Shown one piece after another: positions 1 through 64,000 of a stretch of 64,000 nucleotides of DNA. Every line of letters begins with the position of its first letter. The stretch's first letter is position 1. This DNA is from Arthrobacter sp. B3I9 (GTDB lineage Bacteria > Actinomycetota > Actinomycetes > Actinomycetales > Micrococcaceae): NCBI RefSeq assembly GCF_030816935.1, contig NZ_JAUSYO010000001.1, forward strand, positions 3,472,001 through 3,536,000. Direction: 5' to 3'. The notes beneath the pieces were generated by a model, which had not been told where the DNA came from, ran no database searches, and worked only from the letters and a program-made list of their open reading frames with translations. The position numbers and the translations under genes are program-made.

Positions 1-764
1 AGGAGATCTACCACCTGGCGGTCACCACCGGTCTGGCGTCCGTGGAGGAGCTCTCCGCCCGGTTCGAGGTCACCGCCTCCACCATCCGCCGCGACCTTGC
101 GCTGCTGAACGGGCAGGGCCGGCTGGCCCGGACCTACGGCGGCGCGATGGCCCTGGGCGCGCACCCCGAGGCGTCACTCCGGCAGCGCACCGGCGAAGCG
201 TTCGAGCAGAAGCACGCCATCGCCCGCTGGGCGGCATCCGTGATCCGGCCCGGCGAGAACCTCCTGCTCGACGCCGGCTCCACCGTGGGTGCCTTGGCGC
301 ACGAGTTGCGCAATTTTGACCCGCTTTCCGTCACCACGCCGGGGATCAACACGCTGCAGGAGCTGGCCGATTCCGACGGCATCGAGGTCGACTGCCTGGG
401 CGGCCGGCTGCGGAACCTGAGCCAGAGCTTCGTCGGGCCGCTGGCCGAGGCGTCCCTGGAGCGGATGAGCTTTGACCGGGTGTTCCTGGGCGCCGACGCC
501 GTCACCGCCGAGGACGGCATCTGCGAGGCCGACCACGCCCAGACCCGGCTCAAGGAGCTCATGGCCAGGCGCGGGAATGCTGTGTATGTACTGGCGGATT
601 CGTCCAAGCTCGGGCTGCGGCCGTTCCACGCGTGGGCGCGCCTGGCGCTGCCCTGGACGCTGGTGACGGACGACGGCGCCGACCCGGAGCAGGTGCAGAA
701 GTTCCGGGACGCGGGGGTTGAGGTCGCGGTGGCAGTTGTTGTAGGGGGGGCTGCTGCTTCCTAG
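1..764 (+). CDS. DeoR/GlpR-family sugar-sensing repressor, 5' end cut by window
   Basis: Cytoplasmic DNA-binding repressor of the DeoR family, which usually senses a sugar phosphate. The reading frame is open from the first bases and continues the winged-helix segment (LASVEELSARFEV, then the recognition helix TASTIRRDLALL). The GTG at 42 is therefore an internal codon, not the start. The visible 253 residues are close to the usual 250-260, so little is missing. The C-terminal sensor domain shows LLLDAGSTVG, VFLGADAV and LADSSKLG, all typical of DeoRC. The regulated genes lie outside the window, so the ligand cannot be named. Confidence 0.9.
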   Translation, partial: EIYHLAVTTGLASVEELSARFEVTASTIRRDLALLNGQGRLARTYGGAMALGAHPEASLRQRTGEAFEQKHAIARWAASVIRPGENLLLDAGSTVGALAHELRNFDPLSVTTPGINTLQELADSDGIEVDCLGGRLRNLSQSFVGPLAEASLERMSFDRVFLGADAVTAEDGICEADHAQTRLKELMARRGNAVYVLADSSKLGLRPFHAWARLALPWTLVTDDGADPEQVQKFRDAGVEVAVAVVVGGAAAS

Positions 765-1156
765 CGCGCCGTTTGGAACTGGCCTGAAGAGTTAGCGTCC
801 TCATGAGCAGGCTGGGCTTGCTCAGCGTCTGCCGGAAGATCGATTAGGGGTGAATCTAGGCTCATACCCAGGCGCCGTTCGCTTTTGCGCCGCTTAAGGC
901 GCATCCTGATCAGGAGGACAGCCGTGAATTGAAGCCTAAGTCGGTTTCCGTCACGTGTGGTTCTCGCGCAGTACCCAGGCCCCCTGGACACCTAAACACC
1001 GGTCCGGGCTCCGTTGGAGCCGTCAAGCAGCCGGCGGTTTCTTCAGCGGCAATCCTGCGCCGTCGCCTGCACCGTCAGGCCGGCAAAGACTTTCCCACCC
1101 CTAGGCGTGCTCGCACAGCCGGACCGTGTCCGATTCATGCTGGCGGGTAAATAGGG

Positions 1157-1178
1157 AAAGCCCCTACGGAGGGGCTTT
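1157..1178 (+). terminator. Perfect 9-bp hairpin, probable terminator
   Basis: AAAGCCCCT and AGGGGCTTT pair perfectly around an ACGG loop. The run of T is short (TTT then CG), as is common in high-GC actinobacteria. It lies 390 bp beyond the deoR-like stop, so it may end an unrecognised transcript. Confidence 0.6.
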
Positions 1179-1421
1179 CGTCGGGTTGGGCAGTTGATCT
1201 CTGGTATTGGTCAGCGGTGATGCGCTCCTCCTCCCTAGGCGCTGTTTGCGCCCCTGCCGGTTTCCGTAGTTAGAAACTCTAATAAGTAGCCCGGCTGATC
1301 GTCCAGCGACAGACCAAGAATTCTCCCGGCTTTCCGGAAACAGCCGTTACCGATCCCGATGGCGTAGGCCCGGGCCATCCATTCACTGTGCCCGACGTCC
1401 CTCGAGTGTGAACTAGGCTGC

Positions 1422-1444
1422 GCCTTCGCGGCTGCAGCGAAGGC
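1422..1444 (-). terminator. Hairpin just downstream of the subtilase stop
   Basis: GCCTTCGC and GCGAAGGC pair perfectly with a 7-nt loop, starting 7 bp after the stop codon of the minus-strand peptidase. No U-tract follows. The position makes it a likely transcription end for that gene. Confidence 0.5.
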
Positions 1445-1450
1445 CGGTAC

Positions 1451-2689
1451 CTACCGGACGGCGTTGTTGGCGTTCACGCGGCCGTGCGCCCAGTAGGTGC
1501 CTACGCCATCGATTGCGTCGGTGGTTGACTCCACCTTGGCGCGTACCGCGGAGTTGGCGGCCGCGGGATCCTTGCTCCAGACAAGAGCGGCAGTGGCGGC
1601 GACAACCGGCGTGGCCATCGACGTGCCGCTGCCGATGTCATAACCCTGCGAGCGACCGCTCTGCGTCGCCAGGACGAAGTCGTGGTTCGGGAACGTCGAG
1701 TAGACGCTGACGCCGGGCGCTGCGACATCCACCCACGGGCCGAAGGTGGAGAACGATGCCTTGGCGTCTGTATTGTCGGTTGCCCCCACGGCAATGACGT
1801 TCTGGTAGGCGCCCGGGTACATCATGGTCTGGCTGCCGGTGTTGCCTGCTGCCGCAACGAGCACCACGCCTTTTTTCCAGGCGTTGTTGACGGCAGTTTC
1901 GAGCGTGCGTGACGCCCGCACGGCGAGGCTCATGTTGATCACCTTTGCGCCGGCACCGACCGCCCAGTTGATCCCATCCACAAGGTCTGAGGTGAATCCG
2001 GCCCCGCTGTCGTTCAGCACTTTGCCGGCCAAGATTTTGCAATCCGGGCACACGCCTGCGACGCCTTCCGTGTTGTTGGCAACGGCGGCGATGATGCCGG
2101 CGACGTGGGTGCCGTGGCCGTACTTGTCCTCGTTGGTTTTCGCGTTGCTGAAGTTGGCGCGTGCAACAACCTGCGGGTTGATGTCGTCGTTGTCGGTTGC
2201 GACACCGGAATCGAGAACAGCCACTTTGATGCCCTTGCCGGTGGTGACGCTCCACGCCTCGACGGCGTCGACGTCGGCGTCCGCTTTGCCGGGTGCCACG
2301 GTCAGCGTGTTGGCGGTGTTGTTGAATGACTGGCCCTCGTTTTGCAGTGCGTACTGCCGGGGGAAATACGGGTCGTCCGCAGCGGCGGCAGTAGCGGGCT
2401 GGTCCGGCTCGGCGTACTCGACTGCCGGGTTCCGGCTTAGAGCATCCGCGAATTGGAGTTCTGTACCGGCCGGTACTTTGACCACGTGCGCTCCGGTGCT
2501 GCCGCTGCCCGGTCCATCGCTGAGGCCCTGCAGGCCCAGGACGCCCACCGCGGCACCGTCGTCGCGGAACTTCACCATGATCTGCCCCGTCATTGGCGAG
2601 GACTGGGCCGCGTTGCTTGGGGCGGCAAGGGTAATTCCGCCAAACGCCATCATTGCCGCTGCGAAACTGGCCACAACAAGTTTTTTCAT
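1451..2689 (-). CDS. Secreted subtilisin-like serine protease (S8 family)
   Basis: Extracellular serine endopeptidase of 412 residues. Residues 1-28 form a Sec signal peptide (MKK, hydrophobic core, then PSNA before the predicted cut). Residues about 33-100 look like an inhibitor/chaperone propeptide. The catalytic triad is in order: Asp160 in VAVLDSGVA, His192 in GHGTHVAGI, Ser357 in GSGTSMATP; the oxyanion Asn is near 283 in AAAGNTG. A CPDC pair at 214-217 could form a disulfide. There is no C-terminal anchor or extra domain. It is a single gene with its own likely terminator at 1422-1444. Closest in type to fervidolysin/thermitase-like subtilases; the substrate is unknown. Confidence 0.93.
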   Translation of the reverse strand: MKKLVVASFAAAMMAFGGITLAAPSNAAQSSPMTGQIMVKFRDDGAAVGVLGLQGLSDGPGSGSTGAHVVKVPAGTELQFADALSRNPAVEYAEPDQPATAAAADDPYFPRQYALQNEGQSFNNTANTLTVAPGKADADVDAVEAWSVTTGKGIKVAVLDSGVATDNDDINPQVVARANFSNAKTNEDKYGHGTHVAGIIAAVANNTEGVAGVCPDCKILAGKVLNDSGAGFTSDLVDGINWAVGAGAKVINMSLAVRASRTLETAVNNAWKKGVVLVAAAGNTGSQTMMYPGAYQNVIAVGATDNTDAKASFSTFGPWVDVAAPGVSVYSTFPNHDFVLATQSGRSQGYDIGSGTSMATPVVAATAALVWSKDPAAANSAVRAKVESTTDAIDGVGTYWAHGRVNANNAVR

Positions 2690-2984
2690 GGGGTCATCTT
2701 GCCCCGATCACCGGACGCTAGATAGTGCCTGCCGCCTAATTAACAGATGAGTTTCCTTCCAAACCCAGCGCCCGCCGATGGTGGTGGAGGCAGTCGCCCG
2801 GCGGCTAACCGCGCGGCTACAGCGGCACGACGGCGGCACGCCGCCATAGGCATGCGCCCCGCCAAAAAAATATTTCGGCGACAACCCATCCGAAATGTGA
2901 CGGCAAACGAATAGCTGGGGTAACCCCTTGGGTTGGCACGAAGAAAGCTGATCCATAAACGCACAGCACATCTAGGAGATCACC

Positions 2985-3437
2985 ATGGCAACACAAACCA
3001 GGACCGGTATGGCCGCCCGTACCAACGTCCAAAAGGCATCGATGGTTGTCGGCGCAGTGTTCCTGCTGGTCGGCATCCTGGGCTTCGTTCCGGGAATCAC
3101 GGGCAACTACGACCAACTGGGCCTCGCCGGCCACCACTCCGAGGCCATGCTGCTGGGCCTTTTCCAGGTTTCGGCCCTGCACAACATCGTCCACCTGCTC
3201 TTCGGCGTAGCCGGCATCGCCATGGCCCGGACCGCCACTGCAGCCCGCTCCTTCCTCCTCTACGGCGGCATCATCTACCTGGTCCTTTTCGTCTACGGCC
3301 TGGTGGTCCCCCAGGATTCGGACGGCAACTTCGTCCCGTTGAACGGCTTCGACAACATCCTGCACCTGCTGCTCGGCGTCGGGATGGTGGCCCTGGCCGT
3401 GATCCTCACCAAGGGCCGCGCCAAGGCGCGCGCCTGA
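2985..3437 (+). CDS. DUF4383 integral membrane protein
   Basis: Protein of 150 residues with four predicted membrane helices (about 20-40, 60-80, 85-105, 125-142), matching DUF4383, a small actinobacterial membrane family of unknown function. Conserved-looking motifs include HNIVHLLFGVAG and NILHLLLGVGM, two similar His-containing helices. The start is set by AGGAG 7 nt upstream of ATG. A longer ORF in another frame over this region is a shadow. It stands alone and is followed by a strong hairpin at 3477-3514. Confidence 0.85.
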   Translation: MATQTRTGMAARTNVQKASMVVGAVFLLVGILGFVPGITGNYDQLGLAGHHSEAMLLGLFQVSALHNIVHLLFGVAGIAMARTATAARSFLLYGGIIYLVLFVYGLVVPQDSDGNFVPLNGFDNILHLLLGVGMVALAVILTKGRAKARA

Positions 3438-3476
3438 GGCACTCCCCCGCGGCCACCGGCCGCATTAAGACCGGCG

Positions 3477-3514
3477 ATGGCCCCGATCGCAGCTTCCGCT
3501 GTTATCGGGGCCAT
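3477..3514 (+). terminator. Rho-independent terminator, 11-bp stem
   Basis: ATGGCCCCGAT and ATCGGGGCCAT pair perfectly around a 16-nt loop, 39 bp after the DUF4383 stop. It lies between that gene and the convergent quinone oxidoreductase gene, so it may serve both. Confidence 0.75.
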
Positions 3515-3581
3515 TGCCGTTTCCTGCGTTCCCCTGCTGCGCAGCGTTATGCCCGCAGAGGCCGCGGCACTCGGCTGCAGG

Positions 3582-4445
3582 TCAGGCAGAGGCCGTGGCT
3601 GAGCGGACAGCTTCGGCCAAGGAGGTGGCGGGGCGTCCGATCAGCGTGCGCAGGTCTCCGGCGCTGACCAGGAGGTCACCGCGGGCAATCCCCAGGTCAG
3701 AATCAGCCAGGATCTCCGCGAAGGCTTCCGGCACTCCGACGCCAGCCAGCATTCCGGCGTACTCCTGCGCGGGGAGGTCCTGGTAGGAGATTTCCTTGCC
3801 GGTGGCGGCGCTGATCTCTGCCGCAAGTTCCGCCATGGTGAAGGGTTCATCGCCGCCCAGCTCGTAAATCTTGCCGGCCTGGTGGTCGGCAACCAGCACA
3901 GCAGCAGCAGCGTGGGCGTAGTCAGCGCGGGAAGCTGCGCTGACCCGGCCCTCCCCGGCGCTTCCGGCGATCCCACCCTGTGCGAGCGTGCCGGGCAGCT
4001 GATCGGTGTAGTTCTCCAGGTACCAGCTATTGCGAAGAAGAACGAAAGGAACGCCCGCTTCCTGCAGAATGGCCTCGGTTTCCTGGTGCTCGACTGCCAG
4101 CTTCATCGCTGTGGTGTCCGCGTTGGCGATGCTCGTGTAGGCGAGCAGTTCAACACCTTCTGCCTTCGCGGCCTGGATGACGGTTCGGTGCTGCTCCACC
4201 CGCTGCCCCACCTCGCTGCCGGAAATGAGGAGCACCTTCTGCGCCCCCTTTAACGCCTCCGCCACGGAGGCGGGATCGGTGTAGTCCATGGCCTTGACCT
4301 GGACGCCGCGCGCGGCGAAGTCTGCGAGCTTTTCAATGGAGCGCCCCGTGGCCACGATGTCTTCCGCGGGAACGTGGCGCTCCAACAGTGCCTCGACTAC
4401 GTGGCGGCCCAGCTGGCCGGTTGCGCCGGTGATGACGATGCTCAT
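3582..4445 (-). CDS. qorB: NmrA/SDR-type NAD(P)H:quinone oxidoreductase
   Basis: Cytoplasmic NAD(P)H-dependent reductase of 287 residues in the QorB/YtfG (NmrA-like, atypical SDR) family, which reduces quinones in one- or two-electron steps during electrophile or oxidative stress. The N-terminal Rossmann motif is GATGQLGRHV (about 7-16); further family hallmarks are LLAYTSIANAD and FVLLRNSWYLENY. It is divergent from an HxlR-family regulator across a 98-bp gap, the same arrangement as qorB/qorR (ytfG/ytfH) in other bacteria, which strongly supports the assignment and predicts redox or quinone-responsive control. Confidence 0.85.
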   Translation of the reverse strand: MSIVITGATGQLGRHVVEALLERHVPAEDIVATGRSIEKLADFAARGVQVKAMDYTDPASVAEALKGAQKVLLISGSEVGQRVEQHRTVIQAAKAEGVELLAYTSIANADTTAMKLAVEHQETEAILQEAGVPFVLLRNSWYLENYTDQLPGTLAQGGIAGSAGEGRVSAASRADYAHAAAAVLVADHQAGKIYELGGDEPFTMAELAAEISAATGKEISYQDLPAQEYAGMLAGVGVPEAFAEILADSDLGIARGDLLVSAGDLRTLIGRPATSLAEAVRSATASA

Positions 4446-4527
4446 GGGTTTCCTTTCGATTTGGTGTCTATCACCGATGCCAACAAAGGCTTTTCGAAGT
4501 TGCTTCCCGAAAGAGAGTACGCACTTT

Positions 4528-4542
4528 CAGGTAAGGTACCTG
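4528..4542 (+). promoter_or_regulatory. Inverted repeat CAGGTA-AGG-TACCTG abutting the hxlR-type start
   Basis: Perfect 6-bp arms with a 3-bp spacer end one base before the ATG of the HxlR-family gene. The central GTA-AGG-TAC resembles the GTA...TAC core seen in boxes of this family, so autoregulation is plausible. The site also sits in the shared divergent region and could act on the quinone oxidoreductase promoter. This is inference from position and symmetry. Confidence 0.5.
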
Positions 4543-4543
4543 C

Positions 4544-4939
4544 ATGGACGTTAGTACGGCTGATTCTGCCCATGCCACGCGCCTCCCGGCAGCCCTCGCC
4601 GACGGCGTATTTCCGGCCGGGTGCCCCAGCCGCACGCTGCTCGACCACATCACCAGCAAGTGGGGCGTGCTGATTCTGCTTGCTTTATCGGAGGGCGGGC
4701 AGCGCTGGAGCGAACTGCGACGGCGTGCAGAGGGCGTCAGCGAGAAAATGCTGGCCCAGACCCTGAAGACCCTTGAGCGCGACGGCCTGGTCAGCCGGAA
4801 AGCCCAGCCGGTCATTCCGCCGCGGGTGGACTACAGCCTCACCGAGCGCGGCTATGAGTTGAGCGCCCTGCTGGTTCCGCTGGTGGCCTGGGCCTTCGAA
4901 AACGCCGACGACATCATCAACGGGCAGCGCCCCGACTGA
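4544..4939 (+). CDS. qorR: HxlR (DUF24) family redox-type regulator, QorR-like
   Basis: Winged-helix regulator of 131 residues. A conserved Cys sits just before the DNA-binding domain (FPAGCPSRTLLDHITSKWG), as in thiol-sensing DUF24 regulators such as HypR and QorR. The rest of the family core follows (WSELRRRAEGVSEKMLAQTLKTLE and the wing DYSLTERGYEL). It is divergent from the quinone oxidoreductase gene, so it most likely represses that gene and itself until the Cys is oxidised or alkylated. The name QorR rests on family plus arrangement, not on a direct match. Confidence 0.8.
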   Translation: MDVSTADSAHATRLPAALADGVFPAGCPSRTLLDHITSKWGVLILLALSEGGQRWSELRRRAEGVSEKMLAQTLKTLERDGLVSRKAQPVIPPRVDYSLTERGYELSALLVPLVAWAFENADDIINGQRPD

Positions 4940-6018
<1,079 letters not shown>

Positions 6019-6127
6019 GGGATGAATCTGTCTTTCTGTGGTGGTGGGGGCTGGTGGTCGCGCGCGCCGGGGCCGGCCCCGTGCCCTTAGCAAGATGCAG
6101 GACACCAGGTGAGCTTTGGGCGGGCGG

Positions 6128-7021
6128 TTAGGGGTTGTTGTGGGCGAGGTTGGAAGAGAGTTCGCGGTGGGCGTCGGCCTGAGCGAGCAGCTCCTTGGCC
6201 TTCTGCTCAAAGGTTGCGACGGCGTCAGCGCCGGCGGCAAAACGCAGTGGCGGCTCGTCCAGCTCGGCTAGTTGGATCAGGGCGTCGGCGAGCTTGGCCG
6301 GGTCCCCGCCTTGCTTGCCGTTCATGCCTTGCCAAGCGGTGACGGTCTGCTCGGTGCGGTCGGCGTAGTCCTCGATGCTCGATTCGGCGAAGCTGGTGGA
6401 TTCCGGGCTGAGGAGCTCGGTGCGGAAGAACCCGGGCTCCACCAGCATGGTGCGGATCCCGAACGGAGCGACTTCAGGGGCCAGCGACTCGAGCCAGCCC
6501 TCTACGCCGAACTTCGATGCGGCATAAGCGGTGCAGAACTCCTGTCCGGCGATGCCCGCGGTGGAGGAAATCGTGACCAGCAGGCCAGAGCGCTGGGCGC
6601 GCAGGACCGGCAGGGCTGCACGGGTGACGTTGATGGGCCCGAACAGGGTGGTTTCGATCTGTGCCCGGAAGTCGCCCGGGGTGATTTCTTCGAAGAAGCC
6701 TGCGTAGAAGTTGCCGGCGTTGTTTACCAGCACGTCGATCTTGCCGAACCGCTCAACGGCGGCCTGGATGGCCGCTTCCGCCGCGGCGGGGTCGGTGACG
6801 TCGAGCGCTACGGCCAGCAGGTTCTCGTTTTCGCCCACAGCCTGGGCTATCTTTTCCGGGTTGCGGCCGGTGGCGACCACGGCGTGTCCGGCGGCCAGAG
6901 CGGCCCTTGCGATGTCGGTCCCCATCCCGCGGCCGGCGCCGGTGATGAACCAGACCTTCCTGCCCATGTCGTGCGGCTGTCCGGTCACGGTGTTCTGTTC
7001 GGTAGTGTTCTGTTCAGTCAT
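6128..7021 (-). CDS. Short-chain dehydrogenase/reductase
   Basis: Classical SDR of 297 residues, NAD(P)-dependent. Cofactor motif GAGRGMG (about 28-34), NNAG around 100, catalytic Ser in TISSTAG and YAASK (Tyr/Lys). The start overlaps the stop of the upstream regulator by 4 bp (ATGA), so the two are translationally coupled; an internal Met at MGRKVWF is a less likely start. The C-terminus shows an extension with [11 protein letters not shown], common in SDRs that act on aldehydes or ketones. It is about 110 bp ahead of the aldo/keto reductase gene on the same strand. Confidence 0.88.
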
Positions 7022-7998
7022 GGTGTGGTTCTGTCTTTCCCGGGGTGCGTGTTCCCGGCAGCGCTCTGCGTGCGCACATCAGGGACGGTGGATCCGCCGG
7101 CGGTTTCGCCGGCAGTGGTTGTTTCGGGAGGCGTTGATGCCCAGCTGGCGAGGAACGCCAGCGCGTTTGCGGACGCGGAGCCGGGCTCTGCGGTGAAGGT
7201 GAACAGGGTCTGGCCTTCATCGCCGGGAAGGTCCAGCGTCTCGTATTGCAGCGACAGGTCCCCAGCGACCGGGTGGTGGAAGCGCTTGGTCCCTGTGGTG
7301 TGGATCCGCACGTCGTGTCCTGCCCATAACGCGGCGAACAGGCCGCTGCGCGTAGTCAGCTCACCGACCAGTTCGTTGAGCGCCCGGTCGTGCGGGTTGC
7401 GCCCAGATTCCGAGCGCAGCATCGCGACCGTGGTGGCGGCGATGGCGCGCCAATCGGGGTAGAAGTCACCTGCGCCCGGATTAAGGAAGAGGTAGCGCGC
7501 CTGGTTAGGCAGCCGGACCGGGGTGTCCGGCCCCGACGGTGCGGCGGAGCTGAACACCGGCGCGTACAGCGCCCGGCCTAGCAGGTTTGCAGCCAGCACG
7601 TCCGAACGGCCGTTCTGCACCATAGCGACCACGCCGGTCATTCCGTCCAGCAGGCGCAGCACCCCGGGACGGACCCGTTGCTGCGGTGGCCGCTGCAGTG
7701 CCCGGCGCGAGGGCATGTTGGCCGCCCGCGCCAGGTCCATCAGGTGCGCCCGCTCAGCCTCGTCGAGGTTAAGGGCAGCGGCCACTGCCTCGAGCACCGA
7801 GTCTGAGACACCGCGGATGCTGCCGCGTTCGAGCCGGGTGTAGTAATCAGTGCTGACTCCTGCGAGCTGCGCCACTTCCTCACGGCGCAGGCCGGGAACT
7901 CTGCGCAGCTCTCCGTAGCTGGGGATACCGGCCTGCTCCGGGCTGATCTTCGCCCGACGCGAGATCAGGAACTCACGGATGTCGTTATTTCTGTCCAC
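7018..7998 (-). CDS. XRE-type regulator with MmyB-like ligand-binding domain
   Basis: Transcription factor of about 326 residues. The N-terminal helix-turn-helix (LRREEVAQLAGVSTDYYTRLERG) is followed by a MmyB-like domain (roughly residues 100-270; WxxxF motifs such as YPDWRAIAATTVAMLR), a family common in actinobacteria that often controls an adjacent oxidoreductase. I chose the GTG at 7998 because VDRNNDIREFLISRRAK fits the family N-terminus; the frame stays open to 8055. It overlaps the SDR gene by 4 bp, so it probably regulates its own operon, which also includes the aldo/keto reductase gene. The C-terminal 45 residues are low-complexity. Confidence 0.85.
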   Translation of the reverse strand: MDRNNDIREFLISRRAKISPEQAGIPSYGELRRVPGLRREEVAQLAGVSTDYYTRLERGSIRGVSDSVLEAVAAALNLDEAERAHLMDLARAANMPSRRALQRPPQQRVRPGVLRLLDGMTGVVAMVQNGRSDVLAANLLGRALYAPVFSSAAPSGPDTPVRLPNQARYLFLNPGAGDFYPDWRAIAATTVAMLRSESGRNPHDRALNELVGELTTRSGLFAALWAGHDVRIHTTGTKRFHHPVAGDLSLQYETLDLPGDEGQTLFTFTAEPGSASANALAFLASWASTPPETTTAGETAGGSTVPDVRTQSAAGNTHPGKDRTTP

Positions 7999-8093
7999 GT
8001 CCACCACGTTACGCAGCCCGTTCGGGCGGCGGCAGTGTCTATCAGACACCCCCAACCCTGAGCTGTAGTGGCGGATATCCGCGGAGGTCTACT

Positions 8094-8693
8094 TCACTTC
8101 TGGACGGCGTACCGCACGTGCGTAGCGTACGTGGAGCTGACGGTCTTGACGATCACGAGGTTGACGTCGTGATCGAACCCATCGAACAGACGCTTGCCGG
8201 CGCCCAGGATCACTGGTGCTGTTGAGAGCACCAGTTCGTCCAGCCGGCCCGCGGCCAGCGCCTGCCGGATCACGTCCGCACCGCCTCCGATGGCGACATC
8301 GGCGCCGTCGGCCTTCTCTATCGCTTGTGCCAGCGCCTCATCGAGCCCGGACACGAAGGTGAAGCCCGCTTCGGCCGCTGGCTGGCCCTCCGTGCGGTGG
8401 GTGAGCACGAACAGCGGGCCGGGGAAGGGGTTGGTCCCTCCCCAGGCCCCCGCGGCGTCATACATCCCGCGGCCGACGATGCCGGCGCCGAAGCCAGCGA
8501 CCAGGTTGTCGTAGAAGTCCTTGTCGGGCCCGTGCATCGCGAAGTTATGTCCTCCGTCGTAGGTCCACGCACCACCCATGACCCAGTAGTGCAGGCGTTC
8601 TCCGCCCTTGCCCAGGCCGTACCGTGGTCCGTCTTCAGGGCCGGTAATGAATCCGTCAACGGACGTGGTGATTGATGCGATGACTTTGCCCAT
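8094..8693 (-). CDS. Dihydrofolate reductase-family (RibD C-terminal-like) protein, copy 1
   Basis: Cytoplasmic protein of 199 residues with the RibD C-terminal/DHFR-like fold. Motifs: KVIASITTSVDGFITGPED at the N-terminus, IVGRGMYDAAG, and the nucleotide-site segment VAIGGGADVIRQAL followed by LHLST-like LVLSTAPVILGAG. These proteins bind NADPH; most have no proven substrate. AAGGAG lies 7 nt upstream of the ATG. The start overlaps the end of the DUF998 gene by 38 bp. A second, diverged member is at 36689-37348. Confidence 0.85.
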   Translation of the reverse strand: MGKVIASITTSVDGFITGPEDGPRYGLGKGGERLHYWVMGGAWTYDGGHNFAMHGPDKDFYDNLVAGFGAGIVGRGMYDAAGAWGGTNPFPGPLFVLTHRTEGQPAAEAGFTFVSGLDEALAQAIEKADGADVAIGGGADVIRQALAAGRLDELVLSTAPVILGAGKRLFDGFDHDVNLVIVKTVSSTYATHVRYAVQK

Positions 8694-9408
8694 GGTTACT
8701 CCTTCGATGTGCTGGGAAACCGGAGCTTAACCGGCTCACAGGGTGCTCCCGCCCCCCATGCACGCGGCCAAGGCGGAAAGCGACGGTGAAGATCCACGTA
8801 AAGAACGTGACCAGAATTGCATGTTGCACCAGGCCCTTCCACTCGAACAGGCCGCTCTCCGGCTGCTGACTGATCTTGAGCAGGACGATCCCGAGGGTAA
8901 GGACAACACCGCATGCCAGGGTCCATCCCCGCAATGAGCGCCAGTCCGGGTTTCGGCGGAAGGACCGGTAGAAAACGAAGCAGCTGACAGGTGCGAGAGT
9001 GAATACGAGGGCACCGAAGACGCCATGCACGACGCCGTGGACACTGGCTTGTCCGAACAGTGCTGACGGGTCAGTGGTGAACGGTCCCGAGGCAAGCAGG
9101 CCCAGCCCGACGACCTGCACCAAAACGGGCCCGGCACGGGAAGCTGCGCCGGAGCCAGAAGGTTCGGTGAGACCACGGCCGAACACCAGCACAAGGGTGC
9201 CGGTGAGCACGAAGTTCAGGACCTGGACCCACCCCAAGGGACCAAGGGACAACTCGCTGACAAACATGGCGGTCCAGGAGTAACCGGGGGTGAGCCACCC
9301 GCAAATCGTGAAAACGGATACAAAAAGGACGGCCCCCGTCATGCCCGCCCACGCGGCCGATTCAACCCGCCGCCTAGCGAGAGGGGTAGCCGAAGCTCCT
9401 GGATCCAT
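8656..9408 (-). CDS. DUF998 membrane protein
   Basis: Integral membrane protein of 250 residues with about six helices (first at 17-40, last near 205-225), matching the DUF998 family of unknown function. Notable motif between helices: FGQASVHGVVHGVFGAL, with two His residues typical of this family. The last 30 residues are hydrophilic and overlap the following RibD-like gene by 38 bp, so the C-terminus may be extended relative to relatives. The two genes are probably cotranscribed, but no functional link is evident. Confidence 0.8.
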   Translation of the reverse strand: MDPGASATPLARRRVESAAWAGMTGAVLFVSVFTICGWLTPGYSWTAMFVSELSLGPLGWVQVLNFVLTGTLVLVFGRGLTEPSGSGAASRAGPVLVQVVGLGLLASGPFTTDPSALFGQASVHGVVHGVFGALVFTLAPVSCFVFYRSFRRNPDWRSLRGWTLACGVVLTLGIVLLKISQQPESGLFEWKGLVQHAILVTFFTWIFTVAFRLGRVHGGREHPVSRLSSGFPAHRRSNHGQSHRINHHVR

Positions 9409-9507
9409 GGCTAAGTTTAGGCGCTGATCGCAAGGGCAGCCTGTTTCTATCGTGCTGCCCGTCGTAGGCTATGGGCATCCATCGCACCATCGCACAAGGA
9501 GGCACCC

Positions 9508-9996
9508 ATGCGTACGGCAGAACCCATGACTGAAACCGAGCAGGTCCACCGTCTTTCTGAGAATCTCATGACCCATTTGGCCAAGGGCAGGGAATGGGCC
9601 ACGCCCGGCGTGCAGACAGCACTGCAAAGAGCGGTCGCCGGGCTGGATACCGGGATTGAAACAGCGTCCCCCCGCCTCCAGTCGCTCCTTCGGCGCCTCG
9701 CCGACGAGCTAGCGGGCGGGGTGGAGACACTGACTCCTCGGGTCCAGGAACGCTTGAAGCGTGTTGGGCCGAAGGGCGCTGCTGAGGTGGCGGACACGGA
9801 AGTGGTTGGTGGAGGACGTTCGGCTGCACGGAAGTGGTTGTGGATCGGCGGATTGCTAGCCGCCGTCGCGGCCGGCGTAGGCGTATGGCGCTCCTCCCAG
9901 AAGTCTAGTGAAGAGCCTGCGCCACCAACTACTGTTCGAGAGGCCGGCGTGGCGGATCCTGATGCTGACGCGGACCTTGCCGCGGGCCGGATGTAG
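9508..9996 (+). CDS. Helical single-pass membrane protein, unknown function
   Basis: Protein of 162 residues. Residues about 30-90 contain three imperfect repeats of about 23 residues that start with ATP/ASP/LTP and run TPGVQTALQRAV, SPRLQSLLRRLA, TPRVQERLKRV, predicting amphipathic helices. One membrane helix follows near 115-132 (WLWIGGLLAAVAAGVGVW), then a short acidic tail. AAGGAGG 6 nt upstream sets the start. A minus-strand ORF over the same span is a shadow. I do not recognise a named family; similar proteins occur in related actinobacteria. Confidence 0.7.
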   Translation: MRTAEPMTETEQVHRLSENLMTHLAKGREWATPGVQTALQRAVAGLDTGIETASPRLQSLLRRLADELAGGVETLTPRVQERLKRVGPKGAAEVADTEVVGGGRSAARKWLWIGGLLAAVAAGVGVWRSSQKSSEEPAPPTTVREAGVADPDADADLAAGRM

Positions 9997-10028
9997 GGGA
10001 CGCCGCGACCGGACTCCGTGGTCGCCAA

Positions 10029-10439
10029 TCAACGTGTCGATGACTCGACACTGAGTGCTTGCACGATTGGGCATTCCTCATTCGGATCGATGCGCTGCTG
10101 GTGCAGGAGCGTCTCGAGAGCGTCGCGCGTGCGCTGCAGATCCTGGATCCGACCATCGATCTCCTGGAGCTTGTCGACGGCGGCGGCGGTTACCGAGCCG
10201 ACGTCGACAACTCCGGAGCGCAGTCCTGCGGACAGCGCGGTGAAGTCGGTCAGCTCATTGAGAGTGAAGCCGAGTTCCTGGCCGCGCCGAAGGAATCGCA
10301 GCTGGGTAAGTGCCGTGTCGTCATAGTCGCGATCACCGCCCGTGGTGCGCGGGGGCTGGGCAAGAAATCCGCGGCGCTCATAGAACCGCACAGTGGAAAC
10401 TTTCACTCGTGCCCGCCCGGCAAGTTCTGCAATTCTCAT
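10029..10439 (-). CDS. MerR-family transcriptional regulator
   Basis: Regulator of 136 residues. The N-terminal MerR helix-turn-helix is complete (MRIAELAGRARVKVSTVRFYERRGFL), followed by the dimerising coiled coil (about 80-115) and a C-terminal ECPIVQAL segment that recalls the metal- or thiol-binding loop of metal-sensing MerR proteins, although only one Cys is present. It lies 9 bp downstream of a small membrane protein gene on the same strand, so the pair is likely one operon and the regulator may control it. The inducer is unknown. Confidence 0.85.
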   Translation of the reverse strand: MRIAELAGRARVKVSTVRFYERRGFLAQPPRTTGGDRDYDDTALTQLRFLRRGQELGFTLNELTDFTALSAGLRSGVVDVGSVTAAAVDKLQEIDGRIQDLQRTRDALETLLHQQRIDPNEECPIVQALSVESSTR

Positions 10440-10448
10440 GGTCGAAGC

Positions 10449-10910
10449 CTAGGACGCTGCCGCGATTGCGGGAACTGTGTCCGCCGGCGACCCACTCGAG
10501 GTTCGTGCGCGACGAGCCGCGAGAAGCGCAATACTCTGAGCCAGAGCCCAGGCAATCTCGAGGATGAGCATAACGAGCACGAGCGGTGACGCACCCTGCA
10601 CCAGAGCTGCAGACATCCCGAGTGAGAACAGTACTCGTGCTCCCACGTCAGCTGCTGCCGCGGACAACGACGGACGAAAGATGCGGAAGAGCGCCCATAC
10701 AGTCACGACGCTGCCCATGAGGTTAGCGAACATCACCGTAAACGGGTCGTGAGGGTCCGGCGTTAGACCGGTCAGGCCGAGGTTCTGGTGGAGCGCACCG
10801 AGCATGTCGAAAATGACCGTGGCCGTCGCAACGAAGGCGAACCCCGCGGTGACGACAAGGTCGTAAAGGGCCGACAAACGAACTACACGCAAGGCGTTGT
10901 GAAGTGTCAT
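10449..10910 (-). CDS. Small four-helix membrane protein, MerR partner
   Basis: Protein of 153 residues with four predicted membrane helices (about 12-37, 60-80, 90-108, 112-132) and a hydrophilic tail. I do not recognise a functional family with certainty; it resembles small uncharacterised membrane proteins that accompany MerR or TetR regulators. It is upstream of, and 9 bp from, the MerR gene, and its promoter region carries an inverted repeat at 10932-10942. Confidence 0.7.
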   Translation of the reverse strand: MTLHNALRVVRLSALYDLVVTAGFAFVATATVIFDMLGALHQNLGLTGLTPDPHDPFTVMFANLMGSVVTVWALFRIFRPSLSAAAADVGARVLFSLGMSAALVQGASPLVLVMLILEIAWALAQSIALLAARRARTSSGSPADTVPAIAAAS

Positions 10911-10927
10911 AGCGCCATCTTCAACTA

Positions 10928-10950
10928 TGAACCGCAGTGCGGAGTCAAGG
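10928..10950 (-). promoter_or_regulatory. Possible MerR-type promoter/operator
   Basis: The minus strand reads TTGACT followed by an inverted repeat CCGC-ACT-GCGG (10932-10942) and a TAGT-like element, about 20-40 bp upstream of the membrane protein start. MerR proteins bind dyads between the -35 and -10 elements, which fits. The -10 is poor, so this is tentative. Confidence 0.35.
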
Positions 10951-11054
10951 CAGGCTACTCTGAGTGCTCGATGCCCGCAGCGGCCCTGGACTTGCCGAGG
11001 TTCTGCGAGTCAAGAAGCAGCCGGTGTCCTCGAAACTGGCCGGTCCCGCGGCAG

Positions 11055-12209
11055 TTAACTCTTGCCCTTTGAACGTCTCTTCTGGACAGGAGGAACGTCC
11101 AGGTCCGGCACAGCTCGGAGCATGAAGCGGTCGAAGTGAGGGACGGTGAACCCTGCGTAGCCGTGCGAGGGAGTGTAGAGCAACCCCATGTTGATGAGCT
11201 CAGACCTGGTGGGGGCCAGTTGCGTGGATTCCCTCCCCATTACACCAGCCACGTCCGCCGCCTTTTGAGACTCTGGACCGAGCTGTGCCATGGCGCGCAT
11301 ATAGGCAATCTGCAGTTGAGTGGCCCTATCCAAACGGACCCGGAAGAAGGACGAATCAAGCTTGGCCTCGTATGCGTCTTTTGCGTCCTCCACGTCTTCA
11401 AGTGTGATGGTTTCGCCGTCTGCCACTGCCCATACCTGATAGCCAAGCTCTTGGACAAAGTATGGGTAGCCCTCCGTTAGCTCAAACGCCCGGTCTAGGG
11501 CGTCGTCATTGAACGAAACACCTTCAAGGTGGGCGGGCTCGGCGAGGGCCTTCTTCGCATCTTCCACATCAAGAGATCCGATTTTGGGAAACTTAAAAAG
11601 CCGCTCGGCATATGATTTAGCATCGCCGGCAAGCTCCGCGATTTGGGGCAGTCCGGCTCCAACGAAGGTCACGGGAAGCTTTCTTTGGACTGTCTTGTGT
11701 ATTGCCTGAATGACGGCTTCCAGCTGCGGCTGACTCAGGAACTGGACTTCGTCGAACAGCAGAACCAGCCCTGTCGCATGTTCCCGCGCAGCTTCGCCGA
11801 TGGAAACCAGCACGTCGGTCACGTCCAGCGTGAGGTTCCCGTGATCCGCAAACCCCTCGGCGGGGTCGACGTCCAGCGACAACGTCGGAGCACCGGACGC
11901 CGGGTCGATGGAAAGGCTGAAGGACTGGAGAACTTGAGCTGCTCTCCTCGCCTTTTCTCCCCATTTGGCCTTTGGCGAAATCTGAAAGAGCGCCGCCCGA
12001 AGTTGTGAGTACACCGTCTGCCGGAAATGGCTGTCATCATGCTTGCTGGCCTCTAGTTCAAGGACTCTCCACTTGAACTCCTCGGCTATCTGACGGAACT
12101 CGCCCAGCAGGACGGTCTTCCCCACGCCACGCAGACCTGTAACGATCATAGATTGGTTCGTGCGCCCGCGGTCAAGGCGGCGCAGGAGCACCTTAAAATC
12201 CTCCAGCAA
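11055..12209 (-). CDS. AAA+ ATP-binding protein (archaeal-type/Orc1-like P-loop ATPase)
   Basis: Cytoplasmic ATPase of at least 384 residues. Walker A is GLRGVGKTVLL and Walker B VLLFDEVQFL; a sensor-like region and a C-terminal winged helix (LINMGLLYTPSHGYAGFTVPHF) complete the STAND/archaeal-ATPase-like architecture. The first canonical start is the TTG at 12209, but the frame upstream encodes NPYTPNAGATPE and IVIGRDELLEDF, the conserved N-terminus of this family, so translation should begin near 12270-12300 where no ATG, GTG or TTG exists. Either initiation is non-standard or the start codon is mutated. It stands alone; families like this occur in plasmid, defence and regulatory settings. 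Confidence 0.8.
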   Translation of the reverse strand: MLEDFKVLLRRLDRGRTNQSMIVTGLRGVGKTVLLGEFRQIAEEFKWRVLELEASKHDDSHFRQTVYSQLRAALFQISPKAKWGEKARRAAQVLQSFSLSIDPASGAPTLSLDVDPAEGFADHGNLTLDVTDVLVSIGEAAREHATGLVLLFDEVQFLSQPQLEAVIQAIHKTVQRKLPVTFVGAGLPQIAELAGDAKSYAERLFKFPKIGSLDVEDAKKALAEPAHLEGVSFNDDALDRAFELTEGYPYFVQELGYQVWAVADGETITLEDVEDAKDAYEAKLDSSFFRVRLDRATQLQIAYMRAMAQLGPESQKAADVAGVMGRESTQLAPTRSELINMGLLYTPSHGYAGFTVPHFDRFMLRAVPDLDVPPVQKRRSKGKS

Positions 12210-12307
12210 CTCGTCTCGTCCTATGACGATCTCTGGAGTAGCACCAGCATTGGGGGTGTAAGGGTTATTTACCGGATCCTCAGAACCGACCTTACTACCT
12301 TTATACG

Positions 12308-12330
12308 GCTTTATTAGTTTCTAATAAAGC
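12308..12330. promoter_or_regulatory. 23-bp AT-rich palindrome upstream of the AAA+ ATPase gene
   Basis: GCTTTATTAG-TTT-CTAATAAAGC: perfect 10-bp arms around a 3-bp spacer, about 100 bp from the ATPase TTG. It is much more AT-rich than its surroundings. No T-tract follows on either side, so an operator is more likely than a terminator. The binding protein is unknown. Confidence 0.5.
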
Positions 12331-12421
12331 ACCCTAAGATGAGTAAACCACCGTGTCGGTGTCCTGTTGTGGGCACTGTAGCCTGTGCTTCGCTAACCGG
12401 TGCATCGGCCGGCCCCGCTAA

Positions 12422-13127
12422 CAGCGTGTCATAGCGTCATCCTCCCGTCGTTCGCCGGCGGTCTGGTCGGAGACCCTCGCCTGGGGAACAGCCGCCGACG
12501 TCGGCTCGAAGCCGAAGTCCGCGTGGTCCTTTGTCGACTTCGTCGCCTCCGACCTCGACGTCGCCGCGGCGTTCCTGGACCAGCCGCATCTGTCCTACTC
12601 GAACCGCAACCTGCTAGTCGCCGTGGACGCTTCTGGGAACGGTCGCGTCGTCGTCCGGATCCCGCTCACGAATCTTCAGCCCGGCAGCGTGGGATGGCAA
12701 GACGGGAGTCTCTGGTTCTCCTGGACGGCGCCGCGCAGCGCCGCCGGTGAGAACCCCAACTACCCGCAGCCCTATACCCGGGTGGTGCGCATCAACACGT
12801 CCACATGGAAGACCGCCAGCGAACTCCAGGTGTGGAACCCCGGCTATGTCTTCACGTACAGCGCTGTCGCTGAGCTCGAACAATGAGGTCGGGATCGCGG
12901 TGGCGTGGGGTGGCCCGAGGGACGAAGCAGCCACAGCGTACGGGATCCTCGGTGGCTTCGTCGTCTGGTACCAGGACGGATCCACCGCGACCGAAGGCCG
13001 GTGGGGCGACTTCCTCCGCACACACCGGTCCCAAGTGACTCCTGCCCACTTCGACGGGTTCGGCTACTTCACCACCAACGGGGGCAGCATCACGCAAAAC
13101 CCCTACCACGTTCGGTACGGGCGCTAA
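12422..13127 (+). pseudogene. Truncated, frameshifted secreted/beta-rich protein gene
   Basis: Coding signal begins right after a stop at 12419 and runs in one frame through SAWSFVDFVASDLDVAAAFL, SLWFSWTAPRS and TWKTASELQVWNPGYVFTY to a TGA at about 12886. It resumes one frame over with NEVGIAVAWGGPRDEAA, FVVWYQDGSTATEGRWGDFL and YFTTNGGSITQNPYHVRYG. The two parts join smoothly at 12878-12886, so a 1-bp indel is the simplest explanation. There is no plausible start codon or signal peptide, so the 5' half is lost as well. Trp- and Gly-rich beta-strand pattern suggests a surface or secreted repeat protein; family not recognised. Confidence 0.65.
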
Positions 13128-13193
13128 GCGGAACCTCGGTCGCGGGCATATCCTGCAGGAAGACCTGTCGTTGACCAGTTCCCGGAGGAGACC

Positions 13194-13589
13194 ATGGAAA
13201 TGCCCAAAGCGTCCGACGCCGACAAGGAGCACTTCCGCTCAGTGCTCCCCGACCACCCCGAGGTGGTCATCAAGCCGATGTTCGGAAACCTCGGGGCGTT
13301 CATCAACGGCAACATGTTCGCCGGTCTGTTCGGCCCCACCATCGGCGTGAAGCTGGCCGCGGCCGACAAGGAAGAGCTCGAAAGCACCGAACGGACCGTG
13401 CCGTTCGGGCCGCCCGAACGCCCCATGGGCGGCTATACCGGGCTGCCGGAGATCTGGAACGCCGAGGGCGACGGCGATGAGGCCCGGGCCAAGGCTTGGG
13501 TGGAAAAGGCCTTCGAGCACGTGAGCACGCTGCCGCCCAAGGCTCCGAAATCCGCAGGCGCGCCGAAGGCCAAGGCCGCGAAGAAGTAG
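13194..13589 (+). CDS. TfoX/Sxy N-terminal domain protein
   Basis: Small cytoplasmic protein of 131 residues. The TfoX_N core is clear: VVIKPMFGNLGAFINGNMFAGLFG and IGVKLAAADKEEL, then MGGYTGLPEIW. In gammaproteobacteria the domain belongs to competence regulators; in actinobacteria it occurs alone with no known role, so no competence function is implied. The C-terminal tail is Lys/Ala-rich. GGAGG lies 6 nt before the ATG. The stop is 2 bp from the start of the flavin monooxygenase gene, so the two form an operon. Confidence 0.85.
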   Translation: MEMPKASDADKEHFRSVLPDHPEVVIKPMFGNLGAFINGNMFAGLFGPTIGVKLAAADKEELESTERTVPFGPPERPMGGYTGLPEIWNAEGDGDEARAKAWVEKAFEHVSTLPPKAPKSAGAPKAKAAKK

Positions 13590-13591
13590 CC

Positions 13592-14875
13592 ATGCGCTCC
13601 CCCGCCGCAGGACCGCACAACGAGGTCGACACCCTGGTGATCGGCGCGGGGCAGGCCGGCCTGGCCACGAGCTACTGGCTGACCCGGCACGGCGTCGAGC
13701 ATCAACTGCTGGAGCAGCGGCCGGAACTGGGCGGCGCGTGGCAGGACCGCTGGAGCTCGTTCTACCTGAACACCCCGAACTTTGCGTTCCTGCTGCCCGG
13801 CTGGACCTACGACGGTCCGGAACCTGACGCGTTCCTGCCCCGCGACGCCGTGATCGAGCTGTTTAGGAACTATGCGCGGCGGATCATGGCGCCTGTGCTG
13901 CTGGGGACCGAGATCACGCGCGTAGCCGAAGCGGACAGCAGCTCCACTACACTGAGCGGCTTCGCCGTGGAAACCAGCAGGGGGAACTGGCTGGCACGGA
14001 ACGTCGTCCTCGCGAACGGGGCCTACCAGCGGCCGCGGGTTCCGGCGTCGGCCGCTGAACTCCCCCGGCATATCCGCCAGCTGCACAGCCATGATTACCG
14101 GAACCCTGCGCAGCTGCCCGACGGCGCGGTGCTGGTGGTGGGGACCGGGCAGTCGGGCGGGCAGATCACCGAGGACCTGCTTGCCGCCGGCCGCGAGGTG
14201 CACTTGTCGGTGTCGGCCTGCCCCGAGGCGCCGCGGCGCTACCGCGGCCAGGACATCTTCTACTGGCTCCTGCAGGTCAACCTGCACGGGCCCCACCACG
14301 GCATCAACGGCCTGCAGGTGGAGCAGCTCCCTTCCCCCGCCGCACGGTTCCTGTGCAATCCACTCATCTCCGGCAACGACGGCGGGCACAGCATCCGCCT
14401 GCGCGATCTCGGCCGCCGGGGCGTCCGGCTGCACGGCCACTTCGAGGGAACGGACGACGGCGTCCTCGTCTTCAGCGACGACCTCCCGACCCGTCTCGCG
14501 CTGGCGGAGGCGGGGTTCGGGCAGCGGATGAAGGTGATTATTGACGCGTACATCGCCGCGGCCGGCATTGACGCACCCCCGGCGGAAACCGTGCCCGCCG
14601 ACGAGTGGCTGCCGGTGGAACCAGGGGCCCGCCTCGGCCTCGACGCGGCGGGCATCACCTCCGTCATCTGGAGCACCGGTTACGGGCTGGACTTCGGCTT
14701 CCTGGACATCCCCGTGCTCGACCAGTGGAACTACCCGCGCCACTCCCGCGGCGTCACCGAGGTCCCCGGCCTCTACACCGTGGGACTCCCCTGGCTCACC
14801 CGGCACGCATCGTCAACGGTGGCACTGGTCGGGGCGGACGCGGAGTACGTCGCGGGGCACATCGCGGCGCGATGA
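13592..14875 (+). CDS. FAD-dependent NAD(P)-binding monooxygenase (flavin monooxygenase-like)
   Basis: Class B-type flavoprotein of 427 residues. The FAD site is VIGAGQAGLATSYWL (about 11-25), then GGAW at 51-54; the NADPH site is VVGTGQSGGQITEDL near 180. The ATG at 13592 follows the TfoX-like stop by 2 bp; the open frame upstream is the shadow of that gene. CzcO/YpdA-type and lysine/ornithine monooxygenases share this layout; the substrate is unknown. A decayed partial copy with high similarity lies at 54720-55197. Confidence 0.88.
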   Translation: MRSPAAGPHNEVDTLVIGAGQAGLATSYWLTRHGVEHQLLEQRPELGGAWQDRWSSFYLNTPNFAFLLPGWTYDGPEPDAFLPRDAVIELFRNYARRIMAPVLLGTEITRVAEADSSSTTLSGFAVETSRGNWLARNVVLANGAYQRPRVPASAAELPRHIRQLHSHDYRNPAQLPDGAVLVVGTGQSGGQITEDLLAAGREVHLSVSACPEAPRRYRGQDIFYWLLQVNLHGPHHGINGLQVEQLPSPAARFLCNPLISGNDGGHSIRLRDLGRRGVRLHGHFEGTDDGVLVFSDDLPTRLALAEAGFGQRMKVIIDAYIAAAGIDAPPAETVPADEWLPVEPGARLGLDAAGITSVIWSTGYGLDFGFLDIPVLDQWNYPRHSRGVTEVPGLYTVGLPWLTRHASSTVALVGADAEYVAGHIAAR

Positions 14876-14956
14876 CCAATCAGGCTGCTATGAGGACTTA
14901 TGGACATGACCTAGAGTTGGCGCACGTCCAATGCGAGGAAGCTGCGAGGTGCAAGT

Positions 14957-15199
14957 GTGAACGAGTACGAGGCCTCACTGGTCATAAGGTCCGGAGCGGA
15001 GCTCCTGTCTTCGGCTTCGTCTGATCCTCGCGCGGAGGAAGGTTACCCGGCGGTCAAGGCCAATATCTCGCAGGCACTGGAGCGCATAGCGGAAGCTCTT
15101 GCAAATTTTGAAGCCGGTTCGGGAGCGCCAAGCCGCTCAATCGGGTGGGTTCAGGACCTTCACCGCGTAGCGGACGATTTGATGGATCGACAGGGCTGA
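14957..15199 (+). CDS. Small hypothetical protein upstream of lipid kinase
   Basis: Predicted protein of 80 residues starting at GTG with GAGGTGCAA just upstream. It is mostly helical (VKANISQALERIAEALANFEAG) and charged, with no membrane segment or recognised domain. It ends 7 bp before the lipid kinase gene and reads in the same direction, so cotranscription is likely. Codon use matches the neighbouring genes, which supports it being real. Confidence 0.55.
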   Translation: MNEYEASLVIRSGAELLSSASSDPRAEEGYPAVKANISQALERIAEALANFEAGSGAPSRSIGWVQDLHRVADDLMDRQG

Positions 15200-15206
15200 A
15201 AGACCG

Positions 15207-16112
15207 ATGACAGCCAGCGGCCCTGACCTGGCACCTGCAGCCCGTTTTGATCGGGCTGTGCTGGTCTTCAATCCCGGCAAGCCTGGCATGGCCGCCAGGA
15301 TCAACGAGCTGCGACGGGATCTGGCCGATGGAGTACCTGATCTGCAGGTTGATGTGCTGCCCACGGGCTTTGCCGGCCACGCGCGGGACCTTGCGCGGTC
15401 CGTGGCGGCCACAGGGTCCCCGCTCATTGTTTCAGTCAGCGGCGACGGCGGGTACAACGAGGTCGTGAACGGGGTGATGGACGTTCCAGGCAGCAAGGCG
15501 GTGTGCACCGTTGTCCCGGCAGGTAACGCCAACGACCATCACCGCAGCATGCCCGCACGACCGTTGCCTGAGGCGGTCCGGGACGACCCGGTCCGGCACA
15601 TCGACCTGTTGCGCATTACCTTTGGAAAGGAACAGCCGGCACAGGTCCACTACGCCCACTCCTACATTGGTTTCGGACTTACGCCGCTGATGGCAATCGG
15701 AATCGAGAGCGGGGGGAAGGGCAAATTCCTCGAACTTGTGTCCGTCGCCCGCACACTCTCTCACCTGAGTCCGTTCGAGCTCGTCCGGGCAGACGGGGCC
15801 ACCGCGCGCTTGGACAGCCTGATTCTGGCCAATATTTCGCGGATGGCAAAGTATGGGACTGTCAGCGAGTCTGTCGGCCCCGATGACGGCCGGTTCGAGG
15901 TTGTGACGCTCCCGCACTCCGGTCGCTGGAAGATGGCCCTGATGACTCTTCGGGCCGTGACCCTGGGACTCGGAAATCAACCAAGCGTCAGCAGCTACGC
16001 ATTCACCACGCGGGACGCTGTCCCTTGCCAGATTGACGGCGAGGTCAGGCATCTTCCCGCCGCCGCCCATGTTCTTGTGGAAAGCGCGAAGGGCGCCCTG
16101 GCGGTTATCTGA
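15207..16112 (+). CDS. Diacylglycerol/lipid kinase-like protein
   Basis: Protein of 301 residues in the DAGK catalytic-domain family. Visible motifs: VFNPGKPG at the N-terminus (phosphate-binding start), SGDGGYNEVVNGVMD around 80 and PAGNANDHHRS around 105. In active lipid kinases the glycine-rich loop reads GGDGT; here it is SGDGG, lacking the usual Thr and first Gly, so activity or nucleotide specificity may be altered. The C-terminal beta domain (ISRMAKYGT, CQIDGE) is intact. The substrate is probably a membrane lipid, but this is family-based. Confidence 0.8.
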   Translation: MTASGPDLAPAARFDRAVLVFNPGKPGMAARINELRRDLADGVPDLQVDVLPTGFAGHARDLARSVAATGSPLIVSVSGDGGYNEVVNGVMDVPGSKAVCTVVPAGNANDHHRSMPARPLPEAVRDDPVRHIDLLRITFGKEQPAQVHYAHSYIGFGLTPLMAIGIESGGKGKFLELVSVARTLSHLSPFELVRADGATARLDSLILANISRMAKYGTVSESVGPDDGRFEVVTLPHSGRWKMALMTLRAVTLGLGNQPSVSSYAFTTRDAVPCQIDGEVRHLPAAAHVLVESAKGALAVI

Positions 16113-16230
16113 TGCAAGGTCGCCCTCGCGTGCCTCGAGGGATCCCGCTCGACGGCTTCGAGGGGTGCGTTAGGCGGGTACCTGTATGGTTCGAAGTCAG
16201 GAGCCTTTCGGTTCCGCTACAGGAGCAATC

Positions 16231-16380
16231 ATGGCTGACAAATCCCCCCGCCAAGCAGCATCGAAGAAATCCGCCAAGACCATCAAGGAAAAACGCGCCG
16301 ACAAGAAGGCCGCCTCGGGACCCTCCACCTCCGGAGACACGACCACCACCGCCAAGTCGGCAAGCTCCAAGAAGAAGTGA
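16231..16380 (+). CDS. Small Lys-rich conserved actinobacterial protein
   Basis: Predicted 49-residue protein. An in-frame GTG-started extension exists upstream, but CAGGAG 6 nt before the ATG at 16231 and the typical opening MADKSPRQ fix the start. It is rich in Lys, Ser and Thr with a low-complexity tail, pI clearly basic, with no membrane segment; possibly nucleic-acid-associated. Very short proteins starting M(A/S)DKSPRQ and followed by a Lys-rich tail are widespread in Actinobacteria. Its stop overlaps the next gene region, so the two are probably coupled. Confidence 0.7.
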   Translation: MADKSPRQAASKKSAKTIKEKRADKKAASGPSTSGDTTTTAKSASSKKK

Positions 16381-16385
16381 CCAGT

Positions 16386-17537
16386 ATGACCGATCACCTC
16401 ACGCTCGGCGTGCTTTCCAGCACCCGAAAACCTGACGAGCGCCGCCTTCCGATACATCCCCTGCATTTGAAGCGCATCGCCCCCGAAATCCGGCAGCACC
16501 TGATTTTTGAGGAAGGCTACGGCGAGCGTTTCGGCGTTTCGGACTCCCATCTGGCACCGCTTGTGGGGCGCATCGCCCCGCGCGCGCAAGTGTTGGCGGA
16601 GGCCGACGTCGTCCTCCTGCCCAAACCGCAGCCCGAAGACCTCGCCGAACTCCGTGACGGGCAGGTCCTTTGGGGTTGGCCACACTGCGTCCAGGACCGG
16701 GCCATCACCCAGTTGGCAATCGACAAGAAACTCACGCTGATCGCCTTCGAAGCTATGAACCACTGGGCCAGCGACGGCGGATTCGGGCTGCACGTGTTCC
16801 ACAAGAACAACGAACTGGCCGGTTACTGCTCGGTGCTGCATTCCCTGGCCCTGACCGGCTCCACCGGGGACTACGGCCGGAGACTCAGCGCCGTCGTCAT
16901 CGGATTTGGCGCGACCGCCCGAGGTGCCGTCACCGCCCTTAACGCCCACGGCATCCATGATGTCCAGGTCCTGACCAACCGCGGGGTGGCCGCCGTGGGT
17001 TCGCCCATCCATTCGGTGCGGATTGTTCAGTTCGATCATGACCTCAAGGCGCCGTTCCTCAGTGAGGTCATCTCCGAACGCGGACGGGTCCCGCTGGCGC
17101 CGTTCCTGGCCGAAAGCGACATCGTGGTCAACTGCACCTTGCAAAACCCCAATGCACCCTTGACCTACCTGCGCACCGAGGACCTGGCCGCTTTCCGGCC
17201 CGGCAGCCTGATCGTGGATGTTTCCTGCGATGAGGGAATGGGCTTTAGCTGGGCCAAGACCACCACCTTCGCCGAGCCGATGTTCACGGTGGGTGACCAC
17301 ATCGATTACTACGCGGTGGACCACAGCCCCTCCTACCTTTGGAAGTCCTCCAGTTGGGAAATCAGTGAAGCCCTGCTGCCCTTCCTGGAAACCGTGATCA
17401 CCGGCCCCACGGCCTGGACGGGAAACGAAACAATCCGCCGCGCTATCGAAATCCGCGAGGGCGTCATTCTGAACCAGGACGTGCTGCAGTTCCAGCAACG
17501 GGAGACGGCATACCCGCACTCCCAACTGCCCGCCTAG
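16386..17537 (+). CDS. Alanine dehydrogenase/N5-(carboxyethyl)ornithine synthase-like enzyme
   Basis: NAD(P)-dependent oxidoreductase of 383 residues in the AlaDH/PNT superfamily, closest in layout to N5-(carboxyethyl)ornithine synthase. The N-terminal catalytic part has KPDERRLPIHP (substrate-binding Lys/Arg region) and the Rossmann motif is VIGFGATARGAVTAL near 165. CEO synthases reductively condense amino acids with pyruvate; the substrate here is not proven. The ATG at 16386 is preferred; a GTG at 16377 overlaps the stop of the 49-residue gene (GTGA) and would add three residues. Confidence 0.8.
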   Translation: MTDHLTLGVLSSTRKPDERRLPIHPLHLKRIAPEIRQHLIFEEGYGERFGVSDSHLAPLVGRIAPRAQVLAEADVVLLPKPQPEDLAELRDGQVLWGWPHCVQDRAITQLAIDKKLTLIAFEAMNHWASDGGFGLHVFHKNNELAGYCSVLHSLALTGSTGDYGRRLSAVVIGFGATARGAVTALNAHGIHDVQVLTNRGVAAVGSPIHSVRIVQFDHDLKAPFLSEVISERGRVPLAPFLAESDIVVNCTLQNPNAPLTYLRTEDLAAFRPGSLIVDVSCDEGMGFSWAKTTTFAEPMFTVGDHIDYYAVDHSPSYLWKSSSWEISEALLPFLETVITGPTAWTGNETIRRAIEIREGVILNQDVLQFQQRETAYPHSQLPA

Positions 17538-17586
17538 AAACTGGGTGTCCCTCTTCTTCATCGGGCCGCTGTGCCTTGGGGGTGGT

Positions 17587-17620
17587 GTCTACAATGTAGA
17601 CTTTACTTGTAGACCAGATA
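17587..17620. promoter_or_regulatory. GTCTAC-AAT-GTAGAC operator upstream of the tetR-type gene
   Basis: A perfect 6-bp inverted repeat at 17587-17601 is followed by a further half site GTAGAC at 17609-17614, about 70-90 bp upstream of the TetR-family start. Placement and symmetry fit autoregulation by that protein. Confidence 0.5.
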
Positions 17621-17680
17621 ATAGCAAGCTTGCGATCCCCAAAGGATCAGGCCTGTACTACGCAACAGGACGGTTCCACC

Positions 17681-18367
17681 ATGACCCCCGCCGAGCCCAC
17701 CCCCACCAGTGCCGCCTCACCGAAGGCGCGCTTGAGCAGGGACGTTGTCCTCTCAACCGCATTGAAGCTGGTGGACGCCGAGGGCTTGGAGGCCCTCACT
17801 ATGCGTCGGTTGGGCCAGGAACTGGGGCGGGACCCCATGAGCCTTTACCGCTATGCAGCGAACCGCGCCGCCCTGCTGGACGGGGTCACCGAAATGGTGC
17901 TGAACGAGCTGGTGATCTTTCCTGATGACCCTGACTGGCAGGCACAGCTTCGTCGGATCGGACACGATCTCCGGTTATTGGCCCTGCGGCACCCCAATGT
18001 CGTGCCCCTCTTGGTCACCCGGCCACTGTCCACTCCCCTCGGAATGCGCCCACTGGGAACCCTTCGCCCGCTCGAACAGATACTGGCCCTGCTGATCGAG
18101 GCCGGCTTCACCCCCGCGGACGCGTTGCACGTCTACCGCGCCTATTACGGGTTCCTCTACGGACACATCCTGAACGAACTCCAGGAATACATCGTGGACC
18201 CGGAAGAAAACGAAGCCATCCTGCGCTTAGGCCTGCACCGCCTGCCGGCAAAAGACTTCCCCCACCTCCGGGCACTGGGTCAAGTCCTCGCCGATTATGA
18301 CGGTGCCTCCGAGCTTGACCAAGGTCTCAGCATCCTGCTTTCCGGCCTGGCAGCCCAACTCTCATAA
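17681..18367 (+). CDS. TetR-family transcriptional regulator
   Basis: Repressor of 228 residues. The N-terminal helix-turn-helix is typical: LKLVDAEGLEALTMRRLGQELGRDPMSLYRYAANRAALLD. The C-terminal domain is of the TetR_C_1 type (LRPLEQILALLIEAGFTPADALHVYRAYYGFLYGHILNE), as in TetR itself. The ATG at 17681 is preferred because the upstream extension lacks homology to the family; GGACGG is 7 nt away. No efflux pump is adjacent; the nearest possible target is the CEO-synthase-like gene on the same strand. An operator-like repeat lies at 17587-17620. Confidence 0.85.
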   Translation: MTPAEPTPTSAASPKARLSRDVVLSTALKLVDAEGLEALTMRRLGQELGRDPMSLYRYAANRAALLDGVTEMVLNELVIFPDDPDWQAQLRRIGHDLRLLALRHPNVVPLLVTRPLSTPLGMRPLGTLRPLEQILALLIEAGFTPADALHVYRAYYGFLYGHILNELQEYIVDPEENEAILRLGLHRLPAKDFPHLRALGQVLADYDGASELDQGLSILLSGLAAQLS

Positions 18368-18504
18368 AAGTGGCCGCACCCTGCAGGTGCTTCCGAATGG
18401 CCTTGGCGTCTTTCAGGCTCTTCACAGGTATGGTTCCCGTTGCAAGAAACCGCTGACATGGATATCCAGCTGATAGTCCCCTTCTTGTGGATGTCGGGGC
18501 TGGT

Positions 18505-18741
18505 TTACGGGATGTTCTCTGCGCGCCTGCTGATAAGGACTTGCGCGGAGGCCTGAAGAATTGAAGGGTCCACGTGGTTACTGCCATGCGCGTATTTCTC
18601 CGTCCTGAGTCGCGAGATTACGGTCTCCACGGTGTCCTCATCGCTGAGCGCGCAGGCAGGTCCGGTGACGTCAGCTTCTGAACCACCCAGACTTTTCAGA
18701 TACAGCATGAATTGTTCGGAGCTGGACTGTTTGGAGTTCAT
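18505..18741 (-). CDS. Hypothetical 78-residue protein
   Basis: Starts at the ATG at 18741 behind CAGGGAGGG; a further 14 codons upstream are open but lack a ribosome site. Acidic and helical (DEDTVETVISRLRTEKY, ILQASAQVLISRR) with no membrane segment. I do not recognise a family. It may be a small regulatory or stress protein; codon bias is weaker than in flanking genes, so it could also be chance. Confidence 0.5.
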   Translation of the reverse strand: MNSKQSSSEQFMLYLKSLGGSEADVTGPACALSDEDTVETVISRLRTEKYAHGSNHVDPSILQASAQVLISRRAENIP

Positions 18742-19459
18742 GCACCCTCCCTGAGGGTAGTTGCGCGGCATGTGCCGACACACCCAACACTAGGTCCGGC
18801 GGAGCGCATTGCACCTTGAGTTGCCAGGAAAACTTGTTCCTGTGGCTTTGTTCGTCCCGCCGTGAGTGTGTCAACTTCATTTAGGACCACTAGGACGGCT
18901 TGATTCAGGACCACTAGGGAGTGGATCGGCTTCCGAGTTCAGCTGCCGTTGGGCGGGCCAGCGCACACCCACTTCGACTGAAGACATGGGTCCTGAGGGG
19001 AAGTTCCCGGCCGTGCAGGTACGCGTCGACTTCGAAGAATTTGATGTTCCCTCCGATGCTGAAGTACTGCAACCACACGTCGTACGTGGTCAGTTCCGCA
19101 TCGCGGGCTGCGTGTCAGGAGCTTCATTGCTGGATTTATTGATGCATGAGACGGCCTGCCTAGGCGTCTATAACCGGGGAATGGTTAATGCCCATGTCCC
19201 TACGAGAACACCCCTGGGAAACCGGAATAGCCCCAGCAGACACTGCTTACCATCAGGGTAGCTTCTAATCCTCATGGTAAGCCGAAAAAGATCTGTCTCA
19301 ATGAGAGGATTGTGGGGTGAGGTTCCCCGCGGCAACCCGATCCTTTTGACACCGTCGATAAGAGGTCAATGCGGACCCCACCGTTGACATGATTATCACG
19401 CTTCCGTTTCCAAGCCGCACGAAGGATGCTGAGGTACCGGGTAGGGAGAGGACGGCGAC
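18742..19459. other. Gene-free region with IS-end-like repeats
   Basis: About 720 bp without a supportable gene; ORFs here have no recognisable product. It holds two direct repeats AGGACCACTAGG at 18883-18894 and 18907-18918 and otherwise weakly coding, lower-GC DNA up to the promoter of the PAS-ANTAR gene. The region probably derives from mobile-element insertion and decay. Confidence 0.5.
18883..18918 (+). repeat. Direct repeats AGGACCACTAGG (x2), possible solo IS end
   Basis: Two copies of a 12-bp sequence 24 bp apart, each preceded by TT(C/G)ATT(T/C), with TGTGTCAACTT immediately upstream. Such repeated terminal blocks are typical of ends of some insertion sequences. No matching opposite end was found in the window. 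Confidence 0.45.
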
Positions 19460-20242
19460 ATGGAACAGTACGACAGTGCAGGCGTGGGCGGGTCGGGGAA
19501 ATCAGTTGATCGGATCAACGATTATGCTCGGGGCATCTTTGAGGCAACGTCGTCGGCGTACTCGCTGATGGATCTCGAGTACGTGATCCTCGCCGTGAAT
19601 CCCGCGTTCGTCGACCTCGTGGGAATCCCCTCCGTTGATCTTGTTGGGCACCAAGCTTTCGAGGTGTTCGGCGAGAACCCGTCCCAGGCAGAGCAGGAAC
19701 CGGCCAGGGTGATGCGCGAGTCGCTTGAGCGTGTGAAGAGAACCGGGCAGAGGGACAGCATGTTCCTTCATCGGTTCGACGTCCCTGATCCTGGGCGCCC
19801 CGGCGCGTTCCTGGAGCGGTACTGGAGCCCGGTCAATAATCCTGTTTTGGATGAGGAGGGTCATGTGGTCGCTTTCCTGCAAGAGGTACGCGACGTGACC
19901 GAGCACCGCGAGGATCTCGTCCGCCTCCTGGCTTACCTCAGTGCTGATCCGGATGTGTCTGACGCCGACCGGAAACAGCGCTTCACCGAGTACTCGGCAG
20001 CGACCATGGTGACATCGAGCCTTTATCACTCCGCGCGCAAAGAGGTGGAGCAACTGCAGGAAGCCATGAAGTCCCGGGCCGGCATCGAGCAGGCCAAGGG
20101 CATTCTCATGGCTCAGCACCGTTGCACCAGCGAAGAGGCCTTTTACCGACTGCAGACGATGTCCAGCAACACCAACGTCAAGCTAAGGGACGTTGCCGCC
20201 GCCGTCGTCTACCAGGCGGCAGCACCGCGCAGAGGCAGATAG
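19460..20242 (+). CDS. PAS-ANTAR RNA-binding antiterminator
   Basis: Soluble sensor of 260 residues. The PAS domain spans about 25-140 (YSLMDLEYVILAVNPAFVDLVG, PVNNPVLDEEGHVVAFLQEVRDVTEHRE). The C-terminal ANTAR domain (about 195-250) has SRAGIEQAKGILMAQHRCTSEEAFYRL, the three-helix RNA-binding fold that stops transcription termination at twin hairpins. The PAS domain probably senses a ligand or redox state. AGGGAGAGG lies upstream of the ATG. There is no target hairpin pair adjacent, so it likely acts elsewhere. Confidence 0.88.
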   Translation: MEQYDSAGVGGSGKSVDRINDYARGIFEATSSAYSLMDLEYVILAVNPAFVDLVGIPSVDLVGHQAFEVFGENPSQAEQEPARVMRESLERVKRTGQRDSMFLHRFDVPDPGRPGAFLERYWSPVNNPVLDEEGHVVAFLQEVRDVTEHREDLVRLLAYLSADPDVSDADRKQRFTEYSAATMVTSSLYHSARKEVEQLQEAMKSRAGIEQAKGILMAQHRCTSEEAFYRLQTMSSNTNVKLRDVAAAVVYQAAAPRRGR

Positions 20243-20270
20243 CCACCACGCATTTTATCGCGGCGCTGGT

Positions 20271-20745
20271 CTAGCTGTACTGGTCAGGCAGGTTGGTTAA
20301 GCGGCTGATGGGCGGGCGGCCTCCGATTGCGGTGTGGGGCCTGTGGTGATTGTAGTGGTGCAGCCATGCCGGGAGCGCGTTTCTGCGGGCTGATTCGGAG
20401 GCGTAGAAGCGCTTGAAAGCCCACCCATCCGCGAGGGTCCGGTGGAACCGTTCGATCTTTCCATTGGTCTGCGGGCGGTAGGGGCGGGTCTTCTTGACCT
20501 TGATGTTCAGTTCCCGGCAGGTGTCCCGCCAGAGGTGGGATTTGTAGGCCGATCCGTTGTCGGAGAGAACCCGCTCAACGGTGGCGCCGCGGGCAGCGAA
20601 CCAGGACACGGCCCGTTTCAGCACTCCCACGGCGGTGGCAGCTGTTTCGTCGCCATGGATCTCGGCGTAGGCGACCCGGGAGTGGTCATCGATGACGGTA
20701 TGCACGTAAGCGGTGCCGATCAGCGGGTTGCGGTAGCTGCTATGC
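20271..20745 (-). mobile_element. IS481-type transposase remnant, N-terminus missing
   Basis: C-terminal integrase (rve) part of an IS481-family DDE transposase. The triad is visible: Asp in VIDDHSRVAY, Asp in VLSDNGSAYK, Glu in GKIERFHRTLADG; the usual tail YNHHRPHTAIGGRPP follows and the stop is natural. Homology ends near 20745, where the frame runs into the opposite-strand DUF4041 gene, so the 5' half (helix-turn-helix part) is gone. Not functional by itself. Its junction with the next gene is a recombination scar. Confidence 0.85.
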
Positions 20746-20763
20746 GGTTTGGCAGGGGTACTT

Positions 20764-21376
20764 GCCCGATTCCTGTTGCCTTCCAAGCGAGCCCGCCGCG
20801 AAGAGCTGCGGGAACAGAAGAAGGCCGAAGCCGAACTCGCCGCTGCCCGACAGAAGCTCGCAAAGGAACGTGCCATGCATCAGGCCATCCTTGAGGCGCT
20901 CATCGCCAACGGCGACCTCGAAGGCGCCGAACGCATGCGCACGAAAATCGCTGAAGACGAAGTGGCTCTGGCCGACGTCGAACGCCGCGCGGCGAACATT
21001 CGCGCCGGTTTCGTGTATGTGATCTCCAACATCGGCGCCCTCGGGGAGAACATGGTCAAGATCGGGATGACCCGGCGCCTCGAGCCCATGGACCGGGTCC
21101 ACGAACTCGGCGACGCCTCCGTGCCATTCCGCTTTGACGTGCACGCCCTCTTCTACTCGGATGACGCCGTAGCCACCGAAGCCATGCTGCACCGGACGTT
21201 CGCTGAGCAGCGCGTCAACAAAGTCAACCTCCGCCGCGAATTCTTCCGCGTCACCCCCCCACGAAGTTCTGGAAGTGCTCAAGGAACACCACGTCGAACT
21301 CGTCGAATTCACTGAGCTGCCGGCCGCCGAGGAATTCCGCCTAAGCTCACCTGAGGCCGAAGCCTTGCCCGTATGA
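20764..21376 (+). pseudogene. Truncated, frameshifted DUF4041/T5orf172 GIY-YIG nuclease
   Basis: Remnant of a phage-type protein. It opens abruptly inside a charged coiled coil (RREELREQKKAEAELAAARQ) next to the IS481 scar, then shows the GIY-YIG/T5orf172 domain: RAGFVYVISNIG, MVKIGMTRRLEPMDRV and VNLRREFFRVTP. At 21253-21259 a run of seven C shifts the frame; with six C the protein continues HEVLEVLKEHHVELVEF to a stop at about 21376. So both the N-terminus and the reading frame are broken. Full-length relatives carry a DUF4041 domain upstream and occur in prophages and defence islands. Confidence 0.75.
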
Positions 21377-21446
21377 GGCAAGAGAGCCGAAGGGGCATGA
21401 GTGTGTGAAGCAGTCGAAAGTGCGGCATGGGGGCGCATAGTTAGAC

Positions 21447-21938
21447 ATGACACCTTTTGATTCCCGGACTTTCTACACGCGTGGCGACTCCTTCAGTGTT
21501 GGGGCTTCACGGGAACATGTCGAGCGGGCGCTCCTGGACTTTGGAGCGACCGACGTTCGTTTCAGTCAGCGCGGACACCTCAGTGCCATCGCGTTCAGGG
21601 CCTGCGGAAGGCAGTTCCGGATGGTCATCTCTTTGCCGCAGCCCGGTGGAACTCCTGCTGTCCGGGGTGACGTCGCCGATGTCCATGGCCGGGAGGTTGC
21701 AGCAAAAGTCCTGGAACTCGATACCCGTAGGTTCTGGCATGCCTTCGCCCTATCGACTGACGCCAAACTGACAGCGGTGGCAGCCGGTGTTGCGACGATC
21801 GAATCAGAATTCCTCGCCCATGTGGTCCTCCCCGGGAACCGTACCGTGATGGACGAGCTCGAACCGGTCATCGCGTCCGCCTACCGGTCCGGGCAACGTC
21901 CCACAATCAGCGATGCCGCTACACCGGGGGCCGATTAG
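21447..21938 (+). CDS. Hypothetical protein in mobile region
   Basis: Protein of 163 residues starting at ATG. Mixed alpha/beta pattern with ERALLDFGATDVRFSQRG and FRMVISLPQP, no membrane segment or signal peptide. The N-terminal half looks like a small phage or plasmid domain family, but I cannot name it. It follows the GIY-YIG pseudogene on the same strand by 70 bp, so it may have belonged to the same element. Confidence 0.6.
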   Translation: MTPFDSRTFYTRGDSFSVGASREHVERALLDFGATDVRFSQRGHLSAIAFRACGRQFRMVISLPQPGGTPAVRGDVADVHGREVAAKVLELDTRRFWHAFALSTDAKLTAVAAGVATIESEFLAHVVLPGNRTVMDELEPVIASAYRSGQRPTISDAATPGAD

Positions 21939-22028
21939 GGTGCACCGCCCATGGGTGTCCGTTGACCGAACGCGGTGACTCGCCGGAGTTTCCGGACGAC
22001 GACGGCGCACCCGCCTTGCGTGCCGTTG

Positions 22029-22967
22029 CTACAAGTAGTCTCCGGCTCGCTCGCGGGCGATCTCCAGCAGGGTGGAATGGAAGGCAACCTCTGCCGGGGC
22101 GTAGACCTTGTCCTGACGCTGGGCCAGCAGTACCCGCCGCAAGGGTGCGGCGGAGCCGAGGCTGATGACCCTGACGTCGGGGTGTTGGAGGGCGACGGCG
22201 GTTTTCGGCACCATGGCCACGCCCATGCCCACGCTCACCATCGCCTGGGCTTCCTGATAGTCGTTGGCCAGGAAGCCGATTGTCGGTTCGAATCCGGCTT
22301 CATGGGCAGAGCGCTGCAGCACCTCAACCACGGGGTGGGCCTCGGCCCGGACTATCCACGATTCCTTGCGGAGTTCTTCCATCCGGATCTCCTCGCGGTC
22401 GGCCAGCGGGTGCGCGCGGGATACGAGGAGGACCGTGCTTTCCTGGAAGACTTCCGTGATCCGGATGGAATCGTCATGAAAGCGATTCCAGGGGTAGTCC
22501 CAGAGCAGGCACAGCCCGGTAACTCCGGACTGCAGGTCCGCCACAAGGTCGTCGAAGCGCGCGCTGCGAACGGAGAGGCCAATTGCCGGGTACCTCTTCT
22601 TGAAGGCCCGGATAACAACCGGCAGGAACGAGCCGGCGAGAGTGGGAAATGTGCCTACGGTCAGGGAACCGCGTTTCAGGCCGGCGATCTGGTCCAGGTC
22701 GGACTGGGCGGCCCGCATCTGCCCGACGATCTTGCGGGCATGGCCGGCGAGGACCTGGCCCGCTTCGGTGGGGACTACTCCGCGGGAGCGGCGGTTCAGG
22801 AGCGGTTGTCCGACTTCCTGTTCGAGTTTGCGAAGCTGCTGCGAGACAGCGGAGGGCGTGTACATCATCAGCTCGGCTGCGGCAGTGATGGATCCCTGCT
22901 CTACGACCTCCACGAGTAGTGCGAGGCGCCGGATATCAAACAAATCCTGGTCCGCATCGTTAAGCAA
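22029..22967 (-). CDS. LysR-family transcriptional regulator
   Basis: Regulator of 312 residues. The N-terminal winged helix (about 12-70) is typical: LALLVEVVEQGSITAAAELMMYTPSAVSQQLRKLE. The effector domain (about 100-305) is the usual two-lobed periplasmic-binding-like fold (GSLTVGTFPTLAGSFLP, VGMGVAMVPKTAV). The start is TTG, supported by GAAGGG 7 nt upstream. It is divergent from the PrpF-like gene, so it most likely controls that operon in response to a substrate or intermediate of its pathway. Confidence 0.9.
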   Translation of the reverse strand: MLNDADQDLFDIRRLALLVEVVEQGSITAAAELMMYTPSAVSQQLRKLEQEVGQPLLNRRSRGVVPTEAGQVLAGHARKIVGQMRAAQSDLDQIAGLKRGSLTVGTFPTLAGSFLPVVIRAFKKRYPAIGLSVRSARFDDLVADLQSGVTGLCLLWDYPWNRFHDDSIRITEVFQESTVLLVSRAHPLADREEIRMEELRKESWIVRAEAHPVVEVLQRSAHEAGFEPTIGFLANDYQEAQAMVSVGMGVAMVPKTAVALQHPDVRVISLGSAAPLRRVLLAQRQDKVYAPAEVAFHSTLLEIARERAGDYL

Positions 22968-23091
22968 AGCTTTACCCTTCTGTCGAATACGTTCATTCTA
23001 TGCATTCGGCGCGTAATCGGCGGGAGCACGCCCATCAATTCGGCCTGTTTCGTCAGCAAGGACGGGCCCTGGAAGCCGACCACCGCAATGA

Positions 23092-23118
23092 ATGAAGCAA
23101 CGCTACAGTCCTCTTCAT
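23092..23118. promoter_or_regulatory. ATGAAG-N15-CTTCAT inverted repeat in LysR/PrpF intergenic region
   Basis: A 6-bp inverted repeat with a further CTTCAT half site at 23133-23138, about 90 bp upstream of the PrpF-like start. LysR regulators bind interrupted dyads of this kind, so it is a candidate operator. Confidence 0.4.
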
Positions 23119-23208
23119 AAATCCAACCTTGTCTTCATTTGTGATCTGGCTCAATCTCGAATCAAGCCCATGAACACGTCGGGGCAGAAGCGAAGCAAGG
23201 AACGGACC

Positions 23209-24327
23209 ATGAAGATCGAAGCGGAGTGGATGCGCGGAGGCACCAGCAAATGCTGGGTCTTCGAGACGGGGCAGCTGGCTGAAACCGGCACCAGCCCGGA
23301 TGTACTGTTGCCCCGCCTGTTCGGCAGCCCCGACCACAGGCAGATCGACGGCGTAGGCGGCGCCACCTCAACCACCAGCAAGGCGATGATCCTTCACCGC
23401 CCCGCCGTCGACGACGTCGACGTCGAGTTCACCTTCGCCCAGGTGGGCATCGAAGAGGCCTCCGTGGACTGGGGCAGTAACTGCGGCAACTGCTCGGCGG
23501 TGGTCGGCCTGTACGCCATCGAAAAGGGCTGGGTGGTCCCCACCGGCGACGTCACCCGGATCGTCACCCGGAACACCAACACCGGCCAGATCATCATCCA
23601 GCGGGTGTCCACCCCGTCCGGTGCGCTGCCGATCGTTCCCCAGGCACAGATGCCGGGCGTGCCGTTCCCCGGATACCGGGTGGGGCTCGGCTTCCAGGAC
23701 CCGGCCGGCAAAACCACCGGCAGGCTGCTTCCGACAGGATCAGCCACCGACGTGATCGTCGCCGGAGGAACCCGCTGGACCGTCTCCATGGTGGACGCCG
23801 GAGCCCCGGTGGTCATCCTGCGCGCCGAGGACCTTGGCCTTGACCCGGAACGCTACGGCAGCTGGCTCGCCGGGCTGGAGCTGCAACTGGACACCCTGGA
23901 ACACATCCGCCGTCAGGCAGCAGTTCGTATGGGCCTCGCGACGACTCCCAGCGAAGCGGCCCGCGCCGTCCCCAAGGTCGCGATCGTGGCTGCACCGGCC
24001 CGGTCCGATGCGGAAAGCGATGTCAACGTCATGATGCTCTCGATGGGCAAGCCGCACCCGGCCCTGGCCATCACCGGAAGCATCGCACTGACCCTCGCAG
24101 CCCGTACCCCGGGAACCGTACTCAACGACATCACCGGCGGCACCGTTCACGCCACCCTGCGGCTGCGCACACCGGCCGGGGTCATCGAAACCTGGAGCGA
24201 GGAACGGGACGGGTCGCTGCTCGTCGGCGTGGACCGCACCGCCCGCACTATCGCTTCCACCACCATCCACCTCCCCGAGGCCCTCGGCAGCGCCGTCGAC
24301 GCCTCACTTGCCAGCGCCACTCGATGA
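23209..24327 (+). CDS. PrpF-family isomerase/tautomerase
   Basis: Isomerase of 372 residues in the PrpF family (2-methylaconitate cis-trans isomerase, 4-oxalomesaconate tautomerase and relatives, diaminopimelate epimerase fold). The family N-terminus EAEWMRGGTSKCW fixes the ATG at 23209; upstream codons are unrelated. Catalytic motifs are DGVGGATSTTSK and WGSNCGNCSA. It is followed 12 bp later by a MatC-type carrier and controlled by a divergent LysR, so it probably acts on an imported unsaturated di- or tricarboxylate. Exact substrate unknown. Confidence 0.87.
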   Translation: MKIEAEWMRGGTSKCWVFETGQLAETGTSPDVLLPRLFGSPDHRQIDGVGGATSTTSKAMILHRPAVDDVDVEFTFAQVGIEEASVDWGSNCGNCSAVVGLYAIEKGWVVPTGDVTRIVTRNTNTGQIIIQRVSTPSGALPIVPQAQMPGVPFPGYRVGLGFQDPAGKTTGRLLPTGSATDVIVAGGTRWTVSMVDAGAPVVILRAEDLGLDPERYGSWLAGLELQLDTLEHIRRQAAVRMGLATTPSEAARAVPKVAIVAAPARSDAESDVNVMMLSMGKPHPALAITGSIALTLAARTPGTVLNDITGGTVHATLRLRTPAGVIETWSEERDGSLLVGVDRTARTIASTTIHLPEALGSAVDASLASATR

Positions 24328-24339
24328 GGAGAGAGCATC

Positions 24340-25803
24340 ATGACTAAGACCGCAGAAAAGGTCGCAGAACAGACCGCAGAACAGACCGTACCCAGCACCA
24401 CCGCCGTCGAGCCCTCCGGGCGTCCCGACCGCCGCCGCCGTATCCTGCTGATGACGGTAGCCGCCATCACTATCATGGGTCTCGCCGCCCTCCTCTTCGG
24501 AGGTGTCCTCTTTAACCCCGCGGCCGCCTCTGAATCGGAGCCGACCATGACCGCCACCCAGATCATCCCGCTGGTCATCCTCGTGGTGATGTTCGTCGTC
24601 GCCACCAAATGGCCGCTCAACATCGGCATCATGGGACTGGTCGCATCCTTCGGCGTCGGCTACTTCATGCTCGGGATGAGTGACAAGGAAATCCTGGAGG
24701 ATTTCCCGGCCAGCATCGTGCTGACGATCATCGGCGTCACCTACTTCTTCAGCATGGCCCAGCGGAACGGGTCCATCGACATCATCGTCCAGACCTGCGT
24801 GCGCCTGGTCAGGGGCAAGACAATGCTCCTTCCCTGGGTGTTCTTCCTCCTGGCTGCCGGGCTGACGGCACTGGGCACCTTCTCCCCGGCGGCAGTGGCA
24901 CTGCTGGCACCGGCGGCCCTCGGACTTGCCTACGAATCCCGCATCCACCCGGTGCTCATGGGAGCCTTCGTCATCAACGGCGCCCACGCCGGCGGCTTCT
25001 CCCCGCTGTCCGTCGCCGGCGTGCTGGTGCACGACATCTCCGTGAAAAACGGATTCCCCATCTCGCAGGGCGCGCTGTTCACGGCCAGCTTCGCCCTCAA
25101 CCTCATCCTGTCCGCCCTGACCATCGTGCTGTTCGGCCTCCTGGGCAAACTGCGTGACAAGCACGCCAACGAGTACGCAGGACTCGACACGCCCCGCTCC
25201 GGACGTCCCCAGGGCCAGCAGATCTTCACGCTGGCGCTGATCGCCGCGATCCTCGTGTGCACCCTGGGCTTCCACATGCCGATCGGCTTCGTCGCCCTCT
25301 CCGCCGGCCTCCTGCTGGCATTCGTCAACATCAAGGAACACAAATCGTTCATCGGCGGCGTTTCCTGGTCCACCGTCCTGCTCGTGGCAGGCATGATCAC
25401 CTACGTCTCCCTGCTCCAGCACGTGGGCGTCATCGACACCCTTGCCGAGATGGCCCTGGCTCTGGGGGCGCCGCTGCTGATCGCCCTCGTCCTCTGCTAC
25501 GTCATCGGCGTCGGATCCGCGTTCGCCTCCTCCACGGCATTGCTGACCGCGTTCATCCCCATGGCCGGTCCACTGCTGGCCACCAGCTCGCTGAGCGCCT
25601 CCGGAACCGTCGCAGCCCTCGCCATCGCGGCCACCGTCGTGGACGTATCGCCCTTCTCCACCGACGGCGCCCTCGTCGTGGCCAACGCCCGCGACAACGA
25701 CCGCCAGCGCGTCTACCGCCAACTGATGATGTACGCCGGAGCAGTAGTTCTCGTGGCTCCCGCGCTGGCTTGGGCCCTGCTCGTACCCACCGGCATCATG
25801 TAA
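24340..25803 (+). CDS. MatC-type dicarboxylate carrier (SLC13/CitM-like), copy 1
   Basis: Integral membrane transporter of 487 residues with about twelve helices, opening with a long charged N-terminal tail and MatC_N-like helices (TQIIPLVILVVMFVVATKWPLNIG). Conserved loops TYFFSMAQRNGSIDIIV and GLTALGTFSPAAVAL fit the malonate/dicarboxylate carrier family. GAGGAGAG precedes the ATG. It forms an operon with the PrpF-like isomerase and ends in a strong terminator. A second member, 463 residues, is at 33614-35005. Confidence 0.85.
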   Translation: MTKTAEKVAEQTAEQTVPSTTAVEPSGRPDRRRRILLMTVAAITIMGLAALLFGGVLFNPAAASESEPTMTATQIIPLVILVVMFVVATKWPLNIGIMGLVASFGVGYFMLGMSDKEILEDFPASIVLTIIGVTYFFSMAQRNGSIDIIVQTCVRLVRGKTMLLPWVFFLLAAGLTALGTFSPAAVALLAPAALGLAYESRIHPVLMGAFVINGAHAGGFSPLSVAGVLVHDISVKNGFPISQGALFTASFALNLILSALTIVLFGLLGKLRDKHANEYAGLDTPRSGRPQGQQIFTLALIAAILVCTLGFHMPIGFVALSAGLLLAFVNIKEHKSFIGGVSWSTVLLVAGMITYVSLLQHVGVIDTLAEMALALGAPLLIALVLCYVIGVGSAFASSTALLTAFIPMAGPLLATSSLSASGTVAALAIAATVVDVSPFSTDGALVVANARDNDRQRVYRQLMMYAGAVVLVAPALAWALLVPTGIM

Positions 25804-25837
25804 CCTGCACGATCCAGCCCCCAAGCCAGCGTGGGCA

Positions 25838-25876
25838 CCAAAGGCAGGACGGCTTTCAGAGCCGCCCTGCCTTTGG
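25838..25876 (+). terminator. Rho-independent terminator after MatC-type carrier gene
   Basis: A 16-bp stem with one mismatch (CCAAAGGCAGG/CCTGCCTTTGG plus CGGC/GCCG) around a TTTCAGA loop, 35 bp after the carrier stop. Confidence 0.8.
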
Positions 25877-26022
25877 CTTGCCCATCTGCCCGGTCTCCTT
25901 CGCCGTCATTCTCATCCTCAACCTCGTCCGGCTCGCCCGGTTCGCCGCCGACATGCCCTAGGACTTTTTGGACCCGTGTCGGGCGTTCGGCTTCTTCACC
26001 TTCATTACGGGGTCGGTGGTGC

Positions 26023-27529
26023 TTATTTGGGCAGGGTTATGCCGAGCCGGGCCATGCGGCGGTAGATCGTGGCGCGGCCTAGCCCGAGTTCTGCCGCTGC
26101 GGCAGCAACGGTGATGCCGGGGCGGGACAGGCACCGGACGATCTCGTCGCGTTCGACGGCCTCTATCCGGCTGAGGTGGGGGCCTGGCCGTCCCACCAGG
26201 GTGGACGGCAGGTGCCGCACGTCGATGGTTTCGGCGAGGAGCGCCGCGGCCTGGACGGCACTGAAAAGTTCGTCGATGTTGCCGGGCCAGTGGTGGCTTG
26301 TCAGCAGACGCTCGGCGGCGCGGGTGAAGTCGACTTCACGAAGGCGTGCCTGGCGGGCGGCGTACCGGGCCAGCGGCAGAACGTCGTCGGCACGTTCGCG
26401 CAGTGCGGGGACCGGCACTACGGTGTCCACCAGGGGCAGCCAGCGGCTGCGGGACTGCGTCGAGGCCCTCTGCAGTGACCGCCCACGTGAGAGTCGGAGG
26501 CCCTCCTGCGGGCGGCGCCGGCAGCGATCGCAGCGCAGCGGCTACACGTGCGCGCAATTCCTCGGCCGCCCACGCGGGCAGGGAATGGACGTTCTCGATG
26601 ATGACGGCGGTTCCCGGTTTGGACAACTCGGGCGTCCACAAGGACAGCCAGTAGTCGACTTCTGCGGGTGCGGGAACGGCCGCGCACAGGATCCGGATCC
26701 CGGGAAAGGCCTGACGAAGGGCCTGACCCAAGAGTGTGGAGCGTCCGGACCCATGCTCACCGACGGCGGCGACCACCCGGCCGGCGGCCAGCGCGTGCAC
26801 CGCCTGATCGAGCGCTTCCGTCCATGCAGCTGACATGGCCCGCAGAGTCCCGGCCCCCGGTTCCAGTCGTCCACGCTGGACACGGTACACCCCACCCTTC
26901 GGCTCTGGTTTGGTCCGGTGTCCCTGCGACCGGGCGAGCATGAGCGCCGATGTGTTGCCCGCAGCGGATTGTGCCAGCGCCAGCAGGAGTTCGGGCGAGG
27001 ACCGGGCCCAGGTAGTGATGTTGACGCTGCCTTCGAGGCGGCCTGTGACGGGGTCGAGGACGGGGACAGCGGCGCACGTGTAAGTGCGCAGGCTGGCGCT
27101 GTAGTGTTCCTCGGCCCGCACGAGGCTGGGCGTCCGGTCCGCGAGGGCCAGCCCCAGCCCGTTCGTTCCGGCCTCGCGCTCGGAGAACGCGAAACCGGGC
27201 GCCAGATGCACCTTGTCGAGCGCCCGCAGCAGCGAGCTGTCCCCGCTGAACCGGTTGAGGACTAGCCCCTCGGCGTCGGTGAGCATGAGGCTGACCGGTT
27301 CGTTCGCGAGAGTCCCATGGAGGCCGGCGAGCACCTCTTGTCCGCACTGGAAGAACAGCGAGTCGCTTGCGGCCGGACCGGCCCACGCCGGGTCGACGAT
27401 CTCGGCCGAGACGCCGTACTCTTCGCTGCGCTGCCATGACGCGAGAAGACGCCTGGCAGCAGGGACGATCTGGCCGGCACCGGGCACGCCGGCCAGCTTT
27501 GCGAGCCCTTCGTCCTGGTTCGGCGCCAT
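26023..27529 (-). pseudogene. AcoR/MimR-like GAF-AAA-Fis activator, frameshifted
   Basis: Originally a regulator of about 500 residues. The N-terminal part (27529 down to about 26450) has the GAF sensor (LTDAEGLVLNRFSGD, AFSEREAGTNGLGLAL, YTCAAVPVLDP) and a Walker-A-like GEHGSGRSTLLG with IIENVHSLP. The C-terminal part is one frame over from about 26455: VDTVVPVPALRERADDVL, HHWPGNIDELFS and the Fis helix (VAAAAAELGLGRATIYRRMARLG). No GAFTGA loop is seen. The join near 26440-26460 indicates a single indel. AAGGAG precedes ATG 27529. Divergent from the amidohydrolase operon, its probable target. If the frameshift is real, activation is lost. Confidence 0.75.
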
Positions 27530-27594
27530 CGCCGTTCTCCTTTGCCTCGGTACGTCGAGAATAACGCCCCGGGGTCGGGAGCGGCCATCAGAGA

Positions 27595-27611
27595 TGTCTC
27601 AAAATGAGACA
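27595..27611. promoter_or_regulatory. TGTCTCA-AAA-TGAGACA operator between AcoR-like gene and amidohydrolase operon
   Basis: A perfect 7-bp inverted repeat with a 3-bp spacer, 66 bp from the regulator start and 82 bp from the amidohydrolase start. Position and symmetry make it the likely binding site of the AcoR-type activator. Confidence 0.6.
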
Positions 27612-27692
27612 CACGCCACATGTTAGCGCCCTCCCCGCGGACCTAGCCTCGATGGTGTCGGGACTATGGCAGTCCTGAGAAGGAGACCAGAC

Positions 27693-28739
27693 ATGTACAG
27701 CAAAGAAGGCGAAAACTATTTCATCGTCGACGCCCACATCGCATTATGGGACGCCCGGCCGGAGAACCAGCGCAACATTCACGGCAAGCAATTCATCGAT
27801 TGCTTCTACGACTACCACCGCAATCTCTCCCCCGCGGAAGAGCTCTGGACGTACGAGGAATACCTCTATCAGGGCGGACGACGTCTCATGAAGGACATTT
27901 TTGAGGACGGTTACGTCGACCACGCGATCTTCCAGCCGGCACATCTCGGCGAGTTCTATAACCGAGGCTTCGGACAGACTAAGGAGGCTTACGACCTCGC
28001 GGCAGCGAATCCGGACAAGCTCACCTACAACCACTGTTTCGATCCGCGCAACGGGGAAGCAGGCCTTGACCGGCTGCGTGCCGATCACGAAAAGATGGGG
28101 TTCAAGGGCGTCAAGCTCTACACGGCGGAATGGAACGGCGATTCACGCGGGTACAAGCTGTCGGACCCGTGGACCTACCGCTACTTCGAGGAATGCCGCA
28201 AACTCGGCATCAAGAACATCCACATCCACAAGGGTCCGACAATCCGCCCGCTCGACCGTGACGCTTTCGACGTCGCGGACGTGGACCACGCGGCGTCGGA
28301 CTTCACCGATCTCAACTTTGTGGTCGAGCATGTCGGTCTGCCCCGGCTCGAAGACTTTTGCTGGATCGCCACCCAGGAGCCCAACGTTCACGGCGGCCTG
28401 GCCGTGGCGATGCCCTTCATGCACACGCGGCCGCGGTACTTCGCCCAGATCATCGGCGAGCTCATCTACTGGATTGGTGAGGACCGCATCCAGTTCTCCA
28501 GTGACTACGCCCTCTGGACGCCGCGCTGGCTGATTGAGAGGTTCGTTGACTTCCAGATTCCGGAGGACATGACCGAGTACGCACCCTTGACGGCGGTCCA
28601 GAAGAAGAAGATCCTGGGGCTCAACGCCGCGAAGATGTACGACATTCCGGTGCCTGCAGAGCTCCGGCTCCCGGATGCCGACGAGACGGCAACCGGGCCA
28701 CGTCAGCCGGAGCGGGCCGATCTGGCGGCCAGCCAATGA
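27693..28739 (+). CDS. Amidohydrolase-family protein of propane/phenol monooxygenase-type cluster
   Basis: TIM-barrel amidohydrolase_2-type protein of 348 residues. The ATG at 27693 has GAAGGAG 7 nt upstream and matches the typical opening MYSKEGENYFIVDAH. The usual HxH metal motif at the first strand is HIALWD here, so the second His is missing; later motifs such as KLYTAEWNGDSRG and IQFSSDYALWTPRW are present. Related proteins sit in mim/prm gene clusters of mycobacteria, Rhodococcus and Gordonia, where they are needed with the diiron monooxygenase but have no settled reaction. It overlaps the DUF59 gene by 4 bp. Confidence 0.8.
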   Translation: MYSKEGENYFIVDAHIALWDARPENQRNIHGKQFIDCFYDYHRNLSPAEELWTYEEYLYQGGRRLMKDIFEDGYVDHAIFQPAHLGEFYNRGFGQTKEAYDLAAANPDKLTYNHCFDPRNGEAGLDRLRADHEKMGFKGVKLYTAEWNGDSRGYKLSDPWTYRYFEECRKLGIKNIHIHKGPTIRPLDRDAFDVADVDHAASDFTDLNFVVEHVGLPRLEDFCWIATQEPNVHGGLAVAMPFMHTRPRYFAQIIGELIYWIGEDRIQFSSDYALWTPRWLIERFVDFQIPEDMTEYAPLTAVQKKKILGLNAAKMYDIPVPAELRLPDADETATGPRQPERADLAASQ

Positions 28740-29554
28740 CTGCCACCCAGATCGAGCGTACGGGCCGGGCTGCCGCTTCGGTCAGCGAAGAGGACATCCG
28801 CCGGGCGCTGGGCGCAGTTTTCGATCCGGAACTCGACGAGCCGATCACCGACCTTGGATTTGTCCGCTCGGTGGCCGTCTCCCCTGGTCCGGAGGGGACG
28901 CAGGCTGTTGTCCACCTGCGGCTGCCCACATCGTTTTGTTCGCCTAATTTCGCCTACTTGATGGCGTCCGACGCCAAAGACGTCATTTCAGCGCTGGAAG
29001 GGGTGGACATGGTGGTCGTCGAGCTCGACGACCACCATGACTCCGATCTCATAAATGCCGGGTTGGCCGCTGATGCCGGCTACCGCGGAATCTTTCTGCA
29101 CGAGGCCGAGGACAGCCTGGAAGAACTGCGGCAGACGTTCCGCCGGAAGGCGCACACGGCCGCTATGGAGCGCTGTCTCACGGACCTCCTGCGGAAGAAT
29201 CCGGGTCTCGCGGAAGCGGACATGGGGACGGTGCGCCTCCGGGACCTTCCGGGAGGGAGGAACACAGATGCGCTGCTGCGCCGACGGGCGGCCCTCGGAC
29301 TGCCCGGGGGCGCGGACTCAACGGTCCTGGTCAACCACGAGGGCCGCCCCTACCCGCCCGGGGATGTCCCCATGGCATTGCGCCGCGCCCGCGCGACTCG
29401 CATTTCCATTGACGGAAATGCCCACTTCTGCCGCGGCCTGCTGCGCACCCGGTACGAGGGCTCCGGCCCCGAACAGGCACCCCGGCCCGAGGGCGCCGAA
29501 GCCGCCGACCACCACAACCTGCTTCCGATTACAGTCAAGGAGATTCACCCATGA
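28736..29554 (+). CDS. Metal-sulfur cluster assembly factor, DUF59/MIP18-type with long C-terminus
   Basis: Protein of 272 residues. The DUF59 core (about 18-115) has the hallmark DPELDEPITDLGFV and a Cys in PTSFCSPNFAYLM. The C-terminal 150 residues are an extension seen in homologues next to binuclear iron monooxygenases, where this protein probably helps metal-centre assembly. Start overlaps the amidohydrolase stop, and its stop overlaps the ADH start, each by 4 bp (ATGA), so the three genes are translationally coupled. Confidence 0.82.
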   Translation: MTATQIERTGRAAASVSEEDIRRALGAVFDPELDEPITDLGFVRSVAVSPGPEGTQAVVHLRLPTSFCSPNFAYLMASDAKDVISALEGVDMVVVELDDHHDSDLINAGLAADAGYRGIFLHEAEDSLEELRQTFRRKAHTAAMERCLTDLLRKNPGLAEADMGTVRLRDLPGGRNTDALLRRRAALGLPGGADSTVLVNHEGRPYPPGDVPMALRRARATRISIDGNAHFCRGLLRTRYEGSGPEQAPRPEGAEAADHHNLLPITVKEIHP

Positions 29555-30585
29555 AGACCATGCGGGCCGTCCAGGTCGTTGGTTACCACCAAGAGCTCAA
29601 GATGGCCGAGGTGCCCGTTCCGGAGGCGACCGGCCCCTGGGACGTCGTCGTAAAAATTGGCGGCGCCGGCGTTTGCAGGACCGACCTGCACATTCTCGAG
29701 GGCCAGTGGGCCGAGAAATCCCAGGTCCACCTGCCCTACACGATCGGGCACGAAAACGCCGGCTGGGTGCACGAGGTCGGGAGCGCCGTCACCAACGTGA
29801 AGGAAGGAGACAAGGTCATCCTGCACCCGCTGGTCACCTGCGGGCTGTGCCGCGCCTGCCGCTCCGGCGACGACGTGCACTGCGAGGAAAGCAAATTCCC
29901 GGGCATCGACACCAGCGGCGGGTACGCCGAATACCTCCTGACGTCGGCCCGATCCGTCGTCAGAATCGACGACTCCCTGGAACCGGCCGACGTCGCCGCC
30001 CTGGCCGACGCCGGCCTGACCGCCTATCACGCGGCAGCCAAGGCGGCCACACGGCTGACAGCCAGGGACACCTGTGTGGTCATCGGTGCAGGAGGCCTGG
30101 GGCACATCGGAATCCAGGTTCTCAAGGCGCTCACCCCGGCCCGCATCGTCGTCGTCGACCGCAGCCCCGCCGCCCTCGACCTCGCCAGGGAAATCGGCGC
30201 GGACGAGGGGGTCCTCGCCGACGGGTCCCAGGTGGAGCAGGTACTTCAGCTCACCGGCGGCAAGGGCGCCGAGGCTCTCATCGACTTTGTCGGGGAAGGA
30301 GGGGCCACCGCCCAGGGCGTCGCAATGCTGCGGCAGGCAGGAAACTACTATGTCGTTGGCTACGGCGAGAACATCAGCGTTCCCACCATCGACCTTGTTT
30401 CTGCCGAAATCAACATCATCGGCAACCTGGTCGGCTCGTACAACGATCTGCAGGACCTCATGGCCCTTGCTGCCCGCGGGGCGGTCACCCTGCATACCCA
30501 GAAGTACGCGCTGAACGACTTCCAACAGGCGATCAGCGACCTGGACGCGGGCAAGGTCCGCGGCCGGGCCATCCTCGTGCCCTGA
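29551..30585 (+). CDS. Zinc-dependent NAD(P)-alcohol dehydrogenase
   Basis: Medium-chain dehydrogenase of 344 residues. Catalytic zinc ligands: Cys in GVCRTDLHI and His/Glu in TIGHENAGWVHEVG. Structural zinc: the four Cys of CGLCRACRSGDDVHC. The cofactor motif is GAGGLGHIGIQVL near 180. In mim/prm-type clusters such an ADH oxidises the alcohol formed by the monooxygenase (for example propan-2-ol or a phenol-derived product). Third gene of the coupled operon, followed by a strong terminator at 30657-30691. Confidence 0.9.
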   Translation: MKTMRAVQVVGYHQELKMAEVPVPEATGPWDVVVKIGGAGVCRTDLHILEGQWAEKSQVHLPYTIGHENAGWVHEVGSAVTNVKEGDKVILHPLVTCGLCRACRSGDDVHCEESKFPGIDTSGGYAEYLLTSARSVVRIDDSLEPADVAALADAGLTAYHAAAKAATRLTARDTCVVIGAGGLGHIGIQVLKALTPARIVVVDRSPAALDLAREIGADEGVLADGSQVEQVLQLTGGKGAEALIDFVGEGGATAQGVAMLRQAGNYYVVGYGENISVPTIDLVSAEINIIGNLVGSYNDLQDLMALAARGAVTLHTQKYALNDFQQAISDLDAGKVRGRAILVP

Positions 30586-30656
30586 CGGGGCCGCCCAGCT
30601 CGTCGGATTGGCTGTCAGGCGTGGATGGCGGCTAATCCACAGTTAGGACTGGGGGT

Positions 30657-30691
30657 GTGGCCGTCCCGCCTGTGTAAGGCGGGACGGCCAC
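30657..30691. terminator. 14-bp terminator hairpin between convergent genes
   Basis: GTGGCCGTCCCGCC and GGCGGGACGGCCAC pair perfectly around a 7-nt loop. It lies between the ADH gene and the convergent second amidohydrolase gene, ending just 3 bp from the latter's stop, so it likely ends both transcripts. Confidence 0.8.
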
Positions 30692-30693
30692 TC

Positions 30694-31596
30694 CTAGGGC
30701 AGCCGGTCCAGCCCCAAGAGTTTCTGCGGGGTATGCCAGAGGACATTTTTCATCCACTGGCTTCCGAGTCCCCAGCCTTCGAGTACCTGAATCTGGTGGC
30801 TGTAGGAGTAGGGAATCGACGGAAAATCCGTGCCGAGGACGACTTTGTCTGACAGTCCGGCGAGGGTGTCCAGGTATCCGGGCGGGATCGGGGCGACCTG
30901 TTCCATGTACGAGGTGCCGACCATGGTGGTGTCCAGGTACACGTGGGGATTGTTGGCTGCAAGGTCGGCGTACTCCCGGTACTCCGGCAGGCCTGCGTGC
31001 GCGATGATGAGCACCAGCGAGGGGTACCTCTTCACGAGTTCGCGTATGGGTCCAGGCCCGGTGAATTCCCCGGGGTGCGGACCGCTGCCGCAGTGAATGA
31101 CCACCGGTGTACCGGAGTCCTCGACAAGTTCCCACGCGGGCGCGAGCTGGGGGTCCAAGGGTGAAAATCTACCCACCTGGATGTGCACCTTGAAGATCCG
31201 GGCGCCCTTTTTCAAGCTGTCCGCGACGACGGTACCCACGCCTGGCTCTGGGTAGAAAGTGGCAGAGTGGATGGCGTCAGGATGGGTCGAGGCGAACGCC
31301 GTCGAGTAGTCGTTGAGCCACTGCGCCATGCCGGGGCGGTGCGCATAGTTCAGGGTGGTGAAGGCCTTCACTCCCATATCCCGCAGCGTTCGCACCCGTT
31401 CCTCTTCCGTGCCCCGGTAGGTGATGGGCCATGCGGGAGCGCCGCTGTCCGCCACCCGGTCAAAGAACGCCCAGACCTTCTCCAGCACCTGGGAAGGCAT
31501 GAAATGCACATGCAGATCAATAATCCCGGGCAAGCCCAGCGAGTCGAGGTACGGGCGGATCTCCGCGTCTGACCGCGGTACAAGTGCTACAGCCAA
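30694..31596 (-). CDS. Amidohydrolase-family protein with intact HxH
   Basis: Amidohydrolase_2-type protein of 300 residues. The TTG at 31596 is preferred because AGGAGG lies 6 nt upstream; the frame is open for 39 more codons without homology. Metal ligands: HxH in IIDLHVHFMPSQ, His in VVIHCGSGPH and LIIAHAGLP, Asp in VVLGTDFPSIPYS. ACMSD-like decarboxylases and hydrolases share this set; the substrate is unknown. It lies downstream of the IclR gene on the same strand with a 225-bp gap and may belong to that regulon. Confidence 0.82.
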   Translation of the reverse strand: MAVALVPRSDAEIRPYLDSLGLPGIIDLHVHFMPSQVLEKVWAFFDRVADSGAPAWPITYRGTEEERVRTLRDMGVKAFTTLNYAHRPGMAQWLNDYSTAFASTHPDAIHSATFYPEPGVGTVVADSLKKGARIFKVHIQVGRFSPLDPQLAPAWELVEDSGTPVVIHCGSGPHPGEFTGPGPIRELVKRYPSLVLIIAHAGLPEYREYADLAANNPHVYLDTTMVGTSYMEQVAPIPPGYLDTLAGLSDKVVLGTDFPSIPYSYSHQIQVLEGWGLGSQWMKNVLWHTPQKLLGLDRLP

Positions 31597-31821
31597 AAAG
31601 AACCTCCTGCTTTCCGCATCCCATGAGCACCAGAGCATCGTCAACCCCGATGAAGCCCGTCGGGGCAAGAGGCCTCCTGCGCAAGCGAGCCAGACCTTTG
31701 CCCTGCTAAGCATATGTGGGACGCCTACTGGGGATGCCCCTCTTCGGCCCCTTAACCCGCGTTCCGCTGGGATGGCTAATAAGGCCTGCTCGCGCTTAGA
31801 TCCGGCCGGTTGGCGGCAGGA

Positions 31822-32607
31822 TCAACCGGCGGATTGGCTGCCGTCATACCCCAGCGCACGGCTTGCTTCCAGGCCAGCGCGAGCCACCACGGGCCCCAGC
31901 CGCTCCACGTCGGCGGGCCCAATCCGCTGCGTCGGGAATCCCAGGCCCACTGCGCAGGCGAGCCGCCCCGCGTGGTCGAACACGGGTGCGCTGATGGAAC
32001 CCACATCTTCGTTCCGTTCCCCGAAAGCCGCATAATACCCCTGCTCGCGCGCCACCGCCGCCTGCTGACGGAGCAGCTCCAAGGAGGCCGGCGTGTGGGG
32101 GGTAAAGCGGTCCAGTCCGTGTTCGTCCAGGGCGCCCCACGACTCGGGATCGTACGCCAAAAAAATCTTGCCCGGCGCTCCGGCATGAAGGGGCATGACC
32201 ATGCCCACCATGAACGGCCGCATCACCACGTGGCGTGTCTCCGCAACGGCGATTATGGTCCGGAACGCACCATCCCGGACATACAGGCACGCCGTTTCAC
32301 CGGTCTCGTCGCGCAGCTGCTGCAAGACAGGCTTCACCAGCCGGACCACGTCCAGCCCGAACGTTCCCGGGGTAGCCCAGCGGACCAGGCCGATGCCGAT
32401 CCGGTACCGGTCGCCGTCGCGGTCCAAGAACCCCTCCCGCAGCATGTTTTGCACAAGCCGCTGGCAGGTACTGGACGGCAGGCCCGTCTTCCGGATGATC
32501 TGCTGCAAGGTCGGTTCCGGAGCCTCGACCGAAAAACAGTCCAGGATCTCCGCCACCTTGTGCAGCACCAGCAGGGGTGATGCCCCGTTGCCCGGCTCCG
32601 TCGCCAC
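31822..32607 (-). CDS. IclR-family transcriptional regulator
   Basis: Regulator of 261 residues. The N-terminal winged helix has VAEILDCFSVEAPEPTLQQI and the recognition segment GLPSSTCQRLVQNMLREGFL; the GAF-like effector domain includes MVMPLHAGAPGKIFLA, a strongly conserved IclR segment. Divergent from the maleate-isomerase-like/MatC carrier operon across 175 bp that contain repeated TGACCCA elements and a hairpin, so it most likely controls that operon. Ligand probably a dicarboxylate or aromatic intermediate (inference). Confidence 0.88.
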   Translation of the reverse strand: MATEPGNGASPLLVLHKVAEILDCFSVEAPEPTLQQIIRKTGLPSSTCQRLVQNMLREGFLDRDGDRYRIGIGLVRWATPGTFGLDVVRLVKPVLQQLRDETGETACLYVRDGAFRTIIAVAETRHVVMRPFMVGMVMPLHAGAPGKIFLAYDPESWGALDEHGLDRFTPHTPASLELLRQQAAVAREQGYYAAFGERNEDVGSISAPVFDHAGRLACAVGLGFPTQRIGPADVERLGPVVARAGLEASRALGYDGSQSAG

Positions 32608-32726
32608 AGTTTCAACGTCCCTTCATTACTTTTCCGCTAGCAGCCTCCAGCCTAGTAAGCCGGAGGCAGCCGCCGGAACGTGACCCATTTGACATCGTAC
32701 CCGAGTGACCCACATCATGGGAGCCG

Positions 32727-32745
32727 AACCCACCTTGTGGGTTTT
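32727..32745 (+). promoter_or_regulatory. Hairpin/palindrome AACCCAC-CTT-GTGGGTT in leader of isomerase operon
   Basis: Perfect 7-bp inverted repeat followed by TT, about 40 bp before the isomerase ATG. Upstream on the same stretch are two TGACCCA elements (about 32681 and 32705) and CCCA-CATCA-TGGG. It could be an IclR operator or a small attenuator; which is undecided. Confidence 0.4.
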
Positions 32746-32782
32746 GTCCCGAAGCCCCCGAGCACAACGACGTGGAGAAATC

Positions 32783-33601
32783 ATGAGCACCCCCGACATC
32801 ACCTGCGAAACCGCTCCGGAGCCCAAGCGCCCGGGCTCCTCCAGGGTGGGACTGATCGTCCCCAGCTCCAACACCACCATGGAGACGGAGCTCCCCGAGC
32901 TGTTCCGCCGCCAGGCAGAGGCAACCGGACACAGCTACACTTTCCACTCCGCCCGCGCCGGCATGAAGAAGGTCACCCGGGAAGAACTGCTGGCCATGGT
33001 GGGCAAGGCAGCTGGCTGCGCCGAGGCAGTCTCCGACGCCGATGTGGACGTCATCGCCTACGCCTGCCTGGTCGCCGTCATGGCCCAGGGTCCCGGAGCC
33101 CACGAGGGCTCGGAAAAAGTCATCGCCGACGCCGCCGCCGGCAACGGGCACCCCGCCCCGGTCACCAGCAGCGCCGGCGCCCTGGTCCGCACGCTGCAGG
33201 AAATCGGCGCGCTGAAGGTCGCCATGATCACCCCCTACATGAAGCCGCTCACCAAGATGGTGGTGGACTACATCGAAGGCTCCGGCATCACCGTACTGGA
33301 CGCCATCAGCCTCGAGGTGGCGGACAACCTCGAGGTCGGCTGCCTCGATCCGCAGAACCTGCCCGCGCTTGCCCGCAGCCTCCAGCGCGAAGGCGCGGAC
33401 GCCGTCGTGCTTTCCGCCTGCGTCCAGATGCCGTCGCTGGCTGCGGTCCAGGCAGTGGAGGACGAGCTCGGACTGCCGGTCATCACGGCGGCCACCGCCA
33501 CCACGTACGAGATCCTCAAGGCACTCGGCCACCGGCCCGCCATCACCGGGGCCGGCAGCCTGCTGTCCGGCGCCGGCGTCCTCACCCCGGCGAGCTCCTA
33601 G
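32783..33601 (+). CDS. Maleate isomerase / Asp-Glu racemase superfamily enzyme
   Basis: Cofactor-free isomerase of 272 residues. The ATG at 32783 has GGAGA 6 nt upstream and yields the family start; the longer upstream frame is unsupported. Motifs: VPSSNTTMETELP, the first active-site Cys in IAYACLVAVMAQG and the second in VVLSACVQMPSL. Two Cys in these places are the hallmark of maleate cis-trans isomerase (as in NicE) and arylmalonate decarboxylase relatives. With a MatC-type carrier 12 bp downstream and IclR upstream, uptake and conversion of a dicarboxylate is likely. Confidence 0.82.
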   Translation: MSTPDITCETAPEPKRPGSSRVGLIVPSSNTTMETELPELFRRQAEATGHSYTFHSARAGMKKVTREELLAMVGKAAGCAEAVSDADVDVIAYACLVAVMAQGPGAHEGSEKVIADAAAGNGHPAPVTSSAGALVRTLQEIGALKVAMITPYMKPLTKMVVDYIEGSGITVLDAISLEVADNLEVGCLDPQNLPALARSLQREGADAVVLSACVQMPSLAAVQAVEDELGLPVITAATATTYEILKALGHRPAITGAGSLLSGAGVLTPASS

Positions 33602-33613
33602 GCGACCGGCACC

Positions 33614-35005
33614 ATGTCCCTATCACTCATCGCGTTCCTGGTCCTGATAGCGGCCTTTGCCATCGGTTCGTTCACCAAGATCAACGCCGGCCTGCTGGCC
33701 ACGGTCGCCGCGTTCGGCGTCGGAACCCTCCTGGCCGGCATGTCGATCAAGGACGTCATCGGACAGTTCCCCGCCGGGCTGTTCTTCATCCTGGTGGGCG
33801 CCACACTGCTGTTCGCCATCGTGCGGATCAACGGCACCATCGACCTGCTCGCTTACTGGGCTGAACGGCTCGCCGGCGACCGGAAAATCCTGGTCCCCAT
33901 CCTGATGTTCCTGCTGACGGCGGCTCTGGCTTCGGCCGGCGCGTTCACCCCGGCCGCCATCGCGATCGTGGCCCCGGTGGGTCTGGCGCTGGGCATGCGG
34001 TTCGGCATCAGCAGCCTGGCCATGGGCCTGGTCATCGTGCAGGGCGCTAACGCCGGCGCCTTCTCGCCGGTCAACCCGTTCGGTGTACTGGCCAACAAAA
34101 TGCTGGACGGGGCCGGAGCCTCGGACGATTCCTTCAAGCTCTACGCCTACTGCTTCGTTTTCAATGCCATCCTGGCCGCGATCGCCTACATTCTGGTGCA
34201 GGCCATCATGAAGCGGCGCGCGGCCAAGGCGGACCCAAATCACCAGGCAGGTGAGGCCAACGGCATGAAGTACGACGGCGGCGCTGCCGCTCCCGCTGGA
34301 AGCGGCACGGAAGGTCCGTCCGGCTCAGGTACGGCCGTGCTCACCGCCCCGGCTCCCACTTCTGTGGCTGCCGGGAGCGGCATGAAGACCGGCCCCGAGA
34401 AGGTAGCCGCAACGCCGATGCGGATCCTCACCCTGGTGGGCATCGCCTCCCTTCTGGTGCTCACCACTGTTCTGGGCCTGGACGTCGGAGTCGCTTCGCT
34501 GGTCATTGCCACCGTGCTGATCATGCTGGACTCGGGCGTGCAGAAGCCGGCAGTGGAAAGCATGCCATGGTCTGCGATTATTCTGGTGACTGGCATTGTC
34601 ACCTACGTAGGCATGCTGGAAAAGATGGGTGCGCTGAAGGAACTGCAGGAAGGCATCGCCGGCCTGGGCAACAGCTCCCTTGCCGCCCTGATCACCAGCT
34701 ATGTGGTGGCCATAGTCTCGGCCTTCGCCTCCACCACCGGCACCCTCGGCGTCATCAGCCCGGTGGTGGCACCTATCGCCATGGATCCCTTGCTCACCCC
34801 CATCGGGGTCATCACGGCCATCGCCATCAGCTCGTCGGTGGTTGACGTGAGCCCGATGTCCACCAGCGGCGCCCTGCTGATGGCGAGCGCGCAGCCCAAG
34901 GACGAGCGGATGTTCTTCCGGGCCCTGCTGCTCTGGGCCATCGCGATGATCGGCGTGGTGCCGCTCCTCGTGTGGTTCGTGTTCGTGCAGCTGGGCCTCG
35001 GCTGA
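33614..35005 (+). CDS. MatC-type dicarboxylate carrier (SLC13/CitM-like), copy 2
   Basis: Membrane transporter of 463 residues with about twelve helices split by a charged, low-complexity central loop (about 205-265, Gly/Ala/Pro-rich). Helix motifs LIVQGANAGAFSPVNPFGVLAN and SAFASTTGTLGVISPVVAPIA-like loops fit the MatC family. Operon with the maleate-isomerase-like gene (12 bp). The long flexible loop is not present at this length in copy 1 at 24340, so the two are not a recent duplication. Confidence 0.83.
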   Translation: MSLSLIAFLVLIAAFAIGSFTKINAGLLATVAAFGVGTLLAGMSIKDVIGQFPAGLFFILVGATLLFAIVRINGTIDLLAYWAERLAGDRKILVPILMFLLTAALASAGAFTPAAIAIVAPVGLALGMRFGISSLAMGLVIVQGANAGAFSPVNPFGVLANKMLDGAGASDDSFKLYAYCFVFNAILAAIAYILVQAIMKRRAAKADPNHQAGEANGMKYDGGAAAPAGSGTEGPSGSGTAVLTAPAPTSVAAGSGMKTGPEKVAATPMRILTLVGIASLLVLTTVLGLDVGVASLVIATVLIMLDSGVQKPAVESMPWSAIILVTGIVTYVGMLEKMGALKELQEGIAGLGNSSLAALITSYVVAIVSAFASTTGTLGVISPVVAPIAMDPLLTPIGVITAIAISSSVVDVSPMSTSGALLMASAQPKDERMFFRALLLWAIAMIGVVPLLVWFVFVQLGLG

Positions 35006-35040
35006 TCACCGAACAAAGCTGATCACCGTACAAAGCGGAA

Positions 35041-35070
35041 GGGGGTGTCCTGCATGGCAGGGCATCCCTT
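35041..35070 (+). terminator. Terminator after MatC-type carrier copy 2
   Basis: GGGTGTCCTGC and GCAGGGCATCCC form a stem with G-U pairs around ATG, followed by TTTCCCTTT. About 36 bp after the carrier stop. Confidence 0.65.
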
Positions 35071-35126
35071 TCCCTTTCTTAACGCCGCCTGGCTCCCGCC
35101 AGACGGCGGCCCGGCTCCCGGCGGTT

Positions 35127-35747
35127 TCAGGCCTTCGGGCGGAAAGACCCCGGCCAGTCCTTGAGCCGGATTCGTTTGAGCTCCTGGATGGTGCCCAGCG
35201 TGCCCCACTCGTCCCGGCCCAGCCGGGTCAGCGGCTTCAGAAGTTCAATCCGCGGGTGGCTGCCGTCCAGAACCGCGTCACTCACGGCAGCGTGCGTCAC
35301 TTCGCCGAAGACCAGGCTGGAGTCTCCCATCGGCAGGACCGAGTGGAGACGGCATTCGAGTACCGCCAGCGACTCCTTGACCCGCGGCGCACCCACGGTG
35401 AGGCTCGGCTCCCGTGTGAGGCCGGCGGCGTCAAATTCGCTGACATCAGGCGGAAAGTTGGTCCCGGTGGCGTTGACCTCCTCCATCAGCGTGGTCGGGG
35501 CGAGGTTCACCACAAACTCTCCGGACGCGGTGATGTTGCGGAGTGAATCCTTCTCCCCCACCGAGGTGAACTGCACGATGGGCGGATTTGTGGACGCGAC
35601 GGTGAAAAACGAGTGCGGGGCAAGGTTGTCGACGCCCTCCGGCGAGACACTCGATACCCAGGCGATGGGCCGGGGCACCACCACCGCGGTGAGCAGCCGG
35701 TAGAAATCGCGGGCGGACGTGGCAGCGGGATCGAAATCAGTGCGCAT
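35127..35747 (-). CDS. Flavin reductase-like domain protein
   Basis: FMN-binding split-barrel protein of 206 residues. Family motifs: RLLTAVVVPRPIAWVSSVS (Arg-Pro-Ile motif), NLAPHSFFTVAS and FVVNLAPTTLMEE. Such proteins bind FMN and reduce it or act in flavin-dependent two-component systems; here the partner is not adjacent. It is divergent from the haloacid dehalogenase gene with 44 bp between start codons, so their promoters overlap. Confidence 0.85.
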   Translation of the reverse strand: MRTDFDPAATSARDFYRLLTAVVVPRPIAWVSSVSPEGVDNLAPHSFFTVASTNPPIVQFTSVGEKDSLRNITASGEFVVNLAPTTLMEEVNATGTNFPPDVSEFDAAGLTREPSLTVGAPRVKESLAVLECRLHSVLPMGDSSLVFGEVTHAAVSDAVLDGSHPRIELLKPLTRLGRDEWGTLGTIQELKRIRLKDWPGSFRPKA

Positions 35748-35791
35748 GCTGCCAGACTATCGGGCAGGAATCATTGGGAAGGAAACAGGAT

Positions 35792-36538
35792 ATGACCATC
35801 CAGCCATACCTTTCACCGTCAACCGGGTGCGGGATACGCGCCGTCCTTTTCGACACCTTCGGCACAGTGGTGGACTGGCGTACCGGCGTCGCCCGGCAGG
35901 CGGCCGCTTTCGCCGCAACACATGGGCAGCCTCTCGACGCCGAGGCGTTCGCCGATGACTGGCGCGCCCTCTACCAGCCGGCAATGGAGGCCATCCGCTC
36001 CGGCTCCCGGGAATTCGCCACCCTGGACACACTCCACCGTGAAAACCTGGATCAGGTGCTCCGCCAACACGGCTTCAATCCCGACGGGCTGGACGCAAGC
36101 AGCCTGGAAGAGCTGAATACATCCTGGCACCGTCTGCCCCCATGGCCGGACAGCTTGGAGGGCCTTTCCGCCGTCCGCCGCGGCTACATCGTGGGTCCCC
36201 TCTCCAATGGCAACACCTCGCTGCTGCTGGACATCGCCAGAAACGCCGGGCTTCCGTGGGACGTGATCATCGGATCGGACATGACGCGCGCGTACAAGCC
36301 GCTGCCCGCGGCCTACCTTCGGACTGCGGAGTTCCTGGACCTCAGGCCCGGTGCTGTGATGCTCGTGGCCGCGCACAACAACGACCTGCGTGCCGCCCGG
36401 GAGGCCGGGCTGGCGACGGCGTTCATCACCCGCCCCACCGAATACGGCCCGGGCCAGGTTGCGGATCTGACGCCGGAGAGCGACTGGGATCTCTCGGCGT
36501 CGAGCATCACTGAACTGGCTCACGAGCTCGGGGTCTGA
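35792..36538 (+). CDS. L-2-haloacid dehalogenase-type HAD hydrolase
   Basis: HAD-superfamily protein of 248 residues, type II haloacid dehalogenase-like. The nucleophile Asp is in VLFDTFGTVVDW, motif II Ser in GPLSNGNTSLL, Lys in RAYKPLPAAYL and the acidic loop in VAAHNNDLRAAREAGL. The four-helix cap lies at about 35-105. It hydrolyses 2-haloacids in the type enzymes, but many relatives act on other phosphates or halides. The ATG at 35792 has AGGAAACAGGA upstream; six codons of open frame before it are ignored. Confidence 0.82.
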   Translation: MTIQPYLSPSTGCGIRAVLFDTFGTVVDWRTGVARQAAAFAATHGQPLDAEAFADDWRALYQPAMEAIRSGSREFATLDTLHRENLDQVLRQHGFNPDGLDASSLEELNTSWHRLPPWPDSLEGLSAVRRGYIVGPLSNGNTSLLLDIARNAGLPWDVIIGSDMTRAYKPLPAAYLRTAEFLDLRPGAVMLVAAHNNDLRAAREAGLATAFITRPTEYGPGQVADLTPESDWDLSASSITELAHELGV

Positions 36539-36688
36539 GCTGCCCCGGTGACGTCACTCGCCCGGCCTGCCGCCACTCACTAGAAACCTCTCTGTTCGTG
36601 TGTCAGGGCTGCGGGCCGGCAATAATCGCTGTGCTGCGAGTCAGCCAGGTTTGGATACCCAACTGTAGGCAGCCGCTCCCAAGTCGGC

Positions 36689-37348
36689 CTACCGCTCCGT
36701 GCGGCGGGTGAAGATCAGATGGGTAACGCCGCTGGGAGATGGGGTCGCTTCGATGTCAAAGCGTTCCTCGAGCCCTTCGAGTCCGTCCCAGAGCCGTTCA
36801 CCCCGGCCAAGGATGATCGGCACGATGACGAGGTGCATGTGGTCGATCAGGTCCGCCTCGAGGAACTGCCGGACGGTGCTGACGCCCCCGCCGATCCGGA
36901 CGTCGAGGTCGCCGGCCAGGGCTTGGGCCTGCTTGAGCGCGGTGACGGGGTCGGCGTCGACGAAATGGAAGGTTGTTCCGCCTTCCATCTCGAGTACGGG
37001 CCGGGGGTGGTGTGTCAGGACAACGACGGGGGTGTGGAAGACAGGATTATCGCCCCACCAGCCCTTCCATTCCTCGTCCTCCCAGGGACCGCGTTGATAG
37101 CCGAACTTGTTGCGCCCCATGATCTCCGCACCGATCCCGGGCCCCCACTGGCTGGCGAAGGCCTCGTCGACGCCGAAGGATGCCTCCGACTCCCCGTGGA
37201 GGCCCATCGCGCGGAAGGTTCGCGTTCCGAAAGCCCACTGCATCAGCCGTGAGCCTGCGTGGCCGAAGGGAGTCTCGAGTTGCTGGCCCTCACCGGTGCC
37301 GAAGCCGTCGAGGGAAATTGAGAAGTTGTGCACGCGGACGAGGGACAT
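36689..37348 (-). CDS. Dihydrofolate reductase-family (RibD C-terminal-like) protein, copy 2
   Basis: Protein of 219 residues related to the one at 8094-8693. Motifs: VHNFSISLDGFGTGEGQQ, IMGRNKFGYQRGPW, VRIGGGVSTVRQFL and HLVIVPIILGRGERLWDG. NADPH-binding fold; reaction unknown. It is divergent from the GNAT gene 151 bp away, with no other partner. Confidence 0.83.
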   Translation of the reverse strand: MSLVRVHNFSISLDGFGTGEGQQLETPFGHAGSRLMQWAFGTRTFRAMGLHGESEASFGVDEAFASQWGPGIGAEIMGRNKFGYQRGPWEDEEWKGWWGDNPVFHTPVVVLTHHPRPVLEMEGGTTFHFVDADPVTALKQAQALAGDLDVRIGGGVSTVRQFLEADLIDHMHLVIVPIILGRGERLWDGLEGLEERFDIEATPSPSGVTHLIFTRRTER

Positions 37349-37499
37349 GTCATCTCCTAGGGTGCTAGCCGTTGGCGATCACTCTAGGGTGATCGACGAC
37401 GGCGACTCAAGAGTTTCGGTACAACAGTCCAGCTGGCGGAGCCTTCCTATCGGTGCCTTCCGCGGCTGTCGCCGTCGCGCAAGTCGCTATCGTAGCGGC

Positions 37500-38006
37500 A
37501 TGACCATCGAGCTGCGCACCATCTCTGCCGACGACTGGCGCGTCTGGCGGTCGGTGAGGCTCGCCGCGCTGGCCGACGCGCCGGATGCTTTCGGCTCACA
37601 CCTGCAGGACTGGGCAGACGCGTCGGAGGACCGCTGGCGGAAGCGCCTGTCTATTCCGGGAGCGATCAACCTGCTGGCCTTCGACGGCGACGGGAACGTT
37701 CCTGTCGGCATGGCCACTGGCATCCCGGACGAGGGCAACGGCAGTCGTGCCGAGCTGATCTCGATGTGGGTCAGCCCTGCCGTTCGCGGGCGTGGCGTCG
37801 CCACCGCACTCATCACAGCGGTCGCGCGCTGGGCGGCGAGCGCTGGTGCGGCGACGCTCACCCTGTCCGTGATGCCGGACAACCTCACAGCCCGGCGCAG
37901 TTACGAAAGGAACGGCTTTACGGTGTCCCGCGAACCCGGCGATCTGCTGCCGGATGGCCGGCGCGAGTTGATTATGCTCCGCGACCTCACGTCGAGCAGC
38001 CCATAA
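37500..38006 (+). CDS. GNAT-family N-acetyltransferase
   Basis: Acetyltransferase of 168 residues. The CoA-binding motif is VSPAVRGRGVATALI, with LTLSVMPDNLTARRSYERNGF completing the fold. The ATG at 37500 is followed by a family-typical opening (TIELRTISADDWRVWRSVRLAAL); the frame extends upstream without homology. A decayed partial copy with very similar sequence is at 47262-47690, so this gene type has been duplicated locally. Substrate unknown. Confidence 0.87.
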   Translation: MTIELRTISADDWRVWRSVRLAALADAPDAFGSHLQDWADASEDRWRKRLSIPGAINLLAFDGDGNVPVGMATGIPDEGNGSRAELISMWVSPAVRGRGVATALITAVARWAASAGAATLTLSVMPDNLTARRSYERNGFTVSREPGDLLPDGRRELIMLRDLTSSSP

Positions 38007-38070
38007 CAAAGCCGGCCGGTACGCATGTGTTTCGGCGAGGTAGCAGTCCACCGACCGGCAGGACTAAGGC

Positions 38071-38130
38071 CTTCGCTTCCCTGCCGTTGTCATCGCCCAA
38101 CTGCGGAAGCTTCCCAGCGCGGTAGGCACC
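38071..38130 (-). pseudogene. Relic of an AsnC-type gene 3' end
   Basis: About 60 bp that, on the minus strand, reads AYRAGKLPQLGDDNGREAKA, close to the C-terminus AYRDGKLPQLADVDGKDGKS of the AsnC-family regulator at 50604-51647 and similar at the DNA level. No more of that gene is present. It lies just downstream of the GNAT gene. Confidence 0.5.
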
Positions 38131-38165
38131 GCCGCAGGCATCGGGGGAGGCCACATGCTCGGTAG

Positions 38166-38948
38166 TCAATATACGGCCCTTCCTCCGGAAAGGTCATAGA
38201 TGAATCCCGTCGTATAAGAGGCACCGGGCGAAATGATGTACTCGAGTAGCGCCGCAGCCTCCTCAGGCGTACCCAGACGCCTCATCGGAATACGCTGCAG
38301 ATCCTCCGCCTTTGGGGGTTGCGACGTGATGAAGGGTGTGTCAACTTTGCCGGGTGCGATCGCGTTGATCGTGACACCAGTCGTGGCATACTCCTTGGCA
38401 AGCGCCTTCACAAGACCGGTGATGCCTGCCTTGCTGGCGGAGTATCCGGTCATACCAGGAACCCCTTCTTTTCCCGCGGTCGACGAAAAGTGGACGAGCC
38501 GTCCGAACCCATGGCCCACCATCACGGGGAGCACCGCTTTAGACAGCGCGAACGCCCCAACAAGGTTGACACGAAGGAGCCGCTCAAACTCTTCGAGGGT
38601 TTCCTCCGAGGAAGGTTGGACTTTGCCCAAGATCCCGGCCGTGTTAATGACGACGTCCAGCCGCCCCACAATTTCTATCGTTCGTTCGACAGCGTCGCGG
38701 ACAGATGCGGGGTCGGAAATGTCGATGGGCAACTGCGGATACTGGTTGTCGGTGTTCGGCCACGTAGCTGTCGGCAAATCTGCACCGACCAGTCGCCCCG
38801 CCTTCTGGCTCAGCATCGCGGCGGTTGCGTAGCCGATGCCGGAAGCGGCGCCAACTACCAAGCAGTTGAGATCCGCAAACGAGCGGATTGCGGTGGATGT
38901 GGGCGCAGATGGGTCAATCGCGGCAATGGTGAATCCGTGAGTCGACAT
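38166..38948 (-). CDS. Short-chain dehydrogenase/reductase, last gene of LacI-linked operon
   Basis: SDR of 260 residues. Cofactor motif VVGAASGIGYATA, INTAG (usual NNAG with Thr in place of the second Asn) and the catalytic pair in MTGYSASKAGITG. The ATG at 38948 begins 4 bp after the stop of the DUF993 gene; a longer open frame overlaps that gene and is not used. It closes a seven-gene minus-strand operon and probably oxidises or reduces a sugar- or cyclitol-derived intermediate. Confidence 0.87.
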   Translation of the reverse strand: MSTHGFTIAAIDPSAPTSTAIRSFADLNCLVVGAASGIGYATAAMLSQKAGRLVGADLPTATWPNTDNQYPQLPIDISDPASVRDAVERTIEIVGRLDVVINTAGILGKVQPSSEETLEEFERLLRVNLVGAFALSKAVLPVMVGHGFGRLVHFSSTAGKEGVPGMTGYSASKAGITGLVKALAKEYATTGVTINAIAPGKVDTPFITSQPPKAEDLQRIPMRRLGTPEEAAALLEYIISPGASYTTGFIYDLSGGRAVY

Positions 38949-38952
38949 CGGA

Positions 38953-40110
38953 TTAGAATCCCTGCGCGCGGAAGTATGCGGACGCGCGCTCAGCGGACGT
39001 TTCTGGATCGGGAAACAGCCCGATGCCATTGGCCGCTTGAAATAAGTCCGCGAGGTGCAAGAGGGAGCGGCCGGATTCGAGGCCGGCGATCATACGGAAA
39101 TGGCTCTGCCATCCTGTCAGGTAGCTAAGCCAGACAACTCCGACTTTGTAATACTGAGTCGGAGCTTCAAAAATAAGGCGACTCAGCGGGATTGTCGGTT
39201 CCAGGATGTTGCGGAACGCTGTGTGATCGCCCTGGTCGAGCTTCGCGAATGCCGCGGACGCGAAGCGCGGAACCGCGGCAAACGCGCCGAGGAGTGCGTC
39301 GCTATGGCCTTGCTCGTCGCCTGCGATGAGCTCGGCGTAATTGAAGTCGTCGCCAGTGAATAGACGTACTCCGGCAGGAAGCCTGCGACGCAGGCTGACC
39401 TCATGTTCCTTGTCGAGTAGTGAAACCTTGATCCCGGCGACCTTGTCCTTTTTGGAGCGTATGAGTGCCAATACGGTTTCGGACGCTTCAGAAATAGAGC
39501 GGTCACCCCAGTAGCCTTCGAGGGCGGGGTCGAACATGGAGCCGAGCCAGTGCAGGATCACGGGACGGCTGGCGGAGTCCAGCACCTTGCCGTAGACGCT
39601 GAGGTAGTCATCTGCACCTTTAGCGGCGCGGGCGAGGTGGCGGCTGGCCATCATGACAACGCTGCCCCCCGCAGCCTCAATCTCGCCGAGCTGCTCGATG
39701 TAGGCGTCCGTGATTTCCTCGAGCGAATGGTGTGCTGCGTCGAGCTGGTCCGTGGCGATTCCAACGACGACCGCACCGCCAGCGGTGCGCGCCTCGGCAA
39801 GTGTGCGCTTCGCGAGCGTAAGCGCTGTTGTGGGGTCGAGCCCCATTCCGCGCTGCGCGGTGTCCATGCTCTCCGCGACGCCAAGGCCCAGATCCCAAAG
39901 GGAATGGCGGATGCGGAGGGTAGCGTCCCAGTCGATGGCTGCTTGCGATCCGGTGCTGGACCGGAGCGGGTCGCCCACCACATGGCCGGCGGCGTAGGCG
40001 ATGCGGGACCTGGGCGGGGTACTGACGGTGTCCAGCAGAGCCGGTTCCAAGAGTTCGACCGTGCGGTATCCGTCGGCGGCAGGTAGCTCGATGGTGGTCA
40101 AGGTATTCAT
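38953..40110 (-). CDS. DUF993 family protein (dihydrodipicolinate-synthase-like barrel)
   Basis: Protein of 385 residues belonging to DUF993, annotated in related genomes as a TIM-barrel aldolase-like family of unknown reaction. Motifs: AYAAGHVVGDPLRSS near the N-terminus, VILHWLGSMFDPALEGYWG and GIKVSLLDKEHE (Lys in the place of a Schiff-base Lys, inference) and GDDFNYAELIAGD. Start overlaps the stop of the epimerase gene by 4 bp. Its constant company of Gfo/Idh/MocA and isomerase genes suggests carbon-carbon cleavage of an oxidised sugar. Confidence 0.82.
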   Translation of the reverse strand: MNTLTTIELPAADGYRTVELLEPALLDTVSTPPRSRIAYAAGHVVGDPLRSSTGSQAAIDWDATLRIRHSLWDLGLGVAESMDTAQRGMGLDPTTALTLAKRTLAEARTAGGAVVVGIATDQLDAAHHSLEEITDAYIEQLGEIEAAGGSVVMMASRHLARAAKGADDYLSVYGKVLDSASRPVILHWLGSMFDPALEGYWGDRSISEASETVLALIRSKKDKVAGIKVSLLDKEHEVSLRRRLPAGVRLFTGDDFNYAELIAGDEQGHSDALLGAFAAVPRFASAAFAKLDQGDHTAFRNILEPTIPLSRLIFEAPTQYYKVGVVWLSYLTGWQSHFRMIAGLESGRSLLHLADLFQAANGIGLFPDPETSAERASAYFRAQGF

Positions 40111-40985
40111 TCGGATTGGCGCTCCAGTTCGTTGACAGGTTCGGCGATATGGCGCTTGAAGCTGGCGACAGTGCGGCTGATAATCGTTTCCAGCGGTAGC
40201 TTCCAGACGTCGTCGTTGAAGATTTCGATTTCGATAGGGCCTTTGTAGCCGGCGTGTCGGACTGATCTTGTGAAGGGGGTAAAGTCGATTTGCCCGTCGC
40301 CGGGGAAGAGCCGTCCGTTCATGTTCTCCGGCACCGGCAAGGGCAGTGCGAAGTCGCTCACCTGATAGCCGGCGATCCGCGGTCCGGCTGCCGCAACGGC
40401 GTCGTGGAAGTCCGGGTCCCAGAACGTGGCGTATGCGTCGACCAGGATCCCCACGGATTGGACCGGCAGATCCTTCACTACCCGCAGCGCCTGGGCGATG
40501 GTCGTAACTACACTGCGGCTGTCGACGAACAAGGGATGAAGTGGCTCGAGCGCGAGCCTCACCCCAGCGCTGCGGGCATGCGGTTCAAGTTCTTCGAGGG
40601 CTGTCCTCACTCTCGTCTCGGCGTGGCGGATGTCCCGGTCCTCGGCTGGTAGTCCACCGGCGATGAAAGTGAGCATGGGGCTACCGACCTCATGCGCTAA
40701 GTCGAGCGCCCGTTTGACGCTGTCGATCGCGGCCCGCAGTTCGGCTCCTTCCTTGTCGGCGACGAATCCAGCCCGGCAGACCGAACTGACCGTCAGTCCT
40801 GTGTCGGCGACTATCCGTCTAGTATTTGCAACCCCGGTGTCTTCCACAGGTTCGACCCAGAGTCCGATGTGGCTAATTCCCGCCCTCATTGCTGCTTCCG
40901 CAGTATCAATCAACGGGTACGGACGAGCCGTTGCCTGGTTGAGGCTAAGACGCAGGCTTTCCTCATCAGTCATGGGAAGTGTCAT
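40107..40985 (-). CDS. Sugar phosphate isomerase/epimerase-like TIM barrel
   Basis: Xylose-isomerase-like TIM-barrel protein of 292 residues. Motifs: AMRAGISHIGLWVEPVED, LEPLHPLFVDSRSVV (metal-binding Glu), VDAYATFWDPDFHDAV and RLFPGDGQIDFTPF with EIEIFNDD. These provide the usual Glu/His/Asp/Glu metal site. Homologues isomerise or dehydrate keto-sugars and inosose. It overlaps both neighbours by 4 bp, showing tight translational coupling. Confidence 0.85.
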   Translation of the reverse strand: MTLPMTDEESLRLSLNQATARPYPLIDTAEAAMRAGISHIGLWVEPVEDTGVANTRRIVADTGLTVSSVCRAGFVADKEGAELRAAIDSVKRALDLAHEVGSPMLTFIAGGLPAEDRDIRHAETRVRTALEELEPHARSAGVRLALEPLHPLFVDSRSVVTTIAQALRVVKDLPVQSVGILVDAYATFWDPDFHDAVAAAGPRIAGYQVSDFALPLPVPENMNGRLFPGDGQIDFTPFTRSVRHAGYKGPIEIEIFNDDVWKLPLETIISRTVASFKRHIAEPVNELERQSE

Positions 40986-42112
40986 CGCGAGCCCGCCGGT
41001 TCGACGGCGCGGGATTCCAGATGGGCAAATTGACGTGATAGCTCGTCAGCCGTGCCGATCTTGACTGGGAGACCGGTACGAGCCGACTCGTAGATGGCGG
41101 CGACGATTTGCAGAGATTTCATCGCCTCCTGTCCGCTGACGGCGGGCGCCCGCCGCGTGCGTACGGCGTCAACGAAGTCGGCTACCTGAAGTTTGTGCAG
41201 CGGCAGGAGCCGTGCGTTGACTTCCGCGACCGGGATGTCCCCGCTAAGGCCGTCCGCGAACACCGCTGCTGCACATTCCTCGCCGGGTACGGCCCAGAGA
41301 TCGTTCACGGCATCGGAACCTTCCGGGTACTCCGTGACGTTCACTGTCGCGCCGTTGCTCCCAGTGACGATGATGCGTGTGCCAAGGTTGGGCGACGCAG
41401 CCACCGTGGCAGCTAGGGTCGCGATGGCTCCGGATGCGAAGGTGATCAATGCCGCTGCCGTGTCTTCGACCTCGATGCTGTCGCCGAGGACGAAAGCTCC
41501 GGCTTTTGCACTCACTTCTACCGGATCGCCCATGAACCACTGCAACAGGTCGATGTTGTGGATCGCCTGGGTCATGAGCACCCCGCCGCCGTCCGCTGCC
41601 CACGTACCGCGCCATTCAGAGGCGTCGTAATAATCCGTGCCACGGTGCAGGAGCACCTGGCAGTGACCAAGCATCGGCTGGCCAAGACGGCCGTCATCGA
41701 TGGCGGCGCGCAGGGCCTGAGCTCCGGGCCAGAACCGGCGCTGGAACACCACGCCCAGCGTGACGTCATTGTGTTCGGCGGCTTGCACCATCCTTTCGGC
41801 CGACGCAACGTCGGTCGCGATCGGTTTCTCACACAGAACGTGTACGCCGGCTTCCGCGGCTTTGGTCACGACGGCTTCGTGGGTCGGATGCGGTGTGCAG
41901 ACACTCAACGCGTCGATGCCCAGCGCAATGAGCTCTTGCACGGAGCCGACAGCGTGAGCGATACCGCGATCACTCGCGAATTCCCGCGCCCTTGCCAGGT
42001 CCACGTCGCAGACGCCGATGACTTCAACGTCCGCCAGTGAGGAGTACGACTGGAAGTGGTTGTCGGAGATGTTGCCGCAGCCGACGATTCCTACGCGGAA
42101 CTGGCCGCTCAT
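40982..42112 (-). CDS. Gfo/Idh/MocA-family NAD(P)-dependent oxidoreductase
   Basis: Dehydrogenase of 376 residues. The ATG at 42112 yields FRVGIVGCGNISDNHFQSY, the Rossmann start of the family; the open frame before it lies inside the transporter gene. The conserved EKP motif is LCEKPIATDVASAE, and GGVLMTQAIHNIDLLQWFMG carries the substrate-site His/Asp. Typical reactions oxidise a hydroxyl on a sugar or inositol. The start overlaps the transporter stop by 4 bp. Confidence 0.88.
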   Translation of the reverse strand: MSGQFRVGIVGCGNISDNHFQSYSSLADVEVIGVCDVDLARAREFASDRGIAHAVGSVQELIALGIDALSVCTPHPTHEAVVTKAAEAGVHVLCEKPIATDVASAERMVQAAEHNDVTLGVVFQRRFWPGAQALRAAIDDGRLGQPMLGHCQVLLHRGTDYYDASEWRGTWAADGGGVLMTQAIHNIDLLQWFMGDPVEVSAKAGAFVLGDSIEVEDTAAALITFASGAIATLAATVAASPNLGTRIIVTGSNGATVNVTEYPEGSDAVNDLWAVPGEECAAAVFADGLSGDIPVAEVNARLLPLHKLQVADFVDAVRTRRAPAVSGQEAMKSLQIVAAIYESARTGLPVKIGTADELSRQFAHLESRAVEPAGSR

Positions 42113-43497
42113 GGGCGGGCTCCTGATGCGATCGCCGTCGAAGCGGCCGATGACGTGGTGGTCGAGATCCGCGCACCCAATTGGTCCAGCGGCACCTTGA
42201 AGGTTTCTTTCGCCATGAGCGCAGCAACGACGGCGATCAAGGCGATGGTTGCGGAGATTATCGCGACCGGCGTCGCGTCGGCCGGGTTGCCTGCAGTCAA
42301 GGCTGTGTAGATCATGGGTGCGAATCCGGACGCGATCAGACCGATCTGCAAGCCGAGCGCCATTCCGGTCTGACGGACCTTGAGGTTGAACATTTCCGCA
42401 AAAAATGACGGGTAGGTGGCGTTGATAGCAGCATAGGCGCAGGCGACTGAAAGCATGCCTGTTATGAACAGCAGGGGAACATTCCCAGCCTGAATCGCCC
42501 CGAAGTACCCGAAGATCATGACCGCACACCCGATGTTTCCCGCAATAAATACCGGCTTGCGCCCGATCCGGTCGGAGAGCATTCCCAGGAACGGCTGGGT
42601 AACAAGCGCGCACACGTGGCTGACCACTAGGACCCACAGCATGGTGCTTCGCGGGATCTCATGCGCGGTCGTGGCGAATGACAGTGCAAACACCTTGATG
42701 ACGGTGTCAATGGCGAAAGCGAGCGAACAAAAGGTAACGAGGATGATTGCCCGCCAGTGGGAGCGGAATACTTCGACGATCGGCACCTTCACGAGCGAGC
42801 CGTCTTCCTTGGCTTCGACAAAGGCGTCGGGTTCGGCGAGCTTGGCCCGGATGACAAATCCAGCGACCGTGACGAGCGCACTGAGCAGGAATGGGACGCG
42901 CCACCCCCATGTGAGCAGTTGGTCTTCCGGCAGCGCCGATATGGGTACGAAGATGAGCGTGGCCAGCACGAAGCCACCGACGATCCCGTTGGGAGCCCAA
43001 CTCGTAAAGAATCCCCTGCGGCCCTCGGGGGACACCTCGATGGTGAGCACGGTTGCGGCGGCCGTCTCACCACCGACGGAAATCCCTTGCAGTATGCGAA
43101 GTGTGATCAGCAGGACCGGTGCCCACACACCGATCTGGGCGTAACCGGGCAAGCAACCGACCAGGAACGTGCATGTTCCCATCAGCACGAGGATGAAGAC
43201 GAGAACTTTCTTTCGGCCGATTCGGTCACCGAAATGTCCCAAGAGAACCGCACCGAGAGGCCGGGCCACATATGAGACTGCGAACGTCGCTAGCGCCGCC
43301 AGCGTCGCGACGCCACCGGCTTCGGGGAAGAAGATCTTTCCGAAGACGAGCGCTGCCGCTAGAGCGTAGATGTAATTGTCGTAGTACTCCAGCGTGCCGC
43401 CGGCCATGCTCGCAACGGCGGCGCGGGCGGGACTATTTTTCTTGTGCGGCGCGGCCGCAGTGGCTTGTGTCGAGCTACTCACTGACTTCTCCTTCAT
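42109..43497 (-). CDS. MHS-family MFS metabolite:H+ symporter
   Basis: Membrane transporter of 462 residues with twelve helices, MHS subfamily (ShiA/ProP-like). Family motifs: SMAGGTLEYYDNYIYALAAA near helix 1, HFGDRIGRKKVL between helices 2 and 3, RILQGISVGGETAAA in helix 4 and LSDRIGRKPVFI in the second half. The first residues are Ser/Ala/Lys-rich. It imports the organic substrate of the operon, probably an acid, polyol or glycoside; the specificity cannot be read. Confidence 0.88.
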   Translation of the reverse strand: MKEKSVSSSTQATAAAPHKKNSPARAAVASMAGGTLEYYDNYIYALAAALVFGKIFFPEAGGVATLAALATFAVSYVARPLGAVLLGHFGDRIGRKKVLVFILVLMGTCTFLVGCLPGYAQIGVWAPVLLITLRILQGISVGGETAAATVLTIEVSPEGRRGFFTSWAPNGIVGGFVLATLIFVPISALPEDQLLTWGWRVPFLLSALVTVAGFVIRAKLAEPDAFVEAKEDGSLVKVPIVEVFRSHWRAIILVTFCSLAFAIDTVIKVFALSFATTAHEIPRSTMLWVLVVSHVCALVTQPFLGMLSDRIGRKPVFIAGNIGCAVMIFGYFGAIQAGNVPLLFITGMLSVACAYAAINATYPSFFAEMFNLKVRQTGMALGLQIGLIASGFAPMIYTALTAGNPADATPVAIISATIALIAVVAALMAKETFKVPLDQLGARISTTTSSAASTAIASGARP

Positions 43498-43539
43498 TGC
43501 AGGTTCAGTTGATTCCGGCCCCGGATAGGGACGGGTGGG

Positions 43540-44544
43540 TTATGGGATGATGACCGTCTTGCCCGTACCGAGGTGACCACGAGCAATATCCTCTATAGCT
43601 CCGGGCACAGGAATGAGTCCATGGACGATGTCGACCGGGAGGGCTCCGAGACCGTGCCGGGATACCAGCTCTGCGGCAGTGTGGAGGTCGCCGGCGGTAT
43701 AACAGAACGTGCCAGTGATGGTGAGTTCACGCCGGACAAGATCTGTCGTCGGAGGCAAAGTGCCGCCGTGGGCGAGGCCTACGACGCAAATCGTGGCACC
43801 TTGTTTAACCAGATCCATGGCGGCTGTGATGGTGGATCCCTGCCCCACTGTGTCTATCGCGACATCCCAGCTGACGGATCGTGCGTCCCCAGGCGCGAGG
43901 GCCGTAACGCCGTATGTTTCTATAGTTGCGCGGCGGACGGCGTCGGGCTCAACAACGGTGACACTGCTGGCGCCGAGACTTTGGGCTTGCAGGGCGCACG
44001 CCATACCGATGGCACCGCCGCCAATGATTCCAAGACTTGTCCCGGCTGTGACGCCGGCGCGTGAGCAGGCATGAACGCCAACAGCGATGGGTTCGACCAG
44101 CGCGAGGGCCCGTGGGTCTGGGGTTCCGGGAACGATGATTGCGCTCTCCGGATCTATGGTGACGTAGTTCTGAAGCCCCCCGTCGGTGTCGATGCCCATC
44201 AGTTGACGCTGAGGACACCGGCCGCGGGAACCTGTCGCGCATTCCGAGCAGGTTCCGCAGACCAGATTGGGATCAACAGCCACACTCTGGCCGATGGTCC
44301 AGCCTGTTACCTGGGTTCCGGTGGCGACGATGGTTCCTCCGAACTCGTGGCCAATGACCGTCCCAGGCACGATTCGCGAGTCGTCTCCTCGCCATAGGCT
44401 CACGTCTGTGCCGCACACTCCGATGCTTTCGACGCGAACCACGATCTTGTCGGGGGCGACTGAGGCCATCGGCGGTCGATCCTCGACGGCGATCTGCTGC
44501 GGCCCCTGCCAGACGACGGCACGGGCGGGGGTCTGCGTGCTCAT
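43540..44544 (-). CDS. Zinc-binding dehydrogenase (threonine/sorbitol dehydrogenase type)
   Basis: Medium-chain dehydrogenase of 334 residues. Catalytic zinc: Cys in GVCGTDVSLW and His/Glu in VIGHEFGGTIVATG. Structural zinc Cys set CGTCSECATGSRGRC. Cofactor motif GIIGGGAIGMACALQAQ. It is translationally coupled to the upstream FAD oxidoreductase gene (4-bp overlap) and 42 bp ahead of the transporter gene. It probably oxidises a secondary alcohol of the operon substrate. Confidence 0.88.
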   Translation of the reverse strand: MSTQTPARAVVWQGPQQIAVEDRPPMASVAPDKIVVRVESIGVCGTDVSLWRGDDSRIVPGTVIGHEFGGTIVATGTQVTGWTIGQSVAVDPNLVCGTCSECATGSRGRCPQRQLMGIDTDGGLQNYVTIDPESAIIVPGTPDPRALALVEPIAVGVHACSRAGVTAGTSLGIIGGGAIGMACALQAQSLGASSVTVVEPDAVRRATIETYGVTALAPGDARSVSWDVAIDTVGQGSTITAAMDLVKQGATICVVGLAHGGTLPPTTDLVRRELTITGTFCYTAGDLHTAAELVSRHGLGALPVDIVHGLIPVPGAIEDIARGHLGTGKTVIIP

Positions 44545-45920
44545 AAAGCAGAGACCAACTGAGCGCCGCCTCGCTCCTCAAGGGTGGGAGCGAGTGCTGC
44601 ATCTGCGGCGCGACGGCCGAACACGAACCCGAAGACGAGACCGCCCACGTAACGGAGATCCTGTGCTCCGCCCGCATCAGCTCCGGCTGCGAACAGCCCT
44701 GCGACCGGATGGTTGTCGCGGTCGAGAACCTGGCTGTCGCCATTTACGCGCAGACCACCGAATGGGATGGTGATGCACGGTTGCACCTCAATCGCGCGGA
44801 AGGGACCCGTCTTGAGTGGGCTCGGACGCTTCGGCAGGGGTGCGTCGAGAATCGCCGGCTCACCGGTGGCAGCTCGCTGGTAGTTCTCGAGGGTTGAAGC
44901 CAGGGCCGAGCGGTCGACGCCCCAGCCGGCGACAACATCGACCAGTTCTTCCAGGGTGTCCGTTTCCGCGGTGCGGGCACCGAGCTTTGTCGCTTCGGCG
45001 TGCCTGTCCAACGCCATACCGCTGGGGTACGGAACGGCGAGTGCGCGTTTCTGCTGCACTTCATCGTCCCAGATCAGAATCCCTCGCCGACCGGGTTCAC
45101 GAACCACGAATTGGTTGGAAACTTCATCACCGAGAGATTCATCCGTGAAACGGCGCCCGAGCCGGTTGACGAGGACACCGTAAGTGGAGAAGTAGAGCGT
45201 GAGCCGGAGGAACACCTCGGGCGAGACCGGCAACGGGCTGGGAAGCGTATGGCCATAGAAGCCGGATAGGTGGCGGCTGGCGGCTCCTCCCGCGGCGGTT
45301 CCGAGCCGAAAGCCGTCCCCGACCGAATGGGGGTTGCTTCGCACAGCGATGTCATCGGCGCCGTTACCTATGAACTGCTGCTTCAACTCGGGGTCACCTT
45401 GAAATCCTCCGGTAGCGAGAACGGTGCCCCCGGCGAACGCAGTCTTCGACTCGCCATCATGTACGAACGACGCTCCAGCAACTCGACCGTCTTCGATGAC
45501 AAGTTTGACCTCGCTCACTCCGGTCAGAAGTGCTCCTCCCTTGGTGACGACCTTACGCGTCCACTTAGTGAACAAATCCAGAATGTCGATTTTGCAGGCA
45601 CGCCCCCATTCGAGGTGGTCGTGCCATTCCTCGCTGACGGTCACGCCCGCGGCGCGGACGTCTTCAACTGCTTGCTCGTATCCCGCCACCACGAGCGGTC
45701 CAAGCACTGGATCACCGTCGGGCTGGATACGGCGGAGAACCTCGAGGTTTGGCGCGGTCCAGAGAATGCCAGCCGAGAGTGCAGCAGATCCGCCGGCGGC
45801 TTCGCCTTTTTCGAGCAGCAGAACGCGGGCACCTAGATCTACCGCTCGATTTGCGGTGGCAAGTCCTGCCGCGCCGGCTCCTACCACTATGAGGTCGAAG
45901 GGTTGCGAAAAGTCAGTCAT
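44541..45920 (-). CDS. FAD-dependent oxidoreductase (fumarate reductase/3-ketosteroid dehydrogenase-like)
   Basis: Flavoprotein of 459 residues, FAD_binding_2 family. The dinucleotide site is IVVGAGAAGLATANRAVDLG, then LLEKGEAAGGSAALSAGILW; the C-terminal FAD-contact segment is PVAGLFAAGADAGGAQDLRYVGG. Family members dehydrogenate C-C or C-O bonds. First gene of the seven-gene operon; AAGGAG 8 nt upstream of ATG at 45920. Its promoter faces the LacI gene across a 198-bp gap with two operator-like boxes. Confidence 0.87.
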   Translation of the reverse strand: MTDFSQPFDLIVVGAGAAGLATANRAVDLGARVLLLEKGEAAGGSAALSAGILWTAPNLEVLRRIQPDGDPVLGPLVVAGYEQAVEDVRAAGVTVSEEWHDHLEWGRACKIDILDLFTKWTRKVVTKGGALLTGVSEVKLVIEDGRVAGASFVHDGESKTAFAGGTVLATGGFQGDPELKQQFIGNGADDIAVRSNPHSVGDGFRLGTAAGGAASRHLSGFYGHTLPSPLPVSPEVFLRLTLYFSTYGVLVNRLGRRFTDESLGDEVSNQFVVREPGRRGILIWDDEVQQKRALAVPYPSGMALDRHAEATKLGARTAETDTLEELVDVVAGWGVDRSALASTLENYQRAATGEPAILDAPLPKRPSPLKTGPFRAIEVQPCITIPFGGLRVNGDSQVLDRDNHPVAGLFAAGADAGGAQDLRYVGGLVFGFVFGRRAADAALAPTLEERGGAQLVSAL

Positions 45921-45946
45921 GAGGGTTCTCTCCTTTGAGTCTAAGT

Positions 45947-46003
45947 GGATAACGTTTGCCGAGGACCATGGACGGCGGGCGATGGCAATGGATAACGTTT
46001 TCC
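45947..46003. promoter_or_regulatory. Two LacI-type operator boxes GGATAACGTTT(G/T)CC
   Basis: GGATAACGTTTGCC at 45947-45960 and GGATAACGTTTTCC at 45990-46003: 13 of 14 bases identical, each centred on the AACGTT palindrome common in LacI-family operators. Centres are 43 bp apart, about four helical turns, so two dimers or one tetramer could bind the same face or form a loop. Both lie between the FAD oxidoreductase and lacI-type starts. Confidence 0.75.
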
Positions 46004-46118
46004 GTTACGCTAGCCGTACCGTAGTTTGGCTGTCAAGAAAATTACGAGATGCAAACCACAATCGTTGTTCGGCGTCCAACTACGCTGGAGCGACGATAAC
46101 GTCGAAGGAGTCCGGATC

Positions 46119-47132
46119 ATGGCCACACTGCGCGAGGTAGCCGAACTGGCGTCAGTCTCAGTTGCCACAGCTTCGCGCGTACTCAACGGTTCCGCTCAGA
46201 GTCATCCAGTGTCCCGAAAAGTGCAAGCAAGCGTGCGGACTGCCGCTGAAACATTGGGTTACACCCCGAGTGCTGCTGCGCAGGCGCTTAAGCAGCAGCG
46301 AAGCAAGATTATCGGGGTCATTGCCAGCGACATTCTCGATCCGTACTTTGCGGAGATGGCGCGTGGCCTCGAAATCGAGGCGGCAAAATTCGGATACATC
46401 ACCATTTTGGCTAACGCCAACCGCGATCCCGATCAGGAGCGCACTAAATTTCGTGTGTTGCGAGAGCACCAGGCGTCCGGGATCGTATTCTGCGGCAGCG
46501 ACATCGAAGGTGCGCCTGGAACCGCCGAGTTGGCCCGCGAGGTCAACGTTGCAGTGAGGGGCGGCACGCGAGTAGTGGCACTGGCTCCCCGCGGGTTCGA
46601 TTCCACGAGGATCGTCATAGACAACGTTGCGACCGCTCACGAACTCACCCGCTACATGCTCTCGCTTGGCCACCGTAAAGTCGCATTCATGGGAGGTTTG
46701 CCAGGTCTTTCAGCCACCGAGCAACGAATTGTCGGCTATCGCAATGCGATGTTTGAGGCGCAATTGCGACCCAACGTCGTCGGGCTCTCGACTATGAATC
46801 AGGAGTCCGGGAGAGAAACCGTCGCGCAACTCGTGGCGGACGGTCTCCTTCCCGATGCGATCGTCTGCACCAACGACGAAGTTGCGGTGGGAGTTCTTGC
46901 ATATCTGTGGAGCTCCGGATACAAAGTGCCGGACGATGTGTCGGTCGCCGGCATTGGTGGAACTCGCGGCGGCCTTGTTTTTGGGCTCACGACAATGACC
47001 TTGCCGCTCGTCGAGCTTGGCCGTCTTGCGGCCAGATACATTGCGACGGAGGGAAATGGGTCTGACGTTCCAGCAGCCCCGCCATTCGAACTGCGTGTGG
47101 GCTCCACAACGGCACCGCATCCCAATGCGTGA
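46119..47132 (+). CDS. LacI-family transcriptional regulator
   Basis: Repressor of 337 residues. The N-terminal DNA-binding domain is canonical: TLREVAELASVSVATASRVLN and TLGYTPSAAAQALKQQ. The periplasmic-binding-like effector domain follows (IIGVIASDILDPYFAEMA, FMGGLPGLSATEQRIVGY, AIVCTNDEVAVGVLAYL). The ATG at 46119 with AAGGAG 8 nt upstream is preferred over an in-frame extension. Divergent from the seven-gene catabolic operon and flanked by two matching operator boxes, so it is the predicted local repressor. Confidence 0.9.
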   Translation: MATLREVAELASVSVATASRVLNGSAQSHPVSRKVQASVRTAAETLGYTPSAAAQALKQQRSKIIGVIASDILDPYFAEMARGLEIEAAKFGYITILANANRDPDQERTKFRVLREHQASGIVFCGSDIEGAPGTAELAREVNVAVRGGTRVVALAPRGFDSTRIVIDNVATAHELTRYMLSLGHRKVAFMGGLPGLSATEQRIVGYRNAMFEAQLRPNVVGLSTMNQESGRETVAQLVADGLLPDAIVCTNDEVAVGVLAYLWSSGYKVPDDVSVAGIGGTRGGLVFGLTTMTLPLVELGRLAARYIATEGNGSDVPAAPPFELRVGSTTAPHPNA

Positions 47133-47261
47133 GGGGCCGCCGCCAATGAGCGCTCCGGACCAGAGGTTGTTGGTCGTTGAGGATTACCTTCCTGCTCAGG
47201 TGGTGTAGGGCCCCCACCAAGGCGGAAATCCAGCCTTTCCCCGCCGCACTTTGAACCAACC

Positions 47262-47690
47262 ACGTCCCTTCCAAAAAGTACTCGGCATGCGGTCGAGGCC
47301 GACCGAAACGCTCCGGTGGGCGTGGCCACTGGCGTCCCGGACGAGGACAGCCGTAGCCGTGAGGAGCTCATCTCGATGTGGGTCAGCCCTGCCGTTCGCG
47401 GCCGTGGCGTCGCCGCTGCACTCATCACAGCGGTCGCGCACTGGGCCGCGAGCACTGGTGCGTCGATGCTCGCCCTGTCCGTGATGCCGGACAATGTGGC
47501 AGCCCGGCGCACTAACGAACGGAACGGCTTCATCGTGTCCTGCGGACCGGCGATTTGCTACCAGGTGGCAGGCGCGAGCTGGTCATGCTCCGCGACCTCG
47601 GCCCGGAACGCAACGCCAGCGACTCGACGCAAGCCGCAGGAATGCCGCTGAGCGCTACCTTCGGGCCTTGCCTGCCGCCCGCAGCACCTT
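47262..47690 (+). pseudogene. GNAT acetyltransferase remnant
   Basis: Partial, frameshifted copy of the gene type at 37500-38006. From about 47290 it reads HAVEADRNAPVGVATGVPDE and then ISMWVSPAVRGRGVAAALI, nearly identical to that protein; after NGFIVSC the frame breaks and the remainder RTGDLLPGGRRELVMLRDL continues in another frame. The N-terminal third is absent. It sits between the lacI-type gene and an AT-rich promoter region. Confidence 0.75.
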
Positions 47691-47692
47691 CT

Positions 47693-47775
47693 AAAATAGA
47701 ATAAATTACTTTTAGAGGTGCGTCATGACAGCAACCCAAGCAGCTCCCCCTGGCAAGCATCGGGTCGGCGGTTGA
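47693..47775 (+). promoter_or_regulatory. AT-rich promoter and 16-codon upstream ORF of the membrane-protein/GH15 operon
   Basis: TAAAATAGAATAAATTACTTTTAG is unusually AT-rich (positions about 47694-47717) and looks like a promoter. It is followed by AGAGGTG and a 16-codon ORF (ATG 47725 to TGA 47775) whose stop is one base from the ATG of the membrane protein. The ORF may be a coupled leader or the frameshifted original start. Confidence 0.4.
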
Positions 47776-47776
47776 G

Positions 47777-48253
47777 ATGGACTGGCCGGGCTGGGCGCTG
47801 TTCGGGCTGCTCGCCACCACGGCCCTGACCGCGGTGATGATTGCCTGCCAGATGGCCGGCTGGACCCGGCTCGACCTGCCCCTGGTCCTCGGCAGCCTTG
47901 CCACGCCGGATCCGGACAAGGCGCGGATCGCCGGTTTCTTCATCCACCTCGCAGTAGGACAGGTTTTCGCTCTCGGCTACGCGGCGGTCTTTGCGCTGCT
48001 CGGCCGGGCCACGTGGTGGATCGGCGCCCTGCTCGGACTCCTGCACGTCGCCGTGGCGCTGACCGTCATCCTGCCCCTGCTGCCCGGCATCCATCCCAGA
48101 ATGGCGAGCACCAGGGCAGGCCCGGCCGCCCGCGCGGCGCTCGAACCTCCGGGTCTGCTGGGCCTGAACTACGGGATCCAGACGCCGGCGGTGGCCGTGG
48201 CAGCCCACGTGGTCTACGGCTCCCTGCTCGGGCTGCTCCTGACGGTCCATTGA
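47777..48253 (+). CDS. Small membrane protein upstream of GH15 gene
   Basis: Protein of 158 residues with about four membrane helices (8-30, 55-78, 85-105, 135-155) and an Arg-containing loop. No recognised functional domain. The ribosome site is weak; translation may be coupled to the 16-codon upstream ORF. It ends 29 bp before the GH15 gene on the same strand. Confidence 0.65.
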   Translation: MDWPGWALFGLLATTALTAVMIACQMAGWTRLDLPLVLGSLATPDPDKARIAGFFIHLAVGQVFALGYAAVFALLGRATWWIGALLGLLHVAVALTVILPLLPGIHPRMASTRAGPAARAALEPPGLLGLNYGIQTPAVAVAAHVVYGSLLGLLLTVH

Positions 48254-48282
48254 CGGCAGCACGAGAGAAGGTGCACCAGAAC

Positions 48283-50133
48283 ATGGAAACGCGCAACATC
48301 CACTCCCCCGCCCTTGCCGACTACGGGCTGCTGGGCGATACGCGCACGGCCGCCCTGGTCTCGGCCGAGGGCGGCATCGACTGGCTCTGCGCGCCCACCT
48401 TCGACGGTGATCCCGTCTTCGGTGCCCTGCTCGGCGGACCGGAGGCAGGCACCTTCCGCACCGGCCCCGCGCTGCCTTCACAGCCCATCGTCCGGCGCTA
48501 CCGGCCGCATACGGCGACGCTCGAAACGGTCTGGGCCACCGACGGCGGCACGCTGACCCTCACCGAGGCGATGGTGGCGGAGGTCTCTGGCCGCCTGCTG
48601 CCCACGACCCTCCTGATCCGGCGGCTGGCCGCCGAGGGCGCGCCGGTCCGGACCGCCGTCGACTTTGACCCGCGCTTCGGCGAGCGCCACCTCCGGCCCC
48701 GCGTCCGGCGGGGACAACAACTGGTGTGTGAGTGGGGAGCCCTGGCCATGTCGCTCGGCTGCAGCGGAGGGTTGCGGGTGGAACCGGGCACGACGGCGGC
48801 ACTCACCGTGGTGCCCGGCCGTCCGGTCGTGATGGTGCTGGCCCTGGCGTATGCGGAGCCGCTGATCTGGGTCGATCCCGACACCGCCTGGGAGCTGGTG
48901 GAAGCGGACGAAGCACGCTGGCGGGAGTGGGCCGCGGGCATCAGCGACGACGTCCCGTTCCGCGAACCGGTCCTGCGGAGCCTGCTGACGCTGAAGCTGC
49001 TGACCTACTCTCCCTCGGGCGCGCCCGTGGCTGCCCCCACCACCTCCCTGCCGGAGGATCCCGGCGGCATCCGGAACTGGGACTACAGATACGCGTGGCC
49101 GCGGGATGCCAGCATAGGGATCGCCGCGTTCCTCGCGCTGGGAAAGGACGGCGAGGCCCTGAGCTTCCTGAACTGGCTCCTGCACGCCAGCCGGCTGCAG
49201 CGGCCCCGGCTTCCGGCCCTGCTCACGCTGACCGGCGGGCATGTCCCCCGCGAGCGCACGCTCGAGGGCTGGCCCGGCTACGCGGGCAGCGCTCCGGTGC
49301 GGACGGGCAACGGAGCCGCGCACCAGCACCAGCTCGACGGCTACGGCTGGGTCCTGGACGCCGCGTGGAACCTCGTCCGGCAAGGGCACCGGCTCAATTC
49401 GGAGACGTGGCGGGCGATGCGCGGCTTCACCGACCTCGTGGCGCGGCGCTGGCCGGAGCCTGACGCCGGCATCTGGGAGATCCGCGACGACCCGGCGCAC
49501 CATGTGCACTCCAAGATCATGGGCTGGCTGGCCCTGGACCGGGCGCTGCGCATCGCCGAGAGCCACCGCATCAGCGAACGGCGGCGCCGCCGCTGGGAAG
49601 CAGCAAGACGCGCCCTCTCCGCGGATATTCGGGCCCGCGGATTCGACGCGGCCAGGAACACGTACACCCGCTCGTACGGGTCGGCCGATCTCGACTCGGC
49701 CCTGCTGATCCTGCCGGTGACGGGCTTCGAAGACCGGGACTCAGACCGGCTCCGGGGCACGGTCGACGCCGTCGCCGCGGAACTCTCAGCCTGTTACCCG
49801 TTCCTCTACCGCTACCCGCCGGGCCAAGACGGGCTCCCCGGGGACGAGGGCGCCTTCCTGCCCTGCTCCTTCTGGCTGGTCCAGGCCCTGGCCCTGACGG
49901 GGAGGGCAGCAGAGGCCGAGGAACTGTTCCACGCGCTGCTTGAAGTCGGCGGCCCGCTGGGCCTGTTCAGTGAGGAAGCCGATCCGGCCACCGGTGCCCT
50001 CCTCGGAAATTACCCCCAGGCCCTGACCCACGCTGCGCTGGTGCAGGCAGCCTTAGCCCTCCGGGATGCTGCGCAGGAGGAGCTATATGAACCTGTCGAG
50101 ACAAAACCTATTGGTTCAACCGGTCCAACGTAG
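48283..50133 (+). CDS. Glycoside hydrolase family 15 protein (glucoamylase/trehalase-like)
   Basis: Protein of 616 residues with the actinobacterial GH15 layout: an N-terminal beta-sandwich domain (about 1-230; PALADYGLLGDTRTAALVS, GGIDWLCAPTFDGDPVFG) and an (alpha/alpha)6 barrel. Key barrel motifs: IRNWDYRYAWPRDASI, GYGWVLDAAWN and the C-terminal acidic region FLPCSFWLVQALAL. Such enzymes hydrolyse alpha-glucosides, and in actinobacteria some are trehalases; no signal peptide is seen, so it acts inside the cell. The ATG at 48283 is preferred; an upstream extension overlaps the membrane protein gene. It lies 29 bp downstream of that gene. Confidence 0.88.
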   Translation: METRNIHSPALADYGLLGDTRTAALVSAEGGIDWLCAPTFDGDPVFGALLGGPEAGTFRTGPALPSQPIVRRYRPHTATLETVWATDGGTLTLTEAMVAEVSGRLLPTTLLIRRLAAEGAPVRTAVDFDPRFGERHLRPRVRRGQQLVCEWGALAMSLGCSGGLRVEPGTTAALTVVPGRPVVMVLALAYAEPLIWVDPDTAWELVEADEARWREWAAGISDDVPFREPVLRSLLTLKLLTYSPSGAPVAAPTTSLPEDPGGIRNWDYRYAWPRDASIGIAAFLALGKDGEALSFLNWLLHASRLQRPRLPALLTLTGGHVPRERTLEGWPGYAGSAPVRTGNGAAHQHQLDGYGWVLDAAWNLVRQGHRLNSETWRAMRGFTDLVARRWPEPDAGIWEIRDDPAHHVHSKIMGWLALDRALRIAESHRISERRRRRWEAARRALSADIRARGFDAARNTYTRSYGSADLDSALLILPVTGFEDRDSDRLRGTVDAVAAELSACYPFLYRYPPGQDGLPGDEGAFLPCSFWLVQALALTGRAAEAEELFHALLEVGGPLGLFSEEADPATGALLGNYPQALTHAALVQAALALRDAAQEELYEPVETKPIGSTGPT

Positions 50134-50239
50134 GAAAAAGTGGGTGACCACCCCATCAGAACGCGCCCTGCGGATGCACCAGACACCAGTTCCTGACCAT
50201 CAAGGCATTCAGTCATTCGAACGCCTCAGTCACCACCCA

Positions 50240-50470
50240 CTAAACGGTCTTCTCACTGTTCGCGATTGCCTCGATCCAATCGATGGCATCGTCGGGGAAA
50301 TAGTGCCCCGAGGTTTCATTCTGGTCAGCCCACCACGAGTCGGCGCCATCAGGGCCGCCGGCGTCGGCAATTTCGGCCACTACTTCCCCCGGCACCACGT
50401 CGCCATTGTTCTCGATCAGGTATTCCCGCGTTGACGGCTGCAGTCTTGCCCACCACTGCTCGATGCTCAT
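50240..50470 (-). CDS. Small acidic hypothetical protein
   Basis: Protein of 76 residues with the start supported by GGGAGA about 10 nt upstream. Trp-rich and acidic (SIEQWWARLQPSTREYL, DSWWADQ, DAIDWIEAIANSE) and predicted soluble. I do not recognise a family; similar short proteins occur in other Arthrobacter-like genomes. Its stop is convergent with the GH15 gene. Confidence 0.65.
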   Translation of the reverse strand: MSIEQWWARLQPSTREYLIENNGDVVPGEVVAEIADAGGPDGADSWWADQNETSGHYFPDDAIDWIEAIANSEKTV

Positions 50471-50603
50471 AGTGGAAGTCTCCCATTCCAGCCGATCCTG
50501 GCGAAGGCCCGAATAGATTCCTTCCGAATCTGCTCGTCATGCATACCCAAGCAGCCGAACGGCACCCTGATGCACCGGCCCGTCCGCTGGAATCCGGAAA
50601 CCG

Positions 50604-51647
50604 TCAGGCCAGTGTGAAAAGGCCCTCCGGGGCCGTACGGGACTTTCCGTCCTTGCCGTCGACGTCGGCAAGCTGCGGGAGCTTCCCGTCGCGGTAGGCC
50701 ACCGTGCTGCGCTTGAAGATCCTGGTGAAGAGCGAGACGTCCACACCGGTCACGCCGGCATGGGTCGCGATTCCCTGCATTACCCCGCGGAGCTCGGCGA
50801 GGCTCCGGGTCGCGGTCTGGACGAGGATGCGGCCGGAGACGTTAGCGGCCCAGCGGGTTGCCGGGAGATCGGCAATGTACCGTCCGGCGGCGTCCAGCGC
50901 GGGGGCCTCTGCGCGCACGGTCAGGAGGGTCTCGACGGGATACCCGATCGACGCGGGATCGAGGATCGCGCGCACGAACACGGCGCCGTCGGCGATGAGT
51001 GTCTCGAGCCTCCGGCTCGCGGTGGCCTTGGACACCCCCAGGCCGGCGGCCAGCTCCTCGATGGTGATGCGGCCGTTAGCGCGCAGCAGCTCCGCGAGGG
51101 CGCGGCTCGGCTCGTCGAGGGGCGGCATCCCCAGCTCCATGTATCCCGCGGCGAACTGCGGGTGCTCGGAGGGGCTGAGCGCCTCGTACTGCTCCGGGGT
51201 GAGGAGGTCGGGCCGCCAGCCGGAGACCGTGCGGTAGTACTCGAAGACCGGCTCGAGCGGGAGGTCCCGCACGCCGTCGAGCCCGGCGAGCTCGCCGTAC
51301 AGGAACGGGCCCACGGCGTCCCGTTCGAGGGAGAGCTCAACGATGCACTCGCTCGCCCCGGCGAGCGCGCTGATCCAGTGCGTCTCGGGCCGCTGGGCAA
51401 GCCAGGTCCCGATAGCCGGAATGGCCGACGGCGCTGCGGTAACGCGGAGCATGTACAGGTCCACGGGCGCGAGCGCGGCCGGGCTCGGGAACGACTGGAC
51501 GCGCACCTCCCCGGAGGCGAGGAGCCTGTTGCCCCGGCGGGCCACGGTGCGCTCCTGTTGCCCGAGCACGTCGGCAATGTGCCGCCACGGCGCGCGGCCG
51601 TTGCGGATGAGGGCTGCCACGATCTGGCGGTCGAGGTCGTCGAGCAT
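50604..51647 (-). CDS. Lrp/AsnC-family regulator with two AsnC modules
   Basis: Regulator of about 347 residues, twice the usual Lrp/AsnC length, built of two helix-turn-helix/RAM units: LDDLDRQIVAALIRNGRAP at the start and ALAELLRANGRITIEELAAGLGVSKATASRRLE at about 175-210. The ATG at 51647 is preferred (GAGAGG at 7-8 nt); one at 51656 lacks spacing. Double-AsnC proteins are common in actinobacteria next to peptidase or amino-acid genes. It is the last gene of the DUF5058/M20 operon, which it may regulate. Confidence 0.85.
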   Translation of the reverse strand: MLDDLDRQIVAALIRNGRAPWRHIADVLGQQERTVARRGNRLLASGEVRVQSFPSPAALAPVDLYMLRVTAAPSAIPAIGTWLAQRPETHWISALAGASECIVELSLERDAVGPFLYGELAGLDGVRDLPLEPVFEYYRTVSGWRPDLLTPEQYEALSPSEHPQFAAGYMELGMPPLDEPSRALAELLRANGRITIEELAAGLGVSKATASRRLETLIADGAVFVRAILDPASIGYPVETLLTVRAEAPALDAAGRYIADLPATRWAANVSGRILVQTATRSLAELRGVMQGIATHAGVTGVDVSLFTRIFKRSTVAYRDGKLPQLADVDGKDGKSRTAPEGLFTLA

Positions 51648-51761
51648 GCCTATCATCCTCTCACCCGGAGGGGCTGCGCCCCGGGAACCCCGCCTCACCT
51701 CAGGAGGCACCACTTAAGCCGGAGGCACGACGGCGGGTGGGAGCCCGCCGTCGTGCGTCGG

Positions 51762-53009
51762 CTACTTGCCCAGGTACTCGAGCAGCACCGCGAGCACGGC
51801 ACCGGTGCCGTTGACCACGGCGAGCTCGGCGTCGGGCGCGAACTGCGGCGAGTGGTTGCCGGCGGGCGAGGCGCCGTCGGCGAACGCCTCCGCGGGGAAA
51901 GCGCCGAAGGACCAGAACACCACCGGGACGCCGATCGCGTCGCCGAGCCAGCCTGCGTCCTCCGAGCCCATACCGAGCGGCTCGGCGATGACGGACCCGG
52001 GGCCGAAGCCTGCTTCGAGCGCCGCCGTGGCGCGCGCGGTGTGCTCGGCGTCGTTGAAGAGGCGCGGGAAGCGGTTGATTTCCACGATCGCGGGCTCGTC
52101 GATGCCGGAGGCGGCGGCCTCGGCGGCCACGATGCGGCGGATGGAGCCCAGGACGTGGGCACGGACGTCCTCGTCGGGCGTGCGCACATTGACGCTGAAC
52201 TCGGCGGTCTCCGGAATGATGTTCTCCTTGAGGCCCGCGTGGAACGTGCCCACCGTGACGACGGCCGGCGTGACCGGGGCGAGCTCGCGCGAGACGATCG
52301 TCTGGAGGCGCAGGACCATCGAGGCCGCCGCGACGATCGGGTCGAGGGACTTCTCCGGCTGCGACCCGTGGGCCTGCCGGCCGCGCACCGTGATCCGCCA
52401 GGAATCGGCCAGGCTCGCCATGTTTCCGGGGCGCAGCCAGAACTTGCCCGCCTCCAGCGGCATGACGTGCTGCGCGAGGACCACCTCGGGGCGCGGCGCG
52501 CGGTCCCACAGGCCGTCGTCGACCATCGCCTTGGCGCCCCACGCCGTCTCCTCGCCGGGCTGGAAGAGGAGCACCGCGGTCCCGTGCCACGCGTCGCGGT
52601 TGGCGGTGAGGTACTGGGCGGCGGCGAGGGCGGCGGTGATGTGGGTGTCGTGGCCGCAGCCGTGCATCGTGGGCGCCTCGCTGCCATCGGGCAGCGTGCC
52701 GGTGGCGGTGCTTGCGTAGTCGAGGCCGGTGGCCTCCGCGATGGGCAGGCCGTCCGTGTCCGCGCGGAAGCCGACCACGGGGCCCTCGCCGTTGGTCAGG
52801 AGGCCGACGACGCCGGTCCCGCCCGAGCGGAAGTGCTCGATGCCCAGCTCGGTCAGCCGGGCTTCGATCGCTTCGGCGGTCCCGTGCTCGAGCGAGGACA
52901 GCTCCGGTGCGCGGTGGTAGCTCTTGTATAGCTCGACATGCTCGGCGACGAAGTCCGCGGGGACCTCGATGCCCCTGGCGAGGGCGACGGTGGTGGAAAT
53001 GTCAGTCAT
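51762..53009 (-). CDS. M20-family metallo-amidohydrolase
   Basis: Cytoplasmic zinc or manganese amidohydrolase of 415 residues, M20D type. Metal ligands: VGFRADTDGLPIAE, HGCGHDTHITAALAAAQ (His and Asp), FQPGEETAWGAKAM (Glu pair) and a His in VLAQHVMPL; the dimerisation domain is about 185-295. Substrates of the family include N-acyl amino acids and hippurate. It is preceded by two membrane proteins and followed by an AsnC regulator, a set suggesting uptake and hydrolysis of an amide. Confidence 0.9.
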   Translation of the reverse strand: MTDISTTVALARGIEVPADFVAEHVELYKSYHRAPELSSLEHGTAEAIEARLTELGIEHFRSGGTGVVGLLTNGEGPVVGFRADTDGLPIAEATGLDYASTATGTLPDGSEAPTMHGCGHDTHITAALAAAQYLTANRDAWHGTAVLLFQPGEETAWGAKAMVDDGLWDRAPRPEVVLAQHVMPLEAGKFWLRPGNMASLADSWRITVRGRQAHGSQPEKSLDPIVAAASMVLRLQTIVSRELAPVTPAVVTVGTFHAGLKENIIPETAEFSVNVRTPDEDVRAHVLGSIRRIVAAEAAASGIDEPAIVEINRFPRLFNDAEHTARATAALEAGFGPGSVIAEPLGMGSEDAGWLGDAIGVPVVFWSFGAFPAEAFADGASPAGNHSPQFAPDAELAVVNGTGAVLAVLLEYLGK

Positions 53010-53068
53010 GGTGGCCTTTCGGGTCAGTCAGGTGAGGTTCAGTTCAGGTTCGATTCTGCTCGTGGAGC

Positions 53069-53800
53069 TCAGTGTCCGACGGACGCCGGCGCCTCGGCCG
53101 CCGTCGGGGCGTCGGTGCGCTTCCGGGCGAACCACGCGACGATGATCACGCCGACGACGGAGATCGCGGTCGCGTAGTTGGCAAGCCCCGGCGCGAGCCG
53201 GAGCACGCCGTAGACGACGACGGCCGAGACCGCCGCGGCGATGATTGTGGTCCGCACGTTCTTCATGGACACGATGGCCTGGATGGTGACGGCGCCGAAC
53301 ACGGCCGAGAGGATGTAGACGCGGGCCACCGCGATGAGCCCAGCCGGCAGGAGGCCCAGGAGCCATGTGCCGAGGAAGCCCACGAGGATGATGAGCGTGA
53401 GGATGTGGACGAACGCCGCGCCGATGATGGCGGCGCCCGCGATGAGCTCGGCCCGGCGGGTGCCCGGCTTCTCGCCGAGGTCGGTCTGCGCGATGAGCGC
53501 GGACGGGAGCAGCTTGTTGGCGATGTTGCCGATCATGAACGCCTGGTACATCGCGGAGCGTCCGAGGATCGGGTAGTACGAGATCGGCTCGACGACGGCG
53601 ATGATGCCGAACGTCGCGAAGACGATGCCGAACGCGGTCCACACCTCCTGGCCGGTGATGCCGAGGCCGGTGCCGAACGCCGCGAAGAGCGCGGCGCCGA
53701 GGGAGACGAGGAAGCCGAGCCCCAGGGTGATGGGACCCCAGATGGACGTGGTGCGGTCGAACTGGGCGAGCCCGTCGAGCGATGTGGTCTGAGAGGACAT
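53069..53800 (-). CDS. Membrane protein, DUF5058 partner
   Basis: Integral membrane protein of 243 residues with about seven helices (first at 22-45). No recognised family beyond its constant pairing with DUF5058. The motif NIANKLLPSALIAQTDLGEKPGT is the main polar loop. The ATG at 53800 has AGGAGAA 7 nt upstream. Likely one of two subunits of a membrane complex, possibly a transporter for the substrate of the M20 enzyme (inference). Confidence 0.7.
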   Translation of the reverse strand: MSSQTTSLDGLAQFDRTTSIWGPITLGLGFLVSLGAALFAAFGTGLGITGQEVWTAFGIVFATFGIIAVVEPISYYPILGRSAMYQAFMIGNIANKLLPSALIAQTDLGEKPGTRRAELIAGAAIIGAAFVHILTLIILVGFLGTWLLGLLPAGLIAVARVYILSAVFGAVTIQAIVSMKNVRTTIIAAAVSAVVVYGVLRLAPGLANYATAISVVGVIIVAWFARKRTDAPTAAEAPASVGH

Positions 53801-53822
53801 GAGCGGTTCTCCTGGGCTCGTG

Positions 53823-54557
53823 CTACTTGGCGGTGACAAGGAAGGCGGCGGCGAGGGCCACGAAGATCGCGATGCCGAGGCCCCACTCGCGCAGCCAGGG
53901 CTTGTTCAGGAACTTCGCGGCGGCGATGCACAGGCCCATCACGGCCGCCGAGGCGAGCAGCGTGAGGACGTGGACTCCTGACTTGGTGGTCTCGGTGAGT
54001 GCGAGCGTGATGAACGCGGCGAGGATCGCGGCCGTCGGGACCACTGTCATGACGGCGGGGTTGACCTTGCGCAGCGTCTTGTCGCCCTTGGACAGGATGG
54101 GGGTGAGGATGAGCGCGGTAAGCATCCACACGAGGCCGCCGAGGGTCATCGCGGCGAAGCCGATCGCGAAGACCTTCTGGGTGTAGCTGGGGCCGCCGAG
54201 CTGCGCGCCCTGCGACTGGGCCGCGAGGCCTGCCGCGGCGACGTCGAACGCCGCGGAGCCGACGAGGCCGATGCGGGTCAGCACCGCCGGCGTGCTGAAG
54301 AGCGGCAGGAGCGAGACCGCAACGAGTGCGACGGCGAGCGACGGGCCGATCGCGGCGATGCCGCCGCGGCGGACCGAGCCCATGACCTGTCCGTCCGTGA
54401 GGTTGGCGGAGCCGGCGGCCTTGCGGATGGCGCGGAGGTAGATGACGGACTGGAGCACGATGACCGCGAACACGGCTGCCGCGCAGATCCAGAGGACGGG
54501 GTGGAAAGACACCGGGCTGATGTCTGTCGAGCTGGGGTCGACGGCGAAGCGGTGCAT
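53823..54557 (-). CDS. DUF5058 family membrane protein
   Basis: Protein of 244 residues with about six membrane helices, matching DUF5058, a family of unknown function found with M20 peptidases. The ATG at 54557 is set by AAGGAG 6 nt upstream; the open frame beyond it is not homologous. Motifs: VIYLRAIRKAAG and GQVMGSVRRGGIAAIGPSLA. First gene of the operon DUF5058, membrane protein, M20, AsnC. Confidence 0.75.
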   Translation of the reverse strand: MHRFAVDPSSTDISPVSFHPVLWICAAAVFAVIVLQSVIYLRAIRKAAGSANLTDGQVMGSVRRGGIAAIGPSLAVALVAVSLLPLFSTPAVLTRIGLVGSAAFDVAAAGLAAQSQGAQLGGPSYTQKVFAIGFAAMTLGGLVWMLTALILTPILSKGDKTLRKVNPAVMTVVPTAAILAAFITLALTETTKSGVHVLTLLASAAVMGLCIAAAKFLNKPWLREWGLGIAIFVALAAAFLVTAK

Positions 54558-54719
54558 CCGCACTCCTTGGGGTTTCAGTGATGGGCCGAGGTGTGATGTC
54601 GATCTAGTACTGCTGTGATCTACGTCATAACCGATTTCCACCATGAAACGGCCTCTGGTGTCCAGAAGTCAAGGTTTTGTCTTGTAATCGGTCGAAAACG
54701 ATGATCGGGAGCGCTTTCC

Positions 54720-55197
54720 GAAGCATCGCCCGCAGCGCATCTGGCAACTGCACGGCCACGACTACCGCTATCCACCACAGCTGCCAGACAGCGCAGCGCT
54801 GGTGGTGGGGACGCGACAGTCGAGCGGGCAGATCACCGAGGATCACCGAGGACCTGCTCGATGCGGGCCGGGAGGTGCACCTGTCCGTCTCAACCTGCCC
54901 TGAGGCGCCGCGGCGCTACCGCGGCCAGGACATCTCCTACTGGCTCCTGCAGGTCAACCTGCACGGGCCGGACCACGGCATCAACAGCCTGCAGGTCGGC
55001 CAGCTCCCCTCCCCCGCCGCACGGTTTCAGTGCAATCCGCTGATCTCCGGCAACGACGGCGGCCACAGCATCCGCCTACGCGACCTCGACCGCCGAGGCG
55101 TGCGGCTGCACGGCCAGTTCGAGGGAACAAACGACGGCGTCCTCGTCTTCAGCGACGACCTCCCGGCCCGCCTGGCGCAGGCCGAGGCGGGGTTCGT
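54720..55197 (+). pseudogene. Decayed partial copy of the flavin monooxygenase gene
   Basis: DNA and protein similarity to 14063-14520 of the intact gene: IWQLHGHDYRYPPQLPDSA, then TCPEAPRRYRGQDISYWLL, LISGNDGGHSIRLRDLDRRG and VLVFSDDLPARLAQAEAGF. A 10-bp tandem duplication GATCACCGAG at 54831-54850 shifts the frame inside the NADPH-binding site. Both N- and C-terminal thirds are absent; unrelated sequence follows at 55198. Confidence 0.8.
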
Positions 55198-55481
55198 GAA
55201 CACATCCGGTACCGTTATCGCGGGCCACGCGGTGACGTCGATGGGTGATCGCGGGAGTCTCCGGACAACCACGGGCGCCTTGGTCATCGTCAACCTCCAG
55301 AGAGCAACCACTCCAGTTGCCGAAGTCGCTGCACCATCCCGTGTCGGTGTCCTCCCAGAACCCGACGAGCAGCGAACGCCGGTGGGCTGTCGCTCCTTCG
55401 ACGCCAGCCCACTCCAACGCGCTCATCGCACTGCTGAGCCCGACGCAAGGTTAGCAACCGGCGAGCAACGCGGTCATCGTT

Positions 55482-55991
55482 TTAGGATGGGCTCTTGATC
55501 CTGTTGCTGTAGGTCAGTAGAGACTCGCTGAGCGCACGAAGATGGCCCTGTAACTCGCGCTTTAAGACCTGGACGTCTGATTCGTCGAGAGACACGAGCG
55601 GTTTACGGAGCAGCCAGCCCCAGTTTTTTTGTCCATGCAGCGCGTGAATCTGAGGAGCGAGTGGTCCTATTTCTGGGCCCGTCGAGTAGGGAGCCAAGGT
55701 CGCAAGCTTGATCTGACAGCCGCTCGCGAACGTACGGCCCGCAATTTCCACCTGGGGGTTGAGCTCGGTGACCTTACTCTGAACAGTTGCAGTACCGATT
55801 ACCCTAGTTCGGTCCCTAGTGGGATTGTGATACGCGCCTCGCGTCGTCAGCAAGACGAGCTCGTCCCCCGGCTGCAATGCAGAGACCTCTCGTCGGGGTC
55901 TGGCCGGAAATGCCATTTGTTCATTTAGGAGAACCCAGAGGATTGCTTCACGCTCAGCTAGGACGAGCAAGTATGCAGCAGTCTTTCCCAT
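55482..55991 (-). CDS. EVE/PUA-like domain protein
   Basis: Small protein of 169 residues with a PUA/EVE-like pattern: YLLVLAEREAILWVLLNEQ, FPARPRREVSALQPGDELVLL, TTRGAYHNPTRDRTRVIGTA. EVE-type domains bind modified bases and occur in modification-dependent restriction and defence loci. It stands next to a DNA methyltransferase and restriction endonuclease, though on the opposite strand. A catalytic domain is absent, so it would be a reader. Confidence 0.65.
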   Translation of the reverse strand: MGKTAAYLLVLAEREAILWVLLNEQMAFPARPRREVSALQPGDELVLLTTRGAYHNPTRDRTRVIGTATVQSKVTELNPQVEIAGRTFASGCQIKLATLAPYSTGPEIGPLAPQIHALHGQKNWGWLLRKPLVSLDESDVQVLKRELQGHLRALSESLLTYSNRIKSPS

Positions 55992-56645
55992 GTCTCAATA
56001 TTTCACAGCTGTGGGCGTGAATGCACGGGGTTGGGCCGGGCGTCACGCACCTTCTGTGAATTGACCTAAGATGAGCTGCAGGGAACGTGCTGGCCAATCG
56101 CCAAGACCCGCAGCGCGCCCCGGGTCTGGTGGGTAACCGCACCAGCATCTCGCCGCGGTCTCGGGCGCCAGCTCAGCAAGCCACGGTCGATAGCGAGCTC
56201 GCCGATAACATCGGTGCCTGCACGCGCGGCGCTCCGCCCCGGAAAGAGCCAGCAAGCCGGTCTGGGCTACCAAGGACGTGCGTTTGCCTTCCACGGGGTC
56301 GAGTGGACCTGCCACCCGGTTTTAGTGATCGATCGGCATTGCTCCTGACGACGACTTGGATGGGCTGGCATTCGATTTTCGTTGCAACTGGTTTCCTCTA
56401 GTTCTTGCACCCCCACGCCGGCTCTGAAGCATGGCAGAACGGCCGTAGACAGCGACGCGAGCACTCTGCTCGCCGATCCAGGTCCCAATTGATGAAAGAA
56501 TCGAGTGCTGTGTTGCGTCGTGTTGCCGAGCCTATCCTGTCGTGGGGCGTCGGTAGAGTGCGGCCCATCAGCAGTAGACACACTATGAATCGAGGAACCC
56601 AAATGTTCAGTTCGTTGAGCAGCGCGAAGCTCAGAGGGCGCGGCC
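55992..56645. other. Gene-free region upstream of the restriction-modification genes
   Basis: About 650 bp with several overlapping short ORFs on both strands, none with a recognised product or ribosome site. Coding bias is weak. It likely contains the promoter of the methyltransferase gene and decayed island DNA; I see no repeat, RNA or attachment site. Confidence 0.45.
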
Positions 56646-58310
56646 TTGAAGACTCGTAGCGAAGTCAGTGCGGAGAAACTCAGGGGCGGCTTCTACACCC
56701 CCGCCAGGCTGGTCGCGCATGCGGTCGAGCGACTAGGTCAACTAGTCGGCTCGCACTCGACGGTTCGTGTCCTGGAGCCGAGCATCGGAGATGGTGCTTT
56801 TATCGAGGGTTTGGCTTCGGCCACTTTCAACATTTCGGAGCTGGTCGGCATCGAGATTCTGGGATCGGAAGCGGATAAAGCATCAGCACGACTGGAATCG
56901 AGCTCGCTGAACGGTACTGTTATCAACGACAGCACGCTTTCCTGGTCATTGAATGAGACCGAATCCACCTTTGATGCCGTCGTCGGCAATTTGCCCTTCG
57001 TCCGATTTCAGTTCGTTTCAGAGGCGGACCGCAAGGATGCCGCGTGCCACGCAACTGAACTCGGAATTAGTATTGGCGGCGTTGCCAACCTTTGGCTGCC
57101 GATGCTTTTGGCGTCTTTGCGTAAACTCCGGCGGGGAGGAGCATTCGTATTAGTACTTCCAGCGGAATGTCTTACCGGCGTTAGTGCTGGCTCAGCGCGT
57201 AAATGGCTTTTAGCGAATGTGGAGTCTCTTCGTTGTGACCTATACCCCGCCGGATCATTCCCTGGGGCGTTGCAGGAAATCGTACTTTTATCCGGAAGAA
57301 TTGCCAGGATGGAGTCTCCAACCTCTGCTCTTACCGTTGCTTTGCATTCCCGTTCACACTCCGATATGCAGTTTGCTGACTCTCACGCCATACTCTCTCG
57401 TCATGTCTTGTCGCCGCGGTCAGATAGTTGGACTCGTTTTCTTCTCACGCCTCAGCACCTAGATGCTCTCGAGGAATTTGAGAATATAGAGGCTGTGCAT
57501 ACGCTCGGGAAATTGGCGAAGTTTGAAGTGGCTATCGTCACAGGAGCCAACGCCTTCTTCTCCCTAACGGCCGCCCAAGTTGCCGACTACGACCTTGGAT
57601 CCTGGGTCCGCCCGCTCCTCCCTCGCTCCAGATTCGCCCCGGGGTTGGTCTTCAATTCCGAGGACTATGCATCGGCACTTAGCGCAGATGCTCCAATGTA
57701 CCTCTTAGACGCTTCGCTACAAGAAGGGGACCGAAGCCAGCACCCAGGTCTCGATGAGTTTCTCGCTGTAGGGGAAGGTCAAGAACTTCATTTGCGCTAT
57801 AAGTGCAGAATTCGATCCCCTTGGTGGGCAGTGCCAGGAATACGACGAGGTGACCTTTTCCTGAGTAAGCGTTGTCATCGTCACCCTCGAATGATCCTAA
57901 ATGAGACAGCGGCTGTTACGACCGACACCATCTACCGCGGTCGAATATTGCGTCCCGAGGTCGATGGACGGTCTCTTGTCGCAGGATTCCACAATTCAGG
58001 AACGCTCCTCTCCGCAGAGCTTGAAGGTCGAAACTTTGGCGGAGGCGTCCTCGAACTCGTGCCTTCCGAAGTATCCAGGCTGCAGGTGCCCCTAACCCCA
58101 GCGATGGGGGAAGAACTGGATCGGCTGGATAGGATTTCCCGCGAGGCCGCAGCTCGTGGTCCAGGTGAGGGTGAAGCAATCAGGCATGAGACCGACTTGC
58201 TGCTACGAAAGGCGCAGATCGGAGTCACCCAGACACTGCTCGACACTCTGGCGGATGCAAGGAGCGTACTCATGACACGCAGACTCGACCGTACGGCCGC
58301 AGAACGCTGA
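56646..58310 (+). CDS. N6-adenine DNA methyltransferase, probable Type II modification enzyme
   Basis: SAM-dependent methyltransferase of 554 residues. Order of motifs: X region GGFYTPARLVAHAVE, motif I VLEPSIGDGAF, acidic motif II VGIEI, and motif IV VVGNLPFVRFQ. The catalytic tetrad is NLPF rather than the usual NPPF/NPPY, an atypical second residue. The C-terminal half (about 260-520) is the target-recognition part. It starts at TTG with GAGGG upstream. DNA is visibly less GC-rich than the flanks, suggesting transfer. A PLD-type restriction endonuclease gene follows by 21 bp and is its likely partner. Confidence 0.83.
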   Translation: MKTRSEVSAEKLRGGFYTPARLVAHAVERLGQLVGSHSTVRVLEPSIGDGAFIEGLASATFNISELVGIEILGSEADKASARLESSSLNGTVINDSTLSWSLNETESTFDAVVGNLPFVRFQFVSEADRKDAACHATELGISIGGVANLWLPMLLASLRKLRRGGAFVLVLPAECLTGVSAGSARKWLLANVESLRCDLYPAGSFPGALQEIVLLSGRIARMESPTSALTVALHSRSHSDMQFADSHAILSRHVLSPRSDSWTRFLLTPQHLDALEEFENIEAVHTLGKLAKFEVAIVTGANAFFSLTAAQVADYDLGSWVRPLLPRSRFAPGLVFNSEDYASALSADAPMYLLDASLQEGDRSQHPGLDEFLAVGEGQELHLRYKCRIRSPWWAVPGIRRGDLFLSKRCHRHPRMILNETAAVTTDTIYRGRILRPEVDGRSLVAGFHNSGTLLSAELEGRNFGGGVLELVPSEVSRLQVPLTPAMGEELDRLDRISREAAARGPGEGEAIRHETDLLLRKAQIGVTQTLLDTLADARSVLMTRRLDRTAAER

Positions 58311-58331
58311 TGTATGCCTAAAAAGTAAGAT

Positions 58332-59561
58332 ATGTTTGGCCGCGTGCGAACTAATCTTGTTTTACAACCCTTTGCCGACGACGAGGCGCTAGTTGAAGTT
58401 CTTGCTGCCGCCCTCGCCAACGAACAGTATGAAAGCTTTCAGGTTGTCGTCGCCTGGGCCAGACCAAGCGGACTGCGGCACCTCGCCGACCATCTTGCTG
58501 CTTTCAGCTCTCGTGGCGGGGTCTGTGAGATTACGTTAGGCATTGACGAAGGCGGCGCAACCATAGAAGGTCTCGAACTGGCCCTGAATACCTTCGACAC
58601 AGCGAGCGTACTTTATGACGCATCAGGGGGGACGTTTCATCCGAAGATTTACCTGCTGCGGGGCCCCGACGAAGCCCTATTGATTGTTGGCTCCAACAAT
58701 CTCACCGCTGGTGGCCTCTACTTTAACTATGAAGCTGCTAGCGTGATGGCGCTGGATCTTGGGCTCGCGCCTGACCGGGAGGTTCTCGAAACGATCGAGG
58801 ACTTCATCAGCAGGCTTCGGACGGATACTACTTGTCTTGAACTAACTGCCGAACTAATAGAAGCGCTGGCGACTGACCCGCAATACGGCGTTCGGACCGA
58901 GCTACAGAGGGACAACACAAGGGGGGGCGAAGACTCAGTCATTCGTAACCCTAACGCCGATAACTCACTTTTTGGATCGAGCCAGCACCAGCGGAAACGT
59001 ATCAAACCCGTTGCGCCTGGCAGGCGGGAGCCGGCTCCATTCCGCGATCCAAAGCCAGCTACCCTTGCACAATCATCATCAGTGTCGGGAGATTCGCCTG
59101 CTCCTGTCGAGGCTCGGTGGAGCAAGAAGATGACCCGGAGCGACTGTGGACGACCTCGAGAGGGGTCCAATACGACAGGTGCCTTGCGCTTCACCAAGGC
59201 GGGGCACCCGATAAGGCAAGCAACTTGGTTCAGGGACGTGCTTTTCAGCGATGCCGACTGGGACGTTGATCCGACGCGTGACAACCGGGAGAGAACGTCG
59301 GTCAGGTTTGATGTTCAGCTCTATGGCTCCAAATTGGGTACGCACGTTCTCGCATTGAAATACGACCCGGAACGCGATGCCGAGCAGAACAACTTCACTA
59401 CAGACCTCAAATGGGGATCTCTCACTCCGGTCATAAGGTCCCAGGACCTCGTAGGCTCGTTCGTCGTCATAGAGCGACTTGCGGACAAGACCTACCGAAT
59501 GAAGATCGAAATCGAACAGCCCGAAGACTTTCTGGACAATATTTCGACATTCTCCAGTTGA
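58332..59561 (+). CDS. PLD-type restriction endonuclease, BfiI/NgoFVII-like
   Basis: Protein of 409 residues. N-terminal PLD domain (about 1-180) with one HKD motif: FHPKIYLLRGPDEALLIVGSNN (His/Lys then Asn). The C-terminal half (about 255-395) has ARWSKKMTRSDCGRP and TGALRFTKAGHPI, YFR-like TWFRDVLFSDADWDV, as in NgoFVII and other B3-like DNA-recognition domains. BfiI joins the same two parts, needs no metal and dimerises to form one active site. Adjacent methyltransferase completes a Type II-like system. Central linker 185-250 is low-complexity. Confidence 0.8.
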   Translation: MFGRVRTNLVLQPFADDEALVEVLAAALANEQYESFQVVVAWARPSGLRHLADHLAAFSSRGGVCEITLGIDEGGATIEGLELALNTFDTASVLYDASGGTFHPKIYLLRGPDEALLIVGSNNLTAGGLYFNYEAASVMALDLGLAPDREVLETIEDFISRLRTDTTCLELTAELIEALATDPQYGVRTELQRDNTRGGEDSVIRNPNADNSLFGSSQHQRKRIKPVAPGRREPAPFRDPKPATLAQSSSVSGDSPAPVEARWSKKMTRSDCGRPREGSNTTGALRFTKAGHPIRQATWFRDVLFSDADWDVDPTRDNRERTSVRFDVQLYGSKLGTHVLALKYDPERDAEQNNFTTDLKWGSLTPVIRSQDLVGSFVVIERLADKTYRMKIEIEQPEDFLDNISTFSS

Positions 59562-59918
59562 GGAAGCAGACAGGTGAGAATGGTACGTCCTGGGCCGTTC
59601 AAGTGTCGGTGACCAAGTGGACTGTAGAGCGGTCAGAACTCGAATCGCCGTGCAGCAGGGTTAGCAAGCGTTCGTTGCACAGATCGGACCGCGGCGGGTG
59701 GACCCCGTGGCGATCGATTCGGAGCCTTCTCTGCCAAAAAGCTTGACTCGACCCCAAGGATCGGCGATGCGCGATTATTTGGCCATCGCATCTGCAGTCC
59801 GGCGTCGGGTGGATTTTGGTCATTACTTGGCCGAAGTGTCTCGCAATTCACGAGGTGGAACGTTCAGATAGCAGCCAAAATTTGAGTTCTGCAAGGACAG
59901 TTTGAAACGAGCGACAAC
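59562..59918. other. Intergenic spacer between R-M genes and DUF6361 operon
   Basis: About 357 bp. A 57-codon ORF (GTG 59698 to TAG 59871; contains AMRDYLAIASAVRRRVDFG) is the only protein-like stretch and is unrecognised. The promoter of the DUF6361 operon is expected here. No repeat or RNA seen. Confidence 0.4.
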
Positions 59919-61127
59919 ATGACTTCCCTCATCTCCTGGCTCGACGCGTCCACAGAGGAAAACTCGAAGATGCGCGAGCTTGTGAAGCTCTTTGGCACGC
60001 CGGAAACCACCGACGACCTCGGCATGGGGCAACTCCGCGATGCGATCAGCAACAGCCTGTTCCCGGGCACTTCTGTGCTGCACCTGGGCGCGCGCTACAT
60101 GCTCCTCGTTCCGTGGGCCTATCAAACCGCCCACCGCAGCACCCGAAATCCGGAAGACCTGCGCAAGCGGTCCGAGGAATCCGAGCGGCAGCTGATCGGC
60201 AGGCTCAAAGAAATCGGGGAGGAAAGCTACATCGGCCGCGACGCCGGACGGAACGTACAGCAGCTGCCGTCCGCCGCGTACTGGACCGCGCTGCGCACCT
60301 ACGGCATCGTCAGCCCGGACACTGACCGCTCGGCCGTCACCCAGCTCATGTGTGCCGACGCCCCCGCGCCCGAAGAGGGCGAAAGCAGCTATTCGGTCTG
60401 GAACCAGACCCTCCCGAAACCTCCGGCAGGCTTTCCCCAGTCCGAAGAACGCGGACTCAAGCTGTCCCCCGACGAAGCCCGCTGGCTGCAGGAACGCATC
60501 CTGACCACCTGCCCTGGCACCATGCTGGCCCACGTCGTCGGATCCGAGGTAAGCCCCACCCCGGGACTTTGGGCACCGTGGCTGGACCCGGCGTGCCGCA
60601 GCGCGGAGGGTGACCCCGCGCAATGGCTCAAGGACGCCGAAGCGTTCTCCTTCATCCACAACGGCGCCACCATTTTGTACCAGCACCTGCTCGCGGACCT
60701 TTCGGCAAAGGTCTTCTCCGCCGGCGAGGACACTTTGGAGCCCACGCAGGAACTGCTCGCAGCGTGGGAGGAGCAGCGGGACAGTAAGCGCGAGCTCCTC
60801 GCCGAATGGGACGTCGACGGTTTCATCGCCCGCGCCACGGCACTGAACCGCGGCATCAACAGCAACACCGCCGCCTTCGCGCGGGCCATAGCCGAGGCGG
60901 CCACAAGCCCGGGCAAACTGATCGACAACCGGGACTTCCGTGCCGCCGTCGAAACCCGGGAGAAGCTGATGAAGAAGTCCAACTCGCGGTTCCGCAACGA
61001 ACGCCGGCTCCGCGCATGGCAGCCGCCGGCCCGGGTGGCAGCTCTGACGTTCCGTTGGACGCAAGTACGCCGGAATGTCCTGGACATCCACGCAGGACTC
61101 GCACTGGAAGGGCAGTCGAATGCTTGA
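59919..61127 (+). CDS. DUF6361 family protein, first gene of PLD-helicase operon
   Basis: Protein of 402 residues matching DUF6361, a soluble family of unknown function found beside PLD and helicase genes. Opening SLISWLDASTEENSKMRELV and the block LGMGQLRDAISNSLFPGTS near 36-60 are typical; RYMLLVPWAYQ and SVWNQTLPKPPAGFP follow. No nuclease or nucleotide motif is seen, so it may be a scaffold, sensor or adaptor of a defence complex. Its stop overlaps the PLD gene start, so translation is coupled. Confidence 0.75.
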   Translation: MTSLISWLDASTEENSKMRELVKLFGTPETTDDLGMGQLRDAISNSLFPGTSVLHLGARYMLLVPWAYQTAHRSTRNPEDLRKRSEESERQLIGRLKEIGEESYIGRDAGRNVQQLPSAAYWTALRTYGIVSPDTDRSAVTQLMCADAPAPEEGESSYSVWNQTLPKPPAGFPQSEERGLKLSPDEARWLQERILTTCPGTMLAHVVGSEVSPTPGLWAPWLDPACRSAEGDPAQWLKDAEAFSFIHNGATILYQHLLADLSAKVFSAGEDTLEPTQELLAAWEEQRDSKRELLAEWDVDGFIARATALNRGINSNTAAFARAIAEAATSPGKLIDNRDFRAAVETREKLMKKSNSRFRNERRLRAWQPPARVAALTFRWTQVRRNVLDIHAGLALEGQSNA

Positions 61128-63000
61128 GGCAGCAAACAGGCAGGCACTCACCCAGCAGCTGCGCCCTCCAGCAGGATTTCGGCTCTCCCACGCCGTCGGC
61201 ACCACCTTCACCCTGGACATGACCAGCGCCCTCTCGGTACCGCTGAGCTTCGTCGCCGGCTCCGGCGAGGAATTCACAAATCCGGTGGCGGTGCTCAGCG
61301 CCCTGCGCAAAGTCTCCTACCGGGTAGACATCTTTTGCCAGGCCGGCCACATCAAGGCGCCCTCGGATGCATCGGACCTGCTCGCACTGCTGGAGCCGAT
61401 GGTCCACCAGGTCAGCGTACGGCGCGGACTGTTCCACCCCAAGATCTGGCTCCTCGAATTCGAGAACGACACCGAGCGCCGCTACCGCTTCCTGTGCAGC
61501 ACCCGCAACCTCACCACCGACGCCAGCTGGGACCTCCTCGTCCGGCTGGACGGCGAACCCGTGAAGGACGCCGAGAATGCCGGCCCGGACAGCGCACCTC
61601 TGGCGCGCTTCATCGCCGGGCTCCCCGATCTCTGCACAGTGACGCCCGACGCCGGGCGGCTCGCCCGGGTGCGCGGCCTCGCCTCCCGCCTGGCGGACGT
61701 CCGCTGGGATCTGCCCGAGGACATCCACCGCCTGGCTTTCCGCCCGATGGGCATGGGCGAAGACTTCGAGCAGGGCTCAATCGTCGCGCACCTCCGCGAC
61801 CCGGGAAACTTCAAGGCTCTCAACGGCAAGACCGGGAACGGGGCCCATTTTGGTCGGGAGAAGCTGGTTATCTCGCCCTTCCTCGACGACACGATGCTCG
61901 GCCGGTTGCGGGACCCGTGGACGGACAACCTCTACGTCTACTCACACGGGGACCAGCTGGATCTCCTCAACGAGACAACGGTGGGTGATACCCGAACGTC
62001 GTTTAAGGCTTTTGACGAGCTCGGCGTCCCCGAATCGTCGGAGTCAGGGCAAAGCCATGTGGACGAGTCCGGACTCCAGCGCGTTGCTGACGATCTCACC
62101 GGCCTGCACGCCAAGGCCTACTTCTGCGACTACGACCACCATACTTACGCGCTTCTCGGGTCTGCCAACGCCACCGAAGCAGGTTTCACCAGGAACGTGG
62201 AGTTCCTGCTGGAAATGCGGGGAGCCAAGAAACGCCTGGGGGTGCAGCGCATCCGGGAGAGCCTCAAGGACGTGCCCTTCGCCGACTATCTGGGCGCCGG
62301 CGGCGCAGCCCGACCGGAAGAAGACGTGGCCGCCTTCCGGCTGGAGAACGCCCTGCGCGACGCAGCAGCGCAACGATTCCTCCTCGACGCCGTCCCCGAG
62401 GGCGACGCCAAAAACAACTTCGCGGTGACGGTCTCGCATGACTGGTCGCCGAAGCCCGAGTTCACCGCGAAGTTGCGTCTCCTTTCGCTCCCCCAGCCGA
62501 GCGCCGTCGTCGAGCCCTCCGGGGGTCAGCACGCACACGCTTTCCACGCCATACCGCTGGCAGACGTAACCCCGTATCTGGTACTGACCATGGAGGACCC
62601 GGCGGCCGGGCTGTCCAAGAGCACGGTGATTCAGGGCGTCCTGCGCACCGATCCTGCCGGGCGCCTGGATGAGATCATCGCCCGTCAGCTGGACGACCCG
62701 CAAAAGCTCCGGCAGTTTCTGCTGTTGTTCCTTACCCCCGAGGACGCCCTTCCGGGGTCGGGGACTGGCGCCGGATGGTTCGCCGGTTCAGGGTTCGGCG
62801 ACGGATCCACCGCCGGACTGTTCGAAGCGATGGTCGGCGCCATGGCGGGTCCGGACGCCGGTTCGGTTTTCCCGGATCTGAAGGTAGTCATGGACCGGCT
62901 GCTCGCTCTTCGCGGCGATGACCCGGAGATTCAGCAGCTGCACGCGCTCTGGACGGCAGCCACCGAAGCATTGGAAATTGGGGAACTTCATGGGGTTTGA
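61120..63000 (+). CDS. Twin-HKD phospholipase D-like protein of anti-phage type
   Basis: Protein of 626 residues with two PLD motifs: FHPKIWLLEFEND (His/Lys near 106-108) and LHAKAYFCDYDHHTYALLGSAN (near 328-350). Two HKD motifs in one chain can form an active site without dimerisation. A C-terminal 220-residue region has no recognised domain. The ATG at 61120 has GAAGGG upstream and lies inside the end of the DUF6361 gene; it overlaps the helicase start at 62990. Likely a nuclease of the defence system. DISARM DrmC is a PLD protein too, but the rest of DISARM is absent. Confidence 0.8.
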   Translation: MLEAANRQALTQQLRPPAGFRLSHAVGTTFTLDMTSALSVPLSFVAGSGEEFTNPVAVLSALRKVSYRVDIFCQAGHIKAPSDASDLLALLEPMVHQVSVRRGLFHPKIWLLEFENDTERRYRFLCSTRNLTTDASWDLLVRLDGEPVKDAENAGPDSAPLARFIAGLPDLCTVTPDAGRLARVRGLASRLADVRWDLPEDIHRLAFRPMGMGEDFEQGSIVAHLRDPGNFKALNGKTGNGAHFGREKLVISPFLDDTMLGRLRDPWTDNLYVYSHGDQLDLLNETTVGDTRTSFKAFDELGVPESSESGQSHVDESGLQRVADDLTGLHAKAYFCDYDHHTYALLGSANATEAGFTRNVEFLLEMRGAKKRLGVQRIRESLKDVPFADYLGAGGAARPEEDVAAFRLENALRDAAAQRFLLDAVPEGDAKNNFAVTVSHDWSPKPEFTAKLRLLSLPQPSAVVEPSGGQHAHAFHAIPLADVTPYLVLTMEDPAAGLSKSTVIQGVLRTDPAGRLDEIIARQLDDPQKLRQFLLLFLTPEDALPGSGTGAGWFAGSGFGDGSTAGLFEAMVGAMAGPDAGSVFPDLKVVMDRLLALRGDDPEIQQLHALWTAATEALEIGELHGV

Positions 63001-64000
63001 GGCAACGCCCGCGCTGGATGGATTGAGGGGTTTCCAGCGCCGCACCGTGGAACATGTCTTCAAGCGTCTCTACCTGGACGACCAGCCGGCGGACCGCTTC
63101 CTTGTCGCGGACGAGACCGGGCTGGGTAAGAGCATGGTGGCCCGCGGCGTCATCGCCAAGGCCATTGAGATGCTCGACCGGCCCGACTCCGGGGTGAACC
63201 GCATCGACGTCGTCTATGTCTGCTCCAACGCTGACCTGGCCAGGCAGAACCTCAGCCGGCTGAACGTCACCGGGCAAAAGGACATCATCGAGTCCGGCCG
63301 GCTCACACTGCTACCCACCGAGCTGGCCAAGCTCAACGCTCTGGCCGCGCCGGGAACACGGAAGCGCGTCGACTTCATCTCGCTGACCCCGGGCACGTCA
63401 TTCAACGTGGGCGGAGCAACGGGCCAGGCGAAGGAACGCGCCGTGCTCTTCCGCATTATCGCGCAGCTTGGCGTGATCAGCGAGGAACAGCACGACGACG
63501 CCGTCGAGCTCCTTCGTGCGGGCGCATCCCCACAGAACTTCGCGCGCCGCGTCCAGTACATGCACGAGCAGTTCCCGGACGGTTTCTCGGTCCCTGTCCG
63601 GAACCGCTTCCGCACGCTGGCGCACCAAAGCGGCAACCTCCCGGCGTTCCGCAAGGCCCTGCGCGAGGCGGCGCGCGATGGGGCGGAGACCGTCCGGCCG
63701 CGCATGAGCTCCATAATCGGCGGGCTCCGGGGAGACCTGGCCCAGGCTGGGCTGGATTGCCTGGAACCTGATCTGATCATCTTGGACGAGTTCCAGCGCT
63801 TCCGCGATTTGCTCTACTCCCCCGGCTCCGCGCCCGACGACGAGGATTCGGCGGCAGAACTGGCCAGGCAGTTCCTGAATTACAAGGGCGCCAAACTGAT
63901 CCTTCTCTCGGCCACGCCGTACAAGGCGCACACCGGTGCGAACGAGGAAGACGGTGACGACCACGCAGCCGATTTCCGGCAGCTGCTGCGTTTCCTGAGC
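62990..64000 (+). CDS. DEAD/SNF2-type helicase, 3' end beyond window
   Basis: The first 337 residues of a superfamily 2 helicase. Motif Q-like GFQRRTVEHVF, Walker A DETGLGKSMVARG (41-53), Walker B DEFQRFRDL (near 266) and motif III LSATPYKAH (near 307). The ATG at 62990 overlaps the PLD stop by 11 bp with GGGGAA upstream, so the three genes are one coupled operon. The frame is open at the window end. It probably supplies ATP-driven translocation or duplex opening for the PLD nuclease. Confidence 0.85.
   Translation, partial: MGFEATPALDGLRGFQRRTVEHVFKRLYLDDQPADRFLVADETGLGKSMVARGVIAKAIEMLDRPDSGVNRIDVVYVCSNADLARQNLSRLNVTGQKDIIESGRLTLLPTELAKLNALAAPGTRKRVDFISLTPGTSFNVGGATGQAKERAVLFRIIAQLGVISEEQHDDAVELLRAGASPQNFARRVQYMHEQFPDGFSVPVRNRFRTLAHQSGNLPAFRKALREAARDGAETVRPRMSSIIGGLRGDLAQAGLDCLEPDLIILDEFQRFRDLLYSPGSAPDDEDSAAELARQFLNYKGAKLILLSATPYKAHTGANEEDGDDHAADFRQLLRFLS

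Follow-up and report, generated by a model that had tools for sequence, protein, structure and literature searches.

The locus described here is almost certainly a copy of Azaca (ZacABC), an anti-phage system attributed to Millman et al. 2022 that consists of a protein without a recognised fold, a probable DNA-cutting enzyme and a helicase. In the passages of PMC10482375 that deal with it, Azaca is enriched in Actinobacteria and its mechanism is given as unknown, and an excerpt of PMC12926258 likewise gives the mechanism as unknown. The part of a table in PMC10855318 that bears on Azaca groups it under nucleic acid degradation. A section of PMC10952713 assigns a PLD-like domain to Mokosh and Azaca, with Millman et al. 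2022 as the source, and a section of PMC12278908 names "Azaca (ZacC)" among the DefenseFinder helicases, which ties the Zac prefix to Azaca. SauUSI, as described in PMC7913695, pairs a PLD nuclease with an SF2 motor; once its target is recognised, it moves along the DNA at the expense of ATP and shreds it.

The string "zac" is absent from the PADLOC 2021 paper. In our literature search, no paper was found for DUF6361, for Zac combined with PADLOC, or for Zac combined with Wadjet and Zorya, and Azaca combined with phage gave no title naming Azaca. As a bare term, Azaca had chemistry or medicine titles among the matches listed. Unrelated titles were among the matches listed for the names ZacA, ZacB and ZacC, and the phrases ZacABC and "Zac system" gave unrelated papers only. 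Azaca is said to have been tried against phages by Millman et al. in 2022.

Identification of the zacABC operon

The window is the whole stretch of 64,000 nucleotides that was analysed, positions 3,472,001-3,536,000 of a one-contig 4.12-Mb Arthrobacter genome. Three genes lie at its end:

zacA, 59919..61127, + strand, DUF6361 protein of 402 aa, predicted to be all-helical (Pfam, PADLOC, AlphaFold2)
zacB, 61120..63000, + strand, protein of 626 aa with a modelled two-lobed PLD fold
zacC, 5' part, 62990..64000, + strand, SF2-type helicase (PADLOC ZacC and helicase motifs)

When the sequence was extended past the window, zacA, zacB and zacC turned out to be adjacent and all intact, in the order A-B-C on one strand. 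The ATG of zacB at 61120 lies within the end of zacA (overlap of 8 bases), and the ATG of zacC at 62990 precedes the end of zacB at 63000 (overlap of 11 bases). The stop/start overlaps at 61120-61127 and 62990-63000, read by the earlier note as a sign of one complex, were confirmed from these ORF coordinates. Beyond the window zacC ends at 66142 and encodes 1050 aa from this start (L002:8991-12143).

Using PADLOC-DB 2.0.0, we found a match over nearly the full length of each protein: ZacA to PDLC03828 (E 2.7e-109, 364.4 bits, model 1-394/396), ZacB to PDLC03829 (E 4.6e-144, 479.5 bits, model 1-582/586) and ZacC to PDLC03830 (E 0, 1016.5 bits, model 5-999/1019). Judged by its sequence, the operon is almost certainly an intact Azaca anti-phage locus. 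The Azaca label for these proteins is missing from Pfam and NCBIfam, as would suit a separate unnamed system merely resembling Azaca; against scores of 364.4, 479.5 and 1016.5 bits such a system is extremely improbable, and we ruled out a new unnamed system on the matches of ZacA, ZacB and ZacC. The novelty proposed in the earlier note was therefore refuted, since these near full-length matches are an exact match to a named system. Its term "under-described defence system" keeps its sense for the mechanism, given as unknown in the consulted passages of PMC10482375, but the operon is not unnamed.

Properties of the Zac proteins

The three protein assignments of the earlier note were upheld. The first, DUF6361 for ZacA, is backed by a Pfam match to PF19888 of 131.6 bits (cut-off 25). 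The AlphaFold2 model of ZacA consists of helices only (pLDDT 89.4, pTM 0.87); it was built from an alignment of 63 rows, 7 of them from a protein search, and 9 of 64 rows of fitting length, from the sampled phylum and genus genomes, were excluded. No structural match to the model was found in PDB or BFVD at E 0.001 or better. A confident model that matches no fold makes ZacA a good target for structural work. Its nearest named relatives come from Arthrobacter.

ZacB, described earlier as a twin-HKD PLD protein, does contain two HxK motifs: HPK at 106-108 with N130, and HAK at 330-332 with N350 and E361. The Pfam PLDc_2 match scores 22.8 bits, under the cut-off of 27. Among 90 ZacB ORFs, the seven PLD residues, including both HxK motifs, are intact in all 80 of at least 560 aa, and some of them are missing or different in the 10 that are shorter, cut or split. 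The structure model rests on an alignment of 54 rows, from which 19 of 72 rows of fitting length had been excluded (11 from sampled genomes and 8 others). The modelled fold of residues 1-404 has two lobes and resembles PLD3, PLD4 and Tdp1; it also matches SauUSI, NgoAVII and BfiI. By sequence profile, SauUSI is found at E 1.9e-6 and BfiI only at E 0.064. The remaining C-terminal part (about 421-623) is modelled as beta and helical. In the structural comparison, vaccinia F13 and a phospholipase D rank highest, and the matches further include phosphatidylserine synthase and polyphosphate kinase. Since enzymes of lipids and phosphates thus use the PLD fold as well, the case for DNA as the putative substrate depends on the matches to nucleases and on the genomic setting. 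The two HxK motifs of ZacB should form one active site within the single chain.

In ZacC, the motifs ADETGLGK, DEFQ, SATP and QREGRVHR are of the SF2 type and agree with the earlier reading of the third gene as an SF2 helicase. The Pfam Helicase_C match (28.1 bits, cut-off 23.5) spans 45 residues, and the DEAD match scores 23.5 bits, short of the 26 required. These profile matches are partial, so that motor activity is deduced from the motifs. Apparently, ZacC is an SF2-type motor whose second lobe is split by a large insertion.

Conservation and distribution

DUF6361 was detected in 8/396 sampled genomes of the phylum and in 9/198 of the genus, the window's own genome being in both samples, and was absent from 14 control genomes. 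The phylum and genus searches gave 16 distinct loci. The order is A-B-C in 12 of these, two are cut by a contig end (L020, L023), and two hold a ZacA fragment only (L024, L026). A scan of named genomes with a ZacC alignment confirmed at least 435 relatives; the best 80, which biases the panel to close relatives, correspond to 79 loci. ZacC relatives are also present in 46 plasmid records.

Altogether 95 loci were compared, most of them picked by ZacC likeness and with one genome counted twice (L032, L035); in 81 of them the three genes lie on one strand, arranged A-B-C. Ten of the other 14 loci are cut by a contig end, and four are partial (L024, L026, L037, L112). Where each gene is present in a single copy (78 loci), zacA and zacB overlap in 69 and zacB and zacC in 77; these are upper estimates, because ORFs were taken from the first possible start. 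The three-gene arrangement is conserved beyond chance, as its recurrence in 81/95 loci indicates, and the operon has the conserved gene order proposed for it earlier. Full loci were found in Actinomycetota, Chloroflexi, Pseudomonadota, Planctomycetota, cyanobacteria and a methanogenic archaeon.

Proposed mechanism

We suggest that ZacA, ZacB and ZacC form an ATP-driven translocase-nuclease complex, a mechanism to which we give about an even chance. The observations behind it are the intact genes, the conserved catalytic residues and gene order, the setting in a defence island and the modelled folds of ZacA and ZacB. From these we infer complex formation, DNA as the substrate, translocation and a role for ZacA. 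SauUSI, in which a PLD nuclease works together with an SF2 motor, shows that a pair like ZacB and ZacC can act in this way.

The three proteins would assemble into one complex. ZacC would load on invading DNA and travel along it at the cost of ATP. PLD-family enzymes act through a covalent phosphohistidine step, and by such a step ZacB may cut the DNA that ZacC presents. ZacA might serve as an adaptor, a recognition part or a brake linking ZacB and ZacC. Taken whole, an Azaca locus working by this mechanism is in our judgement the best explanation and a reasonably probable one.

Another reading is a helicase-driven nuclease that has no modification partner, with a single-chain ZacB like Tdp1 or PLD3, control by ZacA through a novel fold, and the 585-aa neighbour described below as an Arthrobacter accessory. 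We regard this combination as unlikely.

Genomic neighbourhood

The neighbouring features, in the numbering of the window, are:

56646..58310, + strand, Eco57I-like type II methyltransferase (PF22837, 120.4 bits; PADLOC MTase_II, E 6.4e-116), outside Azaca
58332..59561, + strand, single-HxK PLD protein (PF13091, 22.2 bits, under the cut-off of 27), outside Azaca
66257-66970 (L002:12258-12971), OGG-like gene, 114 bases after zacC
67159-68916, 585-aa protein without any family match
68919-72075, SauUSI-like type IV gene, on the strand opposite to zacABC
76751-85188, complete type II Wadjet set

The SauUSI-like enzyme and the complete type II Wadjet near zacABC corroborate a defence-island setting. 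Other parts of the earlier description held less well. It had placed a restriction-modification pair next to the operon: the methylase is Eco57I-like and the pair is plausible, with the single-HxK PLD protein as a possible restriction enzyme partner of the preceding methylase, but the Pfam score of this partner is below the cut-off. The EVE-like reader has a match to PRK00809, which we take to be an EVE-type family, but this single match is weak (16.7 bits, E 0.0044, cut-off 139).

Neither the methylase nor the single-HxK PLD gene was found in the other 15 stretches compared, two of which are shorter than 5 kb. The OGG-like gene was also missing from these 15 and was rejected as a fourth operon gene; since it is not kept with Zac, the helicase gene is the last of the core operon. 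The OGG-like family occurs in 33/198 genus genomes, and DUF6361 in 9/198. Strong matches to the 585-aa neighbour occur in five of the 198 genus genomes, and Azaca adjoins it in four of them; in the fifth (L154) there are no Zac genes within the 20 kb around. The probability of this co-occurrence by chance is about 1e-5, but inheritance of the island from a common ancestor would produce it equally well. The 585-aa gene lies beside 4/9 Azaca loci of the sampled genus genomes and is missing from the other 5/9, so it is not part of the core.

The largest recurrence of any neighbour family was 11/95 loci. Thus, the three genes are the entire shared core. The earlier expectation that the operon continues past the window was right for the helicase gene, but not for further genes that would define the type. 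With the same maximum of 11/95, a linked methylase cannot be general; none lies within the overlapping zacABC operon, and a linked methylase gives no explanation of how Azaca tolerates its own host's DNA.

It is possible, if doubtful, that Azaca acts abortively. Infection, sensed through fork damage, DNA ends or a phage enzyme, would then release ZacB, which would cut the DNA of host and phage without distinction; until then it would be kept silent by ZacA or ZacC as a brake, in the way that HamB holds back HamA in Hachiman. That no generally linked methylase marks self fits this idea, and so does Hachiman, a nuclease-helicase complex sensing genome integrity in the account given in part of PMC12278908. 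The three-gene layout, however, is equally compatible with a restriction-like complex such as the translocase-nuclease that we prefer.

At other loci, the recurrent neighbours are type I and III restriction genes, DrmD, DruE, a UvrD-type helicase and SauUSI-like enzymes. Of the Azaca-gene loci that are at least 19 kb long, 39 of 67 have at least one of nine recurrent families. In the sampled-genome set the nine families were found at 11/14 loci versus 1/20 control stretches (drawn from 12 of the 14 sampled genomes), a count that leans to enrichment because the families were picked for recurring at the same loci. The lone control hit is a UvrD-type helicase, which is one of the nine families and is not defence-specific.

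Implications

The system was already known as Azaca, and the locus is an ordinary one; the operon is no longer a lead for a new system. What the analysis adds are the all-helical model of ZacA that matches no fold and the two-lobed PLD fold predicted for ZacB, with conserved motifs. These make the Azaca picture testable through mutable residues, H106, K108, H330 and K332 of ZacB and K47 of ZacC, and the Azaca nuclease site is expected within one ZacB chain.

Comparison with known systems

At E 0.1, ZacA matched 1 PADLOC family, ZacB 6 and ZacC 24. Hachiman (HamAB) is similar in having a helicase with a nuclease partner, but HamB is near Ski2 helicases in the relevant part of PMC12278908, and no Hachiman model came up in the PADLOC scan of ZacA, ZacB and ZacC at E 0.1. 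Mokosh shares the PLD-like domain, as stated in a section of PMC10952713, and has the helicases MkoA and MkoC, listed in a section of PMC12278908. It was rejected on the same scan, in which ZacA, ZacB and ZacC gave none of the MkoA, MkoB and MkoC models at E 0.1.

The likeness to DISARM is distant and at the level of motifs (ZacB to DrmC, ZacC to DrmD). With the NCBIfam models, ZacB scores 20.0 bits for DrmC, where the cut-off is 133, and ZacC 40.2 bits for DrmD, where it is 610. PADLOC found no DrmB (DUF1998) in the 17 protein pieces of the island that were scanned. With DrmC and DrmD so far under their cut-offs, the earlier note was correct that the operon is not DISARM. It was also right that the operon is not another of the named sets it had considered.

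SauUSI resembles Azaca in combining a PLD nuclease with an SF2 motor, and ZacB matches it by sequence and fold. In SauUSI the PLD, the SF2 motor and further domains are in one chain, whereas in Azaca the nuclease and the motor are separate chains and ZacA is added. The SauUSI site is made of the HxK motifs of two protomers, as described in part of PMC7913695, while each ZacB chain carries two HxK motifs. The separate chains, together with the absence of a Pfam DUF3427 match in ZacC, led us to reject a SauUSI-type type IV enzyme. A modification-dependent complex reading modified phage DNA, as a multi-chain counterpart of SauUSI, would draw on the same PLD and SF2 motor combination, and SauUSI-like genes are among the commonest neighbours (12 of the 67 long loci). 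However, the DUF3427 domain that Pfam reports for the SauUSI-like protein nearby is not detected in ZacC, and Pfam shows no reader domain in ZacA or in ZacB queried as a whole, which makes a complex of this kind quite improbable.

The locus is a further member of Azaca, and nothing was found in it that departs from the type: all three proteins are matched over nearly their full length, and the same order and overlapping genes are found in the Azaca type as at the Arthrobacter locus.

Relatives of Azaca at other loci

Genes related to the anti-phage operon Azaca (zacA-zacB-zacC) were also found in these records:
L112:9100-13189, Planctomycetota locus (CP053450.1) from the 95 loci compared: genes for the SF2-type helicase ZacC and a short version of the PLD-fold protein ZacB
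MT835621.1:16155-19271: ZacC relative, 31.6% identity, 88% covered

ZacA, the DUF6361 protein, was not found in the 9 kb examined upstream at the Planctomycetota locus. This locus reads as an Azaca that is decayed or reduced. MT835621.1 is a 24-kb record titled Bacteriophage sp., and its source is human faecal samples.

Genes flanking Azaca

The flanking features are as follows (L002 and L003 are stretches of the same genome reaching past the window end; w.e., window equivalent, is window numbering carried on):
56646-59561 (window), + strand: Eco57I-like methylase, then single-HxK PLD protein
L002:13160-14917 (w.e. 67159-68916), + strand: ORF of a 585-aa protein
L002:14920-18076 (w.e. 68919-72075), - strand: SauUSI-like type IV restriction gene (PADLOC)
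L003:1449-2858 (w.e. 75349-76758), + strand: ThiF/E1-like protein (PF00899, 91.4 bits)
L003:2851-11288 (w.e. 76751-85188), + strand: complete type II Wadjet operon, JetA2-JetB2-JetC2-JetD2

The 585-aa protein lies beside Azaca in four of the five strong carriers among 198 genus genomes. It had no match in Pfam, PADLOC, NCBIfam or PHROGs, and a protein search with 8000 candidates scored gave 20 proteins, including the query. Upstream of Azaca, the methylase and the PLD protein are possibly a restriction-modification pair with a BfiI-like nuclease.

The SauUSI-like gene is spread across two frames, its ORFs spanning PADLOC model positions 16-105 and 105-942. A frame change near L002:17473 seems to break the gene, or else the sequence there should be checked.

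The Wadjet operon lies about 10 kb downstream of Azaca. The 3' end of the ThiF/E1-like gene overlaps the start of the jetA ORF by 8 bases; such an E1-like companion of Wadjet was unexpected.
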